Source: Armatimonadota bacterium (GTDB lineage Bacteria > Armatimonadota > DTGP01 > JAKQQT01). From it: DNA of 64,000 nt. The stretch is from positions 1 through 64,000 of the forward strand of contig DASXVS010000024.1 of the NCBI GenBank assembly GCA_036504095.1, read 5' to 3'. This document shows positions 1 through 64,000 of this stretch, in pieces. The stretch's first letter is position 1; the number at the start of each line of letters is the position of its first letter. The notes beneath the pieces are model-generated. The model was not told the origin of the DNA, did not search any database, and saw only the letters and a program-made list of their open reading frames with translations. Made by a program: the position numbers and the translations under genes.

Positions 1-18
1 TGACCGGTCGACCGGTCA
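1..18. repeat. Perfect 18-bp palindrome
   Basis: The first 18 bases read TGACCGGTCGACCGGTCA and equal their own reverse complement. The site lies just past the stop of the oxidoreductase gene that ends at 45. It could be part of a terminator or a protein-binding site, but the window edge cuts off its context. Confidence 0.5.
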
Positions 19-44
19 TGGCGGCACGAACTATGGAGGCTAGC

Positions 45-908
45 TCAGGCCTTGGCAGCAGGCACCGGCACCCAGTTGTCCGGGGTGTTCAACGCGGTCT
101 GGCCGGCCTCGATGAGAGCGGCGATCTCCAGCGTCTCGCGCGGATCGATCGGGGACACGCCGGTCTTGAAGAACTCCAGCATATCGTCGATGAAGCGCGG
201 GAAGAAGTCGCCCATGGTCGGGATGGTGATCGCCCGCTCTTCGCCGTATGCGGCGTAAACGCGGAAATCCAGGCCCGGGGCAAGTGTCACGGATGCACGG
301 CGATCGTCGGCATAGCGGATGAGCATCTGCTTCGCGGCGCCGTCGCCATTCTGGAGCACGTGTGTGGCGCCTGTACCCAGCGTCATGACCAGCATTTCGA
401 TCTGGTGGATCGCGTAGATATGGAACACCCCGGGGCCTTCGGTGGCCACATATTTGGCCTTCTGGCCGGCCAGCGTGCTTTTCAGCGCCGTTTGCAGTGG
501 CTCGCTGAAGCGCAACGCGGACGACGACATCATGGTCGTGCCATGCGCGGCGGCCTTGTCGAACAGGCGTTGGGCGGCGGCCAGTGACGGCGCGATCGGC
601 TTGTCGATGTAGACAGGTTTACCGCTTCGCAGCGGGAGGTCCGCCAGGTCCTCGTGGCGTTCGGCGTTATCCGGTGAGAGGACAACCAACGCATCACATT
701 CCCGGACAACCTGCTCGATGCTGGCGGCTTTGGCCACGCCTTCGCGCTTGCACCACTCGTCGATGCTGATGCGGCCATCCGGCGTCATTTCCTCCCAGGC
801 GAGGGCCACTTCAAACTCACTGCCCAGACGGCTGTCCCGAATCCACTTCGGGTAGTTGTTCGCGTGCCACTCATCGATGTAGTAATCGATAAATCCGATC
901 TTCTTCAC
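45..908 (-). CDS. Gfo/Idh/MocA-family oxidoreductase
   Basis: A 287-residue cytoplasmic NAD(P)-dependent sugar oxidoreductase of the Gfo/Idh/MocA type is likely. The N-terminus (KKIGFIDYY) forms the first Rossmann strand but lacks a classical GxGxxG, as in some subfamilies of this group. The YIDKP stretch near residue 100 corresponds to the family's EKP motif, with Asp in place of Glu. The start is the GTG at 908 because AAAGGA lies about 8 bases upstream; longer in-frame extensions overlap the alpha-galactosidase gene and look non-coding. It lies 97 bp downstream of the alpha-galactosidase on the same strand, so the two may be co-transcribed. The substrate cannot be named from sequence. Confidence 0.8.
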   Translation of the reverse strand: MKKIGFIDYYIDEWHANNYPKWIRDSRLGSEFEVALAWEEMTPDGRISIDEWCKREGVAKAASIEQVVRECDALVVLSPDNAERHEDLADLPLRSGKPVYIDKPIAPSLAAAQRLFDKAAAHGTTMMSSSALRFSEPLQTALKSTLAGQKAKYVATEGPGVFHIYAIHQIEMLVMTLGTGATHVLQNGDGAAKQMLIRYADDRRASVTLAPGLDFRVYAAYGEERAITIPTMGDFFPRFIDDMLEFFKTGVSPIDPRETLEIAALIEAGQTALNTPDNWVPVPAAKA

Positions 909-1005
909 TCTGAAATCCTTTCGCAGTGCTGGCGGCGCTGTACTGGTGTACCGTCTGGATGGTAGGAAGGCGAGGGCACGTTCCTCAAACGCGAGTCTCT
1001 GGTCT

Positions 1006-2631
1006 TTACCCGCCCCAGTTGTAGTCCACCTCACGCCCAAGGAGCTTCCATCGGGCCGGGCGGGGGTTGTCGAACCAGTCCAACGGTTCACCGAGTGGTT
1101 GCGGCCTTGCGGCGATCGCGAGGGCGGCCGCGACCTCCTTCTCCTGCTCCGGCTTCAGGGAGTCCCTCTTGAACGAGATGAACAGCGGCGTGCCGGATTT
1201 CGCGACCAGGTCCAGCCACTGGCGGTTGAGTTCCCAAGGGATGGCGTCCGCCTGGGCGAGGCCCACGCAATCGGCATCGGCGGCGTAGAACGTACCTTGC
1301 TGCGCCGCGCGGAAAGCCAGGCTGTTGACACCCATCTTGAGCGTGCGAGCCCACTCCCTGCCGCTGGTGTCGTCTCCGATCCGCTGCGCCTCGAAAATGC
1401 CCGCCGCGAGGTGGCTGACGGTGTTGCAGCCGATGACCACGGCATCTCCGGCGCCCTCGCGAATGCTGCGGTAATGGTCCAGCAGGATTTCGGCCGTCGT
1501 GCGGGACCTGTCGGCGAAGGCCCACTTGGCGTCCGGAGCGGCGCCCGCGCTTCGACCCCAGGCATCGGAGATGTCGAACGTCGAGTAGTCGTGCTTGATG
1601 AGGTCGTACCCCCACCCGCGCAGCCTCGCCACCGTCTCCTTTACGTACGCGCGAACCTCGGGCTTGGAGATGTCCAGAACGTTCGCCTTCCCGGCGATCC
1701 GCCACGATTCGGGCTGGCCCTCCTGCGCCGGCAGAAGGCGGGTCCATATCCCGGGACGCGCGCCCGCCGCGCGGATGTCGGCGGCCAACTGCGTCATGGA
1801 TGGAAACTTCCCGTTGCTGCGATCCCACGGGCCGCCGCTGCCGGAACCGCCACCTGGCTGCCAGCCGTCGTCGACGACCATGAAGGGCCGGTTCCCGCCA
1901 GCCGGCGCCAGACGGGCGACAAACGCGGCATAGAACCGTACACTCTCCGCGCTGTTCCGGCCGTAATCGCAATACCAATCATTGAACCCGTAGAGCGGCT
2001 GCTTCGGCATGCGAGGTTTGGCGCACATCTGCCGGCAGAACGCGCGCGCCGCGGCGAACGGCGTCTCGCCGTTTAGCCCGGGACGCGTCACCACGGTACA
2101 GACCGGGAGGCGGCGGTCACCCAACAGCACACCCTTTCCGCCGCACCGGACGTCGGCAGTGAGCGTAATGCTCCCGGGATCGATCTGCCAGCCGCACATC
2201 GCCGCCGGCTGCGTCTTCACGCCGTATCCGTTCGTGGTTTTCCCGTCGCTCGCCAGGAAATACCACGGCATCACGCGGTTGGCGTCAAGTGGAAGCCACT
2301 GGAGGTTACCGTAAGCGCGCTCCCAGGCGTCACCCAGATACTTCCAACCCTCCGGGGCGCGCGTGATCCAGCGCAATCGGACGGTCCTGACGGCGATCCC
2401 CGGCGCCGACATATCAACGGCCAGGCCGCCTGCACCGGCGATTGCGCGCACGATCACGCCGCCGCCACGCCAGGCGCCACGCTCAGGCTGGAGACCGAGG
2501 GTTCCGGTGTCGGTGTCAACCGTCGCCGAATCGGGCTGCCGGATGAGGTCCGCAAAATGGTCATCCGCGGCACGAACGGACGCGGCGATAAGCATCAGGA
2601 GTGAAGCGCCGGCAAGAGGCAATGTCGTCAT
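1006..2631 (-). CDS. Secreted alpha-galactosidase-like glycoside hydrolase (GH36/GH27 clan)
   Basis: This 541-residue protein starts with a signal peptide (LAGASLLMLIAASVRA). An N-terminal beta-sandwich region is followed from about residue 210 by a TIM barrel containing FMVVDDGWQPGGG, a hallmark of melibiase-type enzymes. LIKHDYS near residue 350 is the expected position of the catalytic nucleophile Asp. It probably releases alpha-galactosyl residues outside the cytoplasm. It is divergent from the galactose mutarotase gene at 2736 and shares a 104-bp intergenic region with it, which fits a common galactose pathway. Assignment to GH36 rather than GH27 or GH31 is uncertain. Confidence 0.75.
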   Translation of the reverse strand: MTTLPLAGASLLMLIAASVRAADDHFADLIRQPDSATVDTDTGTLGLQPERGAWRGGGVIVRAIAGAGGLAVDMSAPGIAVRTVRLRWITRAPEGWKYLGDAWERAYGNLQWLPLDANRVMPWYFLASDGKTTNGYGVKTQPAAMCGWQIDPGSITLTADVRCGGKGVLLGDRRLPVCTVVTRPGLNGETPFAAARAFCRQMCAKPRMPKQPLYGFNDWYCDYGRNSAESVRFYAAFVARLAPAGGNRPFMVVDDGWQPGGGSGSGGPWDRSNGKFPSMTQLAADIRAAGARPGIWTRLLPAQEGQPESWRIAGKANVLDISKPEVRAYVKETVARLRGWGYDLIKHDYSTFDISDAWGRSAGAAPDAKWAFADRSRTTAEILLDHYRSIREGAGDAVVIGCNTVSHLAAGIFEAQRIGDDTSGREWARTLKMGVNSLAFRAAQQGTFYAADADCVGLAQADAIPWELNRQWLDLVAKSGTPLFISFKRDSLKPEQEKEVAAALAIAARPQPLGEPLDWFDNPRPARWKLLGREVDYNWGG

Positions 2632-2720
2632 GGTACAGGATTCCCTTCATAGGAGGCTGCTGTATTATGTTGCTCGGGACATCGACTCGGCGACGCACCA
2701 TGAACGGGCGGGCGCGATGC

Positions 2721-2738
2721 TATCCTGATGGCATCATG
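2721..2738 (+). promoter_or_regulatory. Possible leaderless promoter (-10 TATCCT) of mutarotase gene
   Basis: TATCCT at 2721-2726 stands nine bases before the ATG at 2736 and no Shine-Dalgarno sequence is visible. The surrounding bases GCTATCCTGATGGCAT closely match GCTAACCTGATGGCAT in front of the HAD gene at 4751. Leaderless transcription is an inference. Confidence 0.3.
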
Positions 2739-3662
2739 AGGCCATTCGACACATATCAGATCAGCAGCGGAGACAGCATCCGGATTGCACCGGATTGGGG
2801 GTGCAACCTCTTCTCGTGGATCGTTGGCGGTCGCGACTTGATGTACGTCCCACAGGGATACCCCGAGGCGGCGGTCAAAATCACCGGCGGCGGCAACCCC
2901 ATCCTGTTCCCGTCCGTCGGCCGGACCTGGGACCACTCGATGGGTGGACCGGTGGCCGGCCCGTGGAGGCTGGCGGGATCGGACAAGCCGTACACAATGC
3001 CGTCGCACGGGATCGTGTTCCTGTCCCGATTCGAGAAAGTGGAGGAAGCCGTCGATGCCGACGAGGCCTCCGTCCTCTATCGGTTGAGCGTTCCGGAAAA
3101 GGTTCACGACGAGAACTACCCGTTTCGCGTGGGCCTGACCCAGCGCTTCACGCTGAAGCCGGGCGCAGTGGAACTGGAAGCGACCATCACCAACGAAGAC
3201 TCTATTCCCGCGCCGGTCGCGTTCGGCTACCATCCGTATTTCCGGATATCCAACCCCCGGCGCGAGGGCGTGACGGTGCGCCTGCCTGTTGCAAGGCGCC
3301 TCGGCCTTACCAAAGACACGGTGCTGTTCACGGGTGAGACCGAGCCCACCGACGGGGTCCTCCACCTGGAGCCCGACCTCTACTACGACCAGGCGTTCGG
3401 CGAACCGACCGGGCGACGAATGTCCCTCGTCGACGAGCGCGCCCAGCACGCCATCCACGTGGATTTCGACGACACGTGCGAGCTCTTCTTCGCGTACGCG
3501 CCGGATGGCGCCGAGTTCTTCTGCATCGAACCCTGGACGCGCGGACTGGGCGCCTTCGAGCACCTGAAAGAACCAGGCTGGGAGGATGGCCGGCTGATCC
3601 CGGTGCTACAGCCAAACGAAGTCCGGCAGTTCCGGTCTACGTTCAGCGTGGAAACCATCTGA
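2736..3662 (+). CDS. Aldose 1-epimerase (galactose mutarotase) family protein
   Basis: A 308-residue protein with the galactose-mutarotase-like beta-sandwich. It interconverts alpha and beta anomers of hexoses so they can enter catabolism. Visible family features are the FGYHPYF stretch with the active-site His near residue 160 and the FFCIEPWTRG stretch near residue 270 with the catalytic Glu. No signal peptide is seen, so it should be cytoplasmic. ATG 2736 was chosen because upstream in-frame sequence crosses the divergent promoter region. Its stop overlaps the start of the GH5 gene by one base (TGATG), so the two genes are translationally coupled. Confidence 0.8.
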   Translation: MRPFDTYQISSGDSIRIAPDWGCNLFSWIVGGRDLMYVPQGYPEAAVKITGGGNPILFPSVGRTWDHSMGGPVAGPWRLAGSDKPYTMPSHGIVFLSRFEKVEEAVDADEASVLYRLSVPEKVHDENYPFRVGLTQRFTLKPGAVELEATITNEDSIPAPVAFGYHPYFRISNPRREGVTVRLPVARRLGLTKDTVLFTGETEPTDGVLHLEPDLYYDQAFGEPTGRRMSLVDERAQHAIHVDFDDTCELFFAYAPDGAEFFCIEPWTRGLGAFEHLKEPGWEDGRLIPVLQPNEVRQFRSTFSVETI

Positions 3663-4717
3663 TGGTTTTTCGCGCGCCCACCATCGCATTCATCAGCGCG
3701 TTCATGAATCTCTACCCGGCCAGCGCGACAGCCAAGGCGCCTGCTCGAGCCTACCCTACACCACCGGCGTTGCACGTGAAAGGGAATCTGTTGCAGACGG
3801 CGCAGGGAAAGACCATACGCCTTACCGGTGTAAACATCCCTAGCCTCGAATGGTCAAACGAGGGTGATGGCAAAATACTTGAGTCAGTGCGCGTGGCGAC
3901 TGAGGAGTGGCATTCGAACGCTATCAGGCTGCCTGTGTGCCAGGACCGATGGTTTGGCAAGGCCGCCGGGCAAACGGATGGCGGAAAAGCGTATCGGGCG
4001 GTTGTGGACAGCCTGATCCAGGCGGTCTCAAGGCGCAAAGCCTACCTCCTGCTGGACCTCCACTGGTCGGACGCCGGGGTTTGGGGCAGCCATTTGGGTC
4101 AGCACAAAATGCCTGACGCGAACAGCACAGCCTTCTGGAAAGACGCTGCGGCGCGTTATGCCAACCATCCGGCCGTTCTCTTCGATCTCTACAACGAACC
4201 GCGCGATGTTGACTGGAAGGTGTGGCGCGACGGAGGCCACGTGGACGAAGAGGACAAGGGAACGAAATCGGCGTACAATACTCCCGGCCTCCAGGGCCTT
4301 CTGGATGTCGTTCGCGCAACGGGCGCGCGGAACGTCATTGTGGCAGGCGGGCTGGACTGGGCGTACGACCTCACCGGCGTGGTGAACGGCTACGCCCTAA
4401 CAGACCGACGCGGCAACGGGGTGGTCTACGCGACGCATATCTATCCATGGAAGACGCAGTGGGACCAGAAGGTCGGCGTTGCCCTTGCCGGGCATCCGGT
4501 AATCGTCTCGGAAGTGGGCTGCGAGCCTGACCCGGAACAGGAAGATCCCGCCACATGGGCGCCCAAAGTGCTGGCGTATATACAGAGCCACCGTCTCAAT
4601 TGGACGGCGTGGTGCTTCCATCCCGATGCTTCCCCGCGTCTGCTGGCGGACTGGGATTACCATCCGACGCCTTATTGGGGCGCTCCCGTGAAAGAGGCGC
4701 TCGCCACTGGCCGGTGA
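3662..4717 (+). CDS. Secreted GH5-type endo-beta-glycanase (cellulase family)
   Basis: A 351-residue TIM-barrel hydrolase with GH5 signatures: RLTGVNIPSLEW early in the barrel, LLDLHWSD near strand 3, LYNEP carrying the acid/base Glu, and VIVSEVGCEPD carrying the nucleophile Glu. It probably cuts beta-1,4 glucan or mannan. The first 30 residues are weakly signal-peptide-like, with an Ala-rich stretch near residue 22-30, so export is likely but not certain. ATG 3662 overlaps the upstream stop by one base; a second Met at residue 15 is an alternative start. No dockerin or carbohydrate-binding module is present. Confidence 0.8.
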   Translation: MVFRAPTIAFISAFMNLYPASATAKAPARAYPTPPALHVKGNLLQTAQGKTIRLTGVNIPSLEWSNEGDGKILESVRVATEEWHSNAIRLPVCQDRWFGKAAGQTDGGKAYRAVVDSLIQAVSRRKAYLLLDLHWSDAGVWGSHLGQHKMPDANSTAFWKDAAARYANHPAVLFDLYNEPRDVDWKVWRDGGHVDEEDKGTKSAYNTPGLQGLLDVVRATGARNVIVAGGLDWAYDLTGVVNGYALTDRRGNGVVYATHIYPWKTQWDQKVGVALAGHPVIVSEVGCEPDPEQEDPATWAPKVLAYIQSHRLNWTAWCFHPDASPRLLADWDYHPTPYWGAPVKEALATGR

Positions 4718-4738
4718 AGCCGTCGCTGTCCGCCGTGC

Positions 4739-4753
4739 TAACCTGATGGCATG
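4739..4753 (+). promoter_or_regulatory. Possible leaderless promoter (-10 TAACCT) of HAD gene
   Basis: TAACCT at 4739-4744 is followed by six bases and then the ATG at 4751. No Shine-Dalgarno is visible. The sequence matches the region before the gene at 2736. Confidence 0.3.
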
Positions 4754-5401
4754 CAAAAAGCGATCATCTTCGACATGGACGGTGTGCTGGTGGACTCCGA
4801 GCCTTTTATCCGGGAGGCCGCGACCCGCATGCTGGCGGAGCACGGGTTGACGGTTCAGCCGGAGGACTTCAAGCCATTTGTAGGCGCGGGCGAGGACCGG
4901 TTCGTGGGAGGCCCCGCTGAAAAGTACGGGCTAACGTTGGACATCCCGGCGGCGAAGGCTCGAACGTACGCCATCTACGACGAGATCACCCGTGGCCGCC
5001 TGACGCCGCTGAACGGCGCACGGGAGTTCATCGCGGCGGCCCGCGAAATCGGCTTGCGCCTCGCCGTCGCCAGCAGCGCGGACCGCATCAAGATCGGCAT
5101 CAACCTTCGCGAGATCGACATTCCGCCCGTTTCGTTTGACGCTATCGTCAGCGGCGAGGACGTGGTGCACAAGAAGCCGTCGCCGGACATATTCCTCGCG
5201 GCCGCGGCGCGCCTGGGCATCCTCCCGGCCGATTGCGTCGTTGTGGAAGACGCGGTAAACGGAGTGGCGGCGGCGAGGGCGGCCGGCATGCGATGCCTCG
5301 CGCTCACCACCAGTTTCACGCCGGAACAACTCACCGGCGCAGACTGGATCGCGCCGGACCTGAGCGGCGTGTCCCCAGGGGCGCTGTTGATCGCCGCCTG
5401 A
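4751..5401 (+). CDS. HAD-superfamily hydrolase, beta-phosphoglucomutase-like
   Basis: A 216-residue cytoplasmic HAD phosphatase/phosphomutase. Motif I is DMDGVLVDSE at residues 8-17 with the nucleophile Asp and the second Asp acid/base. Motif II is VASSADR near 99, motif III KKPSPD near 141, and motif IV VVEDAVNG near 161. The cap domain lies between residues 16 and 80. Length and motif spacing match beta-phosphoglucomutase and sugar-phosphatase relatives, which fits the neighbouring sugar genes. The exact substrate is unknown. It starts 33 bases after the GH5 gene and seems to have its own promoter. Confidence 0.8.
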   Translation: MQKAIIFDMDGVLVDSEPFIREAATRMLAEHGLTVQPEDFKPFVGAGEDRFVGGPAEKYGLTLDIPAAKARTYAIYDEITRGRLTPLNGAREFIAAAREIGLRLAVASSADRIKIGINLREIDIPPVSFDAIVSGEDVVHKKPSPDIFLAAAARLGILPADCVVVEDAVNGVAAARAAGMRCLALTTSFTPEQLTGADWIAPDLSGVSPGALLIAA

Positions 5402-5586
5402 ACGTTGGGCATCTGATGCTATGATTGCAGTAGCCTCCATCATCCGGAGGCGCCGCCGCCATTGTGGGAAGCCGGGCACAGCAAGGGCTCTCATGCATTT
5501 CTATATTGTCCCGACCGGCAGCCACCGTCGCGGCGTGAATCCGTAGTATCCCGCTTGTTCTCAGAAATGAGAGGTACGAGGAGACG

Positions 5587-5826
5587 ATGCCGATGAGCAA
5601 GATCATTCAGACCATCCCCGCGGTCGGCTGGAGCGCTGCGTTCCGGGACGAAGAAACCAAGACAAAGGGTGATACGCGCGCACTCGTCGGGTGGGCGCTA
5701 AATGATGACGGAACGGTTGTCGGTCTGGTTGTGGAAAATGGGGACCGGGTCAGCCCGGTTGGTGACACGGTTGAGAACTTCATGAGTTACCACTTCTCCG
5801 GTTCCACGTCCGCAATGACCAAGTAG
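5587..5826 (+). CDS. Small protein of unknown function
   Basis: A 79-residue soluble protein with an acidic, beta-rich look (ALVGWALNDDGTVVGLVVENG). I do not recognise the family. It is preceded by GAGGAGACG right before the start, a plausible ribosome binding site; the second Met at residue 3 is a possible alternative start. It stands alone between the HAD gene and the ArsR gene with about 185 bp on each side. Confidence 0.55.
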   Translation: MPMSKIIQTIPAVGWSAAFRDEETKTKGDTRALVGWALNDDGTVVGLVVENGDRVSPVGDTVENFMSYHFSGSTSAMTK

Positions 5827-6011
5827 AGGGTTTGGGGTGGCAAACACCGTGTTACGAAGGGGCACTGCAACCAGTTGCAGCGCCCCTTCTGCACGCGTGG
5901 CCCCTCCGCGAATTTCCACCGGCGTGCGAACAGTAGCAAATTCGCCGCAGAATTGCGAATGAGCCTATCCTGTTATCATAATACGCTACAACGGGAAAGG
6001 TTCTGCAGCAA

Positions 6012-6359
6012 GTGGATAACCCAATTCGGCTTCGTGCCAGTGAAATTTTCGGTGCACTCTCGCATCCAACGCGCCTTCGCATCGTTGAGCTTCTCCAGGA
6101 CGGCGAAAAGACCGTTGGCGACATCGCGGCGACGCTCGGCCTGATGCAGTCCGGAACGTCACAGCACCTCGCCATTCTGGCCCGCGCCGGCGTGCTCAGC
6201 GTTGATCAACGCGGGTCGTTGCGATTCTATCGTCTCCGCGGGCCGCGAGTAGGCCGCATTCTGGCTCTCATCGAGGAATTCTGCAGCGTCCATAGTCTGG
6301 AGGGATATGCCGAAGACGGCATCACGCCGCCTCCGCCCGACCGGAGCATAGCGGGATGA
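6012..6359 (+). CDS. ArsR-family transcriptional regulator
   Basis: A 115-residue winged-helix repressor of the ArsR/SmtB type. ALSHPTRLRIVELL forms helix 1-2 and SGTSQHLAILARAGV the DNA-recognition helices. The classical metal-site ELCVCD in helix 3 is absent; the only Cys is in EEFCSVH near residue 91, so metal sensing of the ArsR alpha-3 type is unlikely. Start is the GTG at 6012 with AAAGG about 10 bases upstream. The stop overlaps the start of the chloride channel gene (ATGA), so it very likely regulates the downstream ion-transport genes. The inducer is unknown. Confidence 0.8.
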   Translation: MDNPIRLRASEIFGALSHPTRLRIVELLQDGEKTVGDIAATLGLMQSGTSQHLAILARAGVLSVDQRGSLRFYRLRGPRVGRILALIEEFCSVHSLEGYAEDGITPPPPDRSIAG

Positions 6360-7795
6360 TGCCAGACGATGCTCCGGATCGGATCGCCGAGCAAACGGCA
6401 CGCGTCCCGGAAGCGTCCATACCCAGGCTCGCGGATGAGACTCGCTGGTACGCGGAACACACAGCCCTCATCATCAGCACGGTGAAGTGGGCGTTTCTGG
6501 GCGGCGTCGCCGGATTGAGCGTCGGGGTGGGCACTCGTGCGTTCCTCTGGTGCCTCAATGAGGGAACAGCACAAGCGCACCGGTTGGACGGAACCGTGTT
6601 CCGGCACTACTATCTCCTGCCGTTTGCCCTGATCGCATGCGTCTGGCTCATCCGGACGTTCGCTCCAGACGCTAAAGGGCACGGAACCGAAGCGGTCATC
6701 GCGGCGGTTCACCACGACTGGGGTCGCGTACGATGGGCCGTCGCCCCCATTAAGCTGCTTGCCACGGTATTGACGCTCGCATTCGGCGGATCGGTCGGGA
6801 AAGAGGGGCCATGCGCGCAGATCGGCGCCTCCATCACAAGCCTGTTCGCAGACATCCTGAAACTCAGCGACGTCGATCGGCGCCGCTTAGTCATCTGCGG
6901 GATCGGCGCGGGCTTCGCCGCGGTATTCGGCACCCCCATCTCCGGGGCCGTCTTCGGGATAGAAGTGCTCTATCTTGGGCAAATCGAGTATAGTGTGCTC
7001 TTCCCCTGCATGGTCGCCGGAATTGTCGCTCATCTCGTGTGCGGCACGGCGCCACCTGTGCCCATGCTGCACGAAGGATTGGCGGGCCTTGGACAGATCG
7101 AGATTGTCCTGCTTTCGCTGCTCTCTGGCGCGGTGTTCGGGGTGATGGCGCTTCTCCTCATCGAGACAATGAGATTCCTCGAGCGCTCCCTGCGGCGGTT
7201 TGACTCCCACCCATATTGGCTTGCTTTCGCGGGAGGACTGGTCCTCATCCTTGTCTATCGATTCGCTGGCGACCGCTATTCGGGGCTGGGAACGCTGACA
7301 ATTGCTATGTCGCTCGCCGGGACGGCAAAGCTCTTTGTTCTCGCCTTCTTCGTGAAGATCTTAGTCACTGCCGTCACTTTGGAGACCGGTGGAAGCGGTG
7401 GCATTGTCACGCCACTCTTCTTCATCGGCGCCGTGGGGGGCGCTGCGATCGCGCATACCTTCGGCTTGCCCGAAGGGGTTTTCGCGGCCTTTGGATTCGT
7501 CGCCCTCGTCGCAGCGGGCGCCAACACTCCGTTGGCCGCGTCTGTGATGGCAGTCGAGATGCTGCCCGCCCCCGTGGCAGTTTACGCTGCGTTGTCTGCC
7601 TGCACTGCGTTCCTCATCGTAGGCCATCGCAGTGTGTATGCCAGCCAAAAGCTGGGCGTGTCGAAGTCGGCCGGACTCGAAGTAACGCTGGGTGTCACGA
7701 TTGGGAGCGTCAGGCAGCGGGACCTTCACGTGCGCGAGGGTAGCCTGACGGACAGAGTGATGCGGGCAACCGCGCACTGGAGACGACGACGCTAG
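6356..7795 (+). CDS. ClC-family chloride channel or H+/Cl- antiporter
   Basis: A 479-residue membrane protein. All three ClC selectivity segments are visible: GSVGKEGPCAQ near residue 145 with the gating Glu, GFAAVFGTPISGA near 183, and GGSGGIVTPLFF near 344. There are about 10 hydrophobic helices. The gating Glu indicates a gated channel or antiporter. It overlaps the ArsR gene by four bases and is followed 37 bp later by a Na+/H+ antiporter, so the set looks like an operon for pH or salt stress. Whether it exchanges protons cannot be decided by eye. Confidence 0.85.
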   Translation: MMPDDAPDRIAEQTARVPEASIPRLADETRWYAEHTALIISTVKWAFLGGVAGLSVGVGTRAFLWCLNEGTAQAHRLDGTVFRHYYLLPFALIACVWLIRTFAPDAKGHGTEAVIAAVHHDWGRVRWAVAPIKLLATVLTLAFGGSVGKEGPCAQIGASITSLFADILKLSDVDRRRLVICGIGAGFAAVFGTPISGAVFGIEVLYLGQIEYSVLFPCMVAGIVAHLVCGTAPPVPMLHEGLAGLGQIEIVLLSLLSGAVFGVMALLLIETMRFLERSLRRFDSHPYWLAFAGGLVLILVYRFAGDRYSGLGTLTIAMSLAGTAKLFVLAFFVKILVTAVTLETGGSGGIVTPLFFIGAVGGAAIAHTFGLPEGVFAAFGFVALVAAGANTPLAASVMAVEMLPAPVAVYAALSACTAFLIVGHRSVYASQKLGVSKSAGLEVTLGVTIGSVRQRDLHVREGSLTDRVMRATAHWRRRR

Positions 7796-7832
7796 ATCCC
7801 CCTTTGGCTAAAGAGTACGTCAGGAGATAGAA

Positions 7833-9026
7833 GTGGCGCTGAATATCGAGAGCATGGAAATCCTTCTGCTCGTCGCCGCGGTAGTGGCGATGGTTGTTCG
7901 CCGCTTGCGCCTCCCCTACACTGTCGCCCTCGTGCTCACGGGCGCGGCCCTGGCGTTGGGTCCCGCCCATTTCCACGTGGCGCTGACGAGACAACTGATT
8001 TTCACAGCGTTCCTGCCGCCCCTCATCTTCGAAGCCGCGCTGCAGATCGAATGGCCAAGCCTCCGGCGCGAGTTTGCGTTACTAGCCGTGCTGGTGACAG
8101 CCGGCGTGGCGGCATCGGCGGCCGTTGTCGCAGCCGGCCTGCACGGACTCGCTGACTGGCCCTGGACTTCGGCGATCGTTTTCGGCGTGCTCATTTCGGC
8201 GACCGATCCCGTATCGGTCATCGCCACATTCAAGGACACCGGCGTGCGCGGCCGTTTGCGCCTGTTGGTAGAGGCAGAGAGCCTGCTGAATGACGGAACA
8301 GCGGCCGTGCTCTTCGCCGTGGCCCTCGCAGCGATCGCCGGCGGCGCCGTGAGCGCTGCGTCCATTGGGTTCGGCTTTCTCACAACGGTGCTCGGCGGCG
8401 TATTATGCGGCGGCCTGGTTGCCGGCGGCCTTCTATTGCTGGCTGGCCAAACGGACGACCACCTGGTGGAGATTACGCTCACGGTTGTCTCGGCCTACGC
8501 TTCGTTCCTGCTGGCCGAGCATTTCCACTTGTCCGGCGTTCTGGCGACGATGACGGCCGGCATCCTGATGGGCAACGTGGGTTCAGTGGCCTCGTTCACG
8601 GATCGCGGCCGCGAAGCCGTGGAATCGTTCTGGGAGTACGTGGCCTTCGCGGCGAACTCGCTCGTGTTTCTGCTTATCGGGATGAGCCTCACCCGCGAGA
8701 ATTTCGCGGCGGCGTGGCTGCCAATCCTGATAGCGATTCCACTCATTCTGGCTGGACGCGCGCTGGCGGTGTATGGCTGCTGCGCGGCGTTCACCCGGTC
8801 GATCAACAGCGTCAGCCTGCGTCATCAGCATGTGCTCTTCTGGGGCGGGCTCCGCGGCGCGCTGGCGCTCGCCCTGGTTCTGAGCCTGCCCGATGGAATT
8901 CCGAACCCATCCGTCCTGAAGACGGTGACGTTCGCGGTTGTCGCGTTTTCGGTAATCGTGCAGGGCCTGACGATCACCCCGCTTCTTCGCCGTATCGGCG
9001 ATCTGCCGGTTCCCAAGTCAACCTGA
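7833..9026 (+). CDS. CPA1-type Na+(K+)/H+ antiporter
   Basis: A 397-residue inner-membrane cation:proton antiporter. ISATDPVSVIATFKD near residue 128 holds the conserved ND/TD transport motif, and LLVEAESLLNDGTAAVLF near 145 is typical of the NhaP/CPA1 family. The protein has about 12 hydrophobic segments and lacks the long cytosolic tail of many family members. Start is GTG 7833 with CAGGAG about 10 bases upstream. Position after ArsR and ClC suggests coordinated ion homeostasis. Confidence 0.85.
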   Translation: MALNIESMEILLLVAAVVAMVVRRLRLPYTVALVLTGAALALGPAHFHVALTRQLIFTAFLPPLIFEAALQIEWPSLRREFALLAVLVTAGVAASAAVVAAGLHGLADWPWTSAIVFGVLISATDPVSVIATFKDTGVRGRLRLLVEAESLLNDGTAAVLFAVALAAIAGGAVSAASIGFGFLTTVLGGVLCGGLVAGGLLLLAGQTDDHLVEITLTVVSAYASFLLAEHFHLSGVLATMTAGILMGNVGSVASFTDRGREAVESFWEYVAFAANSLVFLLIGMSLTRENFAAAWLPILIAIPLILAGRALAVYGCCAAFTRSINSVSLRHQHVLFWGGLRGALALALVLSLPDGIPNPSVLKTVTFAVVAFSVIVQGLTITPLLRRIGDLPVPKST

Positions 9027-9054
9027 CGGCTCCGATATCCAGGACGGGGTCAGC

Positions 9055-9062
9055 GTGGTATA
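9055..9062 (+). promoter_or_regulatory. Extended -10 promoter for amylase gene
   Basis: TGGTATACT spans 9054-9062: a TGn extension followed by TATACT. It lies about 45 bases before the chosen amylase start. No good -35 is seen, which is common for extended -10 promoters. Confidence 0.4.
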
Positions 9063-9107
9063 CTCAGTTCATAAGGAATACGTATTCACAGGATGGGGGT
9101 GTGGCGG

Positions 9108-11678
9108 ATGCGACGACAATCCTGGCTGCTCCGGCTCATAGCCATCGCGGCAACTGCGCTCTTCGCACCCGGTGTACGGTGCGCACCGTTCACCGAGAGC
9201 CCCGCCGCGGACGAAGTGTTCTACCAATTCATGCCCATCGCGTGGCGCAACTCGGGTCCAAATGGCGGCCCGGCGAACGCACGCTTCGGCGATTTCAACG
9301 GCATGACGGCTTCGCTGGACTACCTGCAGGGCCTTGGCGTAACCTCCGTCTGGATGAACCCGATCTTCCCATCCCCCGCGTACCACGGGTATCAGTACGG
9401 ACCCGCCGACCGGGTGAATCCATGGTTCGGAACCGAAGCCGAGTTCCTGAATTTCGTCGCGCAAGCGAAACTGCACGGCATCAAGGTCTACATAGATCTC
9501 GTCTGCTACGGCATTTCCACAAACTCCACGTTTTACCAAAGCGCGTACAACAACCCGTCAAGCCCGTACGATGCGTGGCTGGCGTTCACCAACGCCCAGA
9601 ACACTCAATTCACGGGATACAGCTACACAACGTGGAACGGCAGCACCGTCGGATTCATCGACTGGGACCTGCGCAACGCGGGCGCGAGGCAACAGGTCAT
9701 CGATTGGTGCAAGAAATGGCTGGACCCGCACGGCGACGGCACGCTGCGCGACGGCATCGCGGGCTACCGCCTCGACCATGTGCTTGTGAACGGCGACCAG
9801 CAGCCTGCCGGGCTTGGCTACACGATGGCCGGCTTCTGGACGCCGTGGAAGGCGGCGCTGAAGACGGTCAACCCCGATGTGTTCACCTTTGTCGAGCAGG
9901 CGGATTGGGGATCGTTCGGAAACGAGTTCCTGAGCGTTCACGATGCAGCTTTCACAATGCCGTTCATGTTCGCCGCTCGCGACGCTGTGATGCACGAGAA
10001 CGCCACCGAATTGTACCCCAGCATGGCGAGCACGCTATCGGCGCTGAAAGGCGCGGGACAGGGAACCCTGCTCGGGATCATAAACAATCACGACGTCGAC
10101 CGGCTGGCCTCCGCGCTGTATATGACCGGCCCGGAGAATGCCGATCGCACCAAGGCGGCCGCGGCGGTGCTGATGCTCCAGCCGTTCCCGCCCGTCATCT
10201 ACATGGGTGACGAACTGGGAATGACCGGCGTGAAGGGCAACTACGGCAGCGACGCGAACGACATCCCGGTCCGCGAGCCGTTCAAATGGACGGCGGTGAA
10301 CGCCGGCGCCCCCATGAGCAACTATTTCGTGCTCAACTCGGGAGCGTACAACAACCGGTACGAACGCGATCACGATGGCAAATCCGTCGAGGAGCAGCAG
10401 GGCGTCGCCGGATCGCTGCTGGAGACGTATCGCAGCCTTATCGCCCTGCGCAAGAACACGCCGGCGCTGCGACGCGGCGGCTATACGGCCGTGAGCAACA
10501 GTGATTCGCATATCTGGTCGTTCGTGCGGCGCTACGCCCCGGCGGCCGGCGATCCGCAAACGCTGCTCGTGGCGATCAACCTCGGTGGACCCCAATGGAA
10601 CGGCGCCGTGGATATGTCTGGGTTCACGCTCCCAACCGGCGGGACCGGCGTCAAGGATGTGGTTACGGGAGCGGCGCTGGCGGCGATGACCGGCACAAAC
10701 AAGGGCGCTTATCCGGTCTCGGTCGGGCCATACGGCTATCGCGTGATGGAACTGAACGCAACACCGCCGGTGGTGCCGCCCGCGGTTGTGGATGGCATCG
10801 ATATCCCGGCGTCCGTCTCTGCGGCGGCGGTCACGGTAACGCAGGATACCCCGACCAACTTCGGCGACAACGTTTCCGAACTCGACCAGTTGTTCGCCAA
10901 GGGTCAGTCCGACGGACTGCTTGTGGGAATAACCGGGAACCTCGCGACCGACGGCACCGCCCTGGCCGTGTTTGTGGACACAGGGTCGGGAGGGCAGAAT
11001 ATTCTGGACACTTCGACGCTGGCGCCGCCGCCGGGCGGATTGCAGGCGCTGACCGCGCTCAAGATGGACGCCGGATTCTCGCCCTCGCAGTTGTTCTTCG
11101 CGAACACGAACGGCGGAACGCTTTACCTGGACCAGGTGGCACTTCCGGCATCGGGCTCCGGTATCAAGACCTACCGCGGAAACAACGTGGTGAACGGCCA
11201 CTCGGGCACGCTGAGCGGTGGCAGCAACGCGGATGGAATTCAGGCCGCTTTCGACAACACGAATACCAACGGGGTCACGGGAACCATTGCATCATCCGCC
11301 GCAACGGCAACCACGGGCTTCGAGATATTCGTCCCGTGGAGCGCTCTCGGAGTATCATCCCCGATGGGAAAGACGATGCGCATCGCCTCGTGCATCCTGG
11401 GGTCCGACGGGACCGTCAGCAATCAGTGGCTGCCCGGTATCGAAGGCGGCACGGCAAACCTCGGGATTGCGCCGGACCTTACCGGGGTGCCGGGCATGCA
11501 GTTTGCCAGGTTTACCGTCGGGGCTCCGTATGTCGCAGCGGATGCGGTTCACGCGCTTCAGGTTGCCGGAGGCCTGGCGTCCGCGACGGCGGAGGACGCG
11601 CGTCTGGATCTCAACGGCGGCCCGGGCATTGACCTCGTTGACGCCGCCATGGTTATGCGAAAGGCGTTGGGGCTGTAA
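9108..11678 (+). CDS. Secreted GH13 alpha-amylase with carbohydrate-binding-like domain and dockerin-like tail
   Basis: An 856-residue exported enzyme. Residues 1-25 are a signal peptide (SWLLRLIAIAATALFAPG). Residues 30-560 form a GH13 barrel with GYRLDHVL (nucleophile Asp), FTFVEQADW (acid/base Glu) and INNHDVDRL (transition-state Asp). Region I reads VYIDLVCYGIS where most amylases have DxVxNH, so the usual Asn-His pair is missing. Residues 565-800 resemble a CBM9/DOMON-like sandwich. The last 50 residues (HALQVAGGL, then VMRKALGL) look like a degenerate dockerin. An ATG at 9093 is an alternative start; 9108 gives the better signal peptide. The galactanase gene follows after four bases. 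Confidence 0.8.
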   Translation: MRRQSWLLRLIAIAATALFAPGVRCAPFTESPAADEVFYQFMPIAWRNSGPNGGPANARFGDFNGMTASLDYLQGLGVTSVWMNPIFPSPAYHGYQYGPADRVNPWFGTEAEFLNFVAQAKLHGIKVYIDLVCYGISTNSTFYQSAYNNPSSPYDAWLAFTNAQNTQFTGYSYTTWNGSTVGFIDWDLRNAGARQQVIDWCKKWLDPHGDGTLRDGIAGYRLDHVLVNGDQQPAGLGYTMAGFWTPWKAALKTVNPDVFTFVEQADWGSFGNEFLSVHDAAFTMPFMFAARDAVMHENATELYPSMASTLSALKGAGQGTLLGIINNHDVDRLASALYMTGPENADRTKAAAAVLMLQPFPPVIYMGDELGMTGVKGNYGSDANDIPVREPFKWTAVNAGAPMSNYFVLNSGAYNNRYERDHDGKSVEEQQGVAGSLLETYRSLIALRKNTPALRRGGYTAVSNSDSHIWSFVRRYAPAAGDPQTLLVAINLGGPQWNGAVDMSGFTLPTGGTGVKDVVTGAALAAMTGTNKGAYPVSVGPYGYRVMELNATPPVVPPAVVDGIDIPASVSAAAVTVTQDTPTNFGDNVSELDQLFAKGQSDGLLVGITGNLATDGTALAVFVDTGSGGQNILDTSTLAPPPGGLQALTALKMDAGFSPSQLFFANTNGGTLYLDQVALPASGSGIKTYRGNNVVNGHSGTLSGGSNADGIQAAFDNTNTNGVTGTIASSAATATTGFEIFVPWSALGVSSPMGKTMRIASCILGSDGTVSNQWLPGIEGGTANLGIAPDLTGVPGMQFARFTVGAPYVAADAVHALQVAGGLASATAEDARLDLNGGPGIDLVDAAMVMRKALGL

Positions 11679-11682
11679 AGAA

Positions 11683-12897
11683 ATGAGCGAACTCCCGAAA
11701 CTGATCCTCGCGGTCTGCCTCATAGCGCTTTGCATCCAGGCTCGGGGCGCGGATTGCCCATTTCCGTTCGTCAGGGGCGTCGATGCCTCGTTCCTCCGGC
11801 AGATTGAGGACCACGGGGGCGCCTACTACGACGGCGGGCTCAAGAGGGATGCCCTGGCGATCTTCCGCAACCACGGCGTGAACCTGCTGAGACTGAGGGT
11901 GTGGAACAACCCTGCCGACGGTTACAGCGGTAAAGCCGATGTGCTGGGTCTCGCCAGCCGGGGCCACGCGCTGGGGATGCGCCTCCTGATCGATTTCCAT
12001 TATTCGGACACATGGGCGGATCCGGCGCACCAGACGAAGCCGGCGGCGTGGGCCACCCTGTCCGACGATGCATTGCGCACTGCTGTGCACGACTTTACGA
12101 AGGACATCGTATCCAGCCTGGCCGCGCAGGGCACGCCGCCTGATTTCGTGCAAGTGGGCAACGAGATCCGAGCAGGGATGCTCTGGCCAACGGGATATGT
12201 CAGCGGCGGCACCGACCCCAACTGGCCGCGCTTTGCCTCGCTGCTCAAAGCAGGCGTGGCGGGCGTGAAGGACGGTATGCCCGCCGGGCGGTCGACGTCC
12301 ATCGTGCTTCACATCGATTCCGGCGGCAACAATGCCTGGTGCCGCGACTGGTACGACGCGGCTGTCCGGAATGCCGTGCCGTTCGATACGATCGGCCTTT
12401 CCTACTACCCCTGGTGGCACGGAACCCCACAGGCGCTGGCCGCGAATCTCGGAGACCTCGCGCAGCGATACGGCAAGCCGGTCATGGTGGTTGAAGCCGC
12501 CTATCCCTGGACCCTCGCCAACCAGGACGCCACCAATAACATCGTCGGGCTGCCGAGCCAGCTTTCAACCGGATACCCCGCGACGCCCGCGGGGCAAAGG
12601 GCATTCCTCGACGCCGTGTTCAGCATCGTCCGGGCCGTGCCGGGTGGAAAGGGAGCCGGCGTGGTGTATTGGGAGCCCGACTGGATCTCCACCGCTTCAT
12701 TCGGTTCCGCGTGGGAGAACCTGGCCACCTTCGATTTCGGCGGAAACGTCCTGACGTCGATCGATGCGTTCAGCGACCCGGTCGGAGACGTCAAGCAGGC
12801 TCTCCGCGTCGCCGGGGGGCTTTGTCCATCCACGCCGGACTCCGCCGGCAACCTCGTGGAAGCGACCGCCCTCCTGCGCCGCGCACTAGGATTGTGA
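11683..12897 (+). CDS. GH53 arabinogalactan endo-beta-1,4-galactanase with dockerin-like tail
   Basis: A 404-residue exported enzyme with a signal peptide ([16 protein letters not shown]). [33 protein letters not shown] (acid/base Glu) and MVVEAAYPW (nucleophile Glu) are characteristic of GH53. It cleaves the galactan side chains of pectin. The final 40 residues carry QALRVAGGL and LLRRALGL, the same two-helix pattern as the amylase tail but without a clear calcium loop. It is separated from the amylase stop by only four bases, so they should be one transcript. The likely product galactose ties in with the alpha-galactosidase and mutarotase genes. Confidence 0.88.
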
Positions 12898-13006
12898 AAG
12901 ACGCCATCTGAGGGAGCCCGGCTGCGCGATACCGTGGAATACGTGGAACGCATCCGGCTCACACGCGCGTTTCCATGAAGAGGCGAAGGAGAGGGGATGC
13001 AGGGAT

Positions 13007-13480
13007 ATGACTGAAATCGCGACGTTTGCAGCGGGGTGCTTCTGGGGCGTGGAAGCGGCATTTCGCCGGGTGAAGGGTGTGTTGAACACAACCGTGGGTT
13101 ACCAGGGTGGCAGAGTGCCACACCCGACGTATCAGGACGTGTGCTCGCATACGACCGGACACGCCGAGGTCGTGCGCGTGGAGTTCGACCCGGCGGTCGT
13201 CTCGTATGACGATCTGCTGGAGGTCTTCTGGTCCAATCACGACCCCACGACGTTGAACCGGCAGGGGCCGGACGTTGGTGACCAGTATCGCAGCGCCATC
13301 TTCACGCACTCCGATGAGCAGGAAACTGCGGCGCAGGCTTCGCGCGAAAAACTGGCCGCTGAGGGCAGGTTCGCGCGCCCCATTGTCACAAAGATTGAGC
13401 CCGCGCCCGAATTCTGGCCGGCGGAGGAATACCACCAGCAGTATCTGGAGAAGAAAGGCCTGGCGAGCTGCCATATCTGA
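13007..13480 (+). CDS. msrA: Peptide methionine-S-sulfoxide reductase MsrA
   Basis: A 157-residue cytoplasmic repair enzyme. [14 protein letters not shown] near residue 7 contains the catalytic Cys motif GCFWG, and [14 protein letters not shown] and FWSNHDPTT are conserved family blocks. The C-terminal ASCHI supplies a possible resolving Cys. It reduces methionine-S-sulfoxide using thioredoxin. An AGGAG stands about 15 bases upstream. The partner gene msrB lies 88 bp downstream, separated by a perfect-looking 26-bp hairpin. Confidence 0.95.
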
Positions 13481-13488
13481 CCGTGCAT

Positions 13489-13549
13489 AACCACGAAGGC
13501 ACAAAGACACAAAGGACAACCATCTTTGTGTCTTTGTGCCTTTGTGGTT
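13489..13549. repeat. 26-bp inverted repeat between msrA and msrB
   Basis: Arms 13489-13514 and 13524-13549 pair over 26 bases with one mismatch, around a 9-base loop. The arm consists of short A/G-C repeats (CACGAAGGCACAAAGACACA). It may act as an attenuator between the two genes or be a mobile palindrome of the same kind as other palindromes in this window. Confidence 0.8.
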
Positions 13550-13568
13550 GATTGCCGAGGTTAACAAA

Positions 13569-13979
13569 ATGGACGATGCGATTGTGAAGACGGACAAAGA
13601 GTGGCGGAAGGAACTGACGCCGGAGCAGTACCGTGTGCTCCGCGAAGCGGGTACGGAGCCTGCGTTCACGGGCGAGTTCTGGAACCACCACGCGGACGGC
13701 AGCTACACGTGTGCGGGGTGCGGCGCCGTGCTGTTCACGTCCGCCGAGAAGTTCGACTCCCGTTGCGGCTGGCCCAGCTTTTACGATGCGGTGGACAAGG
13801 CCCGTATCGAGGAGCGCGCCGATCTGAGCCATGGGATGAAACGGATCGAAGTCGTCTGCGCTCGCTGCAAGGGGCATCTGGGGCACGTCTTCCCGGACGG
13901 ACCGGCGCCCACGGGCCTGCGTTATTGCATCAACTCCGCTAGCCTGGGGTTCGCACCGTCGGGCGAACCTGAAGAGTAG
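13569..13979 (+). CDS. msrB: Peptide methionine-R-sulfoxide reductase MsrB
   Basis: A 136-residue enzyme that reduces methionine-R-sulfoxide, complementing MsrA. Two CxxC zinc pairs are visible (TCAGCG and [10 protein letters not shown]), and the catalytic Cys is in [12 protein letters not shown]. The core WPSFYDA and GHVFPDGP blocks are intact. ATG 13569 was preferred over an upstream start at 13536 because the upstream codons lie within the hairpin repeat. Same strand and spacing as msrA suggest joint expression, perhaps modulated by the hairpin. Confidence 0.95.
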
Positions 13980-14143
13980 AGAACTCCTAAGGCTTCTGCC
14001 AGGGTCCGCGCGGAAGACGGAGACGACGCCAAAGTCCCAACCGTGTTGTCGTTCTGCCAGGACGAAGGCACGGGAAGGGCAGTGCCGTTAACGTCTGGTC
14101 CGCCGAGGAAACGGGCGGACGTACACGAGGCGCCGACCCCGCG

Positions 14144-17100
14144 CTATTGGTCCTTTCCCAGCGCAATTCGCAGCACGCGCACCGCGTCCAGCACATCCAG
14201 GCGCCCGTCACCACTGAGATCGCCCACCACCATCACGCGGTCCGGCGCCAGTGGAGCCATCAGGCCTCCGGCTATTTGCAGCGCCTGTCGCGCATCGGCG
14301 AGGTTGACCGTTCCATCCAGATTCACGTCCCCGCGCCGTCCGATGAAGACGGTCGCTTCGTTGGAAACGGCGCCGTATGCCGTTCGAATGTGATATGTGA
14401 ACACATCCGCACCGTTGTATCCGGCGTTTGGAGTGTAGGTGAACGCGCCGCTCGGTGAGAGAACCACCGTCCCGTTCAGAGCCTGGTAGACGAGTTCTGC
14501 GGAGGCAACATCGGGCCACCCCTGCGGGCCGGAATCGTTCGCGAGGACGCCGGGCGCGGACACTGTCAATGGGGATGAGACGGCTCGCGCATAGCGGTCG
14601 TCCGAGGCTGTCACCGGCGGCACAGCGGTATTCCAGACGACCACCGTCCCTCCAGCCGGCGCATCGGTGAGCACCCTGGCGTTCCAACCATACGCCGCGC
14701 CGGAATCGCCGGGGTTACCGGTTCCACCGGCGTATCCCAAGCCGCTCTGGATCGTCGCGCCCACCGTGCCGGCGCCTCTTGCGTAGAGACCCCAGTACAA
14801 CGGGTCCGTGGGAGCGTATCCGGGGGCTTTGAGCCCGTACGCCACTTTGCCGGGCATCACAGCCGAAGCGTCCCACTGGCTGGTACACCATGCCATCCTC
14901 GGTGGAGTATATCCCGCTCCCAGCGAGACGAACTCCGCGCCCGGATAGTACCCCTGGGCATCGCGGAAGTCGGGCACGGCCGGGCGGCCCGAAAAGGCCT
15001 CGCCGCCGTAGGTGAATGGCACGCTGTCGTTCAAGCTGAACGGCGCATCTCGCATCATGCCATAGCTGGAGAGGTCCGCGGCCTCGTTGGGATACAGCGG
15101 CGCGTAGGCGGACCAGCGATACGGCTGGGGATGGGCGTCCACAACAAGCTCGCGGCCCTTAGGACCAAACCCGGGTGGATCTGTCAGGTGATGGCCGACT
15201 TCGTTGTCGCTGTAGAAATTGTCGTTGTACCAGACCAACAGGCCGGAGTTGACGGGGCTCATGTCCCATCGCGGTTCGGCCAGGCTTCTGTCGTACCCTC
15301 CCGACAGGGTGGCGTTGCGCCATTGCAGATAGAAGTTGTGGCTGAAGCGCTGCCCCCCGTCGTTGACTTCCCACGGAGCGCTGTAGGCCCACGTTGCGGA
15401 GGATGGATCAGGTTGAGAATTCAGCAGCGTGGTGAGGCCGGAGGAGATTTGCACGGAGTCCACAAACGGCCCGGCGCCCGTGGTGCTCCAGTCGGTCATA
15501 TACCAGAATCTCAGGCGAATGCTCTTGCCGGCGAAGGCGCTGAGGTCGAAAGTCTGGTCCGTGTAGGCAGGCCAACCCCCCGACCTCCCGGTGAATCCAC
15601 CGATGCCGGCCGCTGCGAGGTCGTCCGGAAAACCGTAGGCGCCCCCGATCCAGTTGGGGTCGTGGACCGAGGAGGTGTACGGGTTGATGAGGGTCGTCCA
15701 CGTGCTGCCATCCAATGATACCTGTACCCACAGGAAGTCCCACGATTGTTCGATATCCCAGGCCATCCTGGCGGTGAGCGTGGCCCCGGCGGCGGGGACG
15801 GCCACCGGGGCATTCAGAGTCATCATCCCGTTGGCGAGATCCTGCGCCCCGCCCCACCATTCGTATTGAGCTTCGGGCGTGACCGGCAGCGGTGAACGCC
15901 CGTCCGGAAGCGGGATGCGCACGCCGCGGGAAACGCCCGCACCGCCGGGGAAGCCGCTGGCCTGTCCCAACTGGACCTTGTACACGCGATTGGGATCGGA
16001 CGCCACCACCGGATCCAGCCAGCCCCAGTTGTCCAGGTGCCATGGGTCCATCCCGGTTGGCAGGAACCCGAGGGGGTATCCAGTCCAACTGTTGCACATC
16101 ACGGTCCAGAATCCCGCCGACGGGTTGCCGCGGTCATAGGCGTAGAGATCCTCGGCGCCGAGGTTGTGGGCGTACTCGTGGGCCAGCACGGATATGCCGC
16201 AGTTCTCGGGCATCATGATGTAGGGTCCGGCGACGACCTTCGAGGTCGCGTCCGAATAGACGGTGTACTGCGGGTAAACCGCGGACGAGTGGGACCACAT
16301 CCCGCCTTCTCCATACGGGGTGGCGTTCAGGAGCGCGGTGGAATCCTCCTCGCCCACTCCGGCATGGATGATCCAGAGGCGATCTATCACGCCGTCTCCG
16401 TTCTGGTCGTAGGATTTCCAGTCGAATCCGGGATAGGCCTGATTGACGGCGTCGAGGGCATCCGTGACCAGCGACTGGGCGTTGCCCGCTCCCGGGATAG
16501 CGCCGGCCCACGATGTGCGGATTCCACTCCGCGCGCCGGGGCAGGGATCCGCGCCATACCAGTAAACGGAATGCGGCAGCTTCAGCCATCCAACCACGGT
16601 GCCGGTGATGTTGTACTGGCCGCCGGAAAGGTCTTCGTAATAATTGCGCACGCTGAGGCCGGTGAAGTCCTCGTTCATCGCAGACCCGTCGGGGCGCGTG
16701 TACTGAAATTTCACGCCGTTCCCGAAGATGAGGTCGTTGTACCACTGGGGGTTAAAATCCGGGGTCCAGATGTAAGTGGAGTACTGGTTGGGCGCCGGGA
16801 TCTGGTTATGAAGGGGTCCGGAATAGGTGTAGTTGGTGGGCCCCGTGATGTTGTTCACCTGGGCGAGCCTGTTGGAGGCGGCGGCGTTTCCGACATCCGC
16901 GACATTGCCGGTCCATTCGGCTCCGTTGGCTCTCCCGAGCGGGTCCCATGTGGAGACTCCGGGCGTCCAGGTATAGGTATCCGGGTGCGCCGGGTCGAAT
17001 TCCACCAGGATAACGAGGACCTTGTCGGTGCCTGTTTTGGCCAGCATGCGCCCTCGCGCGGCCAATCTTGCAGAGCTCTCCGCGGGAGGAGTGCCGGTGC

Positions 17101-17299
17101 GGGCCAGACTGTCCTGCGCCTCGATAACGGCGCGTCTCTCGCGGGCACGCTCGAAATCGCGGATAGACGGGCGGTCGATGGATTTGGAGAACGCCGGGGT
17201 GGCGGGAACCTGTTCGTTCCCATTGGGAGGCGCCGCGACGGCGGCGATCGAGATGAGTGCGGCCGCCAGTGAGAACGCGGCTTTGCTGGAACTGAACAT
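14144..17299 (-). CDS. Large secreted M6-type metalloprotease with cadherin-like domain and dockerin
   Basis: A 1051-residue exported protein. A signal peptide (FSLAAALISIAAVA) starts it. The catalytic domain holds VLAHEYAHNLGAEDLY near residue 385, an HExxH zinc motif of the immune-inhibitor-A (M6) type. A concanavalin-like sandwich follows (residues 500-640). Near residue 900 there is an Ig/cadherin-like module (GVLANDSGPQG, AFTYTPNAGYNGADVFTY). The end is a canonical type I dockerin with two calcium loops: GDVNLDGTVNLADARQALQIA and GDLSGDGRLDVLDAVRVLRIA share the usual pattern. ATG 17299 is preceded by GGGAGG. An extended -10 lies about 65 bases upstream. It may degrade proteins at the cell surface within a cohesin-bound assembly. 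Confidence 0.85.
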   Translation of the reverse strand: MFSSSKAAFSLAAALISIAAVAAPPNGNEQVPATPAFSKSIDRPSIRDFERARERRAVIEAQDSLARTGTPPAESSARLAARGRMLAKTGTDKVLVILVEFDPAHPDTYTWTPGVSTWDPLGRANGAEWTGNVADVGNAAASNRLAQVNNITGPTNYTYSGPLHNQIPAPNQYSTYIWTPDFNPQWYNDLIFGNGVKFQYTRPDGSAMNEDFTGLSVRNYYEDLSGGQYNITGTVVGWLKLPHSVYWYGADPCPGARSGIRTSWAGAIPGAGNAQSLVTDALDAVNQAYPGFDWKSYDQNGDGVIDRLWIIHAGVGEEDSTALLNATPYGEGGMWSHSSAVYPQYTVYSDATSKVVAGPYIMMPENCGISVLAHEYAHNLGAEDLYAYDRGNPSAGFWTVMCNSWTGYPLGFLPTGMDPWHLDNWGWLDPVVASDPNRVYKVQLGQASGFPGGAGVSRGVRIPLPDGRSPLPVTPEAQYEWWGGAQDLANGMMTLNAPVAVPAAGATLTARMAWDIEQSWDFLWVQVSLDGSTWTTLINPYTSSVHDPNWIGGAYGFPDDLAAAGIGGFTGRSGGWPAYTDQTFDLSAFAGKSIRLRFWYMTDWSTTGAGPFVDSVQISSGLTTLLNSQPDPSSATWAYSAPWEVNDGGQRFSHNFYLQWRNATLSGGYDRSLAEPRWDMSPVNSGLLVWYNDNFYSDNEVGHHLTDPPGFGPKGRELVVDAHPQPYRWSAYAPLYPNEAADLSSYGMMRDAPFSLNDSVPFTYGGEAFSGRPAVPDFRDAQGYYPGAEFVSLGAGYTPPRMAWCTSQWDASAVMPGKVAYGLKAPGYAPTDPLYWGLYARGAGTVGATIQSGLGYAGGTGNPGDSGAAYGWNARVLTDAPAGGTVVVWNTAVPPVTASDDRYARAVSSPLTVSAPGVLANDSGPQGWPDVASAELVYQALNGTVVLSPSGAFTYTPNAGYNGADVFTYHIRTAYGAVSNEATVFIGRRGDVNLDGTVNLADARQALQIAGGLMAPLAPDRVMVVGDLSGDGRLDVLDAVRVLRIALGKDQ

Positions 17300-17363
17300 G
17301 GAAAGCCTCCCGCGCCGTTGCCCGGCGCAATGCGCTGATGCGCACAGACCGTTGCTATCCATA

Positions 17364-17369
17364 ATTGTA
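17364..17369 (-). promoter_or_regulatory. Extended -10 promoter for metalloprotease gene
   Basis: On the minus strand the sequence reads TGTTACAAT, an extended -10 element, about 65 bases upstream of the protease start codon. No -35 is evident. Confidence 0.4.
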
Positions 17370-17432
17370 ACATGTTCGTCAGGGTTCGGCGATACGAGCG
17401 CTCCCTGCGAGTGGATTGGGGGAGGCATGCCC

Positions 17433-17480
17433 GACCGACTGAAGTCGGTCGCTGCGCTGGGGAATGTCGGCTGAAGCCGA
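17433..17480. repeat. Pair of short palindromes of the CGACTGAAGTCG type
   Basis: GACCGACTGAAGTCGGTC (17433-17450) and TCGGCTGAAGCCGA (17467-17480) are two hairpins with a GAA centre. The second, with its flank ATGTCGGCTGAAGCCGA, also occurs at 42934-42951, so this is a dispersed repeat family. Confidence 0.7.
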
Positions 17481-17556
17481 TTCGCGAGACCGGAATCGGC
17501 TTTGTCCGGTTTCGCTACCGTACGCACCTAGCGGTGATCAGTCCCAACCGGAAGCG

Positions 17557-17760
17557 CTATGCCTGTCCCGCCAGGCGTACAGCTTCGGCGATGGCGTCAC
17601 GGCTTATTGCCCCGCGCCATTCCTCCTCGATGGTTTCCCATGCCATGCCGGCCGCCAACTGGTCCAGAACCTGCGAAACCATAATCCTCGTACCCCGGAA
17701 AGTGGGTTTTCCGTGGCAGACGTCCGGGTCCGACACGATGAATCGACCGACTACACTCAT
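17557..17760 (-). CDS. DUF433-family protein, orphan antitoxin-like
   Basis: A 67-residue small protein with DUF433 hallmarks: VSDPDVCHGKPTFRGTRI followed by a helix-turn-helix-like segment (VLDQLAAGMAWETI). DUF433 proteins are usually paired with a DUF5615 toxin-like protein, as at 50435-50988 in this window. No such partner follows here; downstream DNA to 17300 is short-palindrome DNA. ATG 17760 is preceded by GAGGTGAT, and TATAAT on the minus strand at 17778-17783 is a promoter candidate. It could be a relic or a solitary regulator. It lies just outside the dprA-tail array. Confidence 0.7.
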   Translation of the reverse strand: MSVVGRFIVSDPDVCHGKPTFRGTRIMVSQVLDQLAAGMAWETIEEEWRGAISRDAIAEAVRLAGQA

Positions 17761-17777
17761 CAAATCACCTCAACCGT

Positions 17778-17783
17778 ATTATA
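17778..17783 (-). promoter_or_regulatory. -10 element (TATAAT) for the orphan DUF433 gene
   Basis: A perfect TATAAT on the minus strand lies 17 bases before the ATG at 17760. A GAGGTGAT ribosome-binding site lies between. Confidence 0.4.
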
Positions 17784-17830
17784 CCGTCCCGCGGCGAATC
17801 CTGCCCGTGTCAGCAGTGCGATGACGCCCC

Positions 17831-17942
17831 TCACCCGTACCCTGCCCGAACATACGCGTTGCCGGGAAGGCGTTTCACCAGTATTTTGATCTCCAGCCAA
17901 TCAGGGCGCTGGACGCGCGCGGAGCGGGGCAGGCCGTTCTGG
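17831..17942 (-). pseudogene. dprA 3' tail, copy 3 (most distal)
   Basis: Read on the minus strand this fragment encodes LEIKILVKRLPGNAYVRAGYG and a stop, the exact C-terminal end of the DprA protein encoded at 20802-21899. Over the last 66 bases it differs from the native tail at seven positions, six of them synonymous. Further upstream the match weakens and needs a one-base gap. There is no start codon. It shares the bases GCCGGGAAGGCGTTTCACC with copy 2 against the native gene, so it was not copied from the local dprA. Confidence 0.85.
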
Positions 17943-17971
17943 ATGGGTGCGCCCCGATTGTACAAGATGGC

Positions 17972-18877
17972 CTAGTCTCCGCGGTGTGAAGAAAGCGCCC
18001 AAGCTACGTCAATTGATGGGAGTCCCTGTGCCTGCAGTTCCCACAGACGAACGAGAGACGCAGGTTCGCTGATAAGATCGTACGATAGGTCTCCCAAACC
18101 GGCGGCAAGCAGATAGTGCATGTCGTCTGAGAGGTCATCGACGGACTTTCCGTGTTGTTGCAACAGGTGCGCGATAGGTTCGCTGATTGCGACGGCTTCA
18201 ATGTAGTTCCGTTGTTTCTCACTCTTGGCGTCCATCTGGCCGAAAAGATCTTCCATTACCTCTCCCCTACCCGAGACCATCGAAATGTCACCGAATCTGT
18301 CTGATTGGCGCACAGTGGTTCGGTACCCCAAGAGGCGAAACGACACACTCTGAGCAACAGGGCGAGCTAGCAAGCCGTAGACAAGCATAGTACCAATGGA
18401 GACCAACCCCTGCAGGATGCCGCAGAGCGTGAAGCAGGAAATGAAATACACGACGCCTATCATGCCCAGCACCGCATCCACACGGCTCTTGGATCGGCCT
18501 CTCAGGAACCCGTTCAGAACGGATAGAAAGACCAGCGCGGCCAAGAACGCTTGCATCAAAACGAAGAGCGGGGTGATCTTTGGTGCCGGCAATCCATAAT
18601 GTTGGACCAGGTAGTGCGCAAGCCACGCGCACAGGCATGTACCCACGACATCGAAAGGGACCATACCAATGGCGTAGCCAATGAACGCAGGGGCTGAGCG
18701 CTCTGGATGTCCAGCCGCGGCTGCCGTGCGGCGAAAATGCGCTTTTTGAGACACCGTGTCAGCAGCGAAAATAGCAAGTCCGGCGATAACAGCGGGTTCA
18801 AGCCAGGAATCCCTAGCGCTCGCCCCAATGGTGACACCCATGGCGAAAACAAGGACCACAATCTGTAGACACCCCAT
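17972..18877 (-). CDS. Multi-pass membrane protein of unknown function (dprA-array cargo)
   Basis: A 301-residue protein. The first 175 residues contain about five hydrophobic helices (for example LQIVVLVFAMGVTIG, PLFVLMQAFLAALVFLSVL). The last 115 residues are soluble, acidic and helical. I do not recognise the family. It is enclosed by dprA-tail copy 2 upstream and copy 3 downstream (29 bp after its stop), which marks it as cargo of the array. GGGGGGTG precedes ATG 18877. Its base composition is visibly less GC-rich than the surrounding core genes, which fits acquisition from elsewhere. Confidence 0.7.
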   Translation of the reverse strand: MGCLQIVVLVFAMGVTIGASARDSWLEPAVIAGLAIFAADTVSQKAHFRRTAAAAGHPERSAPAFIGYAIGMVPFDVVGTCLCAWLAHYLVQHYGLPAPKITPLFVLMQAFLAALVFLSVLNGFLRGRSKSRVDAVLGMIGVVYFISCFTLCGILQGLVSIGTMLVYGLLARPVAQSVSFRLLGYRTTVRQSDRFGDISMVSGRGEVMEDLFGQMDAKSEKQRNYIEAVAISEPIAHLLQQHGKSVDDLSDDMHYLLAAGLGDLSYDLISEPASLVRLWELQAQGLPSIDVAWALSSHRGD

Positions 18878-19004
18878 CCCAACACCCCCCGGAATTGAGC
18901 CATCAACCTAGCGCTCAGTTAGTGCTAGGTTATCACTACACCGGTCTTCATCACCGTACTCACATCCCAATAATGGCTGCTCGCCACGCGTTAGGCATGA
19001 GGAA

Positions 19005-19031
19005 GGCGCAGAACATTTCAGATTCTGCGCC
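19005..19031. repeat. 9-bp hairpin between membrane-protein gene and dprA tail copy 2
   Basis: GGCGCAGAA at 19005-19013 pairs with TTCTGCGCC at 19023-19031. It is followed by TTCTGCGTGCCTCTGCGG, which resembles the right arm of the palindrome at 29445-29605. The rest of the 18878-19060 stretch shows no gene. Confidence 0.5.
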
Positions 19032-19060
19032 GTTCTGCGTGCCTCTGCGGATAATTCTAC

Positions 19061-19243
19061 TCACCCGTACCCTGCCCTTACGTACGCGTTGCCGGGAAGG
19101 CGTTTCACCAGTGTTTTAATCTCCAGCATCATCAGCGCTGAGGACGCGCGGGGGGCGGGCAGGCCGGTTTGGGCGATGAGGTCCTCCATCTGAACCGGCG
19201 CTAGGCTGAGCGTGTTCCTCTGGAGGCACTTATCGTCGGTCAG
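19061..19243 (-). pseudogene. dprA 3' tail, copy 2
   Basis: This 183-base segment aligns without gaps to the last 183 bases of dprA (20802-20984), with about 23 differences. Over the final 43 codons and stop there are nine base differences, eight of them synonymous and one Ser-to-Pro. The reading frame stays open to the same TGA but there is no start. Similarity ends at the stop codon. It begins 17 bases after the stop of the DUF2971 gene. The pattern indicates that the tail came from a working dprA in another lineage. Confidence 0.9.
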
Positions 19244-19260
19244 AGCCAGTCAATGACTAC

Positions 19261-20160
19261 TCATGCGACTTGCCCAATTTCAAGGTCGTATGTGGTCTCG
19301 CTCAATTTGGCCCTCAAGATACGAATGTGGCTCAGGTCACTGTCGATGCGGAGGCTATCGATGATCTCGGCCTGCTTCCCCTGTGTCATTCGCGGACCCA
19401 ATATCACACCCGTAACAGTCGTAGGCGGCAAATCGAACAAGACGACATCCGGGTCGCTTGCAGATGCGCTGCCATCGGTCAGAAACCTTGGAAGACGCCA
19501 TTCCTGCTCGTATTGCCAGACTTCAGGTTTGGTAAAAAGAAGCCTTTTCCAAGTCTGTTGTTCATCTTCCATATGCGGAATTTCGGGCCTGCCTTTCATA
19601 TAATCGACTGGGCGCAAACCATAAAGGGGATTGCCCGTGTCCAGTCCAAACGTGAAAAAAGGATCGGCGGAGTCAAACTCGAATACTATCCCGCGGCCTT
19701 CGTCACCATAGTGGCTCCACATCAGGTTGTCGCTTGGATTTTGGGTTAACGAAAGCACCCCTACGCTAGCACGAATGCTATCGACCATGAGGGGCTTCAA
19801 GTGTGCTTCTTGGGCCTCGGTTGCCGCAACCCACATCGCCTCGAGGCTATCGTCAAGGAACTTCTCAACGGCGGATGGATCATGGGCTAAGCACCAGTCA
19901 AAGAGTTTGACCCTCTCTTCTGCGTCCGCTGGAGATTCCCCGAGCGCCTGAAAGTACGTTCCTAGCTTGGCGGCTCGTTCTGCAGGAGTACCTACCCGCA
20001 TTTCCTCGAAGTCCCTGGTTTGCTTCTCCCGATCGAGTACTGCGAGAACGAGGGCTTTACCTTCCCAATAATCGTTGAGGAATCTCAATTGCGTGAAGCG
20101 GATCTTCCGCGCATGGAGATCGGCGATCCGGTTCGCCTTAGCGTATTTATAGAGAAACAT
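19261..20160 (-). CDS. DUF2971-family protein (dprA-array cargo)
   Basis: A 299-residue soluble protein. MWSHYGDEGRGIVFEF near residue 150 and KPEVWQYEQEWRL near 218 are the two diagnostic blocks of DUF2971. The family is of unknown function and is often found as a variable accessory gene in bacteria. GGAGGT is directly upstream; the second ATG (20160) gives better spacing than the first (20163). It is followed 17 bases later by a truncated dprA tail. A defence role is possible by analogy with other accessory genes, but nothing here proves it. Confidence 0.8.
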   Translation of the reverse strand: MFLYKYAKANRIADLHARKIRFTQLRFLNDYWEGKALVLAVLDREKQTRDFEEMRVGTPAERAAKLGTYFQALGESPADAEERVKLFDWCLAHDPSAVEKFLDDSLEAMWVAATEAQEAHLKPLMVDSIRASVGVLSLTQNPSDNLMWSHYGDEGRGIVFEFDSADPFFTFGLDTGNPLYGLRPVDYMKGRPEIPHMEDEQQTWKRLLFTKPEVWQYEQEWRLPRFLTDGSASASDPDVVLFDLPPTTVTGVILGPRMTQGKQAEIIDSLRIDSDLSHIRILRAKLSETTYDLEIGQVA

Positions 20161-20242
20161 CATACCTCCGGAATCGGAGCGCTCGGGCTATCGTGAACTG
20201 CGTGCTAGCCAAAGCTCTGCCGTCAGGCAGTCCAAGAAGCGC

Positions 20243-20758
20243 CTACCGCGGCGCCCGAAATACGAGCTTTCCACTCCTGTCGAAGAGGAGAATACTGGTC
20301 TCTGTAGCAATTGTGCCAAGCGTCGCCCTGACCGTCCCGTTCGCATCACGGAGGAAGATACCGTTGGCACCGAACTTGGCTCCGCCCTTCGGATCTTCAT
20401 CCAGGAGACCAAGGACGGGGCCTTCCTTGCCTAAGAAGAGGCCGCATCTGGACGCGCCTTTCGCGTCCAGGAAGTTGAGGCTCGGGCCGTCTTTGGTTGT
20501 GTCAAGAAATGCTCTGGTCTGTCCATTTTCGTCCATGAGGCTAAGGCGGGGACCATGCTTGTCTGTGGTAAGCACAGCACTTCTCTTCCCGTTTGCATTG
20601 ATGACTTCAAACCGCCGCGCCCTTACCACGTTCGGCACAGCCGGTTGCGCCGCCACCTTCGCCGTGACCACGGGCACCTGCCAATGTGCCACCGCGAGCG
20701 CCCACAAGCCACTCCCCAAAAAACCCAACAATACCTTCGTTGCCAAGTCAGTCTTCAT
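20243..20758 (-). CDS. Membrane-anchored beta-repeat protein (dprA-array cargo)
   Basis: A 171-residue protein with one N-terminal hydrophobic helix (KVLLGFLGSGLWALAVA) and then five or six repeats of about 20 residues, each with a pattern like LxDxNGxxRAxL followed by DGPxLxxxD. Such repeats are expected to stack as beta-hairpins. I know of related repeat proteins in environmental bacteria but no function. AAGGAG precedes ATG 20758. It starts 43 bases after the dprA stop and heads the first cargo segment of the array. Confidence 0.7.
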   Translation of the reverse strand: MKTDLATKVLLGFLGSGLWALAVAHWQVPVVTAKVAAQPAVPNVVRARRFEVINANGKRSAVLTTDKHGPRLSLMDENGQTRAFLDTTKDGPSLNFLDAKGASRCGLFLGKEGPVLGLLDEDPKGGAKFGANGIFLRDANGTVRATLGTIATETSILLFDRSGKLVFRAPR

Positions 20759-20801
20759 AGCCGTGTCTCCTTGTTGTCGGTCAAGCTTAGCGCATTGCAT
20801 G

Positions 20802-21899
20802 TCACCCGTACCCTGCCCGGACGTACGCGTTGCCCGGCAGGCGCTTCACCAGTGTTTTAATCTCCAGCATCATCAGCGCGGAGGACGCGCGAGGGGCGGA
20901 GAGGCCGGTTTGGGCGATGAGGTCCTCCATCTGGACCGGGGCGAGGCTCAGAGTATTCATCAGCAGAGTCTCGTCGTCGGTCAGGTCCAGCGGAAGTGGC
21001 AGCGTTTCGGCGGGGGCGCTGGGCAGAGCGTGGGTCGGAACGCCGAGTTCGACCAGCACGTCCTCGTAGGTTTCCACCAGCGCGGCGCCGTCCTTGATGA
21101 GCTGATGGCAGCCGGTGTTCTTGCCGTTGGTGATGTCGCCGGGCGTGGCCATAATGCTGCGTCCCTGTTCGGAGGCGAACGTGGCGGTGATGAGCGCGCC
21201 GCTGGCGACCGGCACCTCGATGCACACGATCCCCAGGCTGAGGCCGCTGATGATGCGGTTGCGCGCCGGGAAGCGCCACGCGTCGGGCTGGGCGCCCAAC
21301 GGAGCCTCCGAGATGACGGCGCCGTTCAGGGCGATCTCGTCCGCGAGCGGGCGGTTCTCGCCCGGGTAGATGACGTCGACGCCGCTGCCCAGCACGGCGA
21401 TGGTGCGACCGGCCTTCAGGGCGCCGATATGGGCCTCGGTATCGACGCCACGCGCCAGCCCGCTGACGATTGTGATGCCGCGGTCCGCCAGGTCCTTCGC
21501 GATGCGGGCGGCGACGGCGCGTCCGTAGTGCGTGCAGCGCCGGCTTCCCACGATGCCGACCGCCATGCGATCGTCCGGGCTCAGCTCGCCGCGCACGTAG
21601 AGCATCACCGGCGGGTCGGCGATGGTTTTGAGCGGGGCCGGATAGGCCGGCGAGGTGAAGGGGATGGCGATCGCACCGACGCGGTCGAGGGCCTCGAGTT
21701 CCCTGGAGACGTCGGTCTGGGACTGTGCGGCCAGAAGGCGCTGGCGCGTGTCCGCATGGAGGTCCGCGGCGGCGTTCCTGAGGTCGGAGGGACTGGCATC
21801 GCGTATGGCTTCCGGCGCACCGAAGTCTTCCAGCAGCCGGTGGGCTTTGGACGGCGGTAGTTCCAACCGGTGGAACCATATCCAGGCGGCGATGTCCAC
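20802..21899 (-). CDS. dprA: DNA-processing protein DprA (Smf)
   Basis: A 365-residue cytoplasmic protein that binds incoming single-stranded DNA during natural transformation and loads RecA. Rossmann-fold motifs are clear: VGIVGSRRCTHYGR, TIVSGLARGVDTEAH, IAVLGSGVDVIYPGENR, ARNRIISGLS and the ATPGDITNGKNTGCHQLI block. A C-terminal winged helix (residues 300-365) ends in KRLPGNAYVRAGYG. Start is GTG 21899. A hairpin terminator isolates it from the upstream PEP-CTERM gene. Its 3' end is repeated twice downstream with accessory genes in between, so the 3' end appears to be an insertion site. No other competence gene is in the window. Confidence 0.95.
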   Translation of the reverse strand: MDIAAWIWFHRLELPPSKAHRLLEDFGAPEAIRDASPSDLRNAAADLHADTRQRLLAAQSQTDVSRELEALDRVGAIAIPFTSPAYPAPLKTIADPPVMLYVRGELSPDDRMAVGIVGSRRCTHYGRAVAARIAKDLADRGITIVSGLARGVDTEAHIGALKAGRTIAVLGSGVDVIYPGENRPLADEIALNGAVISEAPLGAQPDAWRFPARNRIISGLSLGIVCIEVPVASGALITATFASEQGRSIMATPGDITNGKNTGCHQLIKDGAALVETYEDVLVELGVPTHALPSAPAETLPLPLDLTDDETLLMNTLSLAPVQMEDLIAQTGLSAPRASSALMMLEIKTLVKRLPGNAYVRAGYG

Positions 21900-21913
21900 G
21901 GAGATGAGTGTAG

Positions 21914-21950
21914 CAAGAGGGCGCTCGTGGAAACCACGAACGCCCTCTTG
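21914..21950 (-). terminator. Hairpin terminator between PEP-CTERM gene and dprA
   Basis: Arms 21914-21930 and 21934-21950 (CAAGAGGGCG and its complement, plus TCGTGG) form a 17-bp stem with one mismatch and a three-base loop. It follows the PEP-CTERM stop at 21967 by 17 bases. Confidence 0.7.
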
Positions 21951-21966
21951 TCTGGGCGTATATTCG

Positions 21967-22824
21967 TCACGCCTTGCGGCGGCGGAGCGTGCCGATGGCC
22001 GGGAGCCCGGCCGAGAGGAGCAGCAAGAGCGACGACGGCTCGGGGATGGTGGGCGTAGTGGCGCCCGTCAGGGAAAAGGCGCCGTTGAACGGGCCCTGAT
22101 GCGTAATGTCCGTGCCGACCCGCAGCCAATCGGGGGCGAGGTTGCCGTTTCGAATCCAGGTCTGGAGGTCCGGGGTGAAGGGCGTTCCCGGCGGCACAAT
22201 GGGCTTCGGCGCCGAGAGCCACATGAACTCACCGTTCGGGTTGTTCACTTGAACCTGGGGGACGAAGAAATAATGGTCAGCTGGGAGATCAACGGGCACG
22301 TCGAAGGACACATCGAAGAGCGTCTCGACGCCAGTCACCGGGCCCTCGCCGCCCGTGAACTCGCCGGGAATGGGGTTGATGCCGTTCAGGACGGAGTTGG
22401 CGGCGGCGAAATTGCCACTGAGGGCCGATGCGTGGAAATGCAGGCCCGCCGTCAGCGCGTCGCGGCTCAGCAAAGCGACGTCCGAGGGCGAGTTGACGCG
22501 TGTGGTCACGCGGCCGTCGGGCGGGTTGTTAGAGTCATTCGGGAACACGCGGTATATCTCCACCCGCACATTGCCGATGTCGGCGGACGTTGCGCCGCCG
22601 GTGATCAGCCCGGTGAATGTGCTGTGCGTCAGTCGAGTCGGCGCCGCGATGATGAAGTCATCCGCCGATTCGATCTCGATTCTGCCGGTTGAGTCAGGAC
22701 GCGAGGCCGTGGCGATCAGACCATCCGGACTCCCGGAATTGAACTGGTAGTCCTGGGCGCCGCTCGGCACGGCCGCCAGGACGGCGCCGGCGGCGAATAT
22801 AACCGCAAGGCGTATTGTTTTCAT
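21967..22824 (-). CDS. PEP-CTERM sorting-domain secreted protein
   Basis: A 285-residue exported protein. The signal peptide is AVIFAAGAVLAAVPSGA. The body is beta-rich with no recognised catalytic motif. The C-terminus PTIPEPSSLLLLLSAGLPAI followed by RRRK is a PEP-CTERM tripartite signal (Pro-Glu-Pro, hydrophobic helix, basic end), processed by exosortase in Gram-negative bacteria that make exopolysaccharide. AAAGGAT precedes ATG 22824, and TATAAT on the minus strand at 22872-22877 is its promoter. No exosortase gene is in the window. Confidence 0.85.
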   Translation of the reverse strand: MKTIRLAVIFAAGAVLAAVPSGAQDYQFNSGSPDGLIATASRPDSTGRIEIESADDFIIAAPTRLTHSTFTGLITGGATSADIGNVRVEIYRVFPNDSNNPPDGRVTTRVNSPSDVALLSRDALTAGLHFHASALSGNFAAANSVLNGINPIPGEFTGGEGPVTGVETLFDVSFDVPVDLPADHYFFVPQVQVNNPNGEFMWLSAPKPIVPPGTPFTPDLQTWIRNGNLAPDWLRVGTDITHQGPFNGAFSLTGATTPTIPEPSSLLLLLSAGLPAIGTLRRRKA

Positions 22825-22871
22825 CAAGATATCCTTTCGGAGTGTGCATACGGCCCAGAGGGATGACACAG

Positions 22872-22877
22872 ATTATA
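22872..22877 (-). promoter_or_regulatory. -10 element (TATAAT) of PEP-CTERM gene
   Basis: A perfect minus-strand TATAAT 48 bases before the start codon. No convincing -35 box is visible at 17 bases. Confidence 0.4.
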
Positions 22878-22933
22878 GCGACCGCCCAACCGCGCGACCA
22901 CAGGCCGTCGCCTACCCACACCGATTGACGCGG

Positions 22934-22942
22934 TGGTATAAT
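22934..22942 (+). promoter_or_regulatory. Extended -10 promoter (TGGTATAAT) of pseudopilin gene
   Basis: TGGTATAAT is a consensus extended -10. It lies 36 bases before the ATG at 22979. A TTGACG only six bases upstream is too close to serve as -35. Confidence 0.55.
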
Positions 22943-22978
22943 GAATCACGCACAGGCGAGCCGTAATCCGGAGGTACC

Positions 22979-23692
22979 ATGATGAAACGAGCATTCACGC
23001 TGATCGAGTTGCTGGTGGTCATCGCCATCATCGCCATTCTGGCGGCCATCCTGTTCCCGGTTTTCGCCAGAGCGCGCGAACGGGCAAAGCTGACAACGTG
23101 CCTCAGCAACTTCAAACAGGTTGGCCTCCAATTCAAGATGTACTCGGACGATAACGACCAGAAATTGCCCTACGCCAAGGATCCGTCCGATTCAACGTAT
23201 TTCGAAGGCAAGTTCGGCAAGCCGGCCATCCCGCTGGTGTGGAACGTGATGAAGCCGTACGGCGGGTCATTTCAACACTGGCGCTGCCCCAGCGACACCG
23301 GGTATTTCAGCGCATACACCATCGCCATTGACGACAACGGCGGAAAGAAGGCCGTGCCACCCCGAAAACCGTGGTACCTGTATCACGGCGGCGGCAGCTA
23401 CTGGTTCAATACGCGACTGGGGGTGCAGCACGGCACCGCCAACGACGCCGGCAAGATCGGCCCGCCCAGTGTGGATTCAATGGGATCCAAAACCACAGCG
23501 ACCGACATTCCGCTCGCGTATGAACTCGGATTCTGGCACACCCCGGACGCGGGCAAGGACGCCGGCACCCTCGCTCTCAAGGGCCGCCCCATCTCCGTGA
23601 TGCTTGATGGTCACGCTCAGCAGTATTCAAGCTACGCGGACTGGCGCACGAACAAATACGGCAAAACCGACCTCATCTGCGGAACCTATTGA
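22979..23692 (+). CDS. Type IV pilin-like (pseudopilin) protein, DUF1559-type
   Basis: A 237-residue protein with the prepilin signature KRAFTLIELLVVIAIIAI: a basic leader, cleavage before Phe, Glu at +5 and a long hydrophobic helix. The body has FARARERAKLTTCLSNFKQ, typical of the DUF1559/H-x9-DG group, and VMLDGHAQQY near the end contains the DG motif. Such proteins are processed by prepilin peptidase and assembled at the cell surface by the type II secretion or pilus machinery; a GspF/PilC protein is encoded at 60166. GGAGGT precedes the double ATG. Confidence 0.9.
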   Translation: MMKRAFTLIELLVVIAIIAILAAILFPVFARARERAKLTTCLSNFKQVGLQFKMYSDDNDQKLPYAKDPSDSTYFEGKFGKPAIPLVWNVMKPYGGSFQHWRCPSDTGYFSAYTIAIDDNGGKKAVPPRKPWYLYHGGGSYWFNTRLGVQHGTANDAGKIGPPSVDSMGSKTTATDIPLAYELGFWHTPDAGKDAGTLALKGRPISVMLDGHAQQYSSYADWRTNKYGKTDLICGTY

Positions 23693-23828
23693 TCCCCGAT
23701 CGGCTGTCCGCCGCCCGGTCCGGCGGCGGACTCTTTGGCAGCCGCCACCCGGAGGTCGGCTTGACCACCTTCCGCGCACGGCGTCAGCATGCCTTTGAAC
23801 CCATTTTACCCCGGAGGAACCCAGAGCC

Positions 23829-24482
23829 ATGCCACTTCCCGATCTTCTGCGCGGCGCGCACCGCATCGTTTGCCTCGGCGACAGCATCACCGAGCAGGGT
23901 GAAGAGCCCGGCGGTTACGTTTCCCTCATCCGAAGCGCCCTGACGGACCGCGGGATCGACGTCGTGAACGCCGGCATCGGCGGGCATCGTTCCAACGAAA
24001 TGCGCGCGCGATTCACGCGTGATGTGCTGCGCCACCGGCCGGACCTGGTGACTATCTCCTGCGGAATCAACGACGTATGGCACGGATTCGACGCGTTTCA
24101 TCCCGATGGCAGCGGTCCTCGGCGTATCGCGCTTCCGGCGTTCCGTCAGAACATACAGGCAATCGTCGAGGCCGCGCAAGGCGATCGCGTGATGCCGGTC
24201 ATCCTCTCCACCACGATCATCGAGGAGGAAGCCAACAGCAAGGGCAACCTCATCCTGCGCGACTACAACGGGGTGCTGGAGCATATCGCCGCGGTGACCG
24301 AAAGCCGCTACATCCCATTGCAGCAGGCCTTTCTGGACGAGATCGCCAACCACCGTCGCGAAACCGGCGAGATCCGGCTTTGGCTCACCACGGACGGCGT
24401 CCACCTCAACGAACGCGGCAACGCACTGGTGGCGAAGCTGGTTCTGGAAGGGCTTGGGGGCGGGAACATAGCCATTTCGTAA
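23829..24482 (+). CDS. SGNH/GDSL hydrolase
   Basis: A 217-residue protein of the SGNH hydrolase fold. Block I is CLGDSITEQG with the nucleophile Ser, block II has GIGGHRS, block III CGINDVW, and block V TDGVHLNERG with the catalytic Asp and His. These enzymes remove acetyl or other acyl esters, often from polysaccharides, which suits the neighbouring hydrolases. No signal peptide is visible, so it probably acts inside the cell. CGGAGGAA stands 10 bases before the ATG. Confidence 0.85.
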   Translation: MPLPDLLRGAHRIVCLGDSITEQGEEPGGYVSLIRSALTDRGIDVVNAGIGGHRSNEMRARFTRDVLRHRPDLVTISCGINDVWHGFDAFHPDGSGPRRIALPAFRQNIQAIVEAAQGDRVMPVILSTTIIEEEANSKGNLILRDYNGVLEHIAAVTESRYIPLQQAFLDEIANHRRETGEIRLWLTTDGVHLNERGNALVAKLVLEGLGGGNIAIS

Positions 24483-24721
24483 GAGTGGCGCCCAGCGCGG
24501 AGAACGCTCTGTCTGCCTGAGCGCAACTCATCGTAAGTCGACCCAAACGGACGTAACAGCCTGCGCTCGGTTGCCCGCCGACTCCACGGATTACTATCGA
24601 TTCAGACTGTGTTTCAAGGAGACCGAACTGACCGACTCCGACGCCCTCGGTATCGCTGGTATCGCTAACGGCGATTGCGCAGAGGATGCCCTCGAAAAGC
24701 GCCGTAACCTGGCGCGGTTGT

Positions 24722-24727
24722 TATATT
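24722..24727 (+). promoter_or_regulatory. Possible -10 (TATATT) before lectin-like gene
   Basis: TATATT stands 30 bases before ATG 24758, and AAGGAGAAACG follows as ribosome-binding site. The 24483-24721 stretch otherwise shows no gene. Confidence 0.3.
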
Positions 24728-24757
24728 CATCACTGACGATCTGGTAAGGAGAAACGA

Positions 24758-25261
24758 ATGTCCCCGAAGCTTTTCATCTCTATCAGCGCTGTTGTAGCGC
24801 TATCGATTGCCGGGTATGCCCAGGCCAGGGCAGCAGAAACCGGTTTCGCGATTCAGAACGTGTTGACCGGTAAGAACCTCCGGCCCTTTGATGCCGGTTC
24901 GAGCGACGGCAACAAGATCGTTCTGTATGATCACAGCAATTGGAAGTGCATGACGTGGAAGTTCGAGAAGGTTTCGGCCGATACCTTCCAACTGAGGAAC
25001 CTCTTCACGGCGAAGACCATTCAGCCGACTTCAACGCCTAAGGCAGGGGTTGCACTAGTACAACAGCCTCTGAAGAAGGGTGCGCCCCAACTGTGGGAGT
25101 TCCTCAAGCAGCCTGGCGGAACGTACCTGATTCGCCTCAAGGGGACCGCGCTGTTCGTCTCGACCTCGTCCGACAAGACCAATTCGGCCATCGTTCTCGA
25201 CACCAGGCGAAAGGACAAGAGCCAGGTGTGGCGAACGATAGAACAGAGCCCCCTAATGTAG
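24758..25261 (+). CDS. Secreted ricin-type beta-trefoil lectin-like protein
   Basis: A 167-residue exported protein: signal peptide ISAVVALSIAGYAQARA, then one beta-trefoil domain. The pattern FAIQNVLTGKNLRPFDAGSS, KCMTWKFEKV and PQLWEFLKQPGGTYLIRL recalls ricin B-lectin repeats (ligand-binding loop, then a W-x-hydrophobic strand), although the exact QxW signature is weak. It likely binds carbohydrate outside the cell. GGAGAA precedes the start. No catalytic domain is attached. Confidence 0.65.
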   Translation: MSPKLFISISAVVALSIAGYAQARAAETGFAIQNVLTGKNLRPFDAGSSDGNKIVLYDHSNWKCMTWKFEKVSADTFQLRNLFTAKTIQPTSTPKAGVALVQQPLKKGAPQLWEFLKQPGGTYLIRLKGTALFVSTSSDKTNSAIVLDTRRKDKSQVWRTIEQSPLM

Positions 25262-25338
25262 GGACCGTGATGGACTTTCCGGCTGTAGATCAGCGTGAGG
25301 CATGCTGAGCGCACCGACGAAGAGCCGGTCCTGAGTTT

Positions 25339-25387
25339 GACCCAAGCGGAGTCGAAGCACAATGGCTTTTTCGACTCCGCTTGGGTC
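25339..25387. terminator. Perfect 18-bp hairpin between convergent genes
   Basis: GACCCAAGCGGAGTCGAA (25339-25356) and its exact complement (25370-25387) flank a 13-base loop. It sits between the plus-strand lectin gene and the minus-strand beta-helix gene and could terminate both. It may also be a copy of a dispersed palindrome. Confidence 0.65.
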
Positions 25388-25437
25388 GTAAACAACGGGC
25401 CAATGATGCATCGGATTCTCGTTTGCTTGTAGCCTTC

Positions 25438-27984
25438 TCAGATAGCCGGCACGGAGTACAGCTGTCCGGCGGTGGTGGCGATGATGAAGCGGTTCTGGAC
25501 CGCGTCGTAGACGGGACCGCCGGCCGGGGGACCGGTGAGGGTTTCAATGCTCCTGGTTGAGGGGTTGGCCAAAGAGACCTGCTGTAGCGTTCCGTTTGCC
25601 GTGCCGAAGGCCATCACTCCTCGCGTCGCCAGCAGCCCGGTGATGGAGGCGTTCGTTCCGCCGTCGAGGAACAGGCTCTTCGATCCGGTGGCCGCGTCCA
25701 GCTTCCAGACCTTGCCTGTCGCGGAACCCACGTACACTGAGCCAGCGTTCAGGAACGGGCCGGCGGTGACGGCCTCTCCCATCTTCACGGAGCCAAGCGT
25801 GCCAAACGCCATGTCCGCGCTCATCGTGATGCCGTTCACCTTGTAGACGGTGCCGCCTTTGGTGGCGACATAGATATTCTGGCCGTTCAGGAACGGCGCC
25901 AGCGCGTCCTCGCCCGGTGCGAAGGAGGCGCGGACCGTCAGGGTGTCCTGGTTGAGTACCGCCAACGACCCAAGCACGTTACCACTTGCGTTGACGTAGG
26001 CGTAGCGTGGGTCGATGGCGGCGGAACGGTCGATGATGGCAGTCGCCGGTGACGAGCCGAGGCAAGGTGAGACGTACTTCGTGTCCCCGGTGACCTCGTC
26101 CAACTTGAACAGATAGCTGGCAGCATTGGTTGTGCCGAGCCCCAGGTCCACGTAGACGCTTCCGTCCGGCGTGACGGCCGGAGTGGACATGGTTGGGCCG
26201 TTAAGAGACGTGGTGGTCCAGGCGACCTTCCCGTCCGGCCACAACTTCACCACGTGACCGAGGTTTGTGGTCATGTAGATGGCTTTACCCGCTTTGCCGT
26301 AGTAAACTGCCGGGCGGGAGTTGAGCCGCACGAGAGTACCCACCGTCGCACTTATGTCCACTGGGAAGCCGGATATCGTGTTCAGATCGGGGCTGGTCAA
26401 CGCGTATAACTTGCCGTTCTCCCCGGCAACGTAGACCACGCCGTCGATTGCCGTGGGTGGCGCCGCCGCGTTCGCGCCAAGAGAGATGCTGGTCGTTGAC
26501 GCTACGACTTCATATGCCCCGATGTCCACGTGCGCGCCTCGGATCCTGGGGTTGCCGTCCAGGTCCGTCTCTCCCGCAGACACAGCGGAGTCGTCACCAG
26601 CGTCGATGCAAGGGGAACCGGCCTTGAGGTGGAAGTCGCCGTTAGCGCGATCCATGAACAGCGGGTCTGCGATGATGTCCGTTGATCCGGGCGCGGATGC
26701 CTCGCCGAATATGTCGTTGCGTGAAGTCGTGACACCCGATAGCGACAGAGGCCCACCATTTGCAGCGATGATGTTGTTTGCCAACACAGATCCCGCGGCG
26801 GCCCGCAGAGCGCCCCCACTAGCGCCTGCACCGGTATCATATGTCGCTGAATTGCCCACGATCGTGTTGTTCGACACTGTGGCCTGGGCAGCGTCGATTC
26901 CGCCGCCAGCGCTCGTGAGGTTGCCAACCACGCGGTTGTCATAGACGAGGTTGTTCCCAATTAGCGCCGTTGGAGAAGTAGTGTAGACACCGCCACCATT
27001 AGCGGAACCACTGGGGTATGGCAAATGGCTGCGAAACTCGTATAGGAGCACCCTGACGGAGTTGCGTGCGACGATATTGCCCACGAAGATGAGCCCCGCT
27101 CCAGAGCACCGTGCTCCACCGCCACTGCCGCTTGCGGAAACGGCGGTGGTGTTGTAGTTCACGTCTATCGAGTTGTCGGTAATCGCGTTGCCTCGGACGG
27201 TGACGTTGGTCCCCCACAGATCCATGCCTCCGCCATATGCCGTGGTCGTCCCCCACTGTGGAAGGTTCATAGGGTTAGGTGTGGTATATCCAGTGGCCCG
27301 ATTCCACGTTATCTTATTATTCGCAATTACAGCGTTGTTCACAGTACACTCAATGCCGCCGCCGTATTCAGCTGTGTTCGTCGTGATAGTGTTGTTAGCA
27401 ATGAGTGCATCATTTCCAGTGCAGTTAACGCCTCCGCCCGATGCGGCTTGATTCCAGAACGAATTGCGGCCCGCCGAATACACGGCATTCCTGGTGATTA
27501 CGTTGTTCGTGATGACCACGCGGTCGGCGTTGCACGATATTCCACCTCCGAAGTTGAGTATCGGCTCGACGTTGCCCACAACCACCGCACCATTTCGGAT
27601 AGTGAAACCGTCGATGGTCACACCTGGGGAACGAATTGCGACCACCGAACCACTGGAGTTGCCATCCAGGATTGTTGCTTCCGGGCCGAGACTCCGGCCT
27701 GAACGGCTGACCTCAGACCCCACAAATCCGCCGTAAAGCGAGACCGACGTTGCCGCGGGAACGATGATATTCTCCGTGTATGTCCCCGTCGCCACCCACG
27801 CCTCGTCACCAGCAGCAGCGGCGCTGACCGCCGCCTGGACCGTGGTGAAAGCTGTACCCCACGATTTGCCGTCGTGGACGGTTGCGGAGGCGTTCTTGTT
27901 GACGTAGACAACCGCCGCACGGGCGGGGGCGGCCAACAGGAGGGACAGGCCAACGAGCAACCGGACGGTAGAAGATATGCGCAT
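25438..27984 (-). CDS. Secreted beta-helix and PQQ-like propeller protein
   Basis: An 848-residue exported protein. After the signal peptide (LLVGLSLLLAAPARA) residues 20-525 form a right-handed parallel beta-helix with many NNVITRN and NTITTNTAEYGGGI type rungs and a probable choice-of-anchor Q domain end (GNPRIRGAHVDIGAYE). Residues 545-848 form a propeller-like domain with repeated VYVAxxxGxxYxL motifs typical of PQQ-like repeats. No catalytic residues for a polysaccharide lyase are evident. It is probably a surface or binding protein. AAAGGGG precedes ATG 27984. Confidence 0.8.
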   Translation of the reverse strand: MRISSTVRLLVGLSLLLAAPARAAVVYVNKNASATVHDGKSWGTAFTTVQAAVSAAAAGDEAWVATGTYTENIIVPAATSVSLYGGFVGSEVSRSGRSLGPEATILDGNSSGSVVAIRSPGVTIDGFTIRNGAVVVGNVEPILNFGGGISCNADRVVITNNVITRNAVYSAGRNSFWNQAASGGGVNCTGNDALIANNTITTNTAEYGGGIECTVNNAVIANNKITWNRATGYTTPNPMNLPQWGTTTAYGGGMDLWGTNVTVRGNAITDNSIDVNYNTTAVSASGSGGGARCSGAGLIFVGNIVARNSVRVLLYEFRSHLPYPSGSANGGGVYTTSPTALIGNNLVYDNRVVGNLTSAGGGIDAAQATVSNNTIVGNSATYDTGAGASGGALRAAAGSVLANNIIAANGGPLSLSGVTTSRNDIFGEASAPGSTDIIADPLFMDRANGDFHLKAGSPCIDAGDDSAVSAGETDLDGNPRIRGAHVDIGAYEVVASTTSISLGANAAAPPTAIDGVVYVAGENGKLYALTSPDLNTISGFPVDISATVGTLVRLNSRPAVYYGKAGKAIYMTTNLGHVVKLWPDGKVAWTTTSLNGPTMSTPAVTPDGSVYVDLGLGTTNAASYLFKLDEVTGDTKYVSPCLGSSPATAIIDRSAAIDPRYAYVNASGNVLGSLAVLNQDTLTVRASFAPGEDALAPFLNGQNIYVATKGGTVYKVNGITMSADMAFGTLGSVKMGEAVTAGPFLNAGSVYVGSATGKVWKLDAATGSKSLFLDGGTNASITGLLATRGVMAFGTANGTLQQVSLANPSTRSIETLTGPPAGGPVYDAVQNRFIIATTAGQLYSVPAI

Positions 27985-28218
27985 CGCGAACCCCTTTCGA
28001 TGCATGCAACAAAGCGAGCGAACGACTATCTTGAGGCGGTCGGTAGCGCGGTTGGCAACCAGGCCGTTTCTATCCCTGTATTCTGTTGATTCGGGCCTCC
28101 GGAAAATCATTTTCAAGCGTCAAAGGCCGTTTTTGCGAAAATAGTTCAGACAAAAGGGCCTTCTCGCGGGCTAGTAAGTAGAGGCGAAAAAACTTCGCCA
28201 CCTGAAAGGAGTCCCGCG

Positions 28219-29445
28219 ATGCCGCAAATAGTAGCCAAACGCATCCCGGCGCCGCCGCGGAGCCAGCAGAAAACCGATACGTTTGCCTATGACCGGATGG
28301 AGTGCGAAGCGCCGCCATACGACCTGGCCGCCCTGGCGCGCACCTATGAGGAGGACCCGGACGTCTACCTGTGCTGCAACGCCATCGCATCGAAGGCGTG
28401 CGGTACAGGCTGGGAGATCACGGGCGACGGCGCAAACACCGAGACTGCCCGCGCATTCTTCGAAACGGGATCACGCGAGCGCCCCCTGATCGAGGCCTTA
28501 CGCCTCGCGTTCCTGGACCTGAACCTCCTCGGAAACGCGTACCTCGAAGTCGCCAGAGACGGTCGCGACCGCCCGGCCGCGATCTGGTGGGTCCCGGCGC
28601 GCGAGATGCGCTGCCGCCGGAACGGAGACGGCTTCTGCCAGCGGACGTCGTCCGATCGCTACACGCTGTTCAACCCGTACACGCCTCGCGCCGAGGACCG
28701 CGCCGCCCTTCGGACTTCCGGAGCGTGGCACCGCACGGACGGAGGCGCCTGGGCGAACGAGGTCGTCGCCTTCCGCCTGCCGAATCCCAACAGCCGATAC
28801 TACGGCCTCCCGCCGGCGTATCTGGCGGCGAAGGACATCCTGGCGGACGCCAGCGTGAAGGACAGCAACATCGCGTTCTTCCAGAACGGCATGATGCCGG
28901 ACTACGTGCTGGCGGTGAAGGGCGGAACGCTGAGCGAGGGGACGATGGACGAAATCCGCGCGTTCCTGCGCGATGCGCACCGGGGCGCGGACCGGCATCA
29001 CGGTATGGTTGTGATGGAGGCGCTCCCGTCCACGATGGGTGAAAACGTGAGCATGGAGCTCATCCCGATGCAGCAGGCGACGAAGGAGATGCCGTTCCTG
29101 GCTTACCGCCGCTTCGCCATCGAGAACAAGGTGCGGGCATTTCGCGTGCCGATGAGCAAGGCCGGCATCAACCAGGCGGGCCGCCTCGGCGACGCATCCG
29201 GGCGCGAGGAGACTGAGACGTTCAAGTCGGAGGTGGTGGAACCGCAGCAGACCATGATAGAACATATATTCGACTGTCTGCTCCGCGACGACTTCCTGGC
29301 GCCCGACCTGCGGTTCCGATTCAGGGAACTGGATCTCCGCGATACGGTGAGCCTGGCCGAAACGGCCAGTAAACTCGTGGGCGGCCAACCGGTGCTGACG
29401 GTGGAGGAAGCGCGCGCCATGCTGGGGTACCCGGCTGCGAAATAA
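28219..29445 (+). CDS. Phage portal protein, PBSX/HK97-like
   Basis: A 408-residue portal protein: forms the dodecameric DNA-entry ring of the capsid. LDLNLLGNAYLEVARDG, RLPNPNSRYYGLPPAYLA and SDASVKDSNIAFFQNG-type segments match the PBSX-family portal architecture, as does the late ETETFKSEVVEPQQTMIEH helix that lines the clip. AGGAG lies eight bases before ATG 28219. It is the first gene of a head module that ends at 33521. No terminase gene is found upstream of it, where phages normally place it. Confidence 0.85.
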   Translation: MPQIVAKRIPAPPRSQQKTDTFAYDRMECEAPPYDLAALARTYEEDPDVYLCCNAIASKACGTGWEITGDGANTETARAFFETGSRERPLIEALRLAFLDLNLLGNAYLEVARDGRDRPAAIWWVPAREMRCRRNGDGFCQRTSSDRYTLFNPYTPRAEDRAALRTSGAWHRTDGGAWANEVVAFRLPNPNSRYYGLPPAYLAAKDILADASVKDSNIAFFQNGMMPDYVLAVKGGTLSEGTMDEIRAFLRDAHRGADRHHGMVVMEALPSTMGENVSMELIPMQQATKEMPFLAYRRFAIENKVRAFRVPMSKAGINQAGRLGDASGREETETFKSEVVEPQQTMIEHIFDCLLRDDFLAPDLRFRFRELDLRDTVSLAETASKLVGGQPVLTVEEARAMLGYPAAK

Positions 29446-29605
29446 CCACAGAGGAAACGGAGGATCACCGAGGTGCACGGAGGGATGCACGTATGTCATG
29501 TTGAGCGCAGCGAAACATCTCAACGCGACGTCGAGATCCTTCGCTGCGCTCAGGATGACAAAATCGGACACTCTGCGTTCCTCAGCGTCCTCCGCGTCCT
29601 CTGCG
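29445..29605. repeat. Nested inverted repeat between portal and protease genes
   Basis: Outer imperfect arms (about 29445-29482 and 29570-29607) and inner arms (29494-29521 and 29533-29560) form a nested structure. The inner arms share TGAGCGCAGCGAA, with six mismatched positions of 28. I recall TGAGCGCAGCGAA-type palindromes as common intergenic repeats in environmental bacteria. It splits the portal and protease genes, which are normally adjacent in phages. Confidence 0.75.
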
Positions 29606-29626
29606 GTAGATCCGGAGAAAGCGGAA

Positions 29627-29968
29627 ATGCCAAAGCAAATCGTATATGGGGAGGTGCTCGTGCCGGACGAGGTGGATGGGCAGGGCGACGTGGTGCGCGC
29701 GCCGGAGATCGAGGCCGCGGCTCACCGGTTCCTCGCCGAAAGCGCCGTGGTGGGTGGGATGCACGAGCAATTCAGCGGAGTGGGCCGCGTGGTGGAGAGC
29801 TTCATCGCACGAAACGACGATGCGGATTTCGCGCCCGGAGCGTGGGTTCTGGGCGTTCAGTTGGGTGAAGACGCCTGGCGCCGCGTGCAGGAAGGCGCGT
29901 GGACCGGCTTTTCCGTGGGCGGCCGGGCCATACGGTCGCCCGTCAACGAGGGAGGGAGTCAGACATGA
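29627..29968 (+). CDS. XkdF-like phage putative protease
   Basis: A 113-residue protein. YGEVLVPDEVDGQGDVV, GGMHEQFSGVGRVVESFIA and GAWVLGVQLGEDAWR followed by GAWTGFSVGG resemble the XkdF-type putative serine protease domain found next to portal genes. GGMHEQF could hold the active-site His. Start is ATG 29627; the sequence before it belongs to the repeat. Its stop overlaps an ATG by four bases. It likely processes the capsid scaffold. Confidence 0.7.
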   Translation: MPKQIVYGEVLVPDEVDGQGDVVRAPEIEAAAHRFLAESAVVGGMHEQFSGVGRVVESFIARNDDADFAPGAWVLGVQLGEDAWRRVQEGAWTGFSVGGRAIRSPVNEGGSQT

Positions 29969-29997
29969 GCGCGGTATGGGGCACGAAAGGAGGAAAG

Positions 29998-30324
29998 ATG
30001 CCGAACGAACTGAGCGAGATCGAGGTGGACGAAGTGTCGCTGGTGGATCGACCGGCGACGGGGAGGCGCTTCGTGATTTTCAAGCGTGGCGGTTTGCTGC
30101 GTCGCGCGTCGCCCGCCACCACAGAGAACATTTGTTCCCGTGAAGGCGGGCGGATGGAGGAACTCGAGAAGCGGACATCCGACGCCGAGCAGGCGCTGGC
30201 AGCCGTCCGAGACGCCGCCACCGAACTGGAACGCCGACTCGCCGCGGTGGAGGCCGGTTTCGCGCCGCGACAGTCGCAGGACACACCGAGTGCCGCACGC
30301 GGCCTGTGGGCCGGCGTGATCTGA
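29998..30324 (+). CDS. Phage scaffold-like protein (XkdF C-terminal-like)
   Basis: A 108-residue protein. IEVDEVSLVDRPATGRRF near the start is the phrase typical of XkdF/prohead protease segments, and the rest is a predicted coiled coil (RTSDAEQALAAVRDAATELE), as in capsid scaffolds. A strong AAAGGAGGAAAG precedes ATG 29998; an upstream ATG at 29965 overlapping the protease stop is an alternative start. Together with the preceding gene it looks like an XkdF protein split into protease and scaffold parts. Confidence 0.6.
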   Translation: MPNELSEIEVDEVSLVDRPATGRRFVIFKRGGLLRRASPATTENICSREGGRMEELEKRTSDAEQALAAVRDAATELERRLAAVEAGFAPRQSQDTPSAARGLWAGVI

Positions 30325-30385
30325 GAGAGTCATTTCGAGCGTCGGAAGCGGGCGAGGCGCCCGCGCGACGGAAAGGGGAGAATCC

Positions 30386-31525
30386 GTGAACAACAATGAA
30401 GCCATTACCAAGGCGATCAGCACGACCACCATTTCAACAGGAGTGCTGAATCCCGACCAGGCCCAGGCGTTCGTGCAGCAGGTCTTCGAGGCGACGCCGA
30501 TGCTCACCGCCGCACGCCGCGTTCTGATGGGCGCACGGAAGATGAACGTGGACAAGATCGGTGTGGGCTCGCGCCTGCTCCGCAAGCGTCCCGAAGGCAC
30601 GACCGTCGCCGGAATGGCCACGCTGGCCGCCGCGCAGGTCCAACTGGACGCCGTGAACCTCTCCCTTCCGTGGGAGATCACGGAGGACGCCATCCGCTTC
30701 AACATGGAGGGTGAGCGCTTTGAGGAGACGGTCATCTCGCTGATGACGCGACAGGTGGGCGTTGACCTCAACGACCTGGCCTGGAACGGCAACACCGTGG
30801 CGCCGTCGCTCACCACCCTTTCGGCCGCACTGAGCTCCAGCGCGACGAGCATCTCCGTGGCCAGCACGGCCGGATATCCCGAGTCCGGCGTCCTGGAAAT
30901 CGATAGCGAGCGGATCTTCTATGCGTCGCGGTCGACAGGCTCGTTCGGCAGCCTCATCCGCGGCTTTGACGGCACAGTGGCGGCCAATCACAGCAACAGC
31001 GCCACGGTCGGCATGGCGACCGACTGGCTGACCATCGCCCTCAACGGGTGGCTGAAGCAGTCGTCCACAACAGCGCACGTTATCGAAGGCTCAACCATCA
31101 GCGGCGGGGCGATGGACAAAGGGCAGTTCAAGGCTGCCATCGCCGCGATGCCCACCAAGTACCTGACCACCGCATCCGCCAACGGACTGCGCTGGATCAT
31201 GCACCCGCGCACCGCATTCGCTTTCTACGACTCCCTCGTCGATCACGTCGCCTCTTCCGGCGACCTCATCCTGCTGGGCGCCGGCGGCAAGGCGCCATAC
31301 GGCTACCCGATCCTCGAGGATCCCGCGGTTCCGATCGGCGCCCTGGTGTTCACCGACCCACGGAACCTCATCATCGGCCTCGCGACGGACGTGCGTGTGA
31401 GCCGCGACGTTGGCAGCAAGGACGTCATCTCACGTGGCGTCCGGTACTACCAGATCGACCTCGCGGCGGACGTGAAGATCGAGGAAGCGGACGCGATGGT
31501 CGTGACCACGGGAATCACGGTCTAG
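30386..31525 (+). CDS. Phage major capsid protein, HK97 fold, with inserted domain
   Basis: A 379-residue shell protein. The N-terminal arm and E-loop region (residues 1-120) and the P/A-domain region (from about 205) resemble the HK97-like capsid family that travels with XkdF proteins. Residues 140-205 carry a separate insert: SSATSISVASTAGYPESGVL, then RGFDGTVAANHSNSATV, a small beta domain often seen in phage structural proteins. Start is GTG 30386 with AAAGGGGAG. Heptamer repeats lie directly after the stop. Confidence 0.75.
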   Translation: MNNNEAITKAISTTTISTGVLNPDQAQAFVQQVFEATPMLTAARRVLMGARKMNVDKIGVGSRLLRKRPEGTTVAGMATLAAAQVQLDAVNLSLPWEITEDAIRFNMEGERFEETVISLMTRQVGVDLNDLAWNGNTVAPSLTTLSAALSSSATSISVASTAGYPESGVLEIDSERIFYASRSTGSFGSLIRGFDGTVAANHSNSATVGMATDWLTIALNGWLKQSSTTAHVIEGSTISGGAMDKGQFKAAIAAMPTKYLTTASANGLRWIMHPRTAFAFYDSLVDHVASSGDLILLGAGGKAPYGYPILEDPAVPIGALVFTDPRNLIIGLATDVRVSRDVGSKDVISRGVRYYQIDLAADVKIEEADAMVVTTGITV

Positions 31526-31590
31526 GTCTCGGGTGTCAGGTGTCGGGTGCCGGGAGACGGAAACCCGACACCCGGCACCCGGCACCTGAC
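31526..31590. repeat. Inverted heptamer repeat after capsid gene
   Basis: GGTGTCAGGTGTCGGGTGCC and the opposite-facing CCCGACACCCGGCACC units repeat with a period of seven bases and can pair. The same unit occurs at 34465-34513 and 39749-39776. Confidence 0.75.
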
Positions 31591-31604
31591 TAAGGAGGCA
31601 TTTG

Positions 31605-32198
31605 ATGGCTTATTGCCAGGCGGATTCGGTGAAAGGGCTGATCCCCGGAGTGGATCTGACGGTTCTGGGCGACGCGGCCGCCCAGAGCGGCGCGATTTCG
31701 TCCGCGATTGCATCCGCCACATCCGAGGTGGATGTGAGGTGCCGGCGCACGTTCGCCCCGCCATCGGAGGCGAGCGAACGACACATCGATGGCACCGGCG
31801 GGTTGCTGCTGCGCGTGCCGGATCTGGTCCGGCTGGACGGTGTGACTGTGGACGGATCGCCGATTCCATCGGCGACGGCCTATCCGCTGGACGGGCCGCC
31901 CTACCTGTGGATCGCCACGGGAGCGCGCATACCCGAGGGCGCCGGCAATGTGTCCATCGCCGGGATGTGGGGCTACGGCCCCGCGGTGCCTGAGGACATA
32001 GCGCGCGCCACCGCCTGCCTGTCCGCCGCCGAGATACTCACGCGAATCCAGGCGGACCGTTCCGACGGGGTGAAGACGCAGGTGACCGGCCTCGCCCGGG
32101 AGGAATTCCCGGACTGTGGGGCGTTCGGTGACACGATTCGCAATCTTCAGACAACCGCCGGTCGGCTGCTGCTGCCGTACCGGAGGTGGACGGTGTAG
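31605..32198 (+). CDS. Phage head-tail connector (gp6-like) protein
   Basis: A 197-residue protein resembling gp6-type adaptors: an N-terminal helical segment (SAIASATSEVDVRCRRTF) and a C-terminal helical segment that packs on the portal (VPEDIARATACLSAAEILTR), with a beta insertion (DLVRLDGVTVDGSPI) between. It would bind below the portal ring. AAGGAGG lies six bases before ATG 31605. Confidence 0.7.
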   Translation: MAYCQADSVKGLIPGVDLTVLGDAAAQSGAISSAIASATSEVDVRCRRTFAPPSEASERHIDGTGGLLLRVPDLVRLDGVTVDGSPIPSATAYPLDGPPYLWIATGARIPEGAGNVSIAGMWGYGPAVPEDIARATACLSAAEILTRIQADRSDGVKTQVTGLAREEFPDCGAFGDTIRNLQTTAGRLLLPYRRWTV

Positions 32199-32218
32199 GG
32201 GCAAGGGTTGAAGCAACG

Positions 32219-32283
32219 GGGCTGAGGCCCGAGACGCGGAGTCGGGCATAGAGGACGACCTACCGTGGTCGGGTCTCAGCCCA
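32219..32283. repeat. Imperfect inverted repeat in gap between connector and next gene
   Basis: GGGCTGAGGCCCGA near 32219 pairs imperfectly with TCGGGTCTCAGCCC near 32270. Confidence 0.5.
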
Positions 32284-32295
32284 CGGGAGGCCGGT

Positions 32296-32640
32296 ATGCA
32301 TTTCACGACGACAGTTCGTGTGTGGCAGGCGGTTGGCGGCGTTGAGGGAGTCTTCGATCCGCTGCTCGCCACGTGGACCCTGAAGTTCGAGACGCGCGCC
32401 TTCGTGGAACCGCTTGGCGACAGCGCGGTGAAGACCCTCTTCGCCGACATGCGAGCGGAGGGCGCCCGAATCTGGCTGGACGGCGCCCATCCCGAGGTGG
32501 GATACCGATGGCTGATCAAGGACGTGGTCGACGGCGTCTTCTACCTCGTCGAACCGGCGGCGCCCCGGCGCTACGGCACCGGTATCCGCCACCTTGAGGC
32601 CAACGCGAGGCGTCTGCTGATGGGCCCGCCGGGCCTGTAG
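32296..32640 (+). CDS. Phage small structural protein, probably head-closure-like
   Basis: A 114-residue protein, beta-rich (RVWQAVGGVEGVFDPLLATW, WLIKDVVDGVFYLVEP). Position after the gp6-like gene suits a head-closure or neck protein. I see no definitive motif. GGGAGG precedes ATG 32296. It might instead be a tail-terminator-like or unrelated protein. Confidence 0.45.
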   Translation: MHFTTTVRVWQAVGGVEGVFDPLLATWTLKFETRAFVEPLGDSAVKTLFADMRAEGARIWLDGAHPEVGYRWLIKDVVDGVFYLVEPAAPRRYGTGIRHLEANARRLLMGPPGL

Positions 32641-32659
32641 GTGTGAGGGGAGGTGCGGA

Positions 32660-33055
32660 ATGGCAGCAAGATCATCGGTCGCGGATGCTCTGTCGGCGCT
32701 CGAAGAAGGTGTAAGGGCGCTTCAGGAGAGCACCGCGCGAGACGCCGTGAAAGCGCGGGATGGGCAGGCGGAACTGGCGCGGGCCGTGGCGGAACAGGCA
32801 ACCGCGCACGCCGTGCTCACTCAGTGGATGAAGGACTGGACCGCGGAGGTGACAGCATGGCGGAATTGCATCGAGGGGCGGGTGGCGGCGGCGGACGCCC
32901 GGCTGGAGGGCGCCGGCCGGGACCTGGAGCAGGCGCGTGGCGCGATGAAAGTGGCTCTGTGGGTGTTCGGGACGGCCCTGACGCTCGTGACGGGGGTCTT
33001 CTCGGGGGTGATGGTCCGCGTCATCGGCGAAATGATGTCGCGAACCGCTCATTGA
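32660..33055 (+). CDS. Coiled-coil protein with C-terminal membrane helix, holin/XhlA-like
   Basis: A 131-residue protein. Residues 5-95 are a long alpha-helical coiled coil with heptad-like Ala/Leu spacing. Residues 98-122 form one membrane helix (ALWVFGTALTLVTGVFSGVMV). This resembles haemolysin XhlA-type phage proteins that act with a holin, but it could be any small membrane-anchored coiled coil. GGGGAGG precedes ATG 32660. It overlaps the next gene by one base. Confidence 0.5.
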   Translation: MAARSSVADALSALEEGVRALQESTARDAVKARDGQAELARAVAEQATAHAVLTQWMKDWTAEVTAWRNCIEGRVAAADARLEGAGRDLEQARGAMKVALWVFGTALTLVTGVFSGVMVRVIGEMMSRTAH

Positions 33056-33267
33056 TGCGGCGGCAATCCTGGGGTGCGCTGGTGCGGCGGCCGGAGGTGG
33101 ACCGGCTGATACAGCTGGCGGCCGCCGCGGGGGTAGCCGTGTTTGGAGAGGCCGGCGCGCAGAGGACCGTCGCCGCGATGCGATGGCTGCTGGAATCGGC
33201 GATTCTGGCGGAACAGGGGCTGGCGCCGGCCGAGATGCCGGACCGGGGTAAGGAGGAACAGAGATGA
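33055..33267 (+). CDS. Small helical protein of unknown function
   Basis: A 70-residue basic helical protein that starts in the stop of the previous gene (TGATG) and overlaps the next gene by four bases. I do not recognise it. The tight coupling suggests the three small genes from 32660 to 33521 work together. Confidence 0.5.
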   Translation: MRRQSWGALVRRPEVDRLIQLAAAAGVAVFGEAGAQRTVAAMRWLLESAILAEQGLAPAEMPDRGKEEQR

Positions 33268-33521
33268 CGCAGTGGATGGAAATGGTATTCCGCGGCAGCC
33301 TGACGCTGCTGCAAAATGTTCTGCGAGACGCAGCGGCCGCGGCGACCTCGGACGACGTGGCAACCGCGAAGCGGCAGGTGAAATCCGAGATTCAACGCCA
33401 CCGGCGGCTGCCGGGCACGCTTCGGCGGTGGCTGTGCCAAGAGGTGGACGCAATCGCGGCGTCGGACGCGGAGACGTTCCGCAAGCGCCTGTCCGAAGAG
33501 ATAGACCGCCTCTCACACTAG
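33264..33521 (+). CDS. Small helical protein of unknown function
   Basis: An 85-residue helical protein with a conserved-looking segment VATAKRQVKSEIQRHRRLPG. It starts within the previous stop (ATGA) and ends the head-module gene run. No family is recognised. A strong hairpin follows at 33543. Confidence 0.5.
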   Translation: MTQWMEMVFRGSLTLLQNVLRDAAAAATSDDVATAKRQVKSEIQRHRRLPGTLRRWLCQEVDAIAASDAETFRKRLSEEIDRLSH

Positions 33522-33542
33522 GCGCTCAGACGGGTATTCTAG

Positions 33543-33603
33543 CGGTACGACCGGCGTCCCGCCGGTTTTGGGGACGGGAACCGGCGGGACGCCGGTCGTA
33601 CCG
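33543..33603. repeat. Perfect 25-bp inverted repeat ending the phage-like block
   Basis: Arms 33543-33567 and 33579-33603 (beginning CGGTACGACCGGCGTCCCG) are exactly complementary with an 11-base loop. It could terminate the block on both strands. Confidence 0.85.
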
Positions 33604-33625
33604 TGACACTCGTGAAATGCCGATC

Positions 33626-34045
33626 CTACCGCGAAAGGGTGTCTATTCTGGCACTGAAATCCGGCAGTTTGAGGAACAGGCGCACAAAATAGAGAACGCT
33701 GACCGCGGTGAACTCCCAGACACGTTCATGGCTCATGAAGAACCAGACCAGGCCGAAGACGGCGATCGACTCGCCGAACGCAGCCGACACCATACCGCTT
33801 GTGACGACGTTCTGGGGGTTGGCGGCGCGCGCTAACAACAGGCCCTCAAGCACGATGCCGCTGACAAACGCGACCGCCGCCAGTATCTCCAGAGTACTGA
33901 GCACGGTCTTCATCTGGGGGTTGCGGGGCGGCGCAACACCGGTGACCAGATACGTAAGCCCGTAGTAAGCGCCAACGGCGGCCAGCATCGCCAGCCATTG
34001 GATCATCAGGAGCCGCTTGGTCGCATCAGCGCTTAGTGTGTTCAT
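33626..34045 (-). CDS. Small integral membrane protein of unknown function
   Basis: A 139-residue protein with four probable membrane helices (for example MIQWLAMLAAVGAYYGLTYL, TLEILAAVAFVSGIVLEGLL, FGLVWFFM, TAVSVLYFVRLFL). No family is recognised. It starts 25 bases after the STAS gene, so the two are probably co-transcribed; a membrane partner of a STAS protein is an inference only. Confidence 0.6.
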   Translation of the reverse strand: MNTLSADATKRLLMIQWLAMLAAVGAYYGLTYLVTGVAPPRNPQMKTVLSTLEILAAVAFVSGIVLEGLLLARAANPQNVVTSGMVSAAFGESIAVFGLVWFFMSHERVWEFTAVSVLYFVRLFLKLPDFSARIDTLSR

Positions 34046-34069
34046 CGTAAGGGCTCCCCCGATCCTGTT

Positions 34070-34390
34070 TCACGCGCGCCCCAGAACCTCGAACACGTCG
34101 GACAGGCCGGCGACGCGAATCACCCTTGCCACCAGTGACCCGTCACGAACGACCAGCCGTGTGTCGGGATGCGCGTTGTGGATCGCCATCAGCGAGCGCA
34201 AGCCGCTGCTATCCATATACTTGACATCTGAAAGGTCGACAGTCAGGCCGCCGTCCGTCTGTCTCGCCGCGCCTTCGAGCCGCAACGCGAGTTCGGTCGC
34301 ATTGCTTATATCAACCTCGCCCTTCACGGCGGCCACCGTCTGGTGGCCATCATTTTGAACATTCAGGCTGAACGTTGTGAGCCGCTCCAT
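34070..34390 (-). CDS. STAS-domain anti-anti-sigma factor-like protein
   Basis: A 106-residue STAS-domain protein. VKGEVDISNATELALRL and LSDVKYMDSSGLRSLMAIH match the family; the Ser in MDSSGLRSL is the residue phosphorylated by anti-sigma kinases in SpoIIAA/RsbV. ATG 34390 is preceded by GGAGGA at good spacing; the first in-frame codon 15 bases upstream is TTG. It would regulate a partner-switching sigma pathway. No kinase gene is next to it. Confidence 0.8.
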   Translation of the reverse strand: MERLTTFSLNVQNDGHQTVAAVKGEVDISNATELALRLEGAARQTDGGLTVDLSDVKYMDSSGLRSLMAIHNAHPDTRLVVRDGSLVARVIRVAGLSDVFEVLGRA

Positions 34391-34464
34391 AGACTTGTCC
34401 TCCAACCGCCAACCGCGGCCAGGGACATTTTACTCCCGGCGTACCCGATTCGCCCACTAGTTGG

Positions 34465-34513
34465 GTGACGGGTATCGGGATCGGGGTTGCTCCCGACACC
34501 TGACACCCGTCAC
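34465..34513. repeat. Inverted heptamer repeat between STAS and oxidoreductase genes
   Basis: GTGACGGGTATCGGGATCGG (34465) faces CCCGACACCTGACACCCGTC (34492). Units of seven bases match those at 31526-31590 and 39749-39776. Confidence 0.7.
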
Positions 34514-34527
34514 TTTTAGCCTGTTCG

Positions 34528-35544
34528 CTATTCGTGCGCCACGGGTTCGGCCTGGTGGGACTTGCTGGACGCCTCGGCCGCTTCGATGACCGCGATGTTG
34601 CGGCGGGCGCTTTCCGCGGTCACCGCCAGCGGAGCGCCCTCGAAGAGATGCGCCCCGAGCATGTCATAGTACGCCTGTCCGGCGTCCTTATAGTGCTTGC
34701 GTTCGAAGTTGACCTTCTTCTCCCAGAGCTCGCCGTCCAGGTATCGCCGTAGAGTGAACTCGCCGGTCCACTCGTGGCTCATCTGGATGGCGCCCTTCGT
34801 TCCGAGGATGCGGAATTTGTCCCGCGGCGCCGCATCGATGGAAGAAATGCGGACGTCAGCGTACTTGCCGGACTTGAAGCGGATGATGGCCTGGGTCTGG
34901 TCCTCGTTGGACACTTTGTCCCACACGCGCTTATGGAAGAAGCCGGTCACGTTTTCGATGGGGTCCGGGATCAGATCCAGCACCCAGTCGAGGAAGTGCA
35001 CGCCCCAGTCGTACAGGTTTCCGCCGCTGATCTGCTTGTCGGCGCGCCACCAGTCGCCGGGAAAGTGAAAGCCCCCCATCCCTGCCTCGATGTGGAACAC
35101 CTCTCCGATCTCGCCCTTGCGGATGATCTCCATCATGGCCAGGTGGTCGCCATCGTAGCGCCGGTTGTGAAACACGGAGAGCGTGACGCCCTTCGCCTTC
35201 GCCATCTCGATGCATGCGTCCGCCTCGGCGACGGTGATGGTGAACGGCTTTTCGCACACACAGTGCTTGCCCGCCGACACGATGTCCAGGTTCACCTTGC
35301 CGTGGAGGTTGTGCGGCAAAATGCAGACCGCGAGGTGCACGTCCGGATCAGCCAGAAGCTGATGGTAGTCGGTGAACGTCTTGATGCCGGGGAAATCCTC
35401 GCCGGCGGAAGCCGTTCGGGCGGGATCGAGGTCGCAGACGGCATAGGGGGTGAATCCGGCCGCTTTCATCCAGTTCAGGTGCAGGCGACCCATATTGAAG
35501 GCGCCGCCGTAGCCGATGACGGCTGCGTTGATGGTCTTGCTCAC
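34528..35544 (-). CDS. Gfo/Idh/MocA-family oxidoreductase
   Basis: A 338-residue NAD(P)-dependent oxidoreductase. The Rossmann motif is AAVIGYGGAFNMG at residues 8-20, the CEKPFT motif is near residue 96, and YDWGVHFLDWVLD near 178 is typical of the substrate domain. It probably acts on a sugar or inositol-like compound in the cytoplasm. The start was placed at GTG 35544, where the Rossmann strand begins and GCGGAGAA lies upstream; the 59-codon extension has no sense. It is unrelated in detail to the one at 45-908. Confidence 0.85.
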   Translation of the reverse strand: MSKTINAAVIGYGGAFNMGRLHLNWMKAAGFTPYAVCDLDPARTASAGEDFPGIKTFTDYHQLLADPDVHLAVCILPHNLHGKVNLDIVSAGKHCVCEKPFTITVAEADACIEMAKAKGVTLSVFHNRRYDGDHLAMMEIIRKGEIGEVFHIEAGMGGFHFPGDWWRADKQISGGNLYDWGVHFLDWVLDLIPDPIENVTGFFHKRVWDKVSNEDQTQAIIRFKSGKYADVRISSIDAAPRDKFRILGTKGAIQMSHEWTGEFTLRRYLDGELWEKKVNFERKHYKDAGQAYYDMLGAHLFEGAPLAVTAESARRNIAVIEAAEASSKSHQAEPVAHE

Positions 35545-35751
35545 AGTATTGTTCTCCGCTCTCGATGGGGTTTGGTATGGCGCGGCCGGCGTATTGGAGG
35601 CCGCCGCCATGTCTATCATAGAGGCAGGAAACCCGCGCAGGTAAAGCAGACTCCTGCGTCTTCCGGTACGGCATCGCGGAACGTGACCGGCGGATTCCGC
35701 GTCATGAACACGGGAAACCATTAACCTTATCTATCACGGGAGATCTTCAGT

Positions 35752-36441
35752 ATGACTACCCCTGCCCGCATCGCACTCGCTGCGGGGCTGTTCAGCGTCC
35801 TGGCGCCGGCGATGGCCCAAACCGCCGCCGTACCCCCTGTGCCGCCCGCGCCGACCTCGCCGAGCGCTGCCCAGCCCGAAATCCAATACGACACCTACTT
35901 CGAACCGTTTGACGACAACCCGGTGAGCCGTGTCAGAGATATCACGCCCCTGCCGCCGGCCACCCCGCTGTTCCGGGATTTCGATCCGCTGGACGGGCTT
36001 GACCAGTACGTGAAGGCCAGCCGAATAACGCTCACGAACAGAGCGGTCTTTGCTCTCCCCATCATGACCGTTCACGTGGGCCAGGAATTCGATGTCCCGT
36101 TCTATAAGCAGTCAGACGCACATATCAGCGGTGAAAACGTCTGGATTCGGTGTCCTTTCAACATCGCCAGGCCGCTGAGCGCGGCGCCAGCCGACTGGAA
36201 GGACTCCACGGTCGTCTTCAACGACAAGCCGAACCGCGCGTCCCTTGAGAACACCTTCGTCATCGTGCAATACACCGCGCGATCCTTCCGCGCCCGGGGC
36301 AACATGGCCAACATCCACTTCAAGGCGCTTGCGCCGGGCGAGTGCCGCCTCGAGGTCATCGATTTCGATGCATCCGACGACGTGACCTACGATCACGTTC
36401 TCTCGCTCGTTCGCGATGGCCTCATCACCGTACTCCCGTAA
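35752..36441 (+). CDS. Secreted protein with cohesin-like domain
   Basis: A 229-residue exported protein: signal peptide IALAAGLFSVLAPAMAQ, a Pro/Ala-rich linker, then one beta-sandwich. The features IMTVHVGQEFDVPFYKQ and NMANIHFKALAPGECRLEV look like the start and the end of a cohesin-type module (a G-x-F-x-V strand and the F-K-A-x-x-x-G strand). The match is weaker than in the next three genes. It could bind a dockerin on one of the enzymes. A hairpin at 36461-36478 follows. Confidence 0.5.
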   Translation: MTTPARIALAAGLFSVLAPAMAQTAAVPPVPPAPTSPSAAQPEIQYDTYFEPFDDNPVSRVRDITPLPPATPLFRDFDPLDGLDQYVKASRITLTNRAVFALPIMTVHVGQEFDVPFYKQSDAHISGENVWIRCPFNIARPLSAAPADWKDSTVVFNDKPNRASLENTFVIVQYTARSFRARGNMANIHFKALAPGECRLEVIDFDASDDVTYDHVLSLVRDGLITVLP

Positions 36442-36460
36442 CGCCGGCCGCAACGAAGAT

Positions 36461-36478
36461 AGCCCGCGAAAGCGGGCT
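36461..36478 (+). terminator. Hairpin downstream of cohesin-like gene
   Basis: AGCCCGC, loop GAAA, GCGGGCT, followed by TTCATACTG. A short stem terminator for 35752-36441. The 36479-36725 stretch holds no gene that I can support. Confidence 0.55.
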
Positions 36479-36725
36479 TCATACTGTGCAGTGCCGCGCC
36501 TTCCACACACTCTGAACGCAAGGCTCCGGCCCTTTCAGTGGCTTCGTCCGAGTCTTCATACATCAGGCGCCGGCATACACGTGCAATAGACGCCCTTCAC
36601 GCGCTTCAGGGCACGCCGACCCAGCCCGCGGAAGCGGTCCGTGCGGTTCAAAGCCACCCGCACGGACCGGACCGAGCGTACACGTTCATTCACGGTCCAG
36701 CACAAATCGGGATGACTCATGTCAA

Positions 36726-36774
36726 AAAACGGTAGAGGGGACTCGGTCATTGACCGAGTCCCCTCTACCGTTTT
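36726..36774. terminator. Perfect 24-bp bidirectional terminator hairpin
   Basis: Arms 36726-36749 and 36751-36774 are exactly complementary. The stem contains GGTAGAGGGGACTCGGTCA and ends in A-tract/T-tract on both sides, so it can stop transcription from either strand. It follows the stop of the cohesin-propeller gene at 36795. Confidence 0.85.
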
Positions 36775-36794
36775 GATTCCAAGCCCGTAAGGGT

Positions 36795-38213
36795 TTAGAA
36801 CGCGATTGCGCCAACAGTACCATCGGCGGTGGCAGCGATAACGCTGTCGGTGCCGGCGGTGCGGCCGGTTGCGGCCAGCGCCTTGGCGCTGGGCGAGCCG
36901 AGGGCGACTTCAAGGGCACTGCTGCTAACAACGGTGCCGGCGACGTCCTGGGCATAGGTCACGCCACCCAGGCTGATCGGCTGAGCTGTGATGGCGGAAC
37001 CGCTTGTCAGCGGGGTGCCACTCAGCGTCGGCACGCCGGTCGTCACGTCTACGGTGAGGATCTTGCCGGTAGAAGTACCGAAGATCACGGAGTTACCGTC
37101 CCACCACGCTTCGGAAACGGCGCCGGCGCCATGGGCAACCGTTGCCGACCCGTTGCCGGTCACTGCGTTGAACGGAAGGAGATCGGTGGCATTGGCGGAA
37201 AGGCCGAGGCCGCCATTGGCGATGACCGGGGAGATGGTTGTGGATGTGCCCACGGTGGCCTGATGGACACCGTCCGGGCGCAGGATCTCAAGGCCGGCGT
37301 CGGTGCCGACGGCTACGTAGCCGCCGAAGACCGCCGGGGCGCCGAGAATGGAGGTACCCGTGAGCGTTGCGAACGGGTTGGATGCGCCGCTAACAACCTT
37401 CACGACCGAGGCCGGGCCGGTTGCCGCGGTTACGGCGGCGTAGATGCCGTCGGCCGCGATAGCGGGGGTGCTGACCTTGGCGCCAAGCGCAAGGGCGGCA
37501 ACGGAGGCGCCGGTTCCGGCGTCAACGATGGTCAGTTTGCCGGCGTCATCACCAACGGCGAGGACGGCCTGCGTACCAACCATACCGAAGACGGGGCGGC
37601 CGGTGACGGAACCCACGGCGGGAGCCGTGAATCCGGCAACGTCCGTCAAGTCAGCGGCGTTGAGGAGCTTGAGGGAAGTGCCCGCGGCGACGGCAACGAC
37701 TTTGCCGGGGCCCGTGGACGGAGCGCCCGCGATGGCGCCGAGGCCGGTGCGGAGCGCGCCGGTGAACACCGATACCTTGGTGTCCGCCGGAGTGTAGTAC
37801 GTGTTGTAGTCCTGATCAGAAACCGCCGAAGCGACTGTCTTGGTCAGGGTGGAAGCTCCGCCAGTCAGCGTGACGGCGATGGTGCCAACCGGGCCGGCGG
37901 CCGAGCCGCCGCTGGTCAGGATGATGGCGAACTCGCCACCGGTGTTACTCGTGCCCTGGTTGGCCCAGTCAGAGCCCGCCGCAGGCGTGAACGCTCCGAA
38001 AGTGACCTTAGTGGTGTCGTACTTCAGATGTACTTCCACGCCCGTCAGCTGGGTAGCGCCGTTCGTACCAAGGTCACCCACAATCTGCAGGGTGGCGGTA
38101 CCCGTTCGCGTAGCCGCGGGGAGCACCTTCACGGAGGCATCCGTGCCGGCAAACGCCACTGCGGCCCCGGCCAGCAACAAGCCAGCCGTTACTAGGGTCT
38201 TGATGCTTGTCAT
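36795..38213 (-). CDS. Secreted cohesin-like plus PQQ-like propeller protein
   Basis: A 472-residue exported protein with signal peptide LVTAGLLLAGAAVAFA. Residues 25-155 form a cohesin-like sandwich (LTGVEVHLKYDTTKVTFGAF, GPVGTIAVTLTGG). Residues 160-472 are a propeller-like set of repeats rich in VGTDAGLEIL and GKLTIVDAGTG patterns. No dockerin or anchor motif is present. AGGAGAAG precedes ATG 38213. It is the last gene of three on the minus strand (order 39776, 38248, 36795) with gaps of 34 bp between the last two, so an operon is likely. Confidence 0.75.
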   Translation of the reverse strand: MTSIKTLVTAGLLLAGAAVAFAGTDASVKVLPAATRTGTATLQIVGDLGTNGATQLTGVEVHLKYDTTKVTFGAFTPAAGSDWANQGTSNTGGEFAIILTSGGSAAGPVGTIAVTLTGGASTLTKTVASAVSDQDYNTYYTPADTKVSVFTGALRTGLGAIAGAPSTGPGKVVAVAAGTSLKLLNAADLTDVAGFTAPAVGSVTGRPVFGMVGTQAVLAVGDDAGKLTIVDAGTGASVAALALGAKVSTPAIAADGIYAAVTAATGPASVVKVVSGASNPFATLTGTSILGAPAVFGGYVAVGTDAGLEILRPDGVHQATVGTSTTISPVIANGGLGLSANATDLLPFNAVTGNGSATVAHGAGAVSEAWWDGNSVIFGTSTGKILTVDVTTGVPTLSGTPLTSGSAITAQPISLGGVTYAQDVAGTVVSSSALEVALGSPSAKALAATGRTAGTDSVIAATADGTVGAIAF

Positions 38214-38247
38214 TGTTGTCTTCTCCTGGATAATAAGGTGCACGAGG

Positions 38248-39174
38248 TCACTCGTTCACCGGGGCGTTAGTGGCGGTGCCGAGTTTCATCTTCGCCAGAA
38301 GCGCCACGTCGCCGACAGAGATGGTGCCGTCCCCATAGGACAGGCCGGCCGTGCCACCGTAGTTGGTGTGCGGCACATAGCCCGCGCCGTTCGGTGCAAC
38401 GTCGCCAGCGATCTTGTTGTAGTCAGTCATGGCCGACTTGCCGAGCAGGCCGTTGGCCAGCTTGGCGATGTCGCCGACCGCGATGCCGCCGCCGGCAACA
38501 ACATCACCAGGGCCCGCGGGGGCAACGGCGATCTTGTGCAGAGGAACAGACATTACGGTGCCGGAGACCGGCATGGTGGCCAGAACCGTCACCGGTTCGG
38601 CAACGACCGCTGAGCCGGCGGTGGCATCGGACGTGGCGCCTGTGTTGCCCGCACGGCTGTTGGTCGTGCTGCCGTCACCCGTGTTCGCGACGTTGTAGGT
38701 CGCCGGGCCGGCCAGGTCAATCACTTCACCGGCAACCGGGCCGGTTGCGGCCAGGGTCAGGCGGAGAAGGCCGATGGAGCTCGTCGGCTGGCCTACCGCG
38801 TTCGCCGTGGTGACGAACGGGCTGGTCCCGCGGACGATACCGACATAGAGGTTCGGGTTGGTGGCGCCGGTGCCCACGAACGTGGTGCCGGAAACAACAA
38901 CCGGCACTTCGGTGCCGACGGGGAACGGGCTGAACGCCGAGCCATTGCCGCCCGGATCAGTTCCGACGCCGACTTTGGTGGTGTCGAAATTCAGTGTGAA
39001 GTCCAGGCCCCAAAGCTGAGTGGTGCCGCCGATGGCTGTCGCCGCGACCGGCAAGATCACGTTAGTTCCGGCCGAAGCCGCGCGGCTCTTAATAATCAAG
39101 TTGGCCGCGTTCGACTGGGGTGTGAGCAGAGCGATGCCCAACAGGGCAACGATCGGCACAACATACTTTCTCAT
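38248..39174 (-). CDS. Secreted protein with cohesin-like module and dockerin-like tail
   Basis: A 308-residue exported protein. After the signal peptide (IVALLGIALLTPQSNA), residues 25-160 are cohesin-like (LWGLDFTLNFDTTKVGVG). From residue 222 two dockerin-like halves occur: PGDVVAGGGIAVGDIAKLAN and YGDGTISVGDVALLAKMKLG, separated by a 35-residue insert, more than usual. Thus one chain carries both a potential donor and acceptor module and could polymerise or form a scaffold. AAAGGAGAG precedes ATG 39174. The gene is tightly linked to the next cohesin-like gene. Confidence 0.75.
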   Translation of the reverse strand: MRKYVVPIVALLGIALLTPQSNAANLIIKSRAASAGTNVILPVAATAIGGTTQLWGLDFTLNFDTTKVGVGTDPGGNGSAFSPFPVGTEVPVVVSGTTFVGTGATNPNLYVGIVRGTSPFVTTANAVGQPTSSIGLLRLTLAATGPVAGEVIDLAGPATYNVANTGDGSTTNSRAGNTGATSDATAGSAVVAEPVTVLATMPVSGTVMSVPLHKIAVAPAGPGDVVAGGGIAVGDIAKLANGLLGKSAMTDYNKIAGDVAPNGAGYVPHTNYGGTAGLSYGDGTISVGDVALLAKMKLGTATNAPVNE

Positions 39175-39607
39175 TGGTTGCTCTCTCCTTTAAAGGGAAG
39201 ATGTGATGCTACGGATTACACGTGATAGACGGCCCGCTCCCCGCCGTTGGCCGCGAGGACGCCGCTATCTCTTCCAGGGCTTTGGCATTGCGTCCCCGGC
39301 CTGCTCAGACTCCCGTTGGCTGAAGCCGTTGCACCAGGTTCCACCCCCTCCGAGGCGCGCGCCAAGTCCCTTTTTGTGTTATCAGTAAAATATACAAGCG
39401 TCACACGCCAAATCCTACATGGTTTTTCTGCATTTCAAACATGAACTTCATGCTTGAACCGGTTCGGACCGCGCGTGAACTCTCCTTATCGTCCATGGGC
39501 CTCCCGGCCCTGGCCGGCAAATGGCCACAGTGTACCCGTTTCGGGCCGTCTTCCCACACAGCCACAGCGTAGAGACGCGCCGCCCGACGGGCGCGTTCCC
39601 AGTATTA
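39175..39607. other. Intergenic stretch without gene
   Basis: About 430 bases between two cohesin-like genes. Apart from short AT-rich tracts near 39370-39430 I see no gene or RNA. The heptamer array begins at 39608. Confidence 0.4.
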
Positions 39608-39705
39608 GGGCTGAGGGCCGAGGGCTGAGGGCCGGGGGCTGAGGGTTGGGGGCTGAGGGCTGAGGGCTGAGGGCTGAGGGCTGAGGGCTGAGGGCTGAGG
39701 GCCGG
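39608..39705. repeat. Heptamer tandem array (GGGCTGA)n
   Basis: About 14 imperfect copies of GGGCTGA run from 39608 to 39705, with the central nine or so nearly perfect (39653-39700). It lies between cohesin-like genes. Confidence 0.9.
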
Positions 39706-39748
39706 GGGGGAGAGAGGATGGTGGGGTGTTTGCGCGGGTCCGGGATTC

Positions 39749-39776
39749 CGGCACCCGACACCCGACACCTGGCGCC
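39749..39776. repeat. Short heptamer repeat (CACCCGA)
   Basis: GGCACCCGACACCCGACACC repeats CACCCGA about three times, ending at the stop of the next gene. Same unit as at 31526 and 34465. Confidence 0.7.
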
Positions 39777-40558
39777 TAGTTGAGCGTCGTCTCGAAACCG
39801 TGGATGAAGCGCAGGATGCGGATCGCATCGTCCACCTTCACCTTGCCGTCCGGCGCCCCGGCCGGAGACACGTCGCCGTTGACGATGCTCGACCGATCGC
39901 CCGTGCCCAACTGCACGCCCCCCGAAAGCTGGAGCGCCATCACCACGTCCCCGAGGCCCACGACGCCGTCACCGTTGACGTCGCCCGGCATGCGGAACGT
40001 GATGACCAGCGGGACGCCCACGCCGGCGTCGATCGGGGCGCCATCCGACGCGCCGAGGATGAGCTCCGGCATGCTCCGGCCGTTCACGGTATAGGGCGCC
40101 AATCGCACGGTCGTCGATCCTGTCGCGCCGGGGGCCACGGCGAAACTCAGGCGGAGCGCAGTGGCCGGCACAACTTTCGACGATGATCCGGCCGGATTCG
40201 ACGGGTTTTTCACATATCCGAAAACGACAACGCCCAGCTGCGAGGGGTTCATCCGGAAGAGGTCCGCGTCCCTGGGAATCGTCTCGCCCGGAAACGGCGT
40301 GGATGCGCCGGTCCAATAGGATTGGGGGGCCGATGTGTCCTGGGTGGGCAGCAGGGTCAGGACGACCGGATCGTAGGTGAGCGCCGCCTGCAGCGCGTAC
40401 ACATTGTTGAGGTCCGGCGTCAGCGTAACTGAGACGGTCACCGTCCCGCCGGGCGACGCATTGGCGGGGCCGGTCAGGGCAACGGTGCCTGCGCGTGCCG
40501 CGCCGCCTGTCATCAACCCCGCGATGGCGCCGGCCGCCAATATCCGCGCTGCGTTCAT
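39776..40558 (-). CDS. Secreted protein with cohesin module and canonical dockerin
   Basis: A 260-residue exported protein. The signal peptide is ILAAGAIAGLMTGGAARA. Residues 25-180 are a cohesin-type sandwich (GTVTVSVTLTPDLNNVYALQ, YDPVVLTLLP). The tail holds a type I dockerin with two calcium loops: PGDVNGDGVVGLGDVVMALQ and a second NGDVSPAGAPDGKVKVDDAIRIL region ending in RFIHGF. GGAGG precedes the ATG. With the two downstream genes it forms a cohesin cluster. Enzymes elsewhere in the window carry matching dockerins. Confidence 0.8.
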   Translation of the reverse strand: MNAARILAAGAIAGLMTGGAARAGTVALTGPANASPGGTVTVSVTLTPDLNNVYALQAALTYDPVVLTLLPTQDTSAPQSYWTGASTPFPGETIPRDADLFRMNPSQLGVVVFGYVKNPSNPAGSSSKVVPATALRLSFAVAPGATGSTTVRLAPYTVNGRSMPELILGASDGAPIDAGVGVPLVITFRMPGDVNGDGVVGLGDVVMALQLSGGVQLGTGDRSSIVNGDVSPAGAPDGKVKVDDAIRILRFIHGFETTLN

Positions 40559-40873
40559 GATTCGTGCCTCCAGGACAACCCCGCGTCTAGCTCCAATAAC
40601 GTTCCGTTAAGGCCATTTCGCGCTCTCACGTCCGTGGGATGTATCCCACGGGGCTCGGCGTGGCAGGTCCCTTCACCGAACGGTATTGCATCTAGCTCCC
40701 ATGGTATCGCGTCACGACACGCTTTTCAACGGTTGAACGCCAAAGCCGCGGCGACAGGCGCCGGACGCGGGTTCCACAAGGGATGCCACGTCCATCAGCG
40801 GGCGCGGTTATGGCGAGAGGGGCGGTGTTATCCAGGCGGAGCGGGGCAACGGGGGGCCCCTCGCCCCGGCAGG
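40559..40873. other. Intergenic stretch with one short hairpin
   Basis: About 315 bases between the cohesin gene and the DAHP synthase gene. A hairpin CCGTGGGAT-GT-ATCCCACGG lies at 40632-40651. I see no gene. Confidence 0.4.
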
Positions 40874-41896
40874 CTACAGTTTGCGGTCCACGGCGTCGGC
40901 GATCCGCCGCAGCTGGTCCATCAGCGTCTGGAACGCCGGCCCGTTGAGGCTTTGCGCGCCATCGGAGGCGGCGTGCGCGGGGTCCGGGTGGACCTCTATC
41001 AGCAGGCCATCACAGCCGGCGGCCAGGCCGGCCCGGGCGATGGCCGGAACGTATGCCGATTTGCCGGTCGCGTGGCTCGGGTCGAGGACGATGGGAAGGT
41101 GGGTAAGGCTCTTCAGCACCGGGATGGCGTTGATGTCCGTGGTGTTGCGGCAGGAATCCTCGAAGGTCTGGATGCCGCGCTCCACCATGATCACTTGCGT
41201 GTTGCCGCCGGCCATCAGGTATTCTGCGCTCATCACGAAATCCTTGATCTTGGTGCCGAAGCCGCGTTTCAGCATCACCGGCGTGCGCGTCTGCCCCACG
41301 GCTTTCAGCAGGGCGTAATTCTGCACGTTTCGCGCCCCTATCTGCAGGCAGTCCGCGTAGCGGTCCACCAGCTCCACCTCGGTCTCCGACATCACTTCGG
41401 TGACGACGGGCATACCGGTTTCGGCGCGCACTTCCGCCAGAATCTTGAGCCCTTCCTCCCCCATCCCCTGGAACGCGTAGGGGGACGTTCGGGGTTTGAA
41501 GGCGCCGCCCCGGAGGGCACGCGCGCCGGCGGCTTTGACGATGTCGGCGCTCAGCCGCATCTGAGGGAGCGATTCCACGCTGCACGGCCCGGCGGCCACC
41601 GAGGAATATCCCCCGCCGAATTTCGCCTCGCCGATCATTACGATGGAGTCTTCGGGATGATAGGTGCGGCTGGCCAGCTTCCAGGGATTGCTGATCAGTT
41701 CGGCGCGATCCACGCCCGGCATCGCGTTGAAGTGATTCGCCAGTTCGGCCTTGTCCATCCCGACTTCGCCGAGAACCGCGATAACCTTGCGCTCAACGCC
41801 GGGGTTTTCAAAAGGCCGCAGGCCGAGATTCGTGATCTCCTGCTTTACCGCTTCCACTTCTTCGGGCCGGGCGCCCGTATTCATAATGACAATCAT
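40874..41896 (-). CDS. aroF: 3-deoxy-7-phosphoheptulonate synthase (DAHP synthase)
   Basis: A 340-residue cytoplasmic enzyme, first step of the shikimate pathway: phosphoenolpyruvate plus erythrose-4-phosphate to DAHP. Residues 1-70 form a small ferredoxin/ACT-like regulatory domain (VIMNTGARPEEVEAVKQE). The catalytic TIM barrel has GPCSVES, GAFKPRTSPYAFQG, LKRGFG and VLDPSHATGK, as in type I-beta (KDO8PS-like) enzymes. GAGAGGAA precedes ATG 41896. It lies just downstream of aroE on the same strand with a 112-bp gap, so joint expression for aromatic amino-acid synthesis is likely. Confidence 0.93.
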   Translation of the reverse strand: MIVIMNTGARPEEVEAVKQEITNLGLRPFENPGVERKVIAVLGEVGMDKAELANHFNAMPGVDRAELISNPWKLASRTYHPEDSIVMIGEAKFGGGYSSVAAGPCSVESLPQMRLSADIVKAAGARALRGGAFKPRTSPYAFQGMGEEGLKILAEVRAETGMPVVTEVMSETEVELVDRYADCLQIGARNVQNYALLKAVGQTRTPVMLKRGFGTKIKDFVMSAEYLMAGGNTQVIMVERGIQTFEDSCRNTTDINAIPVLKSLTHLPIVLDPSHATGKSAYVPAIARAGLAAGCDGLLIEVHPDPAHAASDGAQSLNGPAFQTLMDQLRRIADAVDRKL

Positions 41897-42008
41897 CGAT
41901 CCGTGTTCCTCTCAAGGCGCCGCCGCGCCGTTCATGCGTTTACCCAATTGTAACGCATCGGAACAAGCGGTAGTTGCCAGGCAAACGTCCGGCGGCGAAA
42001 TCCGGTGT

Positions 42009-42872
42009 TCAACCCGCCGCGTTCAACGCTCCCCCGGCCGCGATCTCCATCTCGGTTACATCGGGTTCCTCGCCGGTCCAGATGCGGAAACTCTCCGCGC
42101 CCTGTTCCACCAGCATCGCCAGGCCGTTGCGCGCCCGGCACCCGCGCGCGCGCACTTCGCGCACGAGGCGCGTTTCGGCGGGGACATAGATCGTGTCGAA
42201 CACATAGCAGTCGTTGGGAAGGTGCGCAGTCCAAGGGAAAGGGGTGGCATCGGCGTCTCGTAGGCCCACTGTGGTGCAGTTGATGACAACGTTCGCGTCT
42301 TCAACCGCGTCCCGGGCGTCCTGCTCGTAGAGCGCGTGGGCCTGGACGCGCTCCTGCTCCCACATCGTGTTGACCGCCGCGGCGAGGGACTCCGCGCGAT
42401 CCACCGTCCGATTGAGGATGATCGCCTCGCCGCCCTCCAGCATCACCGCCTGAACGGCGGCGCGGGCCGCGCCGCCCGCGCCGATAATGACGGTGAGGCC
42501 ATCCAGGCGAACGCCGTCGCGCGCGAGGGCCCGGAGAAGCCCGGCGACGTCCGTGTTGTCGCCGCGGAGCACCCCGCGGTCCATCCAGACGGTGTTCACC
42601 GCGCCCACGGCGGCGGCGACGGGTGAGAGATCGTCCACGACGGCCAGCATCGATTCCTTGTGGGGCACGGTGACGTTTAAACCGCCGAGGCCCGCGGCAA
42701 AGAGGCCGCGAACAGCGGAATCCAACTCCTCCAGGGCGATGGGGAATGGCACGTAGACGGCATCCATGCCCAGCGCGGCGAACGCGGCATTGTGCATGGC
42801 GGGCGACAAGCTGTGTTCCACAGGCCACCCTGTGACGCCATAGACACGCGTAGCGCCGGTGATAGAGCTCAC
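42009..42872 (-). CDS. aroE: Shikimate dehydrogenase
   Basis: A 287-residue enzyme that reduces 3-dehydroshikimate to shikimate with NADPH. EHSLSPAMHNAAF near residue 18 and VTVPHKE near 65 (catalytic Lys) bind shikimate, DNTDVAGLL near 90 holds the catalytic Asp, and IGAGGAARAAV near 132 is the NADPH loop. GLAMLVEQGAESFRIW closes the fold. GTG 42872 with GGGAGGCGG upstream is the start. It is followed by aroF. A palindrome pair lies just upstream at 42902-42987. Confidence 0.93.
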   Translation of the reverse strand: MSSITGATRVYGVTGWPVEHSLSPAMHNAAFAALGMDAVYVPFPIALEELDSAVRGLFAAGLGGLNVTVPHKESMLAVVDDLSPVAAAVGAVNTVWMDRGVLRGDNTDVAGLLRALARDGVRLDGLTVIIGAGGAARAAVQAVMLEGGEAIILNRTVDRAESLAAAVNTMWEQERVQAHALYEQDARDAVEDANVVINCTTVGLRDADATPFPWTAHLPNDCYVFDTIYVPAETRLVREVRARGCRARNGLAMLVEQGAESFRIWTGEEPDVTEMEIAAGGALNAAG

Positions 42873-42901
42873 CTTAGCCGCCTCCCGCGAGCGGAACCGC
42901 T

Positions 42902-42987
42902 CCACCGAATGAATTCGGTGGCTGGGCGCCTGAATGTCGGCTGAAGCCGACTGCCGGGTGTCTCCGTGCGTCGGCTTCAGCCGACAT
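42902..42987. repeat. Palindromic repeat cluster upstream of aroE
   Basis: CCACCGAATGAATTCGGTGG (42902-42921) is one hairpin. ATGTCGGCTGAAGCCGAC (42934-42951) and its exact complement (42970-42987) form a second. ATGTCGGCTGAAGCCGA is shared with 17465-17480. Confidence 0.8.
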
Positions 42988-43052
42988 CGCCCGCATAGGC
43001 ACCGTCTTCAACCGGTGGCTGGCGGTCTCCCATACGCTGCCACGCTTCGTCA

Positions 43053-43997
43053 TCACATCCCCGTCACGCCGCCGGCGGGCGTGTCCGTCACGTCGAACGG
43101 CTTCTGGATACCGTATTTCTGGCAGAGAACGGTGAGCTGCTGGTCCGCCGCGGCGAGCGCGCGGTCTTTCCGCGAGCCCAGACTGCCCTTCATGCCGCTC
43201 AACTGTCCCGCGAGCGCCTGCGCCTGGCCCGGATCCGCCTTCGCCTGTTGCATGATCTGGCCGATCTGGATCATCGCGCCGGCGTATTCGTAGAAAGCGC
43301 TGTTATACGATTGGGCAAACGGCATCGCCGGCGCGGGGATCGGGGTCGTGGCCTTGAGCTGGTCGTCCAGCGCCTTGAGTTTGCCCACGTAGGAACCGAT
43401 CGCCTGCTGCGCCTGGTCGGGCGTCTCAGTCTTGCTCTTTTCCTTGGCGGCGGCTTCCACGCTGGGATCATCGCCCCAAACCCAATTCATGGATTCCGGC
43501 ACCGGATTGCCGACGCCCGCCTTCAGCAGCTCCATGGCGAACAGCGCGACGGTGAGGTCGTTCACCACTCGCTGGCGCTCCTTCTCGATGTAGGAGACCT
43601 TCTGCAGGTACGCCTCCACCGCTTTCTTGTTCGGGTCTTCGGGCGCGAGCTTCGGCGGCTGGGCGCGCGGAGCTTCTGTGACAGGAGGGCCCGGAAGCGG
43701 CGCGGCCGGGGTCGGCGCTGCGGTTACCGGCGGGCCAGGGGGGGGAGGGAGCGCGGTGTTCGCCTGTGTCACCGGCTTGCGGAGCGCCATGAACAGCACG
43801 ATGCCCAGCACAAGGACGATGGCGGCGAGCACTCCGGCGAGCGCGTACGGCCGGCGGGAAGCGGTCACCGGCGTCACGGTGGGCGGCGCGGGCCGGGCGC
43901 CGGACATCGTCGTCCGGTCGCGCGGTAAAGCCTTGCCGCATTTGGGACAGGCGAACCCTTCATCCGGGATTTCCTGGTTACAATGTGGACAGATCAT
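43053..43997 (-). CDS. Zinc-ribbon membrane protein of unknown function
   Basis: A 314-residue protein. The first 22 residues hold a zinc ribbon (CPHC and CPKCG). One membrane helix follows (LAGVLAAIVLVLGIVLFMAL), then a Pro-rich linker and an alpha-helical extracytoplasmic domain (residues 110-314). The start is ATG 43997, as an upstream in-frame ATG adds only non-conserved residues. Such zinc-ribbon plus helix proteins are common but functionally unassigned. It sits between aroE and the long palindrome at 44219. Confidence 0.65.
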   Translation of the reverse strand: MICPHCNQEIPDEGFACPKCGKALPRDRTTMSGARPAPPTVTPVTASRRPYALAGVLAAIVLVLGIVLFMALRKPVTQANTALPPPPGPPVTAAPTPAAPLPGPPVTEAPRAQPPKLAPEDPNKKAVEAYLQKVSYIEKERQRVVNDLTVALFAMELLKAGVGNPVPESMNWVWGDDPSVEAAAKEKSKTETPDQAQQAIGSYVGKLKALDDQLKATTPIPAPAMPFAQSYNSAFYEYAGAMIQIGQIMQQAKADPGQAQALAGQLSGMKGSLGSRKDRALAAADQQLTVLCQKYGIQKPFDVTDTPAGGVTGM

Positions 43998-44218
43998 GGC
44001 ATTTCCCCCCTTGTGGAATCGATGTATGCACGGTAATGGGACGCGCGCCGCCGCGCGGATGTTCCGCACTCAACCGGATGGTAGGGGATGCGCCGCGCGA
44101 ATGGCCAATGCCGTGCCTGCGTTGATCGGGCAAGACTGGGACGTCGGCTGTTGTACGCCCGTCAATATACGGCTCTGAACCCGGTGTCCCGTCAAAGGAC
44201 GGTCTATGTTTCTGCCAC

Positions 44219-44373
44219 GGTAGTGTCGGCGTCCTCGCCGACAACGGCGCGGAGTGCCTCCCGATTCGCTGGCGGGCGCGGAGCGCCTCCCTATTCGCTG
44301 GCGGGCGCGGAGCGCCTCCCCATTCGCTGGCGGGCCCTGCGGGCCGATTGTCGGCGAGGACGCCGACACTACC
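44219..44373. repeat. 26-bp inverted repeat enclosing three 29-bp direct repeats
   Basis: Perfect arms 44219-44244 and 44348-44373 share TAGTGTCGGCGTCCTCGCCG. Inside lie three 29-base tandem units at 44247-44275, 44276-44304 and 44305-44333 (GCGCGGAG-GCCTCCC-ATTCGCTGGCGG), differing at two positions. No gene is present in 43998-44397 apart from this. Position after the pullulanase stop could make it a terminator; the tandem core suggests a transposing repeat. Confidence 0.85.
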
Positions 44374-44397
44374 AGGGGATGCTACCTTGACGCAACA

Positions 44398-46977
44398 CTA
44401 CCGTTGCAGCACATACGCCGTCAGCGGTTCCAGCTTCAGCTTGCCCTGCACCGACCCCGGTTGGCCGGAGCCGGCTCCGCTTCCACCCAAGGCGACCGAC
44501 CATTGCCCGCTGGGCAGTTCGATGTCATCCCTCTGCCGGCTGCCGTGGAGCACCACCAGGATTTCCTTCCACGGGTCGCCCACCTTTGAGCCGTCCAGGC
44601 GGAACGCGACGGTCCCGGGCGGCGTAGTCTCGACCGGCAGGAACGTGAGGGCAGTCTTCACCTGCGTCTTGCTCCACAGGCGAAAGGCGGGATGGGCGCG
44701 CCGCAGGGCGATGAGCCCGCGCAAGTAGTCGTGCATCTCCGCGTACTCGGGGGCGCGCGACCAATCGTACCGGTTCAACGCGTCGCCGCCGTTGTAGGAG
44801 TTGTTGCTCATCCGCTTGGTGCGCCCGATTTCAACCCCGCCTTCAAGGAAGGGAATGCCCTGCGACAAAAGCACCGCCGCGTACGCCAGCCGAACAGCGG
44901 ACTCCCTCGTCCCGGCGTCCGCATCGGGCATACTGAGCGCCACCTTGTCGCGGAAAGTCATATTATCGTGCGCCGAAACATAGTTCAGCGACTCCGCCGG
45001 GGCATCGGCGAAATCGTCGATCGCGCCGGTCACGGCGTTCTCCAGCGACCGCCGATTCACAGGCCCGCCCATCGCGAAGCCCGGCGCCGGACCATCCAGT
45101 TCGCCGCGTACCGTCCCACGGAAATTGTCGTTGAACACCGCGACCGGCGTGCCACGCTGAGCGCCCTTCCCGAAGCGCGTCGGGCCGCCTCCGGTCCACG
45201 GCTCGCCCGTGATAACGGCATCGGGGTTCACCGCGCGGATCGCTTTCGCAAGATCGCGAACGGTTTCCGGCGTGAACATCCCCAGCAGATCGAAGCGAAA
45301 TCCGTCCACGCGGTACTCGCGCGCCCAATAGACCAGGCTGTCGCGCACGAACTTGCGGACCATCGGGTGGTCGTCGTTCATCGCGTTGCCCACGCCGGAC
45401 TCGTTCAGCACGTCACCACGGTCATTGGTCCGGAAGTAGTAATACGGCACAGTCTGCCAAAACGCCGACTGGTCGCCCTCGCTGGGAACTGTGTGGTTGT
45501 ACACCACGTCCATGATCGCCCCGAGGCCGGCGCGGTGGAAGCCGATGAACATGCTCTTGGCTTCGCGGATGGCGGCCAGCGGATCCTCGCGACGGACGGC
45601 GTATTGCTCTTCCGGAACGTTGAAGAGCGTCGTCTCGTAACCCCAGCCGTACATTTCGGAATGCGCCGGGTTGAAATCCTGCATGGGTAGAATCTGGACG
45701 TGGGTAACGCCGAGGCCCTTCAGGTAATCGAGGCCCGTCGGGAAAGCCGTGCCGGGAATTCGGGACCCCTTCTCAACCATACCAAGGTATTTGCCGCGCC
45801 ACTCCGGCTTGACACCGCTTTGGGGATCAATCGTGTAGTCGCGGACGTGCACTTCGTACACAACGGCGTCCGTTGCCTTCCGGCCGGCAAATGGCCGCTT
45901 CCCGGGCCACCCCGGGGGATTCGTCCGGGAAAGATCTACGACAATGGACCGTTTCGCGTCGGGACTGGCCGCGTAGCCGTTGATGTCCGCTGCGATTCGC
46001 TCGCCACCGCGCGACTCGAAACTGTACTGGTAATACGCGCCGTGAAGGTCCCCGCGCACTGTGGCGTACCACACGCACGCGGGAGAGCGCTTCATCGCGA
46101 TGGTCCTGGCAGTCGGCGATTTCGCCGAGCCGAACAGCAGCAGGTCGGCGCGCTTCGAAACGGGGCTCCAGACCTTGAATGTGGTACAGGCCGCCGACCA
46201 CCGCGAGCCCAGATCCGTGCCTCGATAGTCGAAAATTGGGTTGGACAGGACCTCGCGCGCGAAAACCGGCCGCACCGGATCGTCACCAACCTGCACAGTC
46301 ATCGTCTCAGCCACGTCCTGCGGTTTGAGCGGATCGGCAAGAATCACATGGAATGACTCGTAGGCCGCCTCCTGCGCGGAAGCGGGCACATTGATCAGGA
46401 CGGGCAGCGAATCCGGAGCAGCCACCTCCGCCGGGTTGTTAATGGAATCCCGGATCGTCCTGTGCTCAAAATCTACGACAAACCGGACAATGCGCTCCGA
46501 AGGCACATCGATCGGGATGTTGGCGCCGTGGTCCGCAAAGCCGGCCCCGTAATTCTCGTCCCAACTCCCCCCGCGGGCGACCTTGTACTCGTAGTGACCC
46601 GCGCGAAGTTTCACTACCAGTTCGAAGACGTTGTCGCTCGAGTGGAACATGCCTCCGGTGGCGCCGGTCGGATCCCATTCCGTGCCGCCGAGCGCCGCCT
46701 GGATTGTCCCCACCACCACAACCTTGTTGGGATCGCGCCCCGTGCCGGCCTTCTGCGCGCCGACGACTTCCTTGACCGCGGCCTCCTTGCCGGCGACGCG
46801 CACCCGGATGCGACCGGCAACGTCCCCAACCTTCGCGGCCTGCGGAATCCAGACGGTGATCTCATCGAACTTGTCCAGGAACGCCGGACCGGACCACGGT
46901 TCCGCCGCAACTGCGGCGCCCTGCGCGAAAGGCGCCGCCACGATGGCACAGGCAAGCGAGCAAACAACGGATTTCAT
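44398..46977 (-). CDS. Secreted pullulanase (GH13, type I)
   Basis: An 859-residue exported debranching enzyme. After the signal peptide (SLACAIVAAPFAQGAAVAA), residues 30-300 hold accessory starch-binding-like sandwiches. A CBM48-like segment (TTFKVWSPVSKRADLLL) precedes the GH13 barrel. Motifs: MYGWGYETTLFNVPEEQY (the pullulanase YNWGY motif), DVVYNHT, GFRFDLLG (nucleophile Asp), ITGEPW (acid/base Glu) and YVSAHDNMTF. It hydrolyses alpha-1,6 branches. AGGAGAAG precedes ATG 46977. A broken paralogue of its 5' end lies at 50069-50254. Confidence 0.9.
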   Translation of the reverse strand: MKSVVCSLACAIVAAPFAQGAAVAAEPWSGPAFLDKFDEITVWIPQAAKVGDVAGRIRVRVAGKEAAVKEVVGAQKAGTGRDPNKVVVVGTIQAALGGTEWDPTGATGGMFHSSDNVFELVVKLRAGHYEYKVARGGSWDENYGAGFADHGANIPIDVPSERIVRFVVDFEHRTIRDSINNPAEVAAPDSLPVLINVPASAQEAAYESFHVILADPLKPQDVAETMTVQVGDDPVRPVFAREVLSNPIFDYRGTDLGSRWSAACTTFKVWSPVSKRADLLLFGSAKSPTARTIAMKRSPACVWYATVRGDLHGAYYQYSFESRGGERIAADINGYAASPDAKRSIVVDLSRTNPPGWPGKRPFAGRKATDAVVYEVHVRDYTIDPQSGVKPEWRGKYLGMVEKGSRIPGTAFPTGLDYLKGLGVTHVQILPMQDFNPAHSEMYGWGYETTLFNVPEEQYAVRREDPLAAIREAKSMFIGFHRAGLGAIMDVVYNHTVPSEGDQSAFWQTVPYYYFRTNDRGDVLNESGVGNAMNDDHPMVRKFVRDSLVYWAREYRVDGFRFDLLGMFTPETVRDLAKAIRAVNPDAVITGEPWTGGGPTRFGKGAQRGTPVAVFNDNFRGTVRGELDGPAPGFAMGGPVNRRSLENAVTGAIDDFADAPAESLNYVSAHDNMTFRDKVALSMPDADAGTRESAVRLAYAAVLLSQGIPFLEGGVEIGRTKRMSNNSYNGGDALNRYDWSRAPEYAEMHDYLRGLIALRRAHPAFRLWSKTQVKTALTFLPVETTPPGTVAFRLDGSKVGDPWKEILVVLHGSRQRDDIELPSGQWSVALGGSGAGSGQPGSVQGKLKLEPLTAYVLQR

Positions 46978-47107
46978 GCCGGGTCTTCTCCTGGGGAGCG
47001 GGAATGCGGAAATCAGCGGTTGGATCGGCAACCAAAGCCTTGATAGGGCTCGCGTAGAGGCAAAACGATGAGGGCTTTCGGCTTCCATGACGGTGCGGCG
47101 GCCGAGA

Positions 47108-49945
47108 CTAATGCTTCACAACCGCTTCAGTAATTATTGCCGCTTCCGTCATCCCCAGTTTGGCGTTCTCCAGGCGAGCCAAACCATCCCAGAGGAGGCT
47201 TGGGGCAGCGCGGAAATCCAGCACCACGCCGGCACCCGGCCCGCGACCGGATCGCTCTTGTACGTCCGCCAACTGATTCAGACTCCTCACCAGGCTGCTC
47301 AGGCGGTCCGGCACCTTGCCATCGGCGTCAGGAAGGCCGCTTGTCAGATCCGGAAGGGCCGCGAGCCAGGCGTAGGCCGAGGGGTTCTGCAGCATCGGAA
47401 TGAATCCAGCGCAGATGGCGACATCCGCCGTGGGGATGGCGTCCATCTCTTCCTGTCGCTGGATTTCAAGCGCTGAAAACAAATGTACCCTGCCCGGCCA
47501 CGACTTCCTGGACGCTGCTATCAGGTCCTTCAGCAACGACCCGTCCTCCTTCATGCGGACCGTGGACCAGGCGTTGTCCAGAGCGTTCAGATCGATGTAC
47601 TCCGAGAACGTGGGAATGCGGATGGGCGAGTAGTATGACGTGCCGAAGTCGCCGGGATCGGTGCTATGTTCCTTTATGAAGGCGGCCCGTTGCGGCACGC
47701 CAAAACCGAGCGCCGGCGGACCATAGAGCAACATCCCAGGGCTGGAGGAAAAATAGTGGGGCACGGAGACGCGCGACCACTCGGCGAAAGCAACGCCCGA
47801 CAACCCACGATATCCCTTTAACTCGTCCAGGACGCCAAGCAATCGAGCCCTGACCGTTGAGTCGGAGGGCTTTACCATGTCCGAAAAGAGAAAAGCGTCG
47901 TCCCCGAACAGCCGGCCATAGTCCCATGTGTTGTGCTCGGCGAGGTGAGCCAGGTGCGCGTTCGTCCATTCGCGCCGCCCCTGGCCGCTCCAGTCCGTGT
48001 CAACCAACTCCGGCCGCTTGCGCAGCCAGTGCAGGTCGCCACCGCCGGGGTGCCGCCAAGCCAGCGTGTGCAATACCGCTACCACGCGCACCTTCTGAGC
48101 GGCCGCCTGGGAGAGGACATCCGCCAGTACGTCCTTTTCCTTTGCCGTCGGCAAAAGCGGGAACTGCTTGCTGGGGTACAGCGTGTATCCATCCCACAGG
48201 ACCGGCAGATAGAGCGTGTTCAGGCCCTTGCGCTTCATCTGCGCGAACAGCCGTGGCCATTCCGAGCGCGACAGTGGTGGAACCGCCACGGCGCGGGTCT
48301 TCGCTGTCAGGACGATCGGCTCATCCGGCTTCACCGCGGGTGGATCGAAATCTCCAGCCTTCCTGGCAGTCGCGAAGGCGATACTGGAGGGTGAAACGCG
48401 CGTAGACAGGCTCTGCACTTTGTAGCGGCCCAGATTGGGAACCTCCACGGTTGCCCGGACCACGAAGTCCATCACCTCGGCCTTTTGTAGCAACTGCTGC
48501 CCGATGGGCGAGTCCGGATCCGGGCTATCGCCGTTTCGGCCCGACCGCATCCTTTGCAAAACGTCTGCCTGTTGTTCTGATGTCAGGTCCGCGAATTTCA
48601 TCCGCTCAATCACTGCCGGACCATTGGGACCTTTTGCTTTCTCCACCATCCCGTTTATCTGGTCTGCGTCGGGTCCGGGCGGTCCGTCCGGGTCCGTCTG
48701 CAGAAGGTGGAGGAGGCGTTCCTCGAACGTGGAATCGTCCGGTTTTGGGCTCAGCATCTTGTTGAGAAGCGCGTCGCGGTCCTTATTCAGCGTGTCTATC
48801 TGCTCTTTCCATCGGGCGAGCGTTGGCGCAAGCGGTTCGCGATCGAAGGTCAGGAGGATAGCGTCTCCCACGCGCCGCCATGCCCCCTGAACGTCAAACG
48901 CCATCACGCGGAGCACGTCCCCGCAGCGCAATTTCGCATCGCCGATGAACATCACGTTGTACCCGGCGAAGCGCGGATCCACGCGCAGGGCCAGGCCGGT
49001 CGCCTTGGCCGCGGTCTCCACGGCCTTGTCCAGCTTCAGGACCCCGGACACCCCAATGGGGGCGTCGAGCGACTTGTCATCGAAAACGAGGTCGCCCGCT
49101 TTCAGCTTGGCGGGCACGGATGTCAGGATCGGAAACGTGTAGCCACTCGGCGCGGTGGGGAACTCCGGCACACTCATCATCTTGCCGGATCTATCCAGCC
49201 CATAGATGTAGATCTCATCCGGGGGTGTGTGCCCAGCTTCGGACGGCAAGTAGATGTCGTCGAAAGCGAGATGAAGCCAGAAGGAGCACTTCTCGATGGG
49301 TAGGATGCCGTCGAAATCGCGCGTACGGCCCGGTGCGGAACCGTAAGTTGGGGGCGGAGTGGCGGTGAAAAGCCTTGTCGGAGCGCGAAACGCCGCGCGA
49401 AGGACGGTTTGCTGCTCCTTGCCGAGGTCATCGAAGCGCAAGCCGGACGCCGTGGCCTTCCGAAGTTGGTCGTCGCTGAGCGTGCGCATCCAGTGCGGTA
49501 GGAGCACCATGGGCGTAACGGCATCGAGCACGTCCGGCACATTGGGCTGCTCGTTGATCTGCCACTGGTGTTCACGGCCGATGGTCCAGATGCCCCCCAG
49601 CGCAACGGGAATCAGTGTCTCGTGGCCGGCGTCATATGTTGCCTTTGCGGTTGGCGGCGGGTCCGGATCGAGGCGATCGGAGTAGGCGTCGGCAATGGCG
49701 TACAACGCTTGCTTGAAGGTCTTGCCCTCCAGTTTCAACGCGGGCCGCGGGCGCCCCATGGCCGGTCCGAGGGAGACGGCAACCAGTGGAACCGGCTTTC
49801 CCGCGGCGTATCGCTCCAACGCGTTCGGGAAATAGACACGGTCCGCGGCAATGGGTGGCTTGGGGACCGCGGGCGGCTGCGCGTGCGACGGGCTCAATGG
49901 AACCGTGCATGCGATGAATAGGGCGAGCGGGTATCGGCGCATCAT
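47108..49945 (-). CDS. Large secreted protein: STN-like modules plus glycosidase-like barrel, unknown function
   Basis: A 945-residue exported protein with signal peptide PLALFIACTVPLSPSHA. Two secretin STN-like modules are suspected (KTFKQALYAIADAYS near 75 and LDKAVETAAKATGLALRVD near 310). Residues 370-540 are helical and Gln/Asp-rich. From residue 570 a TIM-barrel pattern appears (MKRKGLNTLYLPVLWDGYTL, QKVRVVAVLHTLAWRHP), resembling the GHL/DUF187-type hydrolase group. I know no such fusion. GGAGGAGACT precedes a double ATG. It lies between the pullulanase and a broken copy of the pullulanase start. Confidence 0.65.
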   Translation of the reverse strand: MMRRYPLALFIACTVPLSPSHAQPPAVPKPPIAADRVYFPNALERYAAGKPVPLVAVSLGPAMGRPRPALKLEGKTFKQALYAIADAYSDRLDPDPPPTAKATYDAGHETLIPVALGGIWTIGREHQWQINEQPNVPDVLDAVTPMVLLPHWMRTLSDDQLRKATASGLRFDDLGKEQQTVLRAAFRAPTRLFTATPPPTYGSAPGRTRDFDGILPIEKCSFWLHLAFDDIYLPSEAGHTPPDEIYIYGLDRSGKMMSVPEFPTAPSGYTFPILTSVPAKLKAGDLVFDDKSLDAPIGVSGVLKLDKAVETAAKATGLALRVDPRFAGYNVMFIGDAKLRCGDVLRVMAFDVQGAWRRVGDAILLTFDREPLAPTLARWKEQIDTLNKDRDALLNKMLSPKPDDSTFEERLLHLLQTDPDGPPGPDADQINGMVEKAKGPNGPAVIERMKFADLTSEQQADVLQRMRSGRNGDSPDPDSPIGQQLLQKAEVMDFVVRATVEVPNLGRYKVQSLSTRVSPSSIAFATARKAGDFDPPAVKPDEPIVLTAKTRAVAVPPLSRSEWPRLFAQMKRKGLNTLYLPVLWDGYTLYPSKQFPLLPTAKEKDVLADVLSQAAAQKVRVVAVLHTLAWRHPGGGDLHWLRKRPELVDTDWSGQGRREWTNAHLAHLAEHNTWDYGRLFGDDAFLFSDMVKPSDSTVRARLLGVLDELKGYRGLSGVAFAEWSRVSVPHYFSSSPGMLLYGPPALGFGVPQRAAFIKEHSTDPGDFGTSYYSPIRIPTFSEYIDLNALDNAWSTVRMKEDGSLLKDLIAASRKSWPGRVHLFSALEIQRQEEMDAIPTADVAICAGFIPMLQNPSAYAWLAALPDLTSGLPDADGKVPDRLSSLVRSLNQLADVQERSGRGPGAGVVLDFRAAPSLLWDGLARLENAKLGMTEAAIITEAVVKH

Positions 49946-50068
49946 AGTCTCCTCCGGGTGTTGCGTTGGATTACCGGCAGAACAATTGACGACACGATGA
50001 AACGGGAAAGTTCATCCCTGGGCTCATCCTAACGCGCCGAGGTTCCCATGGCCGCGCTATGCACAGCA

Positions 50069-50254
50069 TAACGGCGTGAATTGCATTCGGCGCCCAAGCC
50101 GTGATCTCGTCCGGCTAATCGAGAAACGCGGGCCCGGACCACGCGTCGCCGGTATTGGGGGCGGCCCAAGCGAAAGCCGCCGCCACGATGGCACAGGCAA
50201 GCGAGCAAACAACGGATTTCATGCCGGGTGTTCTCCTGGGGAGCGGGAATGCGG
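50069..50254 (-). pseudogene. Broken 5' end of a second pullulanase gene
   Basis: From ATG 50222 on the minus strand the frame reads MKSVVCSLACAIVAA, then FAWAAPNTGDAWSGPAFLD and a TAG stop, where the intact pullulanase has MKSVVCSLACAIVAAPF and WSGPAFLDKFDEIT. After the stop PDEITAWAPNA still matches. The upstream ribosome-binding region is nearly identical (50223-50254 compared with 46978-47009). Only about 60 codons remain. Upstream to 50434 there is no other gene. Confidence 0.85.
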
Positions 50255-50434
50255 CTGGCCATAGCCAGTCCCGAAATCTAGAACATGTATATTACGACTC
50301 AGGCGATGCCGTTGGCGCAGAGTGAGGAAGTCTGCAGCGCTGATCCGGAATTATCGTCGCTCGCGCCTTGCGTTTACATATATGATTAACGCGGAGACTG
50401 ATCTCGCGCCATCCGTGATGGAGTCGACACTCCT

Positions 50435-50659
50435 ATGAACTATCAGGACACCATAACCATTGAGCCCGGCAAGCGTGGCGGGAGGCCATGTGTACGTGGG
50501 ATGCGTATCGCAGTTTCAGACGTGCTTGGCTGGCTTTCCAACGGTATGAGCCATGCGCAAATTCTGAGTGACTTCCCGGAGTTGACTGAGGACGGCATCT
50601 TCGCCTGCCTGGCTTACGCCGCCGATCGAGAACGTCGCCTGGTGACCGCCACACCGTGA
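50435..50659 (+). CDS. DUF433-family antitoxin-like protein
   Basis: A 74-residue DNA-binding-type protein: ITIEPGKRGGRPCVRGMRIAV is the DUF433 signature and VLGWLSNGMSHAQILSDFPE a helix-turn-helix-like segment. It overlaps the DUF5615 gene by four bases (GTGA), an arrangement typical of toxin-antitoxin pairs. The upstream region 50371-50390 is AT-rich (TTTACATATATGATTAAC) and may hold the promoter. Confidence 0.85.
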   Translation: MNYQDTITIEPGKRGGRPCVRGMRIAVSDVLGWLSNGMSHAQILSDFPELTEDGIFACLAYAADRERRLVTATP

Positions 50660-50988
50660 AACTTCTGTTCGACCAGAATCTCAGTTGCAAACTCTGCTCT
50701 CGATTGGCGGACGTGTATCCGGGTTCCGATCAAGTCCGAAGCCTTGGACTGGGTGAGGCAGATGACCGCGCTGTCTGGGAGTTCGCCAAATCAAACGGCT
50801 TAACGATCGGGTCGCAGGATTCGGACTTTGCGGACATGGCCGCACTGTATGGCTCTCCAGCGAAAGTCATCTGGCTGCGGTGTGGCAACCAACCGACTGA
50901 TGCTGATTGCAAGCTCATCCGCGATCAGGCCCGGGCTATCGCTGATTTCGAATTGGAGAAGACCGCTGCCTGCCTCGAGATCTTTTAG
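50656..50988 (+). CDS. DUF5615 (PIN-like) toxin-like protein
   Basis: A 110-residue protein with KLLFDQNLSCKL at the start, SVRSLGLGEADDRAVWEFAK-like middle and GSQDSDFADMAALYG, all diagnostic of the DUF5615/Mut7-C-like PIN fold with acidic residues (Asp in FDQN, Asp in ADDRAV, and DSDF) that would coordinate metal for RNase activity. Start is GTG 50656. Together with the DUF433 gene it is a putative toxin-antitoxin or addiction module. Its target is unknown. Confidence 0.85.
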   Translation: MKLLFDQNLSCKLCSRLADVYPGSDQVRSLGLGEADDRAVWEFAKSNGLTIGSQDSDFADMAALYGSPAKVIWLRCGNQPTDADCKLIRDQARAIADFELEKTAACLEIF

Positions 50989-51070
50989 CAGAGATTCCAG
51001 CGCACCCGTACACACGTTACCGGCATCGCCGCTCTGCGGTCGGTCCTTGACACCAATCCCCACCCGGCCA

Positions 51071-51085
51071 TAGAATGCGTGCATG
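51071..51085 (+). promoter_or_regulatory. Possible leaderless promoter (-10 TAGAAT) of membrane operon
   Basis: TAGAAT at 51071-51076, six bases, then ATG 51083. No Shine-Dalgarno is visible, as at 4739. This may drive the six-gene operon. Confidence 0.3.
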
Positions 51086-51604
51086 CATTCACGGCGCTCA
51101 CCCGGTTCCTCGGCCACCGTCGCCGCGCCCTCCCGTACCTCCCGAAATGGGGTCAGCGGCGCCGGCGCGGTCGTGCGTGATTCATCCGTGGACGCGACCC
51201 TTTCATGGACTGCCCACCCCGCCCGATTGCACCCCCTTAAGGCGCTCGCGGCGTTCGCCGCCGTCTCCCTCACGTGGTGGATTGCGCTCCTGGCATTTGG
51301 CAGCCCGCTCATGGCGATGGTCGGCAGCATCGCGCTGCTTGGCTCCGTGGCCGAGGCGCTTTTCCCGATTCACCATCGCGTCACGGAATCCGGCGTCTTC
51401 ACCCGCTGTGCGTGGCAGATGCGCCAGATGTCATGGGATTCCGTGAAGGGCGCGTGGATGGGCGCCGACGGCATCCATTTGAGCCCGTTCACCCGCGATA
51501 CCCGGCTTGGGCGCATGCGCGGGGTAACGCTGCGATTTTCCGATGGCAATAACGGCGCTGTGATCGAGGCCGTTCGCCGCCATCTGAAGCGAGAAGCGAC
51601 ATGA
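51083..51604 (+). CDS. Membrane protein with PH-like domain, first gene of the membrane operon
   Basis: A 173-residue protein with two adjacent membrane helices near residues 52-95 (LKALAAFAAVSLTWWIALLAF, MAMVGSIALLGSVAEALF) and a C-terminal beta-rich domain with HRVTESGVFTRCAWQMRQ and VTLRFSDGNNGAVIEAVRRH, resembling bacterial PH-like domains. The first 30 residues look non-conserved; a GTG start near residue 29 is possible. It overlaps the next gene by four bases. The function is unknown. Confidence 0.55.
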   Translation: MHSRRSPGSSATVAAPSRTSRNGVSGAGAVVRDSSVDATLSWTAHPARLHPLKALAAFAAVSLTWWIALLAFGSPLMAMVGSIALLGSVAEALFPIHHRVTESGVFTRCAWQMRQMSWDSVKGAWMGADGIHLSPFTRDTRLGRMRGVTLRFSDGNNGAVIEAVRRHLKREAT

Positions 51605-51948
51605 AAGAGGAAACTCTCAGTCCCGAGGAACGCGAGCGTGCGCTGGGAATCATCGCCGAACGCATCCGCCGCTACCACCTCGAAACGCCTGCCATCCTCT
51701 TCCTTGAGATAAACCGGCCCCTTGCCGACATGGCCGGACTGGCCGCTCACAGCGTGACGCCTCTCTTCGGGGCGTTCACCGGGCTGGACACCGCGGAACG
51801 CTATGCCTCGCTTCTGGGCGACAAAGCGGCCCTCGATAGTTTGATCAACCGCCTCGAAGAATCCCGCGACTCCCGGTCCGCGCGTCCCGACGCGAAGCCC
51901 GGACCCCCGCGCCAGGATCTCGAAACCCGAAATTCGGAACCAATCTGA
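51601..51948 (+). CDS. Small soluble protein, second gene of the membrane operon
   Basis: A 115-residue protein, helical, acidic at the N-terminus, with a proline-rich disordered end. AILFLEINRPLADMAGLAAH suggests an amphipathic helix that could contact membrane partners. Overlaps both neighbours by one to four bases. I do not recognise it. Confidence 0.6.
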   Translation: MKEETLSPEERERALGIIAERIRRYHLETPAILFLEINRPLADMAGLAAHSVTPLFGAFTGLDTAERYASLLGDKAALDSLINRLEESRDSRSARPDAKPGPPRQDLETRNSEPI

Positions 51949-52727
51949 TGCAACACGCAACTACGACCGTATTCGTCATGCTGTTAGCCCTCGCCGGGCT
52001 GATCCTGCACGCGATCTTCGCGGCAAGAGCCGGCAAGAGCCTGTTCATACGGCGCATTCCCGGCCTCTCGGCGATTGAGGAAGCGGTCGGGCGCGCCGCC
52101 GAGATGGGCAAGCCGATGCTGTTTGCCACGGGGTTGTCCGGCTTCGATATCGACGGGCTGCAGGCCCTCGCCGTTTGCGGCCACGTGGCCCGCATCGCCG
52201 CAAGATACGCAACCCGCCTGATCCTTACCGTGGCCGACGCTCAGTTATACGCCATTGGCGAGGAAATGATGCGTGACGCGTACCAGCGCGCAGGCAGGCC
52301 GGAACTCTTCCAGGCCGAGGACGTCCGGTTCCTGAGCGATCAGCAGTTCACGTTCGCCTCCGCCGCGGCCGGCATTATGTATCGCGAGAATGTCGCCAGC
52401 AACTTCTTCTTCGGCTACTACTACGCCGAAGCGCTCATCTTGTCCGAAGCCGGGCAGAGCATCGGCGCCATGCAAGTCGCGGGCACGCCGGCGACCACCC
52501 AGCTTCCATTCTTTATCGTCTCGTGCGACTATACAATCATGGCGGAGGAATACTACGCCACCACGGCATACCTCACGCGCGAACCGACTCTGCTGGGCAG
52601 CGTCATCGGGCAGGATCGCGGCAAGATCCTCCTCCTGTGCCTCATCATCATCGGGACGATCATGCTCACGCTCGCGCCGCAGGCCGCAACGGTTCAGCAG
52701 ATAATCAACTGGTTCCCGAAACCCTAG
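51948..52727 (+). CDS. DUF6754-like membrane protein, third gene of the membrane operon
   Basis: A 259-residue protein. One N-terminal and one C-terminal membrane helix (VFVMLLALAGLILHAIF and ILLLCLIIIGTIMLTLA) flank a central domain with GLSAIEEAVGRAAEMGKP, VRFLSDQQFTFASAAAGIMYRENVAS and LPFFIVSCDYTIMAEEYYATTAYL. These match my memory of the DUF6754 family of uncharacterised proteins in Chloroflexota, Armatimonadota and relatives; the match needs a search. It begins in the stop of the previous gene. Confidence 0.6.
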   Translation: MQHATTTVFVMLLALAGLILHAIFAARAGKSLFIRRIPGLSAIEEAVGRAAEMGKPMLFATGLSGFDIDGLQALAVCGHVARIAARYATRLILTVADAQLYAIGEEMMRDAYQRAGRPELFQAEDVRFLSDQQFTFASAAAGIMYRENVASNFFFGYYYAEALILSEAGQSIGAMQVAGTPATTQLPFFIVSCDYTIMAEEYYATTAYLTREPTLLGSVIGQDRGKILLLCLIIIGTIMLTLAPQAATVQQIINWFPKP

Positions 52728-52754
52728 GACGCGCACGGATACCGAATACAGCCT

Positions 52755-53942
52755 ATGTTACAGTTTTTTAGTACGCCACAGCACGGTTGGAAGCTGGCCC
52801 TGTGTGTTATCGGCACCATCGTCGTCTTTGTGGCGATCATGGCGCTCATTCACCCGACCGCCAACGCTGTAAAGAAGCGGATCACAATGGTCCTCGCCTT
52901 TGCCGGCGGGTTGTTGTACCTGCTGGAATTCATCGTCCCAGCCAACGTTTACATCGGCCGGACGGTTCATAAGGTCGATGGCAAGGACTACAGCGCCGTG
53001 GTGACCTCGGCCGGCCCGAACACTCCGGGCGCGGCTTTTCAGCCGGGTGACACGTTCCTGAAGTGGGGAAAAGCCGCGACGCCTGACCACGACGCACTCA
53101 ACGCCGCCATTGCTAACGCCGCCGCCGGCCAGATTGTCCCGGTAACCGTGCTGCGCAACAACGCGCCGGCCAGTGTGACGTTCACGATGCCGCCGGCCCC
53201 GAAGCCGGCCGCCGGCGAAGGAGACAATGTCCCACCGGTAACGGCGGAAAAGCTGGGGTTGTCGGTACAGGACACAGGCAACCCTTTCACCCCGTTCATG
53301 GCGCCCCTCGGCAGCGCACTGCGCATCTTCCTCGCCCTGGCCCTGTTGCTGGGCATCGTGAACCTCTTCCGGGTGAACGGCCGGACGTTGTTCCGCCGCC
53401 GCGCCGGATCGTGGTATGCGCTGGCCTTCTTCTTCGGCTTCTTCGCGATGGTGACGGTTTGGGCGCTGACCTACTACCACCCGGGAGTCTCGGAAAAGGT
53501 GGCGCAGACGGCGTCCACCGCTACCGAGCACTTTGTTCCGGGGAGAATGGGTCAGTACTCCGGGTGGTACAACGTGGTGTACAACGGCGGATTCAACGCG
53601 CTGGGTTCCACGATGTTCTCGCTGCTGGCGTTCTTCATCGTGAGCGCCGCCTATCGCGCGTTCCGGGTACGCAGTTTTGAATCCATCCTGCTGCTGGGTT
53701 CGGCGTTGATCATGATGCTGGGCCTCACACCATTGGGAACACACTTCATCACAGGCAGCATCCCGCTGGACAGTCCGTACTCGTTCCTGAAGCTGGAGCG
53801 GATCTCGGAGTGGATCCTGCTGGTGCTGAATGGGGCGGCGCAGCGCGCGCTGCTCTTCGGCATCGCCGTTGGTCTGATGGCCACGAGTCTGCGCATCTGG
53901 CTCAGCCTCGAACGCGGCCAGTTCTTTGACGCGGAAATGTAA
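52755..53942 (+). CDS. Multi-pass membrane protein with PDZ-like domain, fourth gene
   Basis: A 395-residue protein with about eight membrane helices. Between helices two and three lies a PDZ-like module at about residues 70-145: GAAFQPGDTFLKWGK followed by GQIVPVTVLRNNAPASVTF is the classic carboxylate-loop and strand pattern. A short proline-rich linker follows. A PDZ module in a permease-like protein suggests a scaffold or peptide-recognition role. It starts 27 bases after the DUF6754-like gene. The family is unknown. Confidence 0.65.
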   Translation: MLQFFSTPQHGWKLALCVIGTIVVFVAIMALIHPTANAVKKRITMVLAFAGGLLYLLEFIVPANVYIGRTVHKVDGKDYSAVVTSAGPNTPGAAFQPGDTFLKWGKAATPDHDALNAAIANAAAGQIVPVTVLRNNAPASVTFTMPPAPKPAAGEGDNVPPVTAEKLGLSVQDTGNPFTPFMAPLGSALRIFLALALLLGIVNLFRVNGRTLFRRRAGSWYALAFFFGFFAMVTVWALTYYHPGVSEKVAQTASTATEHFVPGRMGQYSGWYNVVYNGGFNALGSTMFSLLAFFIVSAAYRAFRVRSFESILLLGSALIMMLGLTPLGTHFITGSIPLDSPYSFLKLERISEWILLVLNGAAQRALLFGIAVGLMATSLRIWLSLERGQFFDAEM

Positions 53943-53948
53943 AACGTA

Positions 53949-54015
53949 GGGTCTAGGGTACAGGGTCTAGGGTCTATGAGAGGCCCTTAACCCTAACCCC
54001 TGGACCCTAGACCCT
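53949..54015. repeat. Inverted heptamer repeat inside the membrane operon
   Basis: GGGTCTA units (53949-53975) face TAGACCC-type units (53990-54015) and can form a long hairpin. It lies between the fourth and fifth genes, the only long gap inside the operon. Confidence 0.8.
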
Positions 54016-54029
54016 TTACCCCGAAAACT

Positions 54030-54902
54030 ATGGGAAACATCGACAGACGAATACTGTACCTGATCGCCTTACTGGTGATGGCGCTGCCGCTCTTTATGAA
54101 TGTGCCGCTGCCCGTGGCGAAGAACCCGAACTCGCTGAATTTCTTCAACAGAATCCAGAACCTGGACCAGTCGAACGGCAAGAACATCATACTTCTGTGC
54201 GCGAATTTTTCGCCTGACACCAAAGGTGAGTCGATACCGCAAGCCGCTTCCGTCGTCCGGCATATGCTTACTGTTGGGAAGAAGTTCGCCATATTCACGT
54301 TCAACTCCGGCACTCCGGCAGGCCAGGAACTGGCCAATACGGAAGTCCAGGACGTCGCAAACGAGTTGAACGCGAAGAACCCCGGCGGCAAGCAGTTGAC
54401 GTATGGGGTGGACTGGGTGAATCTGGGCTACAAGCCGGCAACCCTGCCCATCCTGCAATCGCTTCCCCGCGATATCCCCGGCTGGTTCGGTCACGATTCC
54501 CGCGGCACGCTGCTAGCGGACATCCCCGTGATGAAGGGCATCAAGGACTACCACGACATCGGCCTGGTGATCGACGTATCGCCATCGGCAACGTATCTCT
54601 GGTTGATGCCGGCGATCACGGACAAATACCGGAAGCCGCTTCTGCTCGCGCCTACATCCGTTATGGTTCCGGACATTTATCCGTTCGTGAAATCCGGGCA
54701 GGTGGCCGGCCTGCTGCGCGGCATCCTCGGCGCAGCTGAATACGAGGCCCTGCTGAAAGAACGCGGCATTGCCCCGACCACGTACAAGGGAACACGCCAG
54801 ATGACTTCCGTCGCGGCCCTGGACGCCTACATCATGCTGCTCATCGTGATTGGCAACGTTGCTTACTTCCGAAGCCGTACCCGGAAGGAGGCGGCGCAAT
54901 GA
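54030..54902 (+). CDS. Membrane-anchored protein, fifth gene of the membrane operon
   Basis: A 290-residue protein with one membrane helix at each end (YLIALLVMALPLFMNVPLPV and AYIMLLIVIGNVAYF) and a soluble Rossmann-like domain between (NIILLCANFSPDTKGE, IGLVIDVSPSATYLWLM, KPLLLAPTSVMVP). The same helix-domain-helix topology occurs in the DUF6754-like protein. No family is recognised. It overlaps the sixth gene by four bases. Confidence 0.6.
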   Translation: MGNIDRRILYLIALLVMALPLFMNVPLPVAKNPNSLNFFNRIQNLDQSNGKNIILLCANFSPDTKGESIPQAASVVRHMLTVGKKFAIFTFNSGTPAGQELANTEVQDVANELNAKNPGGKQLTYGVDWVNLGYKPATLPILQSLPRDIPGWFGHDSRGTLLADIPVMKGIKDYHDIGLVIDVSPSATYLWLMPAITDKYRKPLLLAPTSVMVPDIYPFVKSGQVAGLLRGILGAAEYEALLKERGIAPTTYKGTRQMTSVAALDAYIMLLIVIGNVAYFRSRTRKEAAQ

Positions 54903-55603
54903 ACCTGGGAAACCTGACGCTTCAACAATTCAACCACATTGAGGTGACGTTTGGCGCCATTTGCACGGTCGCCATTTACAGCCTGCTCTGGCGCGAAAAC
55001 CCGGCGTATCGGCTGTTCGAGTACCTGTTTCTCGGCATCGGCGCCGCTTACGGCGCCACCCGCCTGTTCCAGGACAGCCTGATCAACGACTGGTGGGTCC
55101 CCATGACCCGCGGCGAGTGGTGGTGGATGGTGCCGTTCCTGCTCGGCCTGCTTTACCTCACGATCTATTCCAGCAAACTGGCGTGGATGGCGCGCATGCT
55201 TATCGGCACTTTGATGGGACTCGCCGCCGGGTTGCAGATTCAGCAGGTAGCCATCACCTATTTCCCGCAGGTCACGGACTCCTTCCGCCCTCTCTTGCCG
55301 AAAGCGGTTCCGGCCTACGCAAAGCTGATGGACAAGGACATCGTCAACACGGTGATCACAAACCGCATCGAAGCGGCGAACAACGTCGTGTTCTTCGTCA
55401 CTCTCGTGGCAGTGATGACGTATTTCTTCTTCAGCTTCGAGCACAAAGGCAGATTCATCACGGGCACCGCCAAATTGGGACGATGGCTGCTGATGCTGTC
55501 GTTCGGCACGATGTTCGGGTCCACCATCACCGCGCGCGCCGCCCTGGCAGTCAGCCGCATCATCTACGTGTTGGGCGACGCTCTGAACAAGCTGCCGCGG
55601 TAG
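54899..55603 (+). CDS. Multi-pass membrane protein, sixth gene of the membrane operon
   Basis: A 234-residue protein with about six membrane helices, for example FGAICTVAIYSLLW, MVPFLLGLLYLTIYSS, VVFFVTLVAVMTYFFFSF and WLLMLSFGTMFGSTI. It contains TRGEWWWMVPFLL, a Trp-rich segment. No family is recognised. Its stop is 84 bp before wecB. All six proteins appear to reside in or on one membrane and may form a complex. Confidence 0.6.
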   Translation: MNLGNLTLQQFNHIEVTFGAICTVAIYSLLWRENPAYRLFEYLFLGIGAAYGATRLFQDSLINDWWVPMTRGEWWWMVPFLLGLLYLTIYSSKLAWMARMLIGTLMGLAAGLQIQQVAITYFPQVTDSFRPLLPKAVPAYAKLMDKDIVNTVITNRIEAANNVVFFVTLVAVMTYFFFSFEHKGRFITGTAKLGRWLLMLSFGTMFGSTITARAALAVSRIIYVLGDALNKLPR

Positions 55604-55687
55604 GGGATTGCTGTCTAATGGAAGCGTACTGGATAGCGCGGCAACGATCCGCACTTCGTAATTCTCTGAAACGGAATCATCACTAGA

Positions 55688-56860
55688 ATGCGCACGGACC
55701 CGCTAGCTCCATCCCACATCCCCCATCCGCCATCCGCCATGCCCCATCCCCCGTCCCCCCTCCTCACCGTGATGCCTATCTTCGGTACTCGCCCCGAGGC
55801 CGTGAAGATGGCGCCCGTCATCCGCGAACTGCTGCGCTACCCCAAGCTAGTTCGGGTTCGAACCGTGGTGACGGCCCAGCATCGCGAAATGCTGGATCAG
55901 GTTCTCGCGGTCTTCAACATCGTTCCGGCTGTGGACCTCAACATCATGGCGCACGGCCAGACCCTGAGCCAGATCACGACGCGGGCGCTGAGTGGTTTGG
56001 ATCCCGTTATCGAGCGTGAAAAGCCGGACATCATCCTCGTTCAAGGCGACACCACCACAGTCTTCGCGGCGTCGCTCGCCGCCTTCTACCACAAAGTCGC
56101 CGTCGGACACGTGGAAGCGGGGCTTCGCACCAATAACAAGTACGATCCATTCCCCGAGGAGATGATGCGCCGCCTAACCGGCCAGATCGCGGACCTCCAC
56201 TTCGCGCCCACTGATTTGAGCCGGTGGAACCTGCTCCAGAGCGGGGTGTCGGACGAGCGCATTTTCGTGACGGGAAACACGGTTATCGACGCACTGCTGA
56301 GCGTCGCCGCCAAAGTGCCCGACGCTCCGCCGTCCAGCCGACGTACCATCCTTCTTACAGCGCATCGCCGGGAGAACCTGGGTGAACCGATGCGCCAGGT
56401 CTTCATGGCCCTGCGCGACGTGCTTGAAAAGCTGCCGGACGTGGATCTGGTTTACCCGATGCACCGCAACCCGCAGGTGCGGGAGGTGGCTATGGAGGTA
56501 TTCGGGGGGCTGGAGCGCGTGACGCTCACCGAACCGCCGGATTACGCCCCGTTTGTGGCTATGATGAAGGCGGCGACGCTCATCATCACGGACAGCGGCG
56601 GCGTGCAGGAAGAAGCGCCCAGCCTCGGCAAGCCCGTGCTTGTGGTCCGGCGGACCACGGAGCGCCCGGAGGGCGTGACGGCCGGCACGGTAAAGCTGGT
56701 CGGTGTGGAACGCGCCGACGTCCGCGATGCCGCATTGAAGCTGCTGACGGACAACACGGCGTACGCGCAGATGAGCCAGGCGCGCAACCCTTACGGTGAC
56801 GGCCACGCTGCCGAGCGCATCCGCGAGGCGTTGTTCCGACATTTCGGCCTGGAGACCTAG
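55688..56860 (+). CDS. wecB: UDP-N-acetylglucosamine 2-epimerase (WecB/MnaA)
   Basis: A 390-residue cytoplasmic enzyme interconverting UDP-GlcNAc and UDP-ManNAc for surface polysaccharides. Motifs: IFGTRPEAVKMAPV near residue 32, VQGDTTTVFA, HVEAGLRTNNKYDPFPEE, and TDSGGVQEEAPSLGKPVLV near 300. The first 27 residues (SHIPHPPSAMPHPPSPLL) are encoded by a heptamer array and have no counterpart in relatives; starts at 55739 or near 55771 are alternatives. The AI-2E transporter gene starts two bases after the stop. It belongs to an envelope group with uppP. Confidence 0.9.
   Translation: MRTDPLAPSHIPHPPSAMPHPPSPLLTVMPIFGTRPEAVKMAPVIRELLRYPKLVRVRTVVTAQHREMLDQVLAVFNIVPAVDLNIMAHGQTLSQITTRALSGLDPVIEREKPDIILVQGDTTTVFAASLAAFYHKVAVGHVEAGLRTNNKYDPFPEEMMRRLTGQIADLHFAPTDLSRWNLLQSGVSDERIFVTGNTVIDALLSVAAKVPDAPPSSRRTILLTAHRRENLGEPMRQVFMALRDVLEKLPDVDLVYPMHRNPQVREVAMEVFGGLERVTLTEPPDYAPFVAMMKAATLIITDSGGVQEEAPSLGKPVLVVRRTTERPEGVTAGTVKLVGVERADVRDAALKLLTDNTAYAQMSQARNPYGDGHAAERIREALFRHFGLET
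55709..55766. repeat. Heptamer array (CCATCCC/CCATCCG) at the wecB start
   Basis: CCCCATCCGCCATCCGCCAT and neighbours repeat a 7-base unit. It overlaps the first possible start codons of wecB, so either it is translated as a proline/histidine-rich leader or the true start is downstream. Confidence 0.75.
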
Positions 56861-56861
56861 C

Positions 56862-58049
56862 ATGGGCAATCCGCGGCAGCGGCGCGACACGAAGAGACCC
56901 CGCGCCTGCAAGCGACCGGCGCCTGCGCTGGATCTTGACAGGCATCGGAAGCCGGGCGCATTCACGTCGGAGCATCGCCTGCCGAAATCGCGTGACGTTT
57001 TCTCCCTTATCTGGGGCGTCCTCATTCGGTTTCTGGTGATCGGCAGCCTGGGCTATCTGGCCTACCACGCGCGCTTCGTGTGGGTTACCGTTCTGGTATC
57101 CAGCCTCCTTGCGTTGGTGATGTACCCCGCGGTGGCCCATCTTTCGAGGCCCCCCCTGTGGGGCCTCACCAAACCCGCGCGGCGAACGGTCGCTGCACTG
57201 GTCCTCTTCGTCTTTCTGGGTCTCGCGCTTTACTGGTCGTATCGTTTGCTGGTTGCGCCGTTCCTTTCGGACACGGCCGGCATGTACGGCGCGGTCCAAC
57301 GGGGCGTGATGAGGTCGAAGGGTTGGGTGGACGCGGCCCGGGAAGTGTACTACCGCCTTCCGCAGGGCGCACAGGATGCCATCCGCCAACTGGACATCAG
57401 CAATATCACCAACAACGTTCCGCGCTTTCTGACGGGAGTGGTTGAGACGAGCGCGCAGTGGGTCGTGGTGATCATCGACCTGCTGCTGATCCCGGTCCTG
57501 GCGTTTTACTTCATCCTCGAATCCCGGGGTTTGAAGCGGGAGTTCGTGAGCCTTGTGCCGCGTAAATGGCGACGGGACGCCCTGGCCATCATGCGGTCTT
57601 CCGCGCACATCCTGCGGAATTACACCGTGGCGAACATGATCCTTTGCGTCATCGCGGGAGTCGTGGTCTACATCGGGTTGCGGCTGCTGCAGGTGCCGTT
57701 CGCGCTGAGCCTGGCCGTCCTCGCGGGCCTGACGCGGTTCGTACCCGTTATCGGGCCGCTTCTGGGCGGAATTCCGATCATTCTCATTGCGTTGACGCAA
57801 GGGGTGAGTGTGGGTCTCGCCACGCTGGCATTCTTCACCGTGATGCACCTGGTGGAGAGCAAGATCCTGTTGCCGAAACTCATCGGTGAGCGGCTTCAGA
57901 TGCACGGCGCCTCAGTGCTGATCGCTCTGCTGTTGGGCGGCCAGTTCGGCGGGATCATCGGCGTGTTCATCGCCGCGCCCGTTGCGGCCCTGCTGAAGGT
58001 GCTGTTGCGAACCTATCTGCTGCGGTCGCGCCGGTACGTTCAGGACTAG
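56862..58049 (+). CDS. AI-2E family transporter (PerM-like)
   Basis: A 395-residue membrane protein with about eight helices. The family end-region FVPVIGPLLGGIPIILIAL and the block KILLPKLIGERLQMHGASVL are clearly present, as is an amphipathic middle domain (residues 130-215). A basic N-terminal tail (residues 1-45) is an extension. Members of this family export AI-2 or act as Na+/H+ exchangers; the role here is unknown. ATG 56862 follows the wecB stop by one base. Confidence 0.85.
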   Translation: MGNPRQRRDTKRPRACKRPAPALDLDRHRKPGAFTSEHRLPKSRDVFSLIWGVLIRFLVIGSLGYLAYHARFVWVTVLVSSLLALVMYPAVAHLSRPPLWGLTKPARRTVAALVLFVFLGLALYWSYRLLVAPFLSDTAGMYGAVQRGVMRSKGWVDAAREVYYRLPQGAQDAIRQLDISNITNNVPRFLTGVVETSAQWVVVIIDLLLIPVLAFYFILESRGLKREFVSLVPRKWRRDALAIMRSSAHILRNYTVANMILCVIAGVVVYIGLRLLQVPFALSLAVLAGLTRFVPVIGPLLGGIPIILIALTQGVSVGLATLAFFTVMHLVESKILLPKLIGERLQMHGASVLIALLLGGQFGGIIGVFIAAPVAALLKVLLRTYLLRSRRYVQD

Positions 58050-58190
58050 GCGCCGGGTGATAGGTGTCGGGCGGCAGTTGACTGGTGAGAAGTGCCTGAA
58101 TGTTGGTTCCCGACCATGAATCCGTCTCGGGGGCTCACTTGCCATTTCCGGCGCCCGCCCTCCAACTTTCTATAAGCACACGGCTTTTGG

Positions 58191-58214
58191 GCGGCCAGAT
58201 CGGGCCGCCTTTTC
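58191..58214 (+). terminator. Rho-independent terminator before uppP
   Basis: GGCGGCC, loop AGATCG, GGCCGCC, then TTTT. It separates the wecB/transporter operon from uppP. Confidence 0.8.
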
Positions 58215-58235
58215 GCAAATCAAGGAAGGGTACAT

Positions 58236-59036
58236 TTGAGCATACTGCAAGCCATCGTCCTGGGGATCATCCAGGGCCTCACGGAGTTTCTGCCGATCTC
58301 CAGCACCGCCCACCTGGTCATCGTGCCGTGGTTCCTCCACTGGCCCGACCCCAGCAAGGCATTCGACATCGCGCTGCACATCGGAACGCTGCTAGCACTC
58401 CTCATCTACTTCTGGAAAGACCTGGTGGAAGTCCTGCGCGCGAAGGACAAGCGGATGGTCTGGCTTATCGTCGCCGGCTGCGTCCCACTCCCCCTCGCGC
58501 AGATCGCTGAAAAGAAAGCCGGGGCGTTCAGCGACCCGCACGTCACTCCATGGGCGCCGCTGCTCATTGCCGGATGCCTCATAGGTTTCGCCGTGCTGCT
58601 GAAGATATCGGACACCGTCGGACGCAAGAAGCGGGAAGCCGAGAAGATGAGCATCGCGGACGCCATCTTCGTAGGGGTTGGCCAGGTCATCGCGGCCGTC
58701 TTCCCCGGCGCGTCACGTTCGGGCACGACCATGACTTTCGCGCTCTTCACCGGCCTCACCCGGGAGGCGGCGGTTCGCTTCTCATTCCTGCTCAGCGTTC
58801 CGACGATTGCCGCGGTCGCGCTGTACTCCACGGTCAAGCACCATCACGAGTTGGCGTCGGCTCCGGGCGGAGTGACTCCTCTTCTGGCCGGAATAGTAGC
58901 CAGCGCCATCGTGGGTTACCTTGCCATCGCCTTCCTGATGGACTACGTGAAGCGGAAGAGCATGGACGTGTTCTTCTGGTACCGCATCGTGGCCGGCCTC
59001 GCCATCATCGCGGCCTGGTACGCCTACCGGGCATAG
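58236..59036 (+). CDS. uppP: Undecaprenyl-diphosphatase UppP (BacA)
   Basis: A 266-residue membrane enzyme that recycles undecaprenyl diphosphate to the carrier lipid of peptidoglycan and other polymers; it also gives bacitracin resistance. GIIQGLTEFLPISSTAHL near residue 8 and FPGASRSGTTM near 165 are the two BacA consensus motifs, with catalytic Glu and Arg. About eight helices. Start is TTG 58236 with AAGGAAGGG upstream. It follows a terminator and is separately transcribed. It supports envelope polymer synthesis with wecB. Confidence 0.95.
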   Translation: MSILQAIVLGIIQGLTEFLPISSTAHLVIVPWFLHWPDPSKAFDIALHIGTLLALLIYFWKDLVEVLRAKDKRMVWLIVAGCVPLPLAQIAEKKAGAFSDPHVTPWAPLLIAGCLIGFAVLLKISDTVGRKKREAEKMSIADAIFVGVGQVIAAVFPGASRSGTTMTFALFTGLTREAAVRFSFLLSVPTIAAVALYSTVKHHHELASAPGGVTPLLAGIVASAIVGYLAIAFLMDYVKRKSMDVFFWYRIVAGLAIIAAWYAYRA

Positions 59037-59059
59037 GGCGCGCGCCCCAAAAACGGGAA

Positions 59060-59091
59060 CCGGCCGCCGTGGCGATCGCCGCGGCGGCCGG
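59060..59091 (+). terminator. Strong hairpin downstream of uppP
   Basis: CCGGCCGCCG (59060-59069) and CGGCGGCCGG (59082-59091) form a 10-bp GC stem 24 bases after the uppP stop. Confidence 0.65.
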
Positions 59092-59286
59092 CAGCCCTCT
59101 TATCGGCGGAAACCCGCCGCAAGTCGGGCCTGTTTCAGCGAAGGATGCCCTCCGCAATGAATAGGTCCTTCATAGCGTTAGACCCCCTTTCCCAGACGCG
59201 TTAGCCCGCGCCTGCACCCATGTATCGCGCGGGAAGCGGAGGGCGCTAAACGGGAGGGACAGTAGACAGTAGGCTGACTCCCATTT

Positions 59287-59317
59287 CCTGCCTTCTGCCT
59301 TCTGCCTCCTGCCTTCC
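59287..59317. repeat. Heptamer repeat (CTGCCTT)n before glutathione peroxidase stop
   Basis: CTGCCTTCTGCCTTCTGCCT repeats a 7-base unit about four times, ending next to the peroxidase stop codon. The 59092-59286 stretch otherwise shows no gene. Confidence 0.7.
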
Positions 59318-59319
59318 AG

Positions 59320-59904
59320 CTACAACTCGTGCTCTATGGCCGCGATCACGTCCGGTTCCGTGGGTTTATGGCCGGCCTTGAATCTGGCGACCACCTGGCC
59401 CTGGCGGTTCACGAGGAACTTGGCGAAATTCCAGTCGATGTCGCCGCCGAACTGGGGATCTGTGGTCTTGTCTGTGAGGAACTTATACAGCGGGTCCTGG
59501 TCTTTCCCCTTTACGCTGATCTTGCTGAACATCGGGAAGGTGACGCCGTAGTTTTTGGTGCAGAACTCCCGAATCTGCGCATCATTGCCCGGCTCCTGGC
59601 TGAGAAAGTTGTTCGCGGGAAATCCAAGAATCACGAAGCCGCGATCCTTGTACTTGTTGTAGACTTCCTCCAGGCCGGCGTACTGAGGCGTGTTTCCGCA
59701 CTTGCTGGCAGTGTTGACGATCATCAACACCTTGCCCCGGTAATCCGCCAGGTTTACCGGCTTTCCATCCAGCGATTTCATCGTCCGATTCAACAATGGG
59801 GTCACGACGCGTGTCTCCTTGCGCGGCCCGGCAAACGCGGCCCCGGCCAGCGCGGTGGCTATCAATAACGCCGAAGCTCGGCGGACTGCAGGCTGTATCT
59901 TCAT
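59320..59904 (-). CDS. Secreted glutathione peroxidase
   Basis: A 194-residue thiol peroxidase with a signal peptide (ASALLIATALAGAAFAGP), so it acts in the periplasm. NTASKCGNTPQY near residue 70 holds the catalytic Cys (no selenocysteine), FPANNFLSQEPG is the second block and WNFAKFLV the Trp/Asn block of the active site. Glutathione is probably not the real reductant; thioredoxin-like proteins are usual. It complements msrA/msrB in oxidative protection. An ABC-free, single-gene unit. Confidence 0.9.
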   Translation of the reverse strand: MKIQPAVRRASALLIATALAGAAFAGPRKETRVVTPLLNRTMKSLDGKPVNLADYRGKVLMIVNTASKCGNTPQYAGLEEVYNKYKDRGFVILGFPANNFLSQEPGNDAQIREFCTKNYGVTFPMFSKISVKGKDQDPLYKFLTDKTTDPQFGGDIDWNFAKFLVNRQGQVVARFKAGHKPTEPDVIAAIEHEL

Positions 59905-60165
59905 ACGTGTGCTCCTTTCAAAGGGCTACGCATGGGAAACGCTCCCTGCCTCGTCCCCGTTCCGCCGCGCCAGACCGTGAAGCTGGGAAATGAGGAAATT
60001 GGGAAGACACAGGGGTTTTCCGTTTGCCAGTCTCCTCCCCCGGTGGTTCGCCCCATCCGTTCTCCATCGCTTCCCCTGCCCGTCGGATACCGCGAGCCAT
60101 GGAACAAATCTCCGAAGGCACTGCGCATCATCGCAGCACAGTGAGCAGAGGAAGGAACCCACGGT

Positions 60166-61377
60166 ATGCCGACCTACAAGTACATGGCCCTCGACATGAT
60201 GGGCAAGAACCGCTCCGGGCGACTTGAAGCGGATAACGAGGCAGCGGCGCTCTCCCGCCTGCAGGGGATGGGAGTGCATATCACGCAGGTCTCCGAAGTG
60301 AAAGACAGCGGGAAGCGCGCCTCGCGATCCGGCAAGGTCAAACTGCAAGCGCTGGTCATCTTCTCCCGGCAGTTCGCCACCATGATCGACGCCGGCGTTC
60401 GCGTGGTCAAATGCCTGGATATCCTGGAGAATCAGACCAAGGATGCGGTGCTGAAACCGGTCCTGAACCAGGTAAAGCGCGACGTGACCTCCGGCCTCAG
60501 CCTGACGGAAGCGATGGCGAAGCACCCGAGGGTCTTCACCAAACTCTATGTGAGCATGATCCGCGCGGCGGAAGCCGGCGGCATCCTGGACCACGTACTG
60601 GACCGCCTCGCCTTCTTCCTGGAGAAGGAGCAGGAACTGCGCTCCAAGATCAAGGCGGCCATGATGTACCCGGTGGTTATCCTCATCTTCTCCACGCTCA
60701 TCACCACCGGCCTGATGATCTTCGTGCTGCCGAAGTTTCTGGATATCTTCACCCAGTTGGGAGCGCCTCTGCCTCCCACGACAAAGGCGCTGTTCGCCAT
60801 CAGCCACTTCATGAGCACCAACTGGTGGCTGGGCCCCGTCCTGGTCGTCGGCCTCATTTCGTTCATCAAGTGGTATGGCAACCGGCCCAGCGGGCGCATG
60901 CGGATTGACGGCTTGAAACTGAAGATCCCCGTGGTGGGCGAGCTGATCCAGAAGATGTCCGTCTCCCGGTTTGCCCGCACGTTCGCCACGCTGGTCGCCG
61001 CGGGCGTTCCGATGCTGAGAAGCCTGGAAATCGTCGGCGAAACGTCCGGCAATGCGGTCATCGCAAAGTCGATCGACACGGCGCGCACCAATGTTCGCGA
61101 AGGCAAGAAGATATCGGAACCGTTGAAAAACAGCGGACTGTTCCCGGAACTGGTGACACAGATGATCGACGTTGGCGAGGAAACGGGCCGACTGAGCGAG
61201 ATGCTGACCAAAGTCGCAGACTTCTACGACGCGGAGGTGGAGAACGCCGTCAAGGGCCTCACGAGTCTGATCGAGCCGCTGATGATCGTCTTCATGGGTG
61301 TGATGGTCGGCTTCATCGCCATCTCCGTCATCAGCCCGATCTTCAGCCTGCAGGCAACGTTGGCGCACAGCCACTAG
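60166..61377 (+). CDS. Type II secretion / type IV pilus inner-membrane platform protein (GspF/PilC)
   Basis: A 403-residue membrane protein with two GspF domains (residues 65-190 and 270-395), each followed by hydrophobic helices (VVILIFSTLITTGLMIFVLP and LMIVFMGVMVGFIAISVI). FSRQFATMIDAGVRVVKCLD and FARTFATLVAAGVPMLRSLE are the repeated family motifs. It assembles pseudopilins such as the one at 22979. GAGGAAGGA precedes ATG 60166. Other secretion genes are not adjacent. A GC-rich hairpin follows. Confidence 0.9.
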   Translation: MPTYKYMALDMMGKNRSGRLEADNEAAALSRLQGMGVHITQVSEVKDSGKRASRSGKVKLQALVIFSRQFATMIDAGVRVVKCLDILENQTKDAVLKPVLNQVKRDVTSGLSLTEAMAKHPRVFTKLYVSMIRAAEAGGILDHVLDRLAFFLEKEQELRSKIKAAMMYPVVILIFSTLITTGLMIFVLPKFLDIFTQLGAPLPPTTKALFAISHFMSTNWWLGPVLVVGLISFIKWYGNRPSGRMRIDGLKLKIPVVGELIQKMSVSRFARTFATLVAAGVPMLRSLEIVGETSGNAVIAKSIDTARTNVREGKKISEPLKNSGLFPELVTQMIDVGEETGRLSEMLTKVADFYDAEVENAVKGLTSLIEPLMIVFMGVMVGFIAISVISPIFSLQATLAHSH

Positions 61378-61446
61378 GTCAGAAACTGAGGGCTGAGAGC
61401 TGTGGACTCAGAGCCCGCGATAGCACCCGCAGTCAGGAAATAAGAT

Positions 61447-61477
61447 GCGGCGGGGGGTTCATACGGCCCCCCGCCGC
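61447..61477. terminator. GC-rich hairpin between convergent genes
   Basis: GCGGCGGGGGG (61447-61457) and CCCCCCGCCGC (61467-61477) form an 11-bp stem between gspF and the small membrane-protein gene on the other strand. Confidence 0.75.
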
Positions 61478-61524
61478 GTTCCGTCTGCTGGTGAATCGAT
61501 GCCTTGAAGCGTTTGACGTAACAG

Positions 61525-61746
61525 CTAAGAGTCCCGCTCCGTCCAACCCCAGATGACGATGGCGATTCCCATGGTCACCCCAAGAGCGATTGCCAGGGAG
61601 ACCCAGTCTTCCCAGCGGCCCCGCCAGTGTCGCAGGGATTCGTTTATGTAACCGGTCCGGCCGCACCCGGGCGTGAGAAAGAACAGCCCGAAGAACACGG
61701 CGGCTCCGGCTGTGGTCACAAATATGCGGTTTCGCACGGCCATCAT
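61525..61746 (-). CDS. Small membrane protein of unknown function
   Basis: A 73-residue protein with two membrane helices (AAVFFGLFFLTPGCG and LAIALGVTMGIAIVIWGW) around a short soluble loop. GGAGG precedes a double ATG. It starts 46 bases after the GH32 stop and might be its partner, but no family is recognised. Confidence 0.55.
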   Translation of the reverse strand: MMAVRNRIFVTTAGAAVFFGLFFLTPGCGRTGYINESLRHWRGRWEDWVSLAIALGVTMGIAIVIWGWTERDS

Positions 61747-61792
61747 ATGCCTCCGCAGGGTCTACGCAGGTGTCCGGCCGCCGGTTTCATCG

Positions 61793-63295
61793 CTAGCGCG
61801 CCGATGGCGCTGCGGTGGGCCAGATCGGCTTCATGGTCCAGGCGTCAAGTTGCCGGATATTCGCTGCGCCGCCCTCAGCGAAGGCACCTACACCCAGGCT
61901 GTCCGGGCGTGAAGGGTAGATGCGCGAAGTGAGGCACGTCCGCCCGTTGGCGAAGACCTCCAGCACCGAGTGGTCGATAAACACGCGGAGGTTTAGCGCC
62001 TCGCCATTCACGAGCTTGAGCGGAGCGGAACGGGCGCCCTTGTCGGCATTCGGATCCGTGCTTGACTGCGAACGATCGACGCTCAACGTTCCGGCCTTCG
62101 CGTCATAGACGATGCGCGTCTCTTCCTCCCCGCCGGGTGAGCGGCGAACCACCAGCCCAACCGTCTGAGCCTCTCCCGGCGCGATGTGAGCGTCGATCTC
62201 CAAAGCATCGCCTTTGACACCGTTCAGTGGCTTGAGGCCACCTGGCGTGACAGAGACGTCCTTGAGGCGCGTGCGCTCACCGCGAAGGGATTCCACTTCG
62301 CGCGCCGGCTCGTAACGCAGGCGACCGTCCGTCCCCAGTGTGATGACACGAGGAAGCGACTGTGCGCCCTGCCAGCCGTACCGGGCCGCGTCTCCTCGCT
62401 GTTCCCACAACCAGCCGAACATAATGCGCCGCCCCTTGCCGTCCCTGAAAGTCAAGGGCGCGTACAGGCCGCCACCCTGATCGGTGCCGGCCTCCGATTC
62501 GGGGGAGAATTTGCCGTCCAGGAATGAGCCGACGAAGTGGTACGACTGCCCGTTCGTTGAGACCATCAGCACCCACTTGTTGCCCAGGGCGAAAAGGTTG
62601 GGGCATTCCCACATATCGCCAGTCTTCGTCTTGTCGCCGACGAAGGCGGGGTGAAGGTACTCCCAGGTGCGGAGGTCCTTCGAGCGGTAGAGGAGAATGG
62701 CGCCGCCCACGTCCCTGATGCCGGAACCGATGACCGCAAGCCATCCGGCGCCGTCCTTCCACACAAAGGGATCACGGAAACCCGTTACCTGGAGTCCGGG
62801 CGGAGGACCTGGGATCACCGGATTCACGGACGGCTTCTGCCAGGTGAGCATGTCCTTGCTGGTGGCGATGCACTGCACTTCGGGCGCCGTTCCGGTGTAC
62901 ACTGCGGTCGCAGTGCCGGCATCGTTCACCATGCAGCCTGAGAAGACACCGTCCTTGTCATAGGGAGCGTCCGGCCTCAGCGCGAAGGGAAGATCCTTCC
63001 AATGGACCAGGTCGCGGCTTGACGCATGCCCCCATGTCATGTTCCCCCACGCGGCGCCCTGTGGGTTGTGCTGGTAGAACAGGTGGTACTCGCCGTTGAG
63101 CTGGATGAGGCCGTTGGGGTCGTTCATCCAGTTCTTCGGCGCCACGAAATGGTAGACCGGGCGCTGCGGATCCGATGCCAGCGCCTGCCGGTCGCGCAAG
63201 GCTTGTTCGCCAAAATCCTCTGTGCTGTTGGCGTAAGCCATGGGCATCACCACTCCTGTGACAAGAACGAAAACCGACAAGCAAGTCCGAAGCAT
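61793..63295 (-). CDS. Secreted GH32 fructan hydrolase (levanase/fructanase-like)
   Basis: A 500-residue exported enzyme with signal peptide SVFVLVTGVVMPMAYA. NWMNDPNG near residue 56 has the nucleophile Asp, GFRDPF near 170 the transition-state Asp, and MWECPNLF near 227 the acid/base Glu, so a five-bladed propeller is expected. The C-terminal beta-sandwich module includes LRVFIDHSVLEVFANG, the usual GH32C end. It hydrolyses fructans or sucrose outside the cytoplasm. GAGGCCAGG precedes ATG 63295. Confidence 0.9.
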   Translation of the reverse strand: MLRTCLSVFVLVTGVVMPMAYANSTEDFGEQALRDRQALASDPQRPVYHFVAPKNWMNDPNGLIQLNGEYHLFYQHNPQGAAWGNMTWGHASSRDLVHWKDLPFALRPDAPYDKDGVFSGCMVNDAGTATAVYTGTAPEVQCIATSKDMLTWQKPSVNPVIPGPPPGLQVTGFRDPFVWKDGAGWLAVIGSGIRDVGGAILLYRSKDLRTWEYLHPAFVGDKTKTGDMWECPNLFALGNKWVLMVSTNGQSYHFVGSFLDGKFSPESEAGTDQGGGLYAPLTFRDGKGRRIMFGWLWEQRGDAARYGWQGAQSLPRVITLGTDGRLRYEPAREVESLRGERTRLKDVSVTPGGLKPLNGVKGDALEIDAHIAPGEAQTVGLVVRRSPGGEEETRIVYDAKAGTLSVDRSQSSTDPNADKGARSAPLKLVNGEALNLRVFIDHSVLEVFANGRTCLTSRIYPSRPDSLGVGAFAEGGAANIRQLDAWTMKPIWPTAAPSAR

Positions 63296-63355
63296 CCTGG
63301 CCTCATCATTCCGGAAGTTGGGAACTGAGAATCGAACAAGGAATCTCAATTCAGA

Positions 63356-63385
63356 ATTCTCAATACTCAACTCTCAATACTCAAG
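63356..63385. repeat. Heptamer repeat (CTCAATA)n between GH32 and GH3 genes
   Basis: CTCAATACTCAACTCTCAAT and following bases repeat a 7-base unit about four times next to the stop of the GH3 gene. Confidence 0.65.
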
Positions 63386-63394
63386 TCCCGCCGC

Positions 63395-64000
63395 TCAAAA
63401 TCCCCACTTCGTCGTATCTTCCTCGACGGCCGCGGGGATCGGCGCCGCGCCGTCCATCGGGAGGGTGACCGGCAGTCTGCCAGTGGGTTCCACGGCGCCG
63501 ACAAGAACCTCGGCGAGCGCCGTGAGGCTGGCGGCGGTGTAGCCGTAGGTGCACAGATACGTGGGCGCCTGCGGGAAGTGGCGGATGTCATAGGGGTTGC
63601 GGATCGCCGCCACCACAACCGGCTTGTCCAGCGCGATCATGCTCTTGATCATCTCCGCCTGAGCGGCTTCGTCCTGCGGAACCTGCGTCCAGGGCTCTTT
63701 GTGCTTGGTCAGAACCACGATGGCGGTCGCTCCGGCTGATTTCGCCGCAACCTCGGCCAACTGCTCGTTCGTGAAAGCGGGGCCGATCCCCACGTGCTCA
63801 ACCGGCGCCGTGTCCAGGGATTGGAAAAGGCGCGCGGAAGCGATCTCCTCCGCCAGCGCACGCGCCGGGTCCGGCGGCCCCACAACCAGCGTCTTGCCGG
63901 GCCGAAGGGGAATGCGTTTTGCCTCGTCCTTCACCACCGTGACGCTCCTGCGCGCGATTTCGTGTTCAAGGGCGCGATGGTCCACGCAGCCGACAACCTT
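63395..64000 (-). CDS. GH3 family hydrolase, C-terminal part (runs off window)
   Basis: The last 202 codons of a protein whose start lies beyond 64000; the frame is open to the edge. The visible part fits the C-terminal domain of a beta-N-acetylglucosaminidase or beta-glucosidase of GH3: HEIARRSVTVVKDE, the lines of a Rossmann-like alpha/beta sandwich (AIVVLTKHKEPW, KPVVVAAIRNPYDI), and TYGYTAASLTALAEVLVG with GRLPVTLP near the end. The catalytic barrel is outside the window, so the substrate cannot be said. Confidence 0.75.
   Translation of the reverse strand, partial: KVVGCVDHRALEHEIARRSVTVVKDEAKRIPLRPGKTLVVGPPDPARALAEEIASARLFQSLDTAPVEHVGIGPAFTNEQLAEVAAKSAGATAIVVLTKHKEPWTQVPQDEAAQAEMIKSMIALDKPVVVAAIRNPYDIRHFPQAPTYLCTYGYTAASLTALAEVLVGAVEPTGRLPVTLPMDGAAPIPAAVEEDTTKWGF

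Follow-up and report, generated by a model that had tools for sequence, protein, structure and literature searches.

Diverged copies of gene 3' ends behind small foreign-looking inserts at dprA and 13 other genes of an Armatimonadota genome

In the genome of an Armatimonadota bacterium the 3' end of dprA is followed by two further, diverged copies of itself with small foreign-looking genes in between, and the same structure recurs at 13 other genes, with no tyrosine recombinase in any of the inserts. The dprA array lies in the window, by which is meant the whole 64,000-nt stretch of DNA that was analysed. The explanation that we modestly favour, as somewhat likelier to be right than wrong, is the repeated integrase-free insertion of ~1-kb pieces of foreign DNA, each anchored by homology to the tail of an orthologue.

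The array behind dprA

The complete dprA gene, whose codon score is typical for the genome, is accompanied downstream by two extra 3' ends (87% and ~85% identical to the native end) with cargo between them, as a sequence-only reading of this DNA had claimed (Table 1). Copy 2 closes a segment with a beta-repeat protein and a DUF2971 protein and copy 3 one with a membrane protein, the gene content that had been described; for the membrane protein the codon model favours a later start (17972-18664). All three tails are terminated by the same TGA, at which homology ends, and 11 nt separate the stop codon of the DUF2971 gene from the start of copy 2. In a whole-genome search the tail match has an E value of 1e-60, which is far from chance. 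On the far side of the outermost tail it is adjoined by a gene for a DUF433 protein (PF04255; 17557-17763, minus strand). An attC-like GCCTAAC near position 18990 was dropped as a chance occurrence, with no partner site found by eye.

Table 1. The dprA gene, its tail copies and the intervening cargo (positions in the window)
Feature	Position	Strand	Description
dprA host gene, complete	20802..21899	minus	365 aa; PF02481 (4.6e-72) and PF17782
dprA native tail	20802-20990	minus	last 189 nt of the gene
Cargo 1a, beta-repeat protein	20243..20758	minus	171 aa; N-terminal hydrophobic segment; no Pfam match
Cargo 1b, DUF2971 protein	19261..20163	minus	300 aa; PF11185 (4.6e-7, 31.5 bits)
dprA tail copy 2	19061..19249	minus	last 63 codons; 189 nt, 86.8% identical, ungapped
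Cargo 2, membrane protein	17972..18877	minus	301 aa; in Pfam only a sub-threshold TauE match
dprA tail copy 3	~17831..17942	minus	111 aligned nt, 84.7% identical

The divergence of the tails follows the reading frame. Copy 2, for which a gap-free match of 183 bases had been given, is ungapped over 189 nt and differs from native dprA by 16 synonymous and 6 non-synonymous codon changes, with five non-synonymous changes in its first 11 codons, a part outside the earlier count; for the last 43 codons that count, eight of nine changes synonymous, is exact. Copy 3 is the most decayed of the three tails, with two 1-nt indels that compensate each other upstream of a well-kept last 66 nt, and in its last 22 codons six of seven changes are synonymous, again as counted before. 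The three bases that copies 2 and 3 were said to share against the native gene are also present (AAA, CTT, CCC). The synonymous bias supports the proposal that these tails diverged inside working genes and not through local decay, and serial insertion at the dprA 3' end is likewise supported. No integrase had been visible to the first reading, and a search for PF00589 returned no match on the dprA contig, the 11 matches of the genome all lying on other contigs.

Tandem DprA tails were found in no other genome among 291 of the phylum, 271 of which have a DprA winged-helix match, and the same module at dprA was not found in any relative searched. Two candidates were rejected as tail arrays: a split dprA (G019), in which the split coincides with a masked stretch of the assembly, and an orphan winged-helix match (G201) with no evident DprA likeness. 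The dprA tail had no match in IMG/VR viral contigs, the membrane-protein cargo had none in plasmids, no donor genome was found in the searches made, and the literature held nothing relevant on dprA as an integration site. In the sole same-family genome compared (G001) the region downstream of dprA is unrelated to that of the window, and dprA is about equally distant from all tail copies, giving no rooting.

Tail copies across the genome and in relatives

A scan of 2.12 Mb in stretches, 45% of the genome to which the window belongs, took in 1468 genes of at least 120 aa, called by a codon-usage score trained on the same genome. For the first, middle and last 150 nt of each, the first and middle parts serving as controls, sequence up to 10 kb away was screened for further copies, and matches of at least 41 bits in non-coding DNA were counted. 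Copies of the last 150 nt, downstream on the same strand, numbered 15. The copy at dop, which the gene calling had taken for a small ORF, brings the total for the 2.12 Mb to 16, distributed over 14 genes. Contig C47 is rich in repeats, and its matches, one such tail copy among them, were excluded from the counts. The mirror control, gene starts copied upstream on the same strand, yielded 2 cases against the 15 tails (P 0.0012), and both of these also repeat promoter-side DNA. In one, the start of an 859-aa gene of the window (44398-46977, minus strand) is repeated together with its upstream DNA at 50101-50254 (minus strand), 3.1 kb upstream and at ~84% over 155 nt; in the other, the gene upstream of leuD on contig C69 of the same genome (58595-59887, minus strand) has its start and the ~60 nt before it copied at 61529-61571, 1.6 kb upstream. 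The same scan recovered the known e14/icd tail of E. coli, used as a positive control, once the flank was widened to 20 kb; within 10 kb, the 350 kb of E. coli scanned held no tail case, and 400 kb of two other Armatimonadota held one. The rate of 15 in 1468 genes compares with 1 in 561 for the comparison (Fisher P 0.04), an excess that is suggestive, not firm.

The hosts were identified from their translated sequences, and most are core genes with no relation to one another: dprA (two copies), a phosphotransferase gene before mnmE, aroF, the adenosine deaminase gene add (two copies), a pectate-lyase-like gene, mfd, a nitrite/sulfite reductase gene, leuD, nadE, a xerC-like gene, dop, aspS, thiC and ksgA. 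Because the identical structure stands at 13 other genes, dprA can no longer be regarded as a special target, and its role in DNA uptake, offered earlier as a reason for targeting, is probably irrelevant. The tails are ~80-95% identical to the host ends (95% for the ~320-nt copy at dop) and start between -38 and -334 nt, with no common junction sequence between genes. Tandem arrays occur at dprA and add, and the two add copies start at nearly the same base (-54 and -55), which hints at a site preference. The 16 copies together show 168 codon changes, of which 111 are synonymous (66%, against 24.7% expected; P 1.3e-29), and therefore the ends diverged in working genes of different lineages. A further thiC tail on contig C56 of this genome (45175-45438, minus strand; 95% identical over 88 residues) could be the continuation of the thiC array across a contig break.

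The inserts are mostly small, 13 of the 16 measured distances falling between 0.65 and 1.8 kb and that behind aspS reaching 5.2 kb, and cargo stop codons often stand only 6-35 nt ahead of the tail. The insert ORFs are foreign-looking by their atypical codon scores (a median of 0.105 per residue, where all genes have 0.226 and the hosts 0.292; P 6e-11), and what the inserts hold are such genes and not remnants of the host genes. A paralogue of the beta-repeat protein behind dprA is encoded on contig C69, in the insert that follows the nitrite/sulfite reductase gene, so that one cargo family is found with two different tails. SUKH, nucleotidyltransferase, PLD and leucine-rich-repeat proteins are also among the cargo. 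PADLOC links two of the cargo proteins to candidate phage-defence families, the DUF2971 protein with a match to PDC-S31 (1.8e-29) and the nucleotidyltransferase with one to PDC-S09, and finds a likeness to DrmC in the PLD protein; these are matches at the level of families, and any role in defence is putative. Mobility genes were absent from the insert ORFs examined, part of which were searched against Pfam. PF00589 was found inside none of the inserts, and its only match near a tail copy is a host gene itself.

Comparison with relatives reveals one empty site: in G001 the end of leuD lies ~57 nt before a ferritin-like gene, and in the window's genome the two are separated by 782 nt, a leuD tail copy and a further ~500 nt. 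Conserved flanks with different content between them are also seen, in part, at mfd/uppS. A genome of the same class and another family (G002) has a short second copy of both aspS and thiC downstream on the same strand, and among 71 genomes such tails of aspS and thiC were confined to this genome and that of the window. A search in four relatives for tail copies of ~25 core genes, each on the gene's own contig, returned only the aspS copy of G002 again. An orphan 65-aa frame on contig C170 of G001 (11298-11429, minus strand) matches the end of a tyrosyl-tRNA-synthetase-like gene, the full gene of which is on a different contig.

Capture by homology and its alternatives

Under the favoured reading foreign DNA would have entered at the dprA 3' end on two occasions or more, each of them recorded in the array. 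Each incoming DNA would have borne an orthologous dprA 3' end and whatever lay behind it; pairing by homology inside the tail would have given the resident 5' part a new 3' end from the incoming DNA, leaving dprA intact, with the cargo next and the displaced former 3' end outside it as a short scar. The outer copy is thus probably the resident end and the end in use the one that came with the cargo, an order favoured by the mnmE locus (one locus only), where the mnmE start codon lies within the outer tail copy of the preceding phosphotransferase gene. The earlier proposal that the outer tails came in with the cargo may therefore have the order reversed. The nearer copy of the add array has an in-frame stop and is more decayed than the outer one, which argues against a simple order in which the outermost is oldest. 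The same process would have acted at no fewer than the 13 other genes, with no need for a recombinase encoded by the element.

The likeliest chemistry would be RecA-dependent integration of taken-up ~1-kb fragments, and the genome has both comEC and dprA, which counts for capture with competence as a putative trait. If the fragment was circularised, a single crossover would yield exactly the observed product without deletion. The other possible route is homology-facilitated illegitimate recombination (HFIR), with the second junction inside the same gene. In HFIR one homologous anchor leads to the insertion of ~1 kb of foreign DNA, usually with deletion of ~1 kb of the recipient (PMC3240628). 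The single anchor, an insert size near 1 kb in agreement with that source and the lack of a carried recombinase are common to both, but the resident tails are retained here and the bias to gene 3' ends is strong, and the usual deletion would count against HFIR at these loci; HFIR products feature 3-10 bp of microhomology at the illegitimate junction. The 3'-end bias (15 against 2) and the shortness of the tails also run against plain homology capture, which predicts neither. A candidate account is that long direct repeats may be prone to self-deletion and that harm may come from truncated gene starts.

Gene 3' ends are usual targets of integrases, and the bias would be explained if the inserts were remnants of elements of the e14/icd type that carried a substitute 3' end and later lost the integrase and most of their genes. 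The e14/icd tail is built in the same way and was recovered by the same scan, and both add copies begin at the same place. Even so, 14 targets would need 14 integrase specificities, the inserts are mostly just 0.65-1.8 kb, the junctions lack shared sequence and no insert has a tyrosine recombinase; the number of targets, the junctions and the missing recombinase make an integrase origin unlikely.

Still less probable is an unrecognised system acting in trans that puts small cassettes at gene 3' ends, an integron-like device that lacks a common attC and recombines at the gene tails. Its specific form, in which a dedicated recombinase would insert small cargo (some of it phage-defence-like) at the 3' ends of many core genes in this Armatimonadota class, a gene-specific tail restoring each, is doubtful to the same degree. 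The cassette-like size, the arrays at dprA and add, the strong 3' polarity, the short spacing between cargo stops and tails and the occurrence in two families of the class are all consistent with such a system, but the tails share no site sequence, no candidate enzyme was identified, and diverged tails would still call for an orthologous donor, something already built into homology capture.

The tail-flanked modules might also have formed elsewhere and have arrived only by homologous exchange between flanking genes, like minimal mobile elements, and the conserved flanks (with leuD empty in a relative and the mfd/uppS content differing) and tails as alike as those of related species agree with this. 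Exchange accounts for spread and not for the first origin of the tail copies, however, and as the same module at dprA appears in no relative searched it is very improbable as the whole explanation; capture by homology may be followed by ordinary recombination that spreads the modules among relatives. Local tandem duplication of the host gene with decay of all but the tail, which would suit the tandem, same-orientation tails and the long, closely similar dop copy, is close to refuted by the mostly synonymous divergence (P 1e-29), by inserts devoid of host-gene remnants and by the lack, among the 291 phylum genomes searched, of the complete tandem dprA that the earlier reading had set as its test.

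Relation to known systems and significance

The structures described here resemble e14 at icd of E. coli K-12 (icd/icdC) in that insertion is at the 3' end of a core gene, a substitute end is provided and the diverged, displaced end lies beyond. That restored target is seen at dprA and 13 other genes; an integrase of the insert's own is not, by the PF00589 search, and e14 is a 15-kb element with integrase and excisionase, whereas these inserts are mostly 0.65-1.8 kb, recombinase-free by that search and distributed over 14 genes. In integron arrays small foreign genes follow one another in tandem and a repeat-like stretch closes each of them; the dprA array shares this arrangement, but its closing stretch is the tail of the host gene itself and differs from locus to locus, and the window's contig has no PF00589 gene. 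The minimal mobile elements of Neisseria are whole-gene cassettes between conserved genes that have no mobility genes and move by homologous recombination (PMC3082526). Conserved flanks around varied or absent cargo are seen here at leuD/ferritin (empty in G001) and in part at mfd/uppS, and at dprA the region downstream is unrelated in the relative; the diverged tail of one flanking gene sets the present cases apart, and the definition given in PMC3082526 is silent on tails.

What is new is that the pattern is genome-wide, 3'-polar and integrase-free; in kind it is a variant both of the gene-restoring insertion already known and of exchange resembling that of minimal mobile elements. Some of the cargo proteins match candidate families of single-gene phage defence. 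Through the 3'-end bias, a decision between homology capture and a targeted mechanism is open to direct test. If the pattern is general, such scars would be a simple footprint by which gene gain unaided by mobile-element enzymes can be read from one genome alone, and would show both the site of each gain and the divergence of its donor.
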